A stretch of DNA of 20,443 nt, from positions 1 to 20,443 of IMG/VR virus record IMGVR_UViG_3300025128_000445. The stretch is one strand, 5' to 3'. The notes under the pieces were generated by a model. That model was not told where the DNA came from. It worked only from the letters and a program-made list of their open reading frames with translations, and made no database searches. Positions 1-20,443 of this stretch are shown here, piece by piece (positions within the stretch are counted from its first letter, which is position 1; every line of letters begins with the position of its first letter). Source of the DNA: a virus. Both the position numbers and the translations under genes were made by a program.

Positions 1-44
1 AACAGAAGACAGACTTAGAAATCGACATAGAGAATTTTGAATAA
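1..44 (+). CDS. 3' end of an upstream gene (partial, frame uncertain)
   Basis: The frame starting at base 3 runs open from the window edge to a TAA at 42-44 and reads as an acidic tail ending QKTDLEIDIENFE. A second frame (from base 2) closes at 38-40, so the assignment is not certain. In crAss-like gene order the gene before the capsid gene is often a scaffold or other head-assembly protein, but nothing in these 14 codons proves that. Confidence 0.35.
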   Translation, partial: QKTDLEIDIENFE

Positions 45-80
45 TAATTTTTTTTAACATATAAATAATTTTTAAGTACC
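41..80 (+). promoter_or_regulatory. AT-rich leader of the capsid gene, possible promoter/A-T rich translation start region
   Basis: The 40 bases before the capsid start are almost entirely A/T, with a run of eight or more T and a TAATTTTT stretch at 66-73 close to the Bacteroidota -7 consensus TAnnTTTG. No well-spaced TTG -33 element was found. There is no Shine-Dalgarno sequence, which is normal for Bacteroidota. Because the gene ends in a strong terminator, a dedicated upstream promoter would make sense, but the motif match is weak. Confidence 0.3.
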
Positions 81-1472
81 ATGATGTACACTAATAACAA
101 CAACAATAACCTCGCATTCGTATGCGGAGTTAATACCACAAACATTAATGCTTTAGCAGGAACTACTCTAGAAGTAAGTGACATTGCTAACGGCGATGTT
201 GTACTGGTAAACACAGAGAACGAAGTTCTTGGAGACAGTGACAGAACTGCTCAGGGTGAGGATTTCAAAATTGCTACTAGACTTCTCGATGAGTCAGGTG
301 TTGCTAGACTTTACTACAGCCCTGCTTTTAATATGGCTAATGTAACTATTACTTCAGGTAAGAGTTCTGCAGCTGCACAGCAAGTAACTAATATCGGTGG
401 AACTACTGCTGGAACTGGAGGATACCTTCTTCCAAATGTAGCTTCTGATGATACAATCGCTGCTACTGAGGTAGGAAATAGCTTCTACGTTCTTATCGAA
501 AAGCAAGATAACGATGAGGCTAACCGTTCAGGTTACGCTCCAGCGATTACCGCTCAGGTAAAAATGAGCAGCGCTAGTGGTTCAGACACTTTTACATTTA
601 CAACTGCTGAGGAACTTCAGGTAAATCTAGGAGCTCAACTTCGTGAGGCTATCGCTAAGAACGATGCACTTGAGGTTGACAGACCAGCAACTGCTGGTCC
701 TAAGTATGTACGTGCTAAAGTTGTAGCTAACGTTGCTACTCAGGCTAACATTACTGGAGGTGCTAACAATGCAACATTTGTTTTTGGTTCTAAGACTGTA
801 ACTACTTCTGCTAACTGTGAAGCTGGTATTGATGCAGCTGACTACTTAAATGTAGCTGGTGACCTTTACAAGATTGCTTCTGATCCTGGTACAGGGCAAG
901 CTATTACTTTAGAAGATCCTTACAGAGGGCCATCTGCAACATTCGTTACTGGAACAGGTGCTGCTCAATGTGGATTTAGCACTGCTGCTCAAGTTAATGC
1001 TGCTACTTGTATCGGAGTTCAGCTTGAAGGTCAAGCACAGCACTCATTTAATGTAGCTAGAGATCGTATCCACTCTGAGTCTCGTTTCAATGCTCGTTTT
1101 GCAAAAGATGGCGAGAATGTAGGCGCTGCTATTACTTTGACAACAGCTGCTACTGAAGGGCTTGGATCTTACGAGCAGGTTGCTTATGAAGAGTACCACT
1201 CAATGGGTCAAACAGGTCTTCGTTGGGTATCTGATATTCCAGGACAGGTTAGACCAGGTAATGCTACTGTAGATAAGAACTACGGTTGTGTTCGCCTTTC
1301 TGAAGTTCGCACTGAGAATAGAGGACTAGTTAGCGGATTCACTAGCAGAAAGCAAGCAAATATTTGGATTGAGCTTCAAGATGACGGTACTACTGTTACT
1401 GACGCAAACGATGTACAACATGTTCTTCTTACTCAGTTGAATGTTGGTGTAGCATCTGTTGACAGAAGCTAA
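81..1472 (+). CDS. Probable major capsid protein
   Basis: A 463-residue protein without signal peptide or membrane segment, rich in Ala, Thr, Gly and Asn. It starts with two consecutive ATGs (81 and 84) and a run of six Asn. The C-terminal third has the mixed alpha/beta character of a phage shell protein, with blocks such as EGLGSYEQVAYEEY, GCVRLSEVRTENRG and QANIWIELQDD. Length, position directly before small decoration-type genes, its own strong terminator and a biased codon set (many GCT, CTT, ACT) all suit the most abundant virion protein. In crAss-like phages the capsid gene lies upstream of the head-fibre and tail genes, as here. I did not recognise a diagnostic HK97 motif by eye, so another abundant structural protein such as a large decoration protein remains possible. 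Confidence rests mainly on context. Confidence 0.62.
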   Translation: MMYTNNNNNNLAFVCGVNTTNINALAGTTLEVSDIANGDVVLVNTENEVLGDSDRTAQGEDFKIATRLLDESGVARLYYSPAFNMANVTITSGKSSAAAQQVTNIGGTTAGTGGYLLPNVASDDTIAATEVGNSFYVLIEKQDNDEANRSGYAPAITAQVKMSSASGSDTFTFTTAEELQVNLGAQLREAIAKNDALEVDRPATAGPKYVRAKVVANVATQANITGGANNATFVFGSKTVTTSANCEAGIDAADYLNVAGDLYKIASDPGTGQAITLEDPYRGPSATFVTGTGAAQCGFSTAAQVNAATCIGVQLEGQAQHSFNVARDRIHSESRFNARFAKDGENVGAAITLTTAATEGLGSYEQVAYEEYHSMGQTGLRWVSDIPGQVRPGNATVDKNYGCVRLSEVRTENRGLVSGFTSRKQANIWIELQDDGTTVTDANDVQHVLLTQLNVGVASVDRS

Positions 1473-1488
1473 TAACGTAAACTAAAGT

Positions 1489-1510
1489 CTTGAGGTAGCA
1501 ATATCTCAAG
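1489..1510 (+). repeat. Inverted repeat CTTGAG...CTCAAG in the capsid 3' UTR
   Basis: A perfect 6-bp inverted repeat (1489-1494 and 1505-1510) separated by ten bases lies between the capsid stop codon and the strong terminator. It could fold as a small hairpin in the mRNA and protect the 3' end. It is not followed by a T run, so it is not itself a terminator. Confidence 0.4.
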
Positions 1511-1530
1511 CTCTAGCTCTTTTGTTTACT

Positions 1531-1560
1531 GGGGGAGGGGATACTCCTCTCCCCCTTTTA
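1531..1560 (+). terminator. Strong rho-independent terminator after the capsid gene
   Basis: The left arm GGGGGAGGGG (1531-1540) pairs with CCTCTCCCCC (1546-1555) over ten base pairs with one G-U pair. The loop is ATACT and the tail is TTTTA (1556-1560). This very GC-rich stem stands out sharply in a low-GC region. It probably ends or attenuates the capsid transcript, lowering expression of the genes downstream. Confidence 0.88.
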
Positions 1561-1571
1561 CAATTAAAACC

Positions 1572-1949
1572 ATGAGTACAAATAAAAAAACTATTCCAAC
1601 GAGACATCAGGTTATTGACCGTAGTCTCCAACAAAAACAAGTAGATAAAGCAGATGTTGCTCTTGGACAAGAGGGTTGCGTTTTCGTTGAAACAACTGGA
1701 GCGGTTACGCCTCCAACAGGTAAAGTATTCGTAGCTATATCATTTTTAGCTGACGCAAAACTTTCAGCTCTAGTAGCTGAGTCTACAAAGTTCTTAAGCA
1801 CAGCAGCCGGCGGTGATGGTGCAGGAACTGACGCACTTACCGCTGATAATGTATTCCCTAAAGGATTTACTTTATACGGTAGGTTTACTTCATTCACCCC
1901 TAACGACGCTCTAGGTTCATCAGGTATCGTTGCATATGTAGGAGATTAA
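1572..1949 (+). CDS. Small structural protein, head fibre/decoration type (paralogue of next gene)
   Basis: A 125-residue soluble protein with a polar N-terminus (MSTNKKTIPTRHQ), an Ala/Gly/Thr-rich middle and a beta-rich C-terminus. The C-terminal segment VFPKGFTLYGRFTSF followed by GIVAYVG matches the end of the next gene (VIPKGVTIFGNFTQI, then ILAYKK), so the two are paralogues. From memory, short proteins ending in this PKG-hydrophobic-G-FT...AY pattern are common in the structural regions of marine phages. Position just after the capsid gene suggests a capsid-surface or head-fibre role. The start ATG follows a 12-base A-rich spacer after the terminator. The exact role is inferred. Confidence 0.65.
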   Translation: MSTNKKTIPTRHQVIDRSLQQKQVDKADVALGQEGCVFVETTGAVTPPTGKVFVAISFLADAKLSALVAESTKFLSTAAGGDGAGTDALTADNVFPKGFTLYGRFTSFTPNDALGSSGIVAYVGD

Positions 1950-1951
1950 TC

Positions 1952-2242
1952 ATGAGTGTAGAAGCAAAACTTTTAAAAGAGATTGCAGTGTTAAACGCTC
2001 AGTCATTAGGAACTCACGGTTCTAAGCTTATTGACGACACTGCTGTACATACTGGAGACTTTATGGCTATTACTGCTCTATTAGATTCTACTGTTGATGT
2101 TTCAGCATGTCCTCTTATAGTAAATACAATTGAAGACGCTGCTGCTGACTTTGTAATTCCTAAAGGTGTAACAATTTTTGGTAACTTCACGCAGATTTCA
2201 ATTGAAGCTGGAGGATCAATATTAGCATATAAAAAAGCGTAA
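1952..2242 (+). CDS. Small structural protein, head fibre/decoration type (paralogue of previous gene)
   Basis: A 96-residue protein starting two bases after the previous stop (TAATCATG junction). An N-terminal helix (VEAKLLKEIAVLNAQ) precedes a domain that ends in VIPKGVTIFGNFTQI and GSILAYKK, the pattern seen in the preceding gene. It lacks the earlier gene's extra N-terminal and Gly/Ala-rich parts and so represents the core module. The N-terminal helix could anchor it to the shell or form an oligomer. Likely role is a minor virion surface protein; this is context-based. Confidence 0.62.
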   Translation: MSVEAKLLKEIAVLNAQSLGTHGSKLIDDTAVHTGDFMAITALLDSTVDVSACPLIVNTIEDAAADFVIPKGVTIFGNFTQISIEAGGSILAYKKA

Positions 2243-2245
2243 GTC

Positions 2246-2794
2246 ATGCCTAGTTTAGGAATCGGAAGCGCTGTACAATTACCAGACCAATGCTCTGCAA
2301 GTGGTCTTTGTGCTACTATAAATTTTACTTCAGATTTTAGTGCTGGTGTTGGTAATGCCTCTGCTGGAGGAAATATAACAGGTGAAGATACAAACCTTAC
2401 TATTAGTGGTAATATAGATGGTATTGGAGGTCGAGATGATAATTTAAGACTAAGATATTCTTATACATCAGGAATAACGCCTTCAGGTAGAGCAGTTAAT
2501 GTATTAACAAATCCTTTGAGTGCGGGTTGTACATATAACGTATCATTCTCTTATTTTTTTGCAAACACTAATGTCAATGCTAATAGGCTGTTAGAAATTG
2601 TACTTGGAGGAGCTACTCATGTTGATCCAGATGGAGACAGTGGTAAATCGTTAAATACATGGCATGACTTTTCAGCAACAGGATTTGTTGCTGGAGGCAG
2701 TCGAGGAATAATATTTAAGTTCCCCTATGATGACGATGACGACTCGGTAGATGAAATTGTATACCTTCGTAATATTCGAATTGTAAACCCATAA
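2246..2794 (+). CDS. Jelly-roll-like structural protein (carbohydrate-binding-module-like)
   Basis: A 182-residue beta-rich protein. The first 90 residues are Gly/Ser/Asn-rich. The second half reads like a galactose-binding or carbohydrate-binding jelly roll, with CTYNVSFSYFFAN, then NTWHDFSATGFVAGG, then IIFKFPYDDDDD and the closing strand EIVYLRNIRIVNP. The five consecutive Asp residues (coded by GATGACGATGACGAC) could bind calcium. There is no signal peptide, so it is most likely a virion surface protein, such as a head fibre that binds host or particle polysaccharide, rather than an exported one. The fold is judged by eye only. Confidence 0.6.
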   Translation: MPSLGIGSAVQLPDQCSASGLCATINFTSDFSAGVGNASAGGNITGEDTNLTISGNIDGIGGRDDNLRLRYSYTSGITPSGRAVNVLTNPLSAGCTYNVSFSYFFANTNVNANRLLEIVLGGATHVDPDGDSGKSLNTWHDFSATGFVAGGSRGIIFKFPYDDDDDSVDEIVYLRNIRIVNP

Positions 2795-2796
2795 TC

Positions 2797-2949
2797 ATGA
2801 AAGTAAAAGCACCCAAAGGATATCATTGGATGAAGTCAGGTAAAGGCGCTCCTAAACTTATGAAGAATCCTCCAGGAGGATACAAACCACATAAGGGAGG
2901 TAGCCAATCTTTTAACTTTGCCATTCAAAAGATTCATAAGAAAAAGTAA
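2797..2949 (+). CDS. Tiny basic protein (50 aa)
   Basis: A 50-residue protein reading MKVKAPKGYHWMKSGKG...IQKIHKKK, with 13 Lys and several Gly, Pro and aromatic residues. It begins three bases after the upstream stop in a TAATCATG junction and its stop overlaps the next start (TAATG). No membrane segment or enzyme motif is visible. It is the first of four consecutive Lys/Arg-rich small proteins. A nucleic-acid-binding or capsid-interior role is an inference from charge and location. Confidence 0.62.
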   Translation: MKVKAPKGYHWMKSGKGAPKLMKNPPGGYKPHKGGSQSFNFAIQKIHKKK

Positions 2950-3236
2950 TGCCTCGCAAGAAAAAAGATCCTAAAGTAGGAACTGGCAAAAAACCTAAAG
3001 GCTCAGGCCGCAGGCTTTATACGGATGAAAATCCAAAAGATACAGTCCGTATAAAGTTTGCATCCCCTGCTGATGCAAGAGCTACCGTAGCTAAAGTTAA
3101 AAGAAGCGCTAAGAGTTTTGCTAGAAAGATCCAGATTCTAACAGTAGGAGAACAACGAGCGAAGGTTATGGGTAAAAGTGAAGTCGTAGGTATTTTTAAA
3201 CGAGGTAAAGAAGCAATTAGAAAAACTAGAAAGTAA
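2949..3236 (+). CDS. Small Lys/Arg-rich protein (95 aa)
   Basis: A 95-residue protein with a disordered basic N-terminus (MPRKKKDPKVGTGKKPKGSG). A probably folded part follows, including DTVRIKFASPADARATVAKVKR, a strand-helix pattern, and then VGIFKRGKEAIRKTRK at the end. It shares one base with the stop before it and its own stop shares one base with the next start (TAATG on both sides), which indicates translational coupling. The charge suggests DNA binding or packaging with the genome; no named family was recognised. Confidence 0.68.
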   Translation: MPRKKKDPKVGTGKKPKGSGRRLYTDENPKDTVRIKFASPADARATVAKVKRSAKSFARKIQILTVGEQRAKVMGKSEVVGIFKRGKEAIRKTRK

Positions 3237-3367
3237 TGGCAAAAACCGTAACATGGATGTGGAAAGGCAAGCGTCACTCAGGAACACTGATACGTGAAAC
3301 TGCAACACACAAATATGCTAGAACAAAAAACGGTAAGGTTAAAACTATCAAGAAGAAGAAAAAATAA
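3236..3367 (+). CDS. Tiny basic protein (43 aa)
   Basis: A 43-residue protein beginning MAKTVTWMWKGKRHSG and ending in KTIKKKKK, with 12 Lys and 3 Arg. It is set exactly between two one-base TAATG overlaps, the strongest evidence that this very short frame is a real gene. The Trp/Met-Trp patch followed by basic residues resembles small nucleic-acid-binding peptides, but no family is recognised. It belongs to the basic cluster at 2797-3657. Confidence 0.58.
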   Translation: MAKTVTWMWKGKRHSGTLIRETATHKYARTKNGKVKTIKKKKK

Positions 3368-3657
3368 TGGCACCTAGAAAGAAGGCAAAGATGCCTGCTA
3401 AAAATAAGAAGAATTTTAGAGCCACTAAAAAGGGGGCTGGTATGACTAAGGCTGGTGTCAAAGCTTATAGAAGACTAAATCCTGGATCTAAGCTCAAGAC
3501 TGCTGTAACTGGTAAAGTAAAGAAAGGAAGCAAAGCAGCTAAGAGAAGAAAATCTTATTGTGCTAGAAGTTTAGGTCAACTAAAACGAAGCAGTGCCAAG
3601 ACTAGAAACAATCCTAATTCAAGAATCAGACAAGCAAGAAGACGTTGGAAATGTTAA
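3367..3657 (+). CDS. Small basic phage protein with GMTKAGVKAYRR / PGSKLKTAVTGKVK signature
   Basis: A 96-residue, extremely Lys/Arg-rich protein. After a basic tail of about 24 residues it contains GAGMTKAGVKAYRRLNPGSK, then LKTAVTGKVKKGSKAAKRRK and YCARSLGQLKR. This pattern recurs in many marine phages as a small protein of unknown function (I recall it as a DUF6321-type domain; the number is from memory). It is coupled to the preceding gene by a TAATG overlap. One Cys sits in the conserved YCARS segment and a second is the last residue. A virion-associated DNA-binding role is plausible from charge and location; function is not established. Confidence 0.75.
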   Translation: MAPRKKAKMPAKNKKNFRATKKGAGMTKAGVKAYRRLNPGSKLKTAVTGKVKKGSKAAKRRKSYCARSLGQLKRSSAKTRNNPNSRIRQARRRWKC

Positions 3658-4028
3658 ACGATAGATTACTCATATTTGAAAAGGATACTATTGACGCTGA
3701 CAGTGTGGTTGAACACAGTGATGGTACCAACTTAGACTTTTTTGCTACACGTTTTTCTAGCTTCTCTAGTTTTTCAGCTACAGAAAGACAAGTATATATG
3801 TACTTTAAAGATAATAATTCTATAGACTTGGCTAGAACAGGTCGTAGCAAGACGGTAGTTATACTTGATGTAGAACCTTTTTCTGAGACTAGAGTAATTA
3901 GAGCATTATATAGAAAGCTAGCAGGTTCAAATAAGAAAGATACTTTGTTTGAGTTTGATGCTCTTGGAAATCGATTCCCAGTTGAAGAGATTGTAGGTAT
4001 TAACAGTATTAAAAGATTTACATCATAA
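3651..4028 (+). CDS. Unknown 125-aa protein between the basic cluster and the envelope genes
   Basis: I place the start at the ATG at 3651, which overlaps the previous gene by 7 bases; an in-frame TTG at 3645 is a weaker option. The protein is soluble, with alternating acidic and aromatic stretches (TNLDFFATRFSSFSSFSATE), a beta-alpha segment (KTVVILDVEPFSETRVIRALYRKL) and a C-terminus ending GINSIKRFTS. The segment KTVVILDVEPFSETRV looks like a short strand plus helix, but no nucleotide-binding motif is present. No family was recognised. It could be a neck or head-completion protein by position. Confidence 0.62.
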   Translation: MLNDRLLIFEKDTIDADSVVEHSDGTNLDFFATRFSSFSSFSATERQVYMYFKDNNSIDLARTGRSKTVVILDVEPFSETRVIRALYRKLAGSNKKDTLFEFDALGNRFPVEEIVGINSIKRFTS

Positions 4029-4029
4029 C

Positions 4030-6390
4030 ATGAAAAATATATTATTTATCATATTAGTTTTTTGCTCAACTTACAGCTATGCTCAAGGTAGTTGGCTAGA
4101 TGTACAAGTTCAGACAGATAATTATGCTGGGGAAACTTCTTGGCAAATCCTTAGTGACTCAAATGTAGTAGCAGTTAGCCCTCCACTACAAAACAGTACC
4201 TTACAAAATCACATGGTATTTTTACCAGCCGGCGATTATGAGTTCGTTATGATGGATTCTTTTGGAGATGGTATATGTTGTTCGTTTGGAGAAGGTTGGT
4301 ATAGAATAAGTAATACATGTGGGTTGGATACAGCAGTGTATGACTTTGATACAGCGTTAGACACTATACCTTTTACTTTAAATCCATGTATACCTCCTAT
4401 TCCTGGATGTACTAATCCTGTGGCAAACAACTACAATCCATGGGCGAACATAGATAATGGTAGCTGTAATGTATTTGAATGTGATTCTACCGAGACTCTT
4501 GTTTCTATGGATCTTACATTAGACACATGGCCTGGAGAGACTGGCTTTACTTTAGTTAACATAGCTAATGGTCAGCCATATGAGCAGGTTATACCTGGAG
4601 AGTTTGACTTTGGGGATCAACTTGCTACATACACTTACGATTTTTGCGTATCACTAGGCTTTGAGTTAATATTAGTAGACGAGTTTGGAGATGGGCTAAA
4701 TGGCTATGCTTCAGGAGGACAAGATGGAGCATGTGTTATTACAGCCTGCGATAGTATTATATGGGAATTAGAAGATCTAGCATTTACAGAGTTTGAGGGA
4801 AACACAATGTACTCTGGGCCTATATTTCCCGATCCTTGTCCACCAGCGCCTGATGTAGTTGGCTGTATGGATGATGATTATGTAGATTATAATCCGGATG
4901 CTGAGCTGCCAGACACATGTGAAACATTACACACTTGGGGTTGTACAGATCCTGAAGCCTTAAATTATGACAGTACAGCAACAATATCAGACCTTGTAGG
5001 TCCTTGCACAATACAAATTATACTAGAAGATGACGCAGCTGATGGATGGGGTAACTCTAAGATAGGTATGGTTCAAGGGGAACAACAATGGCTGTTTACT
5101 GTAGGTCCTGGTGAGTTTAATCAGTCTTGGGATATTGTACTAGATTCTGATGAGGAGGTTGATATATATTACTTCCAAGCTGGTAATCAACAGCAATCTT
5201 CTCAAGAGCTAGCCTTTCAAACATTACACAACTCTGTGTATGTTCTTAACGAGGCAGGTGATACTTTACTGTCTGAGGGTAGTAATCCTTTTATAAATAA
5301 TGGACAGGGGGCTCTTCAACCGTTCACAGGACCTAACTGGACGGTATATCATTTCACTCCTTTTTGTGGAGATGGATGTATACCTTATATATATGGGTGC
5401 ACTGATGAGACTGCTTGTAACTACAACTCTGAAGCTAACACAAACTCTGACTGTAACTATCCTGTTCAGTACTATGATTGTGCAAACAGCTGCATAAATG
5501 ATACAGACGAAGATGGAATCTGCGATGAATTAGAAATTGAAGGATGCCAAGATCCTACAGCATTTAACTATAATTCTTCAGCAACTGATGCTGGCGATTG
5601 TGTGCCGGTAATTTTTGGCTGCACAGATCCTACAATGTTCAACTATAATCCAGAGGCAAATACTTCTTTAGAAAACTGCGTACCATTTGTTTATGGGTGT
5701 ATGGATGATACCATGTATAATTTTAACCCTCTAGCAAATACTGAATATGACCCTTCTACTTGTGAGCCTATTGTTTATGGGTGTACTGACCCTTCTATGC
5801 TCAACTATAACTCATCCGCTAACACAGAAGATTTTAGCTGTATTCCTTACATTTATGGCTGTACTGATAGTAGCGCCTTTAATTATGATCCAACTGCTAA
5901 TACTGACAATGGCTCGTGTATCGAAACAGTTGAAGACTGTATGGACCAAGATGCGTACAATTATAATTCCTTGGCAAATGTTAATGATGCCGATGCTTGT
6001 CTTTACGATGCCGGCTGTATTACAGGTCCTGGAGAACCCTACTGGTTAAATGATGAATGCTATGCTTGGACTATTGATGTAGATCCTTACTGCTGTAGCA
6101 CAGCTTGGGATGAAACTTGTATAACGTTATATCAATACTGTGACGATAACTTTGTAGGTATAGATGATATACATGATGTATATGGTGTATATCCAAATCC
6201 AACAAATGGTATTGTGATTATAAACTCTATTGTTCCTGTATCAGTAGATGTGTATGACTCAAACGGACGTAAAATTATTACAGCACAAACAGATAACAGA
6301 TTAGACTTATCTAGTTTTGCTAATGGAACCTATATAGCAGTAATTTATGCTAACAATAGAATATATAAACAAACAATTATCAAATCATGA
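4030..6390 (+). CDS. Secreted Cys-repeat protein with T9SS type A sorting domain
   Basis: A 786-residue protein with four visible parts. Residues 1-19 form a classic signal peptide (MKNILFIILVFCSTYSYAQ). Beta-sandwich-like segments follow, including DSFGDGICCSFGEGWY near residue 76 and DEFGDGLNGYASGG. From residue 126 to about 656 there are ten Cys-bounded repeats of the GCTDPxxxNYNxxANTxxxSC type, six in a near-continuous run from residue 456, interrupted by a thrombospondin-3-like Ca-binding stretch (NDTDEDGICDELE, about 490). Residues 715-786 are a type A sorting domain: YPNPTNG, VDVYDSNGRKI, LDLSSFANGTYIAVIY, then a basic end. In Bacteroidota such proteins cross the inner membrane by Sec, are exported by the type IX secretion system and are attached to the surface or released. 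In a phage virion operon this implies use of the host T9SS. Target is unknown; adhesion, receptor masking or polymer binding are inferences. Confidence 0.9.
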   Translation: MKNILFIILVFCSTYSYAQGSWLDVQVQTDNYAGETSWQILSDSNVVAVSPPLQNSTLQNHMVFLPAGDYEFVMMDSFGDGICCSFGEGWYRISNTCGLDTAVYDFDTALDTIPFTLNPCIPPIPGCTNPVANNYNPWANIDNGSCNVFECDSTETLVSMDLTLDTWPGETGFTLVNIANGQPYEQVIPGEFDFGDQLATYTYDFCVSLGFELILVDEFGDGLNGYASGGQDGACVITACDSIIWELEDLAFTEFEGNTMYSGPIFPDPCPPAPDVVGCMDDDYVDYNPDAELPDTCETLHTWGCTDPEALNYDSTATISDLVGPCTIQIILEDDAADGWGNSKIGMVQGEQQWLFTVGPGEFNQSWDIVLDSDEEVDIYYFQAGNQQQSSQELAFQTLHNSVYVLNEAGDTLLSEGSNPFINNGQGALQPFTGPNWTVYHFTPFCGDGCIPYIYGCTDETACNYNSEANTNSDCNYPVQYYDCANSCINDTDEDGICDELEIEGCQDPTAFNYNSSATDAGDCVPVIFGCTDPTMFNYNPEANTSLENCVPFVYGCMDDTMYNFNPLANTEYDPSTCEPIVYGCTDPSMLNYNSSANTEDFSCIPYIYGCTDSSAFNYDPTANTDNGSCIETVEDCMDQDAYNYNSLANVNDADACLYDAGCITGPGEPYWLNDECYAWTIDVDPYCCSTAWDETCITLYQYCDDNFVGIDDIHDVYGVYPNPTNGIVIINSIVPVSVDVYDSNGRKIITAQTDNRLDLSSFANGTYIAVIYANNRIYKQTIIKS
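4405..6000 (+). repeat. Ten Cys-bounded protein repeats (GCTDP...NYN..AN...C)
   Basis: Copies of about 20-23 codons begin at residues 126 (GCTNPVANNYNPWAN) through 636 (DCMDQDAYNYNSLAN). Six near-consecutive copies occupy roughly 5395-6000. Each starts with Gly/Asp-Cys, has an Asn/Asp-rich centre with Tyr or Phe, and closes with Cys, a pattern consistent with one disulphide and a Ca-binding loop per unit. The linker between dense copies is mostly V/I-P-F/Y-I/V-Y-G. DNA identity between copies is low, so these are old protein-level repeats, not recent tandem duplications. Confidence 0.85.
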
Positions 6391-6539
6391 AAAAGGTAAA
6401 TTGGATTAATAGCTGGAAGGCTAACAACAAAAAAGAGAAGTATGAACTTCAGTTTAGAATTGGAACAGTAACAATACTTCATGTTAGCTGGGCTAAGAAA
6501 TTTAGATTTATGGTCCTTAATGTAGGCTTTGAACTGTGA
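6387..6539 (+). CDS. Small unknown protein (50 aa)
   Basis: A 50-residue protein starting MKKVNWINSWKANNKKEKYE and ending KFRFMVLNVGFEL. Its ATG overlaps the T9SS cargo stop (ATGA) and its stop overlaps the next start (TGATG), so it is tied by coupling to both envelope genes. It is basic, with alternating strand-like residues (LQFRIGTVTILHVSWAKKF) and no clear membrane helix. No family was recognised. Confidence 0.6.
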   Translation: MKKVNWINSWKANNKKEKYELQFRIGTVTILHVSWAKKFRFMVLNVGFEL

Positions 6540-7636
6540 TGTCACTAGAGAGTAAAAATATTGAAAAAAAAATGAAGCAATTTGAATTTATTCTGTATTG
6601 CTTTATAATGCTTGTAGTATTTATACTTGGCTCAACTTTAGACGCAAGAGGACAAACACTAAAGAAAGCTTTTAAGTTTTCTACGTTTTATGTTGCTGCA
6701 AGTGGTAGTAACTCTCTTGCTGATAATAATATTTATTCTGTAACCAATGGTTTAAATACTTCTATAGAAACGACTCCTTATGATTATGCTTTTACATTAG
6801 GCATTCGTAAGATAGCTAGGTTCGGATATGAGAATCGTGCCAATACATTCTATAATGGTACAGAAAGATCTTATAGTGATGCTGCAACAATTGGTAAAGT
6901 AAAAGGCTTTGAGTATCTACTTGAAGCAGACTGGATCAGGCAACAGGGGCGTACGTTCTTTAATCAAGATTATTTTGTACGTTACGTGTCAAAGAATTGG
7001 ATAGCTAAAGTTGAATACTTAGAAGACAATATTGCAGACATATCATACTTTGAGGGATCTCAAAGAGGAAGAATAAACGTTACAAATAAGTTTAGCATTA
7101 ATGCAGGACTTATACAACGTGTAGCAGAACCTTATGGTTACGATCCTTTAGAAGAGTGGGTGTTATCAAATAATAGCATACACTATACAAGTCTTGCTTT
7201 ACAAGAGGGATATACTATGGATGTAAACACAGGACAGTTTTTTGCTCCTGACGGAACACTAGTAGCGGAGAATACAGAAGTCTGGGAAGCTGTTGTTATA
7301 CCAGAAGTATTATCTGACTATGTAGATCGTAAAAGAAGTGAACTGCCTGATCAATGGCAGCACTCACTAGTAGTAGGCTATGACTACTATCATTTTACAG
7401 ATGATTTCTGGCTACACTCTTGGGGTAATCTACTTCCTTATCACCTTGATCAGGGAGGAGAGTTCTCCTACCATCGCTTTAATAATAATGACCAGTGGTT
7501 AGACTACTCAGGAGGGCTTATATTTGGATATAGGTTTAATAAAAGCTTAGGCGTTTTTCTAGAGGGTAAATACCACAAGTACTGGAGTAAGACCTGGTAC
7601 GACTTTTTAGTAGGAATGAACTATGTAATATTTTAA
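6539..7636 (+). CDS. Putative outer-membrane beta-barrel protein
   Basis: A 365-residue protein from the ATG at 6539, which shares one base with the previous stop. An in-frame ATG at 6572, after an A-rich stretch, gives a cleaner signal peptide (MKQFEFILYCFIMLVVFILG...ARGQ) and may be the true start. After the hydrophobic segment the chain is rich in Tyr, Phe, Trp and short alternating strands (FEYLLEADWIRQ, YFVRYVSKNWIAKVEYL, LVVGYDYYHF, YSGGLIFGYRF, LGVFLEGKYHKY). It ends in YDFLVGMNYVIF; a last strand with terminal Phe is the usual outer-membrane barrel assembly signal. It lies directly after the T9SS cargo gene and before the lysis genes. Surface exclusion, anchoring the T9SS protein or outer-membrane disruption at lysis are possible roles; none is proven. 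Confidence 0.75.
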   Translation: MSLESKNIEKKMKQFEFILYCFIMLVVFILGSTLDARGQTLKKAFKFSTFYVAASGSNSLADNNIYSVTNGLNTSIETTPYDYAFTLGIRKIARFGYENRANTFYNGTERSYSDAATIGKVKGFEYLLEADWIRQQGRTFFNQDYFVRYVSKNWIAKVEYLEDNIADISYFEGSQRGRINVTNKFSINAGLIQRVAEPYGYDPLEEWVLSNNSIHYTSLALQEGYTMDVNTGQFFAPDGTLVAENTEVWEAVVIPEVLSDYVDRKRSELPDQWQHSLVVGYDYYHFTDDFWLHSWGNLLPYHLDQGGEFSYHRFNNNDQWLDYSGGLIFGYRFNKSLGVFLEGKYHKYWSKTWYDFLVGMNYVIF

Positions 7637-7639
7637 GAA

Positions 7640-7924
7640 ATGGCAAAACAAATAGGTGAGGATACTAAAGTAACATTAGACCTCAAAACAATTGGAATGG
7701 GTGCGGCTGGTTTAGCTGCTTTAATAGGAATGTACTTTGCGTTACAAGCTGATATAGCTTTAGCTAAAGAACTACCTGAACCACTACCTCCAGAAATTAC
7801 ACGTATGGAGTTTGACATGAAAGACCAATTAGTTCGTCAAACTATCATGACTACGCAAGAAGATGTGAAAGAAGTTAAAGAAGACCTTGACCGCATCGAA
7901 GCAAAAATTGATAAACTAAAATAA
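7640..7924 (+). CDS. Single-helix membrane protein with coiled coil (holin-like candidate)
   Basis: A 94-residue protein with one hydrophobic helix at about 17-36 (TIGMGAAGLAALIGMYFALQ), a Pro-rich linker (KELPEPLPPEITR) and an acidic/basic heptad-like coiled coil from about 58 to 94 (ending DRIEAKIDKLK). The N-terminus is short and polar, and no cleavable signal is evident. Similar proteins occur beside M15 endolysin genes in marine phages (from memory), where they are sometimes called holins. With only one helix it would be a class III-type holin, or an inner-membrane spanin/chaperone-like subunit. Position in the probable lysis cassette is the main support. Confidence 0.65.
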   Translation: MAKQIGEDTKVTLDLKTIGMGAAGLAALIGMYFALQADIALAKELPEPLPPEITRMEFDMKDQLVRQTIMTTQEDVKEVKEDLDRIEAKIDKLK

Positions 7925-7932
7925 CATGAAAG

Positions 7933-8298
7933 ATGAAAACTGCTCTACTAGCTGTATTATCCTTGCTCTCTTACTCGGTAATACATGTTTCTCTACTGGA
8001 AACTGTCCCAAAAATTAGTACCGACGGTATATGTGTTGCTGAGTTTAACGCTTCGTTTAATTCTCAAAACAGTGTACCTTGGATAGAAAAACTAAATGAC
8101 TGTACAACAACTCGTGTAGATATTGCTGCTTCCCCAAATTTACAGACAGAGCATAAGATTGTTGTAGTTCCTACAATTGTAGTATTTAATGATGGAAAGG
8201 AGGTAGAAAGATTTCAAGCTAATATTATGATGAGTATGGAGGCTAGCAAATCGGATGTTCAAGGAGCTATTGATGATATCATCATGAGTGATTTTTAA
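7933..8298 (+). CDS. Secreted or membrane-anchored thioredoxin-fold protein lacking CxxC
   Basis: A 121-residue protein with a hydrophobic N-terminal signal or anchor (MKTALLAVLSLLSYSVIHVS). A thioredoxin-like order follows: strand VAEFNASF (35-42), helix, strand TRVDIAA, then VVVPTIVVFNDGKEVERFQ (77-95) with the hallmark cis-proline at Pro80 and the following beta hairpin, and a C-terminal helix. Aligning VAEFNASFNSQN with the thioredoxin VDFWAEWCGPC motif places Asn43-Ser44-Gln45-Asn46 where Cys-Gly-Pro-Cys should be. Redox activity is therefore unlikely. A periplasmic binding or scaffolding role between holin and endolysin genes is inferred. From memory, similar CxxC-less proteins exist in other marine phages. 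Confidence 0.75.
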   Translation: MKTALLAVLSLLSYSVIHVSLLETVPKISTDGICVAEFNASFNSQNSVPWIEKLNDCTTTRVDIAASPNLQTEHKIVVVPTIVVFNDGKEVERFQANIMMSMEASKSDVQGAIDDIIMSDF

Positions 8299-8308
8299 AT
8301 AGAATATA

Positions 8309-8773
8309 ATGGCTGATAAAATAAGCAAACATATAAGTTATAAAGAAGCTACTCGTAGTAACACAGCTTTACGTAGAGGTATAGATAATATACCAGACGT
8401 AGAAGAGCTCGAAAACATGAAGCTTATTGCTGAAAAAGTATTTGAGCCTTTACGTAAGTTTGTTAAAGGTCCGATTAAGATAAACAGCTTTTATAGATCA
8501 CCTGAGCTAAATATAGCTATAGGTGGCAGTAAAAAATCACAGCATTGTCATGGCCAAGCTATGGATCTCGATGATACATATGGTCATAGAACAAACGCAT
8601 CTATGTTTACATATATTAAGAATCACTTAGACTTTGATCAGTTGATCTGGGAGTTTGGTGATGATAAAAACCCAGCATGGATACATGTCAGTTATGTCTC
8701 AGAAGACAAGAACCGACGCAGATGTTTAAAAGCCGTAAAGAAAAGCGGTAAAACTACTTACGAATTAATTTAA
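8309..8773 (+). CDS. Endolysin, M15-family zinc peptidase
   Basis: A 154-residue protein with the M15 (VanY/D-Ala-D-Ala carboxypeptidase-like) zinc site. The motif SQHCHGQAMD at 77-86 supplies His79 and Asp86, and WIHVSY at 124-129 supplies His126. The conserved INSFYRSPELN motif (58-68) precedes it. It hydrolyses a peptide bond in peptidoglycan stem peptides at the end of infection. It has no signal peptide, so it needs a holin-type route, consistent with the membrane protein two genes upstream. Length is typical for a compact phage M15 endolysin. A virion-associated wall-degrading role is less likely but not excluded, since the gene sits among structural genes. Confidence 0.92.
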   Translation: MADKISKHISYKEATRSNTALRRGIDNIPDVEELENMKLIAEKVFEPLRKFVKGPIKINSFYRSPELNIAIGGSKKSQHCHGQAMDLDDTYGHRTNASMFTYIKNHLDFDQLIWEFGDDKNPAWIHVSYVSEDKNRRRCLKAVKKSGKTTYELI

Positions 8774-8808
8774 ATTTATGTAACTTTGTACATTAAAATA
8801 ACTGGATA
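8758..8808 (+). promoter_or_regulatory. Candidate Bacteroidota-type promoter before the tail gene block
   Basis: TAACTTTG at 8781-8788 exactly fits the Bacteroidota -7 consensus TAnnTTTG. A TTA at 8758-8760 lies 20 bases upstream where TTG is expected, a partial -33 match. The -7 box is framed by a 5-bp inverted repeat, ATGTA (8778-8782) and TACAT (8789-8793), which could be an operator or chance. The predicted transcript would start about 10-15 bases before the ATG at 8809. The 35-base gap is one of the few true intergenic spaces in this window. Confidence 0.5.
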
Positions 8809-9249
8809 ATGGCAACAACAACTTTAACTTTGGCGATGACGAGCGACGTTACGTCAAACCCAATAGATATTTCTGTTTCAATGGCTGCGACCACAGATGG
8901 TTCGACAGGGGTAACAGAAACTTCAGGACTAGCAAGAAAACTTATAGGAACGGGAAATACTGTTCTTTTTGACATCTCTGCAGATCCTGTATCGCTTATC
9001 GACAAGAAAGCAATTCTTTACATTAAGAACTGTGATGGAACTTTTACAGACTATGTAGATCTTAAGATTGGAGATGTTTCAGGAGCTAACCATGCTGAAA
9101 CTCTTAGAATTTACGGAGGTCAGTTTGCAGTACTTCCTCTTAGAAGCACCACGAATATTGACGCTTCTTCAGGTACAGATGGAGATGTTAATGTTATTGC
9201 AGCAACTTCAAATACTCTTATTGAATACGCACTTTTTTACGAGGCATAA
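8809..9249 (+). CDS. Structural protein, tail-associated (paralogue of next gene)
   Basis: A 146-residue beta-rich protein starting MATTTLTLAMTSDVTSNPID. It is followed by a sister gene that aligns throughout: MATT-LTL, SxSM, TxTSGLxR, a strand with xLYIKN/FLHN, IYGGQ/IQGGD, and a closing IEYALF/VEYQLF. The protein has no signal or membrane segment. From memory, proteins of this pattern occur in tail-gene clusters of marine phages and are often found by virion proteomics. It is the first gene after the candidate promoter. Exact position in the tail is unknown. Confidence 0.68.
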   Translation: MATTTLTLAMTSDVTSNPIDISVSMAATTDGSTGVTETSGLARKLIGTGNTVLFDISADPVSLIDKKAILYIKNCDGTFTDYVDLKIGDVSGANHAETLRIYGGQFAVLPLRSTTNIDASSGTDGDVNVIAATSNTLIEYALFYEA

Positions 9250-9264
9250 TAATAATCAGAACCT

Positions 9265-9648
9265 ATGGCAACTACTGTTAAACTAACTATTTCAAGTCCG
9301 AATCTAACTTCGGATACATTGAGCATATCTAAAAGTATGACTCTTAAAAGCGCTGCTGGAGCTGATATTACTCAGACGTCAGGGCTTAATAGAGTAAATG
9401 GACTTAACTCTATTACTACTATTTTCAATAATGCAGATTTTACTGCTGATGAGGCTTACCTTTTCTTACACAATACTGATACCACTAGAGGTAACCAAGT
9501 AACTCTTACATTGGGATCTCAAAAGACTGCAGTAATACAAGGAGGTGATTCTGTATTGATGGCAATTGATCCATCAGCTCAGCTTATTAGACTTACTGCA
9601 GACGATGCTGCAACAACTGTAGAGTACCAGCTATTCCATAACGGCTAA
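9265..9648 (+). CDS. Structural protein, tail-associated (paralogue of previous gene)
   Basis: A 127-residue protein, MATTVKLTISSPNLTSDTLS onward, with the same order of strands as its upstream neighbour and the same C-terminal EYxLF ending. It is about 20 residues shorter, chiefly through loss of loop residues near the end. It starts 15 bases after its sister's stop without overlap, unlike the tightly overlapped genes further on. The pair probably forms a hetero-oligomer or adjacent rings or fibres in the tail; this is inference. Confidence 0.68.
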   Translation: MATTVKLTISSPNLTSDTLSISKSMTLKSAAGADITQTSGLNRVNGLNSITTIFNNADFTADEAYLFLHNTDTTRGNQVTLTLGSQKTAVIQGGDSVLMAIDPSAQLIRLTADDAATTVEYQLFHNG

Positions 9649-9652
9649 CATT

Positions 9653-10351
9653 ATGATAGTCGTACCAGCAGGATTTAATGGGGCTATCAGTCCCAAGTTA
9701 GACGCATGTGTATCTCCCGATTGTAGTAGTATTACTCTATCGGACGTTACACTATTGTCTAGTGTAGCTAATCCATTTGGTTGGACAACAGATACAGCAG
9801 AGTCTCCTCGTCCTAGAATATTAACAGCATTCAAGGAGATCAGAGTTATTGTAACAAACAGCTCTGGTAACGAAGTAGTAAATGTTATTGTTTATGCTCC
9901 ACCTAGTGCAGATTCAGCAGGTATTAATTTTTTCCCATCAATAGATGACTTCAATGATAATATGCCATTATCCACAGTTACTTGGGGTCAAGATGATGGA
10001 CTGTACGGGTTTACGTACCAGTTTACGTACTTAGATTCAGGAGGTAGTTTTGGAGATTCTGATAACGAATTAGGACTTCAGGAGAACATTGTAAAACAAG
10101 AGTTCAATAAACTAGTTACTTGTAAGTCTCAAAATGCTGTTAAAGACCTGTGGTTAAAATATATAGATAATTGTTGCGATGCTAATAGAGATGATGCTCT
10201 AGAAGCCGAAGCTTTACTATACGCTGTAGAAGCAGCCGGCGCCTGTGCTGATGAGTTCAAGGCCCAAAAAATCAAGGATGCCCTAGATAAGATTATTGCA
10301 CTATCTACTAATTCTTGTACTATTTGTAAAACAACTAAATGTAATTGCTAA
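9653..10351 (+). CDS. Tail-region protein with C-terminal Cys cluster
   Basis: A 232-residue protein with two parts. The N-terminal 120 residues are beta-rich (EIRVIVTNSSGNEVVNVIVY, then GINFFPSIDDF and GLYGFTYQFTYLDSGG). The rest is helical, with a Cys-flanked helical pair (Cys157, Cys174, Cys175) and the tail CTICKTTKCNC at 222-232. The Cys arrangement could bind zinc or form disulphides after release. The helical part resembles a segment of the 383-residue protein encoded at 12331-13482. Its stop shares a base with the next start (TAATG). No named family was recognised. Confidence 0.62.
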   Translation: MIVVPAGFNGAISPKLDACVSPDCSSITLSDVTLLSSVANPFGWTTDTAESPRPRILTAFKEIRVIVTNSSGNEVVNVIVYAPPSADSAGINFFPSIDDFNDNMPLSTVTWGQDDGLYGFTYQFTYLDSGGSFGDSDNELGLQENIVKQEFNKLVTCKSQNAVKDLWLKYIDNCCDANRDDALEAEALLYAVEAAGACADEFKAQKIKDALDKIIALSTNSCTICKTTKCNC

Positions 10352-11400
10352 TGAGCTGCGGATGTAACAACAAAAGCGGAGTCGTATCTATAGCCGGTGG
10401 AGGTTCTAACGGCGGGGGTGGATCTTCTGGAGGTAATGGAGGTAACGGTGGATCAGGTGGATCTGGCGGAGGAGGAAACGGTGGAAACGGAGGTTCTAAC
10501 CCTAACTGTGACTCTATCCTTAATATAGAAACTCAAACTCTTTCTTCAGAAACAATCGTAACGATTACTTTCTGTAGTGGAGCTATTCAACAATTTAGTA
10601 TTCCTCACGGAGTAGATGGAAATGATGGAGCTAATGGTACAGATGGTACTTCAGGAGATACAGGTATAGCAGTAGAAGATGTAAGTGTTACCCAGGTTGG
10701 TAATGAAATTACACTAGTTATCACACTTGATGATGGTACTATCTTTGAGAATACGTTTACAATAGCTACTGCTACAGGAGCTCACATTATTGAGGCTAAG
10801 ACACAAGGTGGAGCTGTTGATCTAACAGATGCTACAGGAAATGGATTTGAACAAATTAATCTTGCTACTGTAGGAGGAGAGTTTGAAGTTATCGGAGGGA
10901 CAGTTCCTGGTAATACAATAACAATTGCTGGGGATACATTACACTTTGACGCTGTGTTCCAGGTAAGAACTGATGGAACTGCACTTCATAATCCGTTTAA
11001 AGAATTATATCTTACAGTAGGTGCAGTAGGATCAATTACTGAGAAATGTACAAATCTTTCAGGCCAGCCTGCTACAATTACAGTTCCAACAGATGGACAT
11101 ATTCAAGTTAGTGTAGAGTTTACAAAGACAAATAGTACTAGAAATGAATTGTTCTTTAAAGGTACAATGACTGTAGGTGATAAAGGGCTGTCTGCTGTAG
11201 GAAGTCATAGCATTACCGATCTCAATCCTCCTGTTGCTCCGAAAACATTTGCATTCTATGGAGGAACAGGTGAATCCGGTGATCTTGATTTTACACAAGA
11301 ACTACAGATTCAACTGAGAGCATTTCCAGGAGGTTCGGGGTCAGACACCATGTTTGTTAATCCAGCCTATATGACTATTACTAAAATACCTAAAATATGA
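10351..11400 (+). CDS. Gly-rich / collagen-like fibre protein with Cys N-terminus
   Basis: A 349-residue protein; the ATG at 10351 overlaps the upstream stop and is preferred to an in-frame TTG at 10345. It begins MSCGCNNKSG, then has about 34 residues that are almost only Gly, Ser and Asn (16-49), a short beta region, a collagen-like Gly-X-Y stretch at 87-105, and a beta-rich C-terminal half (VEDVSVTQVGNEITLVITLDDG, then domains with FAFYGGTGESGD). This organisation suits a trimeric tail or appendage fibre with a flexible stalk. Two Cys at the extreme N-terminus face the Cys-rich C-terminus of the previous gene product, so the two may interact through metal or disulphides. Role is inferred. 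Confidence 0.68.
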   Translation: MSCGCNNKSGVVSIAGGGSNGGGGSSGGNGGNGGSGGSGGGGNGGNGGSNPNCDSILNIETQTLSSETIVTITFCSGAIQQFSIPHGVDGNDGANGTDGTSGDTGIAVEDVSVTQVGNEITLVITLDDGTIFENTFTIATATGAHIIEAKTQGGAVDLTDATGNGFEQINLATVGGEFEVIGGTVPGNTITIAGDTLHFDAVFQVRTDGTALHNPFKELYLTVGAVGSITEKCTNLSGQPATITVPTDGHIQVSVEFTKTNSTRNELFFKGTMTVGDKGLSAVGSHSITDLNPPVAPKTFAFYGGTGESGDLDFTQELQIQLRAFPGGSGSDTMFVNPAYMTITKIPKI

Positions 11401-12311
11401 GTGCAGCAATAATTGATATCAGCGCAGCAGATCTTGCACTTAATGGAGACTCACAGGGAACTTCATTAGCGCTAGCCCCCAGTAAAGTAATTGACTACTA
11501 TGTAATTAAGGGCACTGCTACTTTGACTAGTGGCCTAACTATTTCAGTAGATACAAAGAATGCTGTCCAAGGGGATAGAATAGTTTTTGAATACCATGCT
11601 AATGTTACACTTAATAGCCAGACTTTAACTATTGCAGGTAAGTCTATACCTGATAGATTGGATTCAAGTCCTATGTTAATTAGTGCAGTATTTGACGGTA
11701 CAAATACTTTAGTAACTCTATTACCTACATTAGAAACTGATCAAGAGACTGTTAGTAACACTAATATTGTGGCTAACACAATTACAGCTGCAGAGCTTGC
11801 AACAGCAGCCGTTGAAGCTGATGAGCTTGCCGCTAATGCTGTTATTACAACTAAGATTTTGAATGCAAATGTAACAGCTGATAAACTTGCTTCAGATGCA
11901 GTAACTACTGCTAAGATTCTTAATTCAAATGTTACTGTAGAGAAGTTAGAAACTGAGGCTTTAGAATCTTCGTTTGCTATTCCGATTCATTTCGACTATG
12001 CTAATAAAGATACTTTCCATCTTTCAATGCCTACTAAATGTACTATTGTAAGACTTAGATCTGTAGTATCAGGTGTAGTTATTGGCGGAACCCATGCGGC
12101 TACGATGACTATTAATAATCTTACTACAGGAGCGGCGTTAGCTGCTGGGGTTACTTTACACGCACATTCTGCTGCTGAAGGGACTGTAGCAACTATTAGT
12201 TTATCTAATACATCAATTGCTCAGGGCGACGTTCTTACTTTTACTCCAGACGGATCTCAAACTACTGGAAAAGTATTTTTAACAATGACTCTTAGACGAG
12301 TTGCTGACTAA
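11397..12311 (+). CDS. Tail-fibre-like protein with 20-residue repeats
   Basis: A 304-residue protein whose ATG overlaps the previous stop (ATGA). The N-terminal 120 residues are a beta-rich module (YYVIKGTATLTSGLTISVDT and a jelly-like series). A central repeat region of about 60 residues (128-187) follows, with units like AVTTAKILNSNVTVEKLE, typical of phage fibre shafts. The C-terminal 110 residues (FAIPIHFDYANKDTF onward) form a small beta domain ending LTMTLRRVAD. This shaft-and-head organisation is commonly seen in receptor-binding or side-fibre proteins, so a host-binding role is plausible. Confidence 0.7.
   Translation: MSAAIIDISAADLALNGDSQGTSLALAPSKVIDYYVIKGTATLTSGLTISVDTKNAVQGDRIVFEYHANVTLNSQTLTIAGKSIPDRLDSSPMLISAVFDGTNTLVTLLPTLETDQETVSNTNIVANTITAAELATAAVEADELAANAVITTKILNANVTADKLASDAVTTAKILNSNVTVEKLETEALESSFAIPIHFDYANKDTFHLSMPTKCTIVRLRSVVSGVVIGGTHAATMTINNLTTGAALAAGVTLHAHSAAEGTVATISLSNTSIAQGDVLTFTPDGSQTTGKVFLTMTLRRVAD
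11778..11957 (+). repeat. Three 20-codon fibre-shaft repeats
   Basis: Units of 20 residues run TITAAELATAAVEADELAAN, then AVITTKILNANVTADKLASD, then AVTTAKILNSNVTVEKLETE. The last two units match closely in protein and moderately in DNA; the first is more divergent. The alternation of V/I-T-T/A-x-K-I/L with A/D-x-A/N-V is typical of trimeric beta-helical or coiled shafts in fibre proteins. Confidence 0.75.
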
Positions 12312-12330
12312 TAAGTAATGGACCCCTCCT

Positions 12331-13482
12331 ATGGCAGAACTCAAAAAGGAAAAAGAACTAGCTACTAAGGTTAAACGAGCTCCTACTAAATCTTCTAAGA
12401 AGGTTGTAAAAGTAGGTTCAAAGTTTAAGAGCAAGAGTAAGGACGTTACTAATGGAGATGGACGTGACCCTATAGACAAGGAGGATGCTAAAGTGCCTAC
12501 TAAAGGGCCTGATAAATTTGTTAAACCTGAACAGGATACAGTTTCTCAAGTAATAATAAGACCTACAAAAGATCCTGTAGAGCCCATAGATCCTGACGAT
12601 CCTGATAATCTAGATTACCAGCCAGACCCAAAGGAGGAGCCTATTAAGGTTCCTAGTAATCTAACATTTACAGACAGTACACCTGTACCAACTATTGCAG
12701 AAGAGGAAGAGATTTTAGCTAATCTAGCAGTTAATACTAGAAAGAATCAAAACTCGGTAGGACTTCCTGCAGTCTCAGCCGCTGCGGCTAGATCTGCTAC
12801 TACAGGGTTTATAGCTAATCAAGAAGGACTACTAGGGTATGCTAGTCCTGCTATATACAACAATATTGTAGATGGCGCAATCTCCGAGTCTGAACTTACT
12901 CAGAAAGTATTTGATCTACAGTGCCAGTATAAAGATTTAGTTTATGCTATAACAAACAAATGGCGTTATGGTATCTTCTGCTCAGATGATAAAGACTTAA
13001 TTATTGAGATTAGAGCTTTACTTAAGTTACTAGTATGCTACGGTGTTGAAGGCACGGCAATACAAGCAGGTACAGATATTAGTGAGTTCTCACAGAACTA
13101 TGCTGACTATATTACGTTTGGAGGAGTTGATCTAAATGACTTTGAGAAATTCCCTGCCGGTATAACTGAAGGAGACTATCTGTTTATAACTAGTCCCTTT
13201 ACAAATCAGTACTATATATTACTAGTAACTGGAGGAACATTATTAGATGGAGATCTTGTACCAACTGCTAATATACTTAATTTTTTAGATCAAGGATGGA
13301 CGGATTTCTCTAATAATATTTATGGACTTGAATATGGTTCAATAGAAAGTGGGAGTCAAGCTGATTTAGATGATGCTTTAGATGCAGCACAAGGGGTAGA
13401 AATATTTGCATCAGGATTACCCGATGCTACGTTAATTAAGATTGTAAACAAAATTGAAAAACTCTTACAATGCTCACATTAG
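12331..13482 (+). CDS. Tail-region protein with Lys-rich and Pro/Asp-rich N-terminal linker
   Basis: A 383-residue protein in three parts. Residues 1-45 are Lys/Ser-rich and probably disordered (MAELKKEKELATKVKRAPTK). Residues about 46-125 are Pro/Asp/Glu-rich (DPVEPIDPDDPDNLDYQPDP). A folded part follows with a Cys-bearing helical segment (Cys198, Cys217, Cys236) and an alpha/beta C-terminus (YLFITSPFTNQYYILLVTGG) ending in a helix. The last 13 bases overlap the next gene. It could be a tether in the tail or collar. No family was recognised; the Cys-helix segment resembles part of the product of 9653-10351. Confidence 0.62.
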   Translation: MAELKKEKELATKVKRAPTKSSKKVVKVGSKFKSKSKDVTNGDGRDPIDKEDAKVPTKGPDKFVKPEQDTVSQVIIRPTKDPVEPIDPDDPDNLDYQPDPKEEPIKVPSNLTFTDSTPVPTIAEEEEILANLAVNTRKNQNSVGLPAVSAAAARSATTGFIANQEGLLGYASPAIYNNIVDGAISESELTQKVFDLQCQYKDLVYAITNKWRYGIFCSDDKDLIIEIRALLKLLVCYGVEGTAIQAGTDISEFSQNYADYITFGGVDLNDFEKFPAGITEGDYLFITSPFTNQYYILLVTGGTLLDGDLVPTANILNFLDQGWTDFSNNIYGLEYGSIESGSQADLDDALDAAQGVEIFASGLPDATLIKIVNKIEKLLQCSH

Positions 13483-14243
13483 AGAAAATGATAGGACAGC
13501 TAGAGGAGGCTATTAATATAGACTCAGATGATTCTGTGTTCAGTGAAAGACTTTTTACAGATCTTATTAACCAAGCAAGAGCTGTCTTTATTAGACAAGA
13601 CTTAAATAAGAATAGGACTGCAGATCCTACAATCATACAAGAACTACCTTGTGTAGAAATGGAGATCACTACTGCCGCTTTGTGTGGATGTTTAGATATA
13701 CCTGGAAACTGTAAACTTCTAAGGTCAAAGAAGAAAATTCCAGATACTATCGAACTCCATCACAATGACGGTATCTTATCTGTAAGACCTGTACAGATTA
13801 TACAGGCACCCTTTAGTTATGTAGACTATAAAAGAATACCGCATATCCATTATTCTAGATTTGCAAAGAATGCTATATATGCATTTTTACTAGATGACTA
13901 TATGTACTTGTACTCACCTGGTCAGGAGCACTATGCTTTGATAGAGCAGATACACATTAGAGGTATCTTTGAAGATCCTACTGAGGCAGGTAACTTTGTT
14001 AATACTTGTGGAGACCCTTGCTTTACTAAAGAAAGTAATTATCCTGTAGCTACATGGATGTTTGAGGCAGCTATGAAGCCTCATATTATGGGACAGATGA
14101 ACATGAAGCTTGTATCTGTAGACGATAAGAATAACAACTCAGACGATGATACAGTTCCTAGAAACGTACCAAGACAACGTGCTCCAGTAGCAGCAGCTAC
14201 AGGTCAACCTGCTCCTAGAAGACAACAACCAGCTAGACGATGA
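13470..14243 (+). CDS. Neck/ring structural protein of crAss-like type
   Basis: A 257-residue protein. It starts MLTLEKMIGQLEEAINIDSD, then has a helix with FSERLFTDLINQARAVFIRQ, and a signature CVEMEITTAALCGCLDIPGN followed by CKLLRSKKKIP. This Cys-containing ME...C.C...C..L.S...IP arrangement is what I recall for a conserved crAss-like structural protein encoded just before the IHF-like gene. The middle (FAKNAIYAFLLDDYMYLYSP) is beta-rich and the last 40 residues are a basic, Pro/Arg/Gln-rich tail (PRQRAPVAAATGQPAPRRQQ), probably disordered. It likely contributes a ring of the connector between portal and tail. It overlaps the genes on both sides (13 bases upstream, 4 bases downstream). Confidence 0.75.
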   Translation: MLTLEKMIGQLEEAINIDSDDSVFSERLFTDLINQARAVFIRQDLNKNRTADPTIIQELPCVEMEITTAALCGCLDIPGNCKLLRSKKKIPDTIELHHNDGILSVRPVQIIQAPFSYVDYKRIPHIHYSRFAKNAIYAFLLDDYMYLYSPGQEHYALIEQIHIRGIFEDPTEAGNFVNTCGDPCFTKESNYPVATWMFEAAMKPHIMGQMNMKLVSVDDKNNNSDDDTVPRNVPRQRAPVAAATGQPAPRRQQPARR

Positions 14244-14767
14244 ACAGAAAGAAAGGGGCACAGGGAAAGAATAATGCTAATGTAAGGTCTCAAGACTTTT
14301 ACAGGTTCTACTATGATCACGAGCGAAAGCCGATTCCTTACAGTAAGCTAAAGAATTTGTATAAGGATTTGATGTCAGGAGTTATGCAAATTATGCTAGA
14401 TGGAGATGAAGCGGTCATCCCTAACCTAGGCTCTTTCTCTATTCGTTCTTACAAGCCAAAGAAGTTTGATAAGAACGGCAACTTTCTTAAACCAGCTATT
14501 GACTTTGGGAGATCTTGGGAGTACTGGAGGAAACTTTATCCAGATAAAACAGACCAAGAGATTACTAAAGTAAAGAGTAAACCACTTCTTAGATATGAGA
14601 ACAGGCACTCTAAAGGCTTAAAGTACATGTTCTACTGGGATCATAGTACTTTAGCTATACGCGGAAAACAGGTCTACAATTTTAAACCTGCAACTCAATA
14701 CAACAGAAAACTTAGTAAGATTGTTAAAAGCGATACTGAGGTTTCATTTGAATCTATAACCCTATGA
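14240..14767 (+). CDS. IHF/HU-like structural protein of crAss-like phages
   Basis: A 175-residue basic protein. Residues 31-73 follow the HU/IHF layout: helices (YSKLKNLYKDLMSGVMQIML), then DGDEAVIPNLGSFSIRSYKP, equivalent to the G-x-G-x-F beta turn of HU. The later segment with KYMFYWDHSTLAIRGKQVYN and then FKPATQYNRKL is the pattern I recall from proteins annotated as 'IHF subunit' in crAss-like genomes. These sit in the tail/neck region of the operon and are virion components with the IHF fold, so nucleoid function is not implied. The start overlaps the previous gene by ATGA, as does its stop with the next. Confidence 0.85.
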   Translation: MNRKKGAQGKNNANVRSQDFYRFYYDHERKPIPYSKLKNLYKDLMSGVMQIMLDGDEAVIPNLGSFSIRSYKPKKFDKNGNFLKPAIDFGRSWEYWRKLYPDKTDQEITKVKSKPLLRYENRHSKGLKYMFYWDHSTLAIRGKQVYNFKPATQYNRKLSKIVKSDTEVSFESITL

Positions 14768-15519
14768 GAAACGGAAGACTAGTATCATACAGAACTATAG
14801 CATCTAGCTTACAGAGAGACTTTCCATTTGTTACTGAGACTATCAGTGATGAAGAGGTTATAGAATGGCTAGGATCATTCATGGGACTAACTAATGCTCC
14901 TGTAATGCTATCAGATCAAACAGCTTTCCTTGAACTGTGTGACGGTAAAGCTCCACTACCTTGTGATCTACATTTAATTATGCAGGTTGCTAGAACAGAT
15001 GCAGATAAATTAGCTGACGGTCCTTGTTCTACACTTAGTCCTATGAGATGGACTACAGATAAATTTCATAGAAGATACCATGACAGTGATGGAGATTTCC
15101 AAGTAAACTCTCCTTATACATATACTGTTAATGACAATTATATTTTTCCTAACTTTAATGATGGTATAGTTGCTATAGCATATAAAGCTATACCTACAGA
15201 TGATGAAGGATTCCCAATGATTCCTGCCGATGAGCAGTGGGTACAAGCTGCAATACATGATATTGCATGGAAGTCAGCTCGTAAGCTTTGGTACTCTAAT
15301 AAAATCTCTACAGATAAGTTTCAGAAGCTGGAACAGGATAGAGATTGGTACTTTTCACAAGCAGTTACTTTCTCTAGAATCCCTAGTATAGATCAACGAG
15401 AGGGCCAAAAAAATCATAGACTACGCTCATTTACGGATATAAATTATCACAATGATTTCTTCCGTAACTATCAATTACCCGAACAGAGATACTTTAAAGG
15501 TCAGTACTTTAACTCATGA
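14764..15519 (+). CDS. Ring/tail-tubular structural protein of crAss-like type
   Basis: A 251-residue protein. Helical N-terminus (SLQRDFPFVTETISDEEVIEWL), then DLHLIMQVARTD, a beta strand series around NDNYIFPNFNDGIVAIAYKA, the characteristic IPTDDEGFPMIPADEQW, a long helix region (IHDIAWKSARKLWYSNKIST) and a polar, aromatic tail. The 'IAYKAIPTDDEGFPMIP' pattern is what I recall for the conserved crAss-like structural protein lying between the IHF-like and muzzle genes. It is probably one ring of the tail barrel, in the area where other podophages have a P22 gp4-like protein; that equivalence is inferred. It is translationally coupled on both sides. Confidence 0.8.
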   Translation: MRNGRLVSYRTIASSLQRDFPFVTETISDEEVIEWLGSFMGLTNAPVMLSDQTAFLELCDGKAPLPCDLHLIMQVARTDADKLADGPCSTLSPMRWTTDKFHRRYHDSDGDFQVNSPYTYTVNDNYIFPNFNDGIVAIAYKAIPTDDEGFPMIPADEQWVQAAIHDIAWKSARKLWYSNKISTDKFQKLEQDRDWYFSQAVTFSRIPSIDQREGQKNHRLRSFTDINYHNDFFRNYQLPEQRYFKGQYFNS

Positions 15520-18500
15520 CGAATCAAGACCCTCATGTTAATGATTATAAGGACGGCTTAAATAAGGATTTTAATCCTGAATCTTTTCCAAAGACCGCCT
15601 ATGAAGATGCAAACAATCTGCGTCTTTTTACCTCTGAAGATGGACAATCTTTAGGGGCTATTCAGAATGTTACTGGTACTAGGGTAGCAGCTAGTATTCC
15701 TCAGTCTATCGTAGGCATGTGTCAACTTAGGGATAAGGTTGTAGTATTTGCTACTGATGACTCATCTGAAGAAGGAGGAGAAGGATTTATTTATGAAGTA
15801 GAATTTAATTTCCAAGATTTTGGAAACGACGCTGATGTAAATTTAATCTACAGTAATCCAGATTTAAGATTTTCAAGACTACGTCCTATTGAAGCAATAG
15901 GTATTTTTGAGAACGCAAACTTTCAAAGAGTTTACTTTTCAGACTTTGAGAATCCTACTAGATCAATAAATATTGCTGATCCTCTTGTAAGTACTTTTGC
16001 AGTTTCAGCTCTAAACTTTTTCCCTAACCCAGGAGTAGTTAGACCTGTAGTAGATAATGTTAGCGGAGGAGGAAGCCTTCGAGCAGGTATATATTCATAC
16101 TGTTATTTCTTTACATCTGAAGGAGGTAATACAACAGTTATATCTCCTATGTCTCAACAGGTTCATATTGTTCAAGCTGATGATAATAATGCTAGTACTA
16201 CTAATAATTATTTTGGTATTACAGAAATTATTGATGATGATTTTGCAACTACAAAACAGGTAACACTAACAGTAGATCTAAGTGAGTTACCTCCTGATAC
16301 TTATCAGACAATTAGTTTAGTTAGTGTTTTTCTTGCCGACTTTGGAGAGCTGCCTCAAATAGCAGTAGTAGAATCAGAAGATATTTCTGGTAACACTGAC
16401 AGTGTAATTTTAGTACACTCTGGAAATGAGGGAGAAGAAATTGTCTCTAGCTTTGAAGAGTTTGCTACAGGTAACGTACCTTTTAAAACCAACAAGACAT
16501 TTGGTATAAAAGATAATATTCTATTTTGTGCTAACATTAAAGGGTATGAAATTGATGTACCTGATGTTATTCGAGAGGGATTAGAAACATTTAGATTTAG
16601 ACAGAATAGTAGTAATACTTATGACAATTACGGGGTTTATCAGAATCCATTTAATGATGAATCAGGAACAGTCTTTGGAGAAGAGGCTGGAGGCACTTAT
16701 GAGACTTGGTTAGATGACTATCAATATAAGTTTCAGCAAAATAGTGGAGTTTTAGGAGGGTCAGCTGAGTTTATAAGTTATGAATTTTGTCTACACAGAA
16801 TGGAGGGAGATAGCTCTCCTAATATAGGACTAGGATTTCTAACAAATTTTTTTAATGATAACCAAGCTATTGATGATATAGATATAGATGATGGAGTTGA
16901 TTATCTTAATAGATCATTTAGAGATTTTGCTAGTCCTTATAATAGAGTTGTAAGAGGCTATAAAAGAGGAGAGGTTTATAGATTTGGCATTGTATTCTTT
17001 AATTCTGCAGGAGGATCTTCTAGTGTACAGTTTATAGGGGATATTAAGTTTCCAGAAATTTCAGATACCTCTTCAAGTCCAGTAGGTACTACATACGGCG
17101 GACAGCCAATATTTCATTTTCCAATATCATTATCAAGAGGTTATGATGGAGATAATGCGGGATACACTGATCTTTTCTCGTTAGGCATAAACTTTACTGT
17201 TAGTTTAGATCAAGATTTTCTTGCTGCTAATGAAATTACACACTATCAAATTGTAAGGTGTAAAAGAAAAGATAGTGATAAAAGCCGTTTAGCACAAGGA
17301 GTAGTTAATAAGTGGTACTTACCTGCTACAGCTTTTGCTGATGCCGATGTTCAGGATAACCCGCAGGTATTCTATCCTGTAGCAGAGATGTTAGATATCC
17401 CAGGGCATCTTAATAGGTATCATAAAAACAGCGGCCGCTTCGAGCATGAAGGTGAAGGCATTGGAGGCAATGAAGCTCCAACTGCATTTGGAGAAAATGC
17501 TGAACAGTTTATCTATCCTTTGGGGGGCATAAATTCAGCTGCATTTGGTGATGGTATACATGGAGATGATGGCGTAAAACAACCACACGTTCATGATGTC
17601 CAAGATGGCACAGGATATGATTTTCATAATAGTGTATTTAATACTCTGCTCCCCTCTAATGATCGTAGAACTGGTGTAGGTTACATAGGCGGATCTGTAT
17701 TAGGGGAAGACCCAGATTCTTCTCCAACTCAGTCCGATAGAAGGAATATTATTGAAACATCTGTTCCTTATCAATCAGCAGCTTCTGTAGAATGTCTCAT
17801 GTCTTTTCACTGCCCTGAGATAACCTTTAACCATTTTGTTCCTAGCTTATCATCAGGCGTAGACTTTTTACGTACAGTAGGAGTATTAACTTACACTACT
17901 AAACATAATACAGAAAGAAAGCACCATCCTTTTGGAATAGGACCAGAGGGTTCAGAACTAGAATACCAATATCCACCTAGTCTAACTCGAGGAGGTAAAT
18001 TAGATAATTTTACTCAATGGGGTCACACTTTATATAGTATTCAAAATAGTCCTGGTAATACTCAAAATTCTATATCCAATAGTCCAGGTAGTATGGAACG
18101 TGGTACTGATGGAGGATCTGAAACATCTATTACAGAAAAGCGTAAAGAGTTCAGACCTTTATTAGGATGTGATAATATGTTAGGCGCTGACAGTGATCAT
18201 GAAAAAACATTTTTCTACAGAAAGAAGGATCCTGCACGTAGCGATCGTAAGTTAATTACTAAAGCTAGACAAACATCTCCTTTAGATGTTTTAGGCAATG
18301 CCCCAGCGGATTTTCACCTTCAGCCTGAGAACTTTGAAAAGATTGAAGACATGCAGTCTATTGTACCAAGTACATATGTATTTGACCCTACCATTACAGT
18401 TGGAGACTTTACTTGTAAAAATTTAGCCTTTGAAATGGGTAACGTTTTTGTAGACGGTATGGAACATACTAGAATGGCTAGACATGGTACTAATTTATTA

Positions 18501-20443
18501 ATCAGTACAGGAACAATTGCAGGAGCAAAATTCCATAGTACTAATTCTGCTACTCACGATAATGCTGGTAGATTTATTGCTAATCATCCTGGGTTTGCAG
18601 CCACTGCAGGAACCCGTGGAGAAAACTTTGCAGGATCTGCTTTCTTAGTAGAGTATGTCCGTAGAAATACAAATCAATATGGAGGGCAGTCGCAAACAGC
18701 AGTAGCTGCTAATACTTTCTTTACCACATCGGCTCCTATTAAAGTAACAGAAATAAATGCTACTACAGGCCAAGAAACAATAACAGCATCACAAAACTTT
18801 AAAGTTTTTGAGGGAGATACTTTTGTACAGTACTATGAGTTCATGAAGAACTTCTGGAATAATCAGTATAGTAAAAATGATGAGACTTCACAAAATGCTA
18901 GTGCTTTTAACTATAATGACTCTAGTACTTTTGAAACAGTTGTAATTCCTGTAGAGTCTGTTATTAATACACAGCTAAACGCAGGGGCAAGTAGGTTTGC
19001 GCCTAATGAAGGACTGTTCGATCCTGGAGAAGATGTTCCTGAGAACTATAGAATGCAGGAGCAATTTGATGTTAATGGAGTATCGAATGTTTTATTCAAC
19101 GGCACAACTAAAGCATTTGAATATAACCCTGTATTCTCAGAAGATCAGATTACTAAAATATTCTTTGCTGATCCTCCTGACTTTAATCCAGTATCCGAGT
19201 TTGATGTTAGAACATATTACTCTAATACAAAAATTTTAGGAGAGAGTGTAGACGCATTCACACAGTTTGGTATACTTAACTATAAAGATATTGATCCAGC
19301 ATATGGGGCTATTAATAGACTACTCAATCTACAAGATGAAATTGTAACTATTCAAGATGACGCTATCGGAGTCTTCTTAGTTAATACTAGAGAACTTGCA
19401 GGAGCTGAATCAGGTACTCTTATAACATTAGGCACAGGAGATGGAGTTCAAGACTTCTCATATGTCACTACTCAGAATGGGAGCATACATCAATATGCTG
19501 CTGTAGTAGCAGATGGAGTTGCCTATATTCTTGATGCTAAACGTAAGGCCTTAGTTATACTAAAAGGGACTACAGCGCAAGATGTATCAAAAGCATTGGG
19601 AATGAATAGCTACTTCAATGATAACATTGGAGGAATGATGCTCTTGACCAAGAAGCAGGGGGGCGATAACCCACTAATAGGTATTGGAGCTACATTAGGA
19701 TATGATACTAGAAACAGAGAAGTTCTTATTTCTTTATTTGGTAATCAGTATGGATACAACTTAAATAATAATTATTCTTATGGACCTAACAAAGCATTTA
19801 ACTCAGGCTTTGGCACAGGTTTAGGATTAGATGGAAACATTGAGTTACTGTATATGAATGGTGTTCCATTTGATGTTACTAACCTACCAGTGCAGGCAGG
19901 AGGTAATCCAGGAATTATAAATGTTGATGGAGATGCTATAAATACTCCAGGAGATGAACTCAGTGCTTACGGAGAGATTTTAGAATCAGATATAACTCCT
20001 CTATTACCATTACCTGATTTTAATAGTAATCTATTTGATGTTCTACAAAGTATTGATGGAAACTTTGAAAGCATCTTACCTTCTTCTAGGATAGAAGGAA
20101 GTACTCTAGTATACTCAGAGCCAATGGCTAAGTTTACAAGTTTCTATTCATGTTTACCTTCTCAGTATCTAAATGGTTTTAGAGAGTTAATGTCAGTACC
20201 TACCATATTAGGAGAAGGCAGCGTTGTTAATACTACTAATAGATTATTTGTACATAATGAAGGAGATTATGGACGGTTCTATGGAGAAGTATCAGATACA
20301 TCTTTAACTTTCATTGTAAACACAGGAGCACTATTAAATAAGATCTTAAGATTTATAGAATACAACTGTACTGTAAAAGATGAGAACGGCAACGTTATTC
20401 AGTCTGCGGGTTTAAATAGAATTAGAGTAGAGAATGATTATCA
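15516..20443 (+). CDS. Muzzle/'stabilization' protein of crAss-like phage (partial, 3' end beyond window)
   Basis: The frame opens at the ATG at 15516, overlapping the previous stop (ATGA), and stays open for at least 1,642 codons to the window edge. I read the whole frame and saw no stop. Signatures of the family are present: N-terminal DYKDGLNKDFNPESF and YEDANNLRLFTSEDG; VYFSDFENPTRSINI (about 139); KTFGIKDNILFCAN (about 328); GYKRGEVYRFGIVFF (about 480); HYQIVRCKRKDS (about 575); FHCPEITFN; YVRRNTNQYGGQ (about 1045); LQDEIVTIQDDAIGVFLVN; and AKFTSFYSCLPSQYL near the end. In crAss-like virions this protein forms the large distal tail muzzle. The signature spacing is stretched by loops (for example Gly/Asp/His-rich 17450-17640). 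An internal GCGGCCGC at 17432-17439 is just a codon run. Confidence 0.9.
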   Translation, partial: MTNQDPHVNDYKDGLNKDFNPESFPKTAYEDANNLRLFTSEDGQSLGAIQNVTGTRVAASIPQSIVGMCQLRDKVVVFATDDSSEEGGEGFIYEVEFNFQDFGNDADVNLIYSNPDLRFSRLRPIEAIGIFENANFQRVYFSDFENPTRSINIADPLVSTFAVSALNFFPNPGVVRPVVDNVSGGGSLRAGIYSYCYFFTSEGGNTTVISPMSQQVHIVQADDNNASTTNNYFGITEIIDDDFATTKQVTLTVDLSELPPDTYQTISLVSVFLADFGELPQIAVVESEDISGNTDSVILVHSGNEGEEIVSSFEEFATGNVPFKTNKTFGIKDNILFCANIKGYEIDVPDVIREGLETFRFRQNSSNTYDNYGVYQNPFNDESGTVFGEEAGGTYETWLDDYQYKFQQNSGVLGGSAEFISYEFCLHRMEGDSSPNIGLGFLTNFFNDNQAIDDIDIDDGVDYLNRSFRDFASPYNRVVRGYKRGEVYRFGIVFFNSAGGSSSVQFIGDIKFPEISDTSSSPVGTTYGGQPIFHFPISLSRGYDGDNAGYTDLFSLGINFTVSLDQDFLAANEITHYQIVRCKRKDSDKSRLAQGVVNKWYLPATAFADADVQDNPQVFYPVAEMLDIPGHLNRYHKNSGRFEHEGEGIGGNEAPTAFGENAEQFIYPLGGINSAAFGDGIHGDDGVKQPHVHDVQDGTGYDFHNSVFNTLLPSNDRRTGVGYIGGSVLGEDPDSSPTQSDRRNIIETSVPYQSAASVECLMSFHCPEITFNHFVPSLSSGVDFLRTVGVLTYTTKHNTERKHHPFGIGPEGSELEYQYPPSLTRGGKLDNFTQWGHTLYSIQNSPGNTQNSISNSPGSMERGTDGGSETSITEKRKEFRPLLGCDNMLGADSDHEKTFFYRKKDPARSDRKLITKARQTSPLDVLGNAPADFHLQPENFEKIEDMQSIVPSTYVFDPTITVGDFTCKNLAFEMGNVFVDGMEHTRMARHGTNLLISTGTIAGAKFHSTNSATHDNAGRFIANHPGFAATAGTRGENFAGSAFLVEYVRRNTNQYGGQSQTAVAANTFFTTSAPIKVTEINATTGQETITASQNFKVFEGDTFVQYYEFMKNFWNNQYSKNDETSQNASAFNYNDSSTFETVVIPVESVINTQLNAGASRFAPNEGLFDPGEDVPENYRMQEQFDVNGVSNVLFNGTTKAFEYNPVFSEDQITKIFFADPPDFNPVSEFDVRTYYSNTKILGESVDAFTQFGILNYKDIDPAYGAINRLLNLQDEIVTIQDDAIGVFLVNTRELAGAESGTLITLGTGDGVQDFSYVTTQNGSIHQYAAVVADGVAYILDAKRKALVILKGTTAQDVSKALGMNSYFNDNIGGMMLLTKKQGGDNPLIGIGATLGYDTRNREVLISLFGNQYGYNLNNNYSYGPNKAFNSGFGTGLGLDGNIELLYMNGVPFDVTNLPVQAGGNPGIINVDGDAINTPGDELSAYGEILESDITPLLPLPDFNSNLFDVLQSIDGNFESILPSSRIEGSTLVYSEPMAKFTSFYSCLPSQYLNGFRELMSVPTILGEGSVVNTTNRLFVHNEGDYGRFYGEVSDTSLTFIVNTGALLNKILRFIEYNCTVKDENGNVIQSAGLNRIRVENDY

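Follow-up and report, generated by a model that had tools for sequence, protein, structure and literature searches.

Can a phage use the type IX secretion system (T9SS) of its host to place a protein of its own on the surface of the infected cell, and would such a protein act alone or with partners? The question is raised by a gene for a 786-residue protein in a 20,443-nucleotide viral contig (IMG/VR record IMGVR_UViG_3300025128_000445; the whole of this stretch is referred to as the window). The original prediction, made from the letters alone, held that this gene lies in a phage virion operon and encodes a cargo protein for the host T9SS. We find that the cargo belongs to a five-gene envelope cassette, made up of the cargo, a 50-residue ORF, an outer-membrane β-barrel, a 94-residue protein and a thioredoxin-fold protein (Table 1).

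Table 1. Positions of the cassette genes, their domains and the flanking genes in the window.
Feature	Position	Strand	Details and basis
Upstream ORF	3645..4028	+	Ends 1 base before the cargo ATG (coupling)
T9SS type A cargo protein	4030..6390	+	786 aa; profile matches, fold, conservation
Sec signal peptide MKNILFIILVFCSTYSYAQ	4030..4086	+	Cargo residues 1-19; inspection, pattern kept in relatives
T9SS type A C-terminal sorting domain	6187..6384	+	Cargo residues 720-785; TIGR04183, PF18962, fold match
50-aa ORF, previously unlisted	6387..6539	+	Overlaps cargo stop and barrel start
Outer-membrane β-barrel with signal peptide, virus-only	6536..7636	+	366 aa from GTG; ATG at 6539
94-aa one-span membrane protein	7640..7924	+	Coiled-coil-like tail; holin-like at most
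Thioredoxin-fold protein with signal peptide, without CxxC	7933..8298	+
M15 peptidase endolysin	8309..8773	+	Directly 3′ of the cassette; PF08291 53 bits, phrog_894 endolysin
crAss-like tail block (ring, IHF-like, tail tubular, muzzle)	13470..20441	+	Similarity and gene order

The Cargo Protein and Its Sorting Domain

The cargo runs from a signal peptide through β domains and cysteine-rich GCTDPxxxNYN repeats to a C-terminal sorting domain, and all of the parts that the original prediction had read from the letters (signal peptide, Cys-repeat body and type A sorting domain) are indeed present. The profile search that it had proposed placed both profiles over their curated cut-offs, with TIGR04183 matching at 40.8 bits (cut-off 23; E 1.7e-10) over a region that reaches the C-terminus and PF18962 at 36.5 bits (cut-off 27), and a direct DNA search found the same domain at 6187-6384 (1.3e-13). 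The signal peptide was assigned by eye, from its typical Bacteroidota Sec pattern, and by conservation, as the pattern is also seen in those cargo relatives that have an intact 5′ end. The AlphaFold2 model of the whole cargo was weak (pLDDT 63, pTM 0.27), and fold matches of the cargo body were disregarded for this reason. The modelled sorting domain superposes on two substrates of the T9SS translocon determined by cryo-EM, 8glk_D (NucA) and 8glj_D (FspA-CTD), with TM scores by target of 0.75-0.76 and rmsd values of 2.3-2.4 for the predicted fold, which has the β-sandwich of known T9SS substrates. Judged from its sequence and the modelled domain, the cargo is very probably exported to the cell surface.

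At least 87 viral contig stretches contain a relative of the cargo, and 80 of these relatives, with identities of 36-100%, were kept. In a first set of 50 relative records, 43 had a TIGR04183 score over cut-off, as did 49 of 50 further records (92/100 over both sets). Forty records of the second set had been picked solely via the neighboring barrel gene, and every one of the 40 carries the sorting domain. A chance origin of the domain is excluded because 49 of the 50 further records carry it over cut-off. In close pairs the dN/dS was lowest in the cargo body (0.05), higher in the sorting domain (0.16) and highest in the signal peptide (0.23); all three are under purifying selection, which is strongest in the body. 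The faster evolution of the sorting domain relative to the body counts against the explanation that we favor below.

Passenger domains have been exchanged among the relatives while the signal peptide and sorting domain were retained, as is expected of a surface-exposed part. The N-terminal domains that swap include a WLGDGYCDDGSY type and a GITNLQGEISCFPWSPNQGELSV type (L127-L160, L134/L141), which suggests that they are polymorphic binding modules. A second cargo-like gene stands in tandem between the cargo and barrel genes in five loci (L047, L048, L050, L056, and L069), with a sorting domain of its own detected in those that were searched (L047, L048, L050, and L069). No recognizable sorting domain was found in the cargo homologs of four contigs (L074, L075, L076, and L077); their C-termini finish with residues resembling LVAITDMLGRPV..ILIYIYDDGSTEK, which may be a variant tail not described before. 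These four contigs, too, count against the explanation favored below.

Single domains of the cargo resemble domains of bacterial T9SS proteins, as they would if the phage were a passive carrier of a host gene or if the contig were a host-phage chimera. We consider this extremely improbable in view of the recurrence of the same neighbors in the viral stretches noted above, the low dN/dS and a barrel partner that is essentially restricted to viruses. The original prediction had allowed for a chimera at 4030-7640 in particular, and this is refuted because the neighborhood is conserved across independent viral assemblies.

Organization of the Cassette

The cargo gene had been thought to be translationally coupled to the gene that follows. 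Coupling was confirmed, with the correction that the next ORF is the 50-residue ORF, which is itself coupled to the barrel gene: the junctions are ATGA at the cargo stop and TGATG at the barrel start, so that the ORF is coupled on both sides. It is kept at 50-77% in about 45 loci, those of contractile-tailed phages included, where it lies directly upstream of the cargo gene. Among 112 distinct barrel loci, a cargo gene occurred within 6 kb in 111, the gene for the 94-residue protein in 107 and that for the thioredoxin-fold protein in 105. Counted over all loci, near-copies included, the cargo gene precedes the barrel gene in 99 and follows it in 31. Searches for sigma-70-like promoters and for the flavobacterial TANNTTTG motif gave matches at chance level.

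The thioredoxin-fold protein matched the thioredoxin profile weakly. CxxC is absent in 127 of its 129 relatives (C..C in the other two), most of which have FNASFN or a similar sequence in its place, yet the protein is strongly conserved. A BLAST search of 50,697 GenBank phage records found no detectable relatives of the cassette genes, and for the thioredoxin-like gene the only matches in the same records were weak ones to thioredoxins of Streptomyces phages.

The M15 endolysin gene directly after the cassette raises the alternative that the cassette is a lysis module, in which the 94-residue protein would be the holin, the M15 protein the endolysin, and the barrel and exported cargo would open or loosen the outer membrane, taking over the part of spanins. 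Parts are predicted for all envelope layers, and an M15 gene is also nearby in 28 of the 112 barrel loci, a quarter, which suits a lysis role no less than the exclusion role proposed below. Against it, the M15 gene is not nearby in most loci, the PHROG holin/hemolysin matches of the 94-residue protein are weak only, and lysis has no need for a surface-exported, variable, adhesin-like protein, so we regard this alternative as unlikely.

The Outer-Membrane Barrel

An alignment of 26 diverse members of the barrel family had a mean column identity of 63%. The AlphaFold2 model (pLDDT 71) has about 12 strands and an added helical stretch, and in Foldseek and VIA searches it matched generic monomeric outer-membrane barrels (CymA, OmpG, Omp33, and OMPLA), with no T9SS-associated barrel standing out among these matches; a chain of the T9SS complex 8gl6 scored Z 9.4, tied with many unrelated barrels. 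A PDB profile search with the barrel gave no match. By sequence, an assignment to PorP/SprF was rejected, as no such Pfam or NCBIfam profile matched at E 0.1. A viral model in BFVD, A0A516LKJ4 (342 residues), matches the barrel at E 2.5e-25 with 23% identity.

Relatives of the barrel are found in viral contigs, and only five turned up among 84,980 genomes of bacteria and archaea (L161-L165), none of them clearly bacterial: the records of four have titles that name them as MAGs, and the fifth comes from an uncultured MAG assembly. As two of the five contigs carry other cassette genes, the five are probably phage contigs that were placed in bins.

Carrier Phages and Exchange of the Cassette

The original description of a virion operon flanked by structural and lysis genes agrees with the content of the window, in which genes for ring, IHF-like, tail tubular and muzzle proteins lie downstream on the same strand and the M15 gene follows the cassette. 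The ring, tail tubular and muzzle proteins have 25-30% identity to those of Crassvirales, such as Cellulophaga phage phi14:2, and occur in the same order. This set of tail genes, the IHF-like gene included, agrees in order and similarity with an assignment of the window's phage to Crassvirales, and no capsid, portal or terminase was identified on the 20 kb fragment. Phage phi14:2 itself has no match to the cassette.

The terminase family phrog_6681 was strongly matched in 43 of 50 large carrier contigs (weakly only in two more), while the tail sheath (phrog_23) was present in five of the 50, none of which had a strong phrog_6681 match; the tail tubular protein profile matched in five of the 50. 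The nearest isolates of phrog_6681 carriers include Flavobacterium phages elemo and Cellulophaga phages, and those of the tail-sheath carriers include Flavobacterium phage immuto and Microcystis phage Mel-JY01. As the nearest isolates infect Flavobacteriia and Bacteroides, and mostly Flavobacterium and Cellulophaga, we infer from these related isolates that the hosts of the carrier phages are Bacteroidota.

In a tree of 49 barrel sequences, contractile-tailed phages are nested among podoviruses, and for the phages with a crAss-like tail protein four changes or more are needed on branches with good support. The identity to the barrel of the window is about 55-69% across lineages. Because the barrel tree mixes podoviruses and contractile-tailed phages, the cassette seems to be passed from one phage lineage to another. 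Exchange of the gene independently of tail type also speaks against the proposal that the cargo is a component of the virion, a tail or decoration protein that is exported and picked up at lysis. Its position among virion genes would fit such a role, but the Sec signal peptide diverts it from cytoplasmic assembly and it has no similarity to virion proteins, and we consider this very unlikely.

Proposed Role of the Exported Cargo

The explanation that we favor overall, and to which we give an even chance, is the late surface display of an adhesin-like viral cargo that remodels the surface of the infected cell. The cargo would be made late in infection and exported by Sec, and its C-terminal domain would then carry it through the translocon of the host T9SS to the outside, where it would be anchored or shed. 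Its partners would be the virus-specific outer-membrane barrel, the small coupled protein, the one-span protein in the inner membrane and a periplasmic, non-redox thioredoxin-fold protein. Remodeling of the surface before lysis could reduce adsorption by further phages, and by progeny on debris, possibly through masking of receptors together with competition for the T9SS that exports receptor adhesins. In Flavobacterium columnare, mutants affected in the T9SS or in gliding are resistant to phage V156 (PMC9233685), and SprB and RemA, two adhesins exported by the T9SS, may serve as phage receptors (PMC13288928). That the cargo limits competing or repeat adsorption is a plausible suggestion, to which we lean somewhat less than evenly.

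An adhesin could also serve a different end, namely fastening infected cells or debris to neighboring cells, to algae or to particles, which would bring progeny into contact with new hosts, with no block of adsorption. The Cys-rich repeats, β domains and swapped N-terminal modules are all adhesin-like, related domains occur in bacterial T9SS proteins, and a lectin adjoins the T9SS cargo of phage immuto (described below). Late expression, as proposed here, would leave such an adhesin little time to act, and we hold this role to be improbable, slightly more so than the lysis module.

Returning to late display on the infected surface, we tentatively propose, with more reserve than for the exclusion role, an exchangeable, envelope-remodeling cassette common to podoviruses and contractile-tailed phages of marine Bacteroidota, in which a polymorphic viral protein would be exported via the host T9SS and anchored by a dedicated viral outer-membrane barrel, to form a surface structure, built by the phage, through which adsorption or release is controlled. 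This small, swappable gene set, which appears to use the host T9SS to bring a viral protein to the surface of the infected cell, is carried by many uncultured marine viruses of bacteria of the Bacteroidota type. If the proposal is true, it is routine for lytic phages to borrow a secretion machine that is specific to Bacteroidota and to redesign the infected cell surface with a dedicated, horizontally exchanged toolkit; a group of genes seen repeatedly in viral metagenomes from the sea would be given a function; and the T9SS would be linked to phage resistance from the side of the phage. The proposal can be tested in cultured Flavobacterium phages.

Comparison with Known Systems

The original prediction stated that no phage strategy based on T9SS cargo had been described, which is incorrect. 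Three phage-encoded T9SS type A cargo proteins were reported in Cryophage, a phage from glaciers, for which hijacking of the host T9SS and possible superinfection exclusion were proposed (Bellas et al., 2020, PMC7468147), and a study of crAss-like phages noted proteins with T9SS sorting domains near head genes (de Jonge et al., 2019, PMC6949934). The central claim, that the phage supplies cargo for the host T9SS, holds up by profile, fold, conservation and family-wide retention; novelty had to be given up, and the five-gene cassette had been overlooked. The benefits to the phage that the prediction suggested, from masking of receptors and blocking of competitors to matrix binding and spread of progeny, are conjectural. 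Cryophage resembles the carriers studied here in having phage proteins with type A sorting domains that are thought to use the host T9SS. It differs in that its cargo comprises three variable genes (endoglucanase, GH39, and PA14 domain) in one phage type, whereas here a single protein family is found with fixed envelope partners across different tail types. The crAss-like phages likewise have such ORFs near head genes, but are gut phages in which, in the available text (PMC6949934), the ORFs are mentioned in passing with BACON domains and no cassette or outer-membrane barrel is reported. In the papers searched, which were mostly open-access ones, we found no description of a conserved cassette, of its exchange between lineages or of a virus-only barrel.

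Of ten other named phage records, only that of Flavobacterium phage immuto had a TIGR04183 match. Its gp015 (YP_010114427; NC_055915.1 12691-13422, L211:4192-4923) scored 44.8 bits, is annotated only as a cohesin domain-containing protein and shares a gene run with a C-type lectin that bears a signal peptide. Like the cargo of the window, gp015 has a signal peptide and a T9SS type A domain and is followed by a one-span protein and proteins with signal peptides; unlike it, gp015 has a cohesin-domain body and neighbors that are unrelated in sequence. The immuto gene is independent of the cargo of the window, and, being in a cultured phage, makes the reading testable. An assignment of immuto gp017 as CsgG-like was not supported. 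Two uncultured huge phages of 634-642 kb (LR745206 and LR756502) encode small signal-peptide proteins that end in a T9SS sorting domain (L180:3590-4201 and L181:3599-4204).

In Bacteroidota, the SprB/SprF and PorP/SprF pairs have a T9SS cargo gene beside a gene for an outer-membrane barrel. The window has the same adjacency of cargo and barrel genes, with the differences that its sorting domain is of type A, not type B, and that no PorP/SprF profile of Pfam or NCBIfam matches its barrel. The surface exclusion lipoprotein Llp of phage T5 blocks FhuA. Like Llp, the cargo is a phage protein that is predicted to be placed at the host surface during infection; unlike that lipoprotein, it would be exported by the T9SS. 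Set beside these systems, phage-encoded T9SS cargo is an earlier idea, and the widespread, conserved and exchangeable cassette is the new part.

Follow-up and report, generated by a model that had tools for sequence, protein, structure and literature searches.

A phage-restricted family of predicted outer-membrane beta-barrels and its linked partner genes in crAss-like and T4-like phages

The barrel gene and its predicted product

The window, by which we mean the whole stretch of DNA that was analysed, is a virus record of 20,443 bases. It contains the gene of a putative outer-membrane barrel, three neighbours referred to as T9, TMCC and TRX, and an endolysin gene directly after TRX (Table 1).

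Table 1. Genes and features in the part of the window around the barrel gene
Feature	Position	Strand	Remarks
T9	4030..6390	+	signal peptide, beta modules, GCTD Cys-rich repeats, type IX sorting domain TIGR04183 (residues 720-785)
ORF overlapping T9 end and barrel gene start	6387..6539	+	50 aa
Outer-membrane beta-barrel protein (predicted)	6539..7636	+	365 aa from ATG 6539; 354 aa from ATG 6572
Barrel signal segment, up to ...DARG	6539..6652	+	putative cleavage site
Barrel residues 81-111 (from ATG 6572), hairpin, strands 2/3	6812..6904	+	highly conserved; low model confidence
Barrel residues 186-260, insert of 75 residues, strands 7/8	7127..7351	+	conserved; from model and alignment
Last barrel strand, ...FLVGMNYVIF	7589..7633	+	from sequence, alignment and model
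TMCC	7640..7924	+	94 aa; one TM segment then coiled coil; N-in/C-out by charge
TRX	7933..8298	+	exported thioredoxin-fold protein, no CxxC
M15 peptidase endolysin	8309..8773	+	PHROG 894

The open reading frame of the barrel is real, and runs from an ATG at 6539 to a TAA at 7634-7636. Two further in-frame starts exist, a GTG at 6536 upstream and an internal ATG at 6572; the close relatives L002 and L007 start at a place like 6539, in agreement with the ATG at that position. The N-terminus consists of a hydrophobic segment followed by DARGQ. The N-termini of the relatives vary: they are short signal peptides with an AQ or GQ end, and some are lipobox-like (e.g., LLASC). The columns of the mature part have a mean identity of 64% in 39 sequences, and signal segments that are unlike each other in front of such a conserved part are the pattern expected of an exported protein. 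A simple rule, rather than a trained predictor, finds a hydrophobic N-terminal segment in 111 of the 111 distinct members that start with M. Of the first 160 loci, 30 have a gene family of about 61 residues, to be compared with the 50-aa ORF of Table 1, which mostly lies just ahead of the barrel.

The window barrel ends in YDFLVGMNYVIF. An earlier note on this DNA had described the signal segment and this ending, and both are indeed present in the ORF. It had also presented the terminal Phe as characteristic of the protein, which does not extend to the family: the last residue among 79 relatives is F in 44, I in 16, L in 13, R in 4, Y in 1 and T in 1 (the single T results from a frame broken early in L001). 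A C-terminal aromatic residue (F or Y), which is the BAM signal, is found in 45 of these 79 proteins, the others ending in I, L, R or T, and what is conserved at the C-terminus is GxNY[VI]I rather than the terminal Phe.

AlphaFold2 models the barrel with 12 strands from 39 sequences (pLDDT 73.8, pTM 0.67). The alignment (A1) leaves out L026, which is incomplete, L001, and any member more than 90% identical to a kept one; it is shallow (Neff about 2), so the details of the topology are uncertain. The top ten matches among solved structures are all outer-membrane barrels. The best is Tsx (Z 13.7, rmsd 3.7, 199 aligned), and further fold matches are EstA (Z 12.2), KdgM and NanC (11.7), NalP (11.5) and OMPLA (10.7). 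The matches listed by Foldseek and VIA are outer-membrane barrels with few exceptions; an exception among the VIA matches listed is BFA1 (Z 9.2), which is not a transmembrane barrel. The hydropathy alternation of the 12 predicted strands, on the Wimley-White octanol scale, is higher than in shuffled sequence (reached by 31 of 5000 shuffles); on the Kyte-Doolittle scale, which scores Tyr and Trp as polar, the alternation is not above shuffles (914 of 5000). The earlier note had proposed an outer-membrane barrel and named structure prediction as the check: its proposal is borne out by the model and the structure matches, and a soluble beta-propeller or a fibre is rejected. The product of the window gene is thus, as modelled, very probably an outer-membrane barrel, and belongs to a phage-restricted family.

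Two parts of the model stand out. Residues 83-109 have a pLDDT below 50, yet they are highly conserved; the hairpin to which they belong would be periplasmic if both termini of the barrel are periplasmic. The 75-residue insert between strands 7 and 8 would be either extracellular or a plug. This conserved insert and the conserved charged residues on lumen-like faces of the model argue against an open porin, a function which is therefore not supported, and the porin analogy of the earlier note is not retained. The Lc porin and Lom are outer-membrane proteins of lambdoid phages, encoded by single genes of lambdoid prophages. Compared by description, they resemble the present protein as phage-encoded outer-membrane barrels.

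Searches of Pfam, PHROG, NCBIfam and PDB sequences returned no clear relative of the barrel, only sub-threshold or scattered matches, among them a weak match of 3 of 39 members to the NCBIfam outer-membrane family TDE1717 (E 0.0036). Similarly, no clear relative was found among 50,697 cultured-phage records. A single-sequence scan of IMG/VR gave 175 relatives among 177 candidate stretches, and a profile scan gave at least 569 barrel-encoding stretches among the 599 listed. Just three matches, all in MAGs, were obtained in the GTDB collection (84,980 genomes). One of them lies on a contig that equals an IMG/VR contig in length and encodes a barrel which is 100% identical to that of this contig (L084/L235), and another sits in a MAG that carries an archaeal label. 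The three matches are probably binned phage contigs, and the idea of a bacterial gene was rejected. Two different copies of the barrel (L011 and L012) lie near opposite ends of one 59.7-kb record, IMGVR_UViG_3300030330_003594. The record IMGVR_UViG_3300030098_004828 (L305, L307), of 245,646 bases, has two barrels and two portals and perhaps consists of two related genomes joined together.

A cassette of four genes

The loci used for counting were the best 80 of each scan. Clustering of the neighbours in the first 160 loci recovers the barrel in 159, T9 in 152, TMCC and TRX in 137 each, and no other family in more than 53. The loci were also dereplicated at about 95%, and barrels with less than 6 kb to either end of their locus were set aside, which kept 92 of 160 dereplicated loci; in 90 of these 92, T9, TMCC and TRX are within 6 kb of the barrel and on the same strand. 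The genes occur in the orders T9-barrel-TMCC-TRX (63 loci), barrel-TMCC-TRX-T9 (17) and TMCC-TRX-T9-barrel (10), which indicates that the linkage survives rearrangement. When TMCC alone is used as the query, 79 of the best 80 loci contain the barrel, the sole miss being a 4.9-kb contig; many of these contigs had also come up in the searches with the barrel. It is highly probable that the four genes act as a functional unit. Fold, export signals and linkage are computational results, and we infer complex formation, timing and function.

The window T9 has a signal peptide and scores 40.8 bits against TIGR04183 (cut-off 23), and the type A sorting domain is found in 38 of 39 T9 members (TIGR04183, E ≤ 0.001). 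The model of this domain matches the sorting domains of NucA, FspA and RemA bound in the type IX translocon. The remainder of T9, modelled with its domains together, gave no convincing fold match. In cultured phages, only short parts of T9 are matched, in five records.

TMCC crosses the membrane with a single TM segment, and the charges place its N-terminus inside in 83 of 89 distinct members. Its coiled coil was called by eye from heptad spacing, and its periplasmic part is only about 60 residues long. TMCC has no match among cultured phages. TRX has a hydrophobic N-terminus and a VVVPT turn, kept in 102 of 104 distinct members, and its match to the thioredoxin family is weak (E 4.9e-5, below the cut-off). 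The CxxC active site is absent from all 104 members, so that TRX is hardly a redox enzyme.

The available part of the report on 'Cryophage' describes as unique a phage that encodes T9SS cargo with type A sorting domains, namely an endoglucanase, a GH39 protein and PA14 proteins (PMC7468147). The cassette resembles that phage in that phage-encoded proteins carry type A sorting domains. However, as far as that part goes, the 'Cryophage' cargos are among the variable genes, whereas T9 is one conserved repeat protein, part of a fixed cassette and present in many phages (PMC7468147).

Carrier phages and a lineage without T9

The last ORF of the window matches stabilization proteins of crAss phages and a structural protein of Cellulophaga phage phi14:2, and other ORFs match virion PHROGs. 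These homologies support the assignment of the window to a crAss-like phage, which is the setting that the earlier note had proposed. That note had regarded the barrel as unusual for the virion regions of such phages; the picture is incomplete, as the barrel is no peculiarity of a single phage and belongs to a four-gene cassette that many marine phages of the crAss-like and T4-like kinds carry. Elsewhere in the window, a protein encoded at 14240-14767 (+; PHROG 12177) has an IPNLGSFSIR motif, which resembles HU/IHF, as in crAss-like phages, and a protein encoded at 10345-11400 (+) has a Gly/Ser-rich stretch near its start.

The crAss portal is present in 30 of the 43 records that reach about 57 kb, the T4 gp23 major capsid protein in 10, both in none and neither in 3. 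In-frame TAG or TAA codons, which may stem from recoding, interruption or an assembly error, are seen inside the portal match of G040 and the gp23 matches of G034 and G027. A first tree of the barrels included the very long row of L226. When L226 is left out, none of 200 bootstrap trees unites the barrels of the T4-like phages in a single clade and two changes are needed, the strongly supported branches not forcing more than one change between phage types. Transfer of the cassette between phages whose virions are unrelated is thus probable, and speaks against a role in the virion.

L226 and eight other loci (L321-L328; L329 is the contig of L226 again) have no T9, and their divergent barrel shares about 38% identity with the other barrels. 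They form one lineage, rather than several independent events. The type A sorting domain was not detected in seven of the seven T9-less records searched, only two of which exceed 60 kb, and is present in 10 of 10 ordinary cassette records. Where they are present in the contig, TMCC and TRX of this lineage are 50-84% alike. Of the conserved residues, its barrels retain every one in strand 9, and the likeness amounts to 52% in the hairpin 81-111 and to 27% in the large insert. The absence of T9 therefore goes with a changed barrel, the change being largest in the presumed outer insert. Barrel, TMCC and TRX, which are kept without T9, look like the core of the cassette, and T9 is dispensable. In L226, an ORF at 10046-10471 (+) resembles, by eye, a small heat-shock protein (HSP20).

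Possible roles of the cassette

In the crAss-like records, a holin (PHROG 3427), an M15 endolysin or an amidase is encoded within 3 kb in 26 of 30, and in L226 a holin-family ORF overlaps the start of the barrel. None of the 10 T4-like records has an annotated lysis gene within 3 kb; in 9 of them TM73, a small two-TM protein, is encoded at a distance of 0-483 bases, and its comparison with the holin family gives an hhalign probability of 7% (E 0.0047). Lysis genes with an annotation occur within 3 kb at 47 of the 92 dereplicated loci, and the number rises to 63 when TM73 is counted. At the same range, 45 of 306 loci also have the portal gene. The order of phage genes often places lysis genes close to late genes anyway, which weakens the argument from this context.

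Two-component spanins, such as Rz/Rz1 of lambda, resemble the cassette in that they combine a type II inner-membrane coiled-coil protein with an outer-membrane partner, near holin and endolysin. TMCC has the features of a type II inner-membrane protein with a periplasmic coiled coil. However, the outer-membrane partner in the cassette is a barrel and not a small lipoprotein, the periplasmic part of TMCC is short, and the cassette adds TRX and a T9SS cargo. By eye, the window barrel lacks the lipobox of an o-spanin; LLASC-like motifs occur in a few of its relatives. Given this missing lipobox and a TMCC that does not reach far into the periplasm, the cassette is not assigned to the spanins.

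The available parts of Kongari et al. 2018 (PMC6139136) list B124-14 and P2559S/P2559Y as Bacteroidota phages without spanins, and remark that an OMP could serve as o-spanin. According to the available part of another survey, Bacteroidetes phages use unimolecular spanins only (PMC12596118). The nearby lysis genes, the existence of spanin-less Bacteroidota phages and the remark on OMPs lead us to favour a role in lysis, even if the lack of annotated lysis genes near the cassette of T4-like phages, their presence at just half of the dereplicated loci, and a TMCC that is short for spanning the periplasm count against it. We tentatively regard the four genes as an envelope-spanning late cassette, whose likeliest role would be in that step of lysis which concerns the outer membrane. 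According to the signals and the fold, TMCC would reside in the inner membrane, TRX in the periplasm and the barrel in the outer membrane, while T9 would be taken to the cell surface by the type IX secretion system of the host. The cassette would be expressed late; holin and endolysin would first open the inner membrane and the wall, and TMCC and TRX would then engage the periplasmic side of the barrel, which would stand in for the o-spanin, and thereby destabilise the outer membrane. T9 would be an accessory that acts on the surface. As a complete explanation, which joins the unit, its compartments, late expression, the lysis step and the accessory T9, this is the best available, and it falls somewhat short of being probable.

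A cargo of the type IX system must leave the cell before lysis, which also fits a role at the surface. Surface remodelling or superinfection exclusion, in which the displayed barrel and T9 would mask or inactivate receptors, or stop released virions from re-binding debris, with TMCC and TRX as an anchor or an aid to assembly, ranks next after the lysis role and is rather unlikely. It would account for the type IX sorting domain of nearly all T9 members, for the presence of the cassette in unrelated phage types, and for the fact that the lineage without T9 has the most divergent barrel found, above all in its largest insert, and has kept TMCC and TRX. However, it gives no apparent need for a coiled coil in the inner membrane and a TRX in the periplasm, and in crAss-like phages the cassette adjoins holin and endolysin genes.

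The adjacency of T9 and the barrel in most loci, and the divergence of the barrel where T9 is missing, could also mean that the barrel is a dedicated partner which holds or anchors T9 at the surface like barrels of the SprF or PorV type. SprF is encoded next to T9SS cargo, and PorP/SprF proteins (PF11751) are, like the barrel, outer-membrane proteins of Bacteroidota of about 300-350 residues. Yet the barrel has no sequence-profile similarity to them (the Pfam scan of 39 members gave no match and the hhalign probability is 3.6), and its membership in PF11751 was rejected. Moreover, barrel, TMCC and TRX persist without T9, and the hosts have their own PorV, which serves cargos with a type A sorting domain such as that of T9. 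This possibility is therefore quite improbable.

The position of the barrel gene between structural genes in the window would suit a component of the virion or of adsorption. This is most improbable, as barrel, T9 and TRX carry signal peptides and the same cassette serves phages whose virions are unrelated. Equally remote is a metabolic porin for nutrient uptake during infection. The best folds do include the channels Tsx, NanC and KdgM, but a common fold shows no function: the 12-strand barrels Tsx, NalP, OMPLA, NanC and KdgM belong to the same fold class as the window barrel, have no detectable sequence relation to it and have mutually unrelated functions. The charges on the lumen-like faces, the conserved insert and the constant neighbours, which are not those of a transport system, also speak against uptake.

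The fold of the barrel is itself ordinary, and the family and the cassette are absent from all the libraries searched. No paper was recognised as describing the cassette in the literature searched, a collection that lacks most subscription papers and preprints. Of the known kinds considered, namely spanin, PorP/SprF, porin and thioredoxin, each either lacks a defining feature that was tested or could not be demonstrated. A broader reading of the favoured lysis role is doubtful: a new system of outer-membrane disruption in Bacteroidota phages, in which the barrel replaces the o-spanin and works with TMCC and TRX, tuned by T9 displayed through the T9SS, and which is exchanged between crAss-like and T4-like phages. 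If a spanin-like mechanism were proved, the cassette would become a far variant of the spanins.

The use of host type IX secretion by a phage, reported once and, in the available part of that report, as unique (PMC7468147), is widespread in the viruses that carry the cassette. A fixed cassette with one predicted product per envelope compartment, in two unrelated phage groups, provides four named genes to test. In numerous uncultured marine viruses whose hosts are bacteria of the Bacteroidota type, the barrel cassette may help to alter or break open the outer layer of the host.
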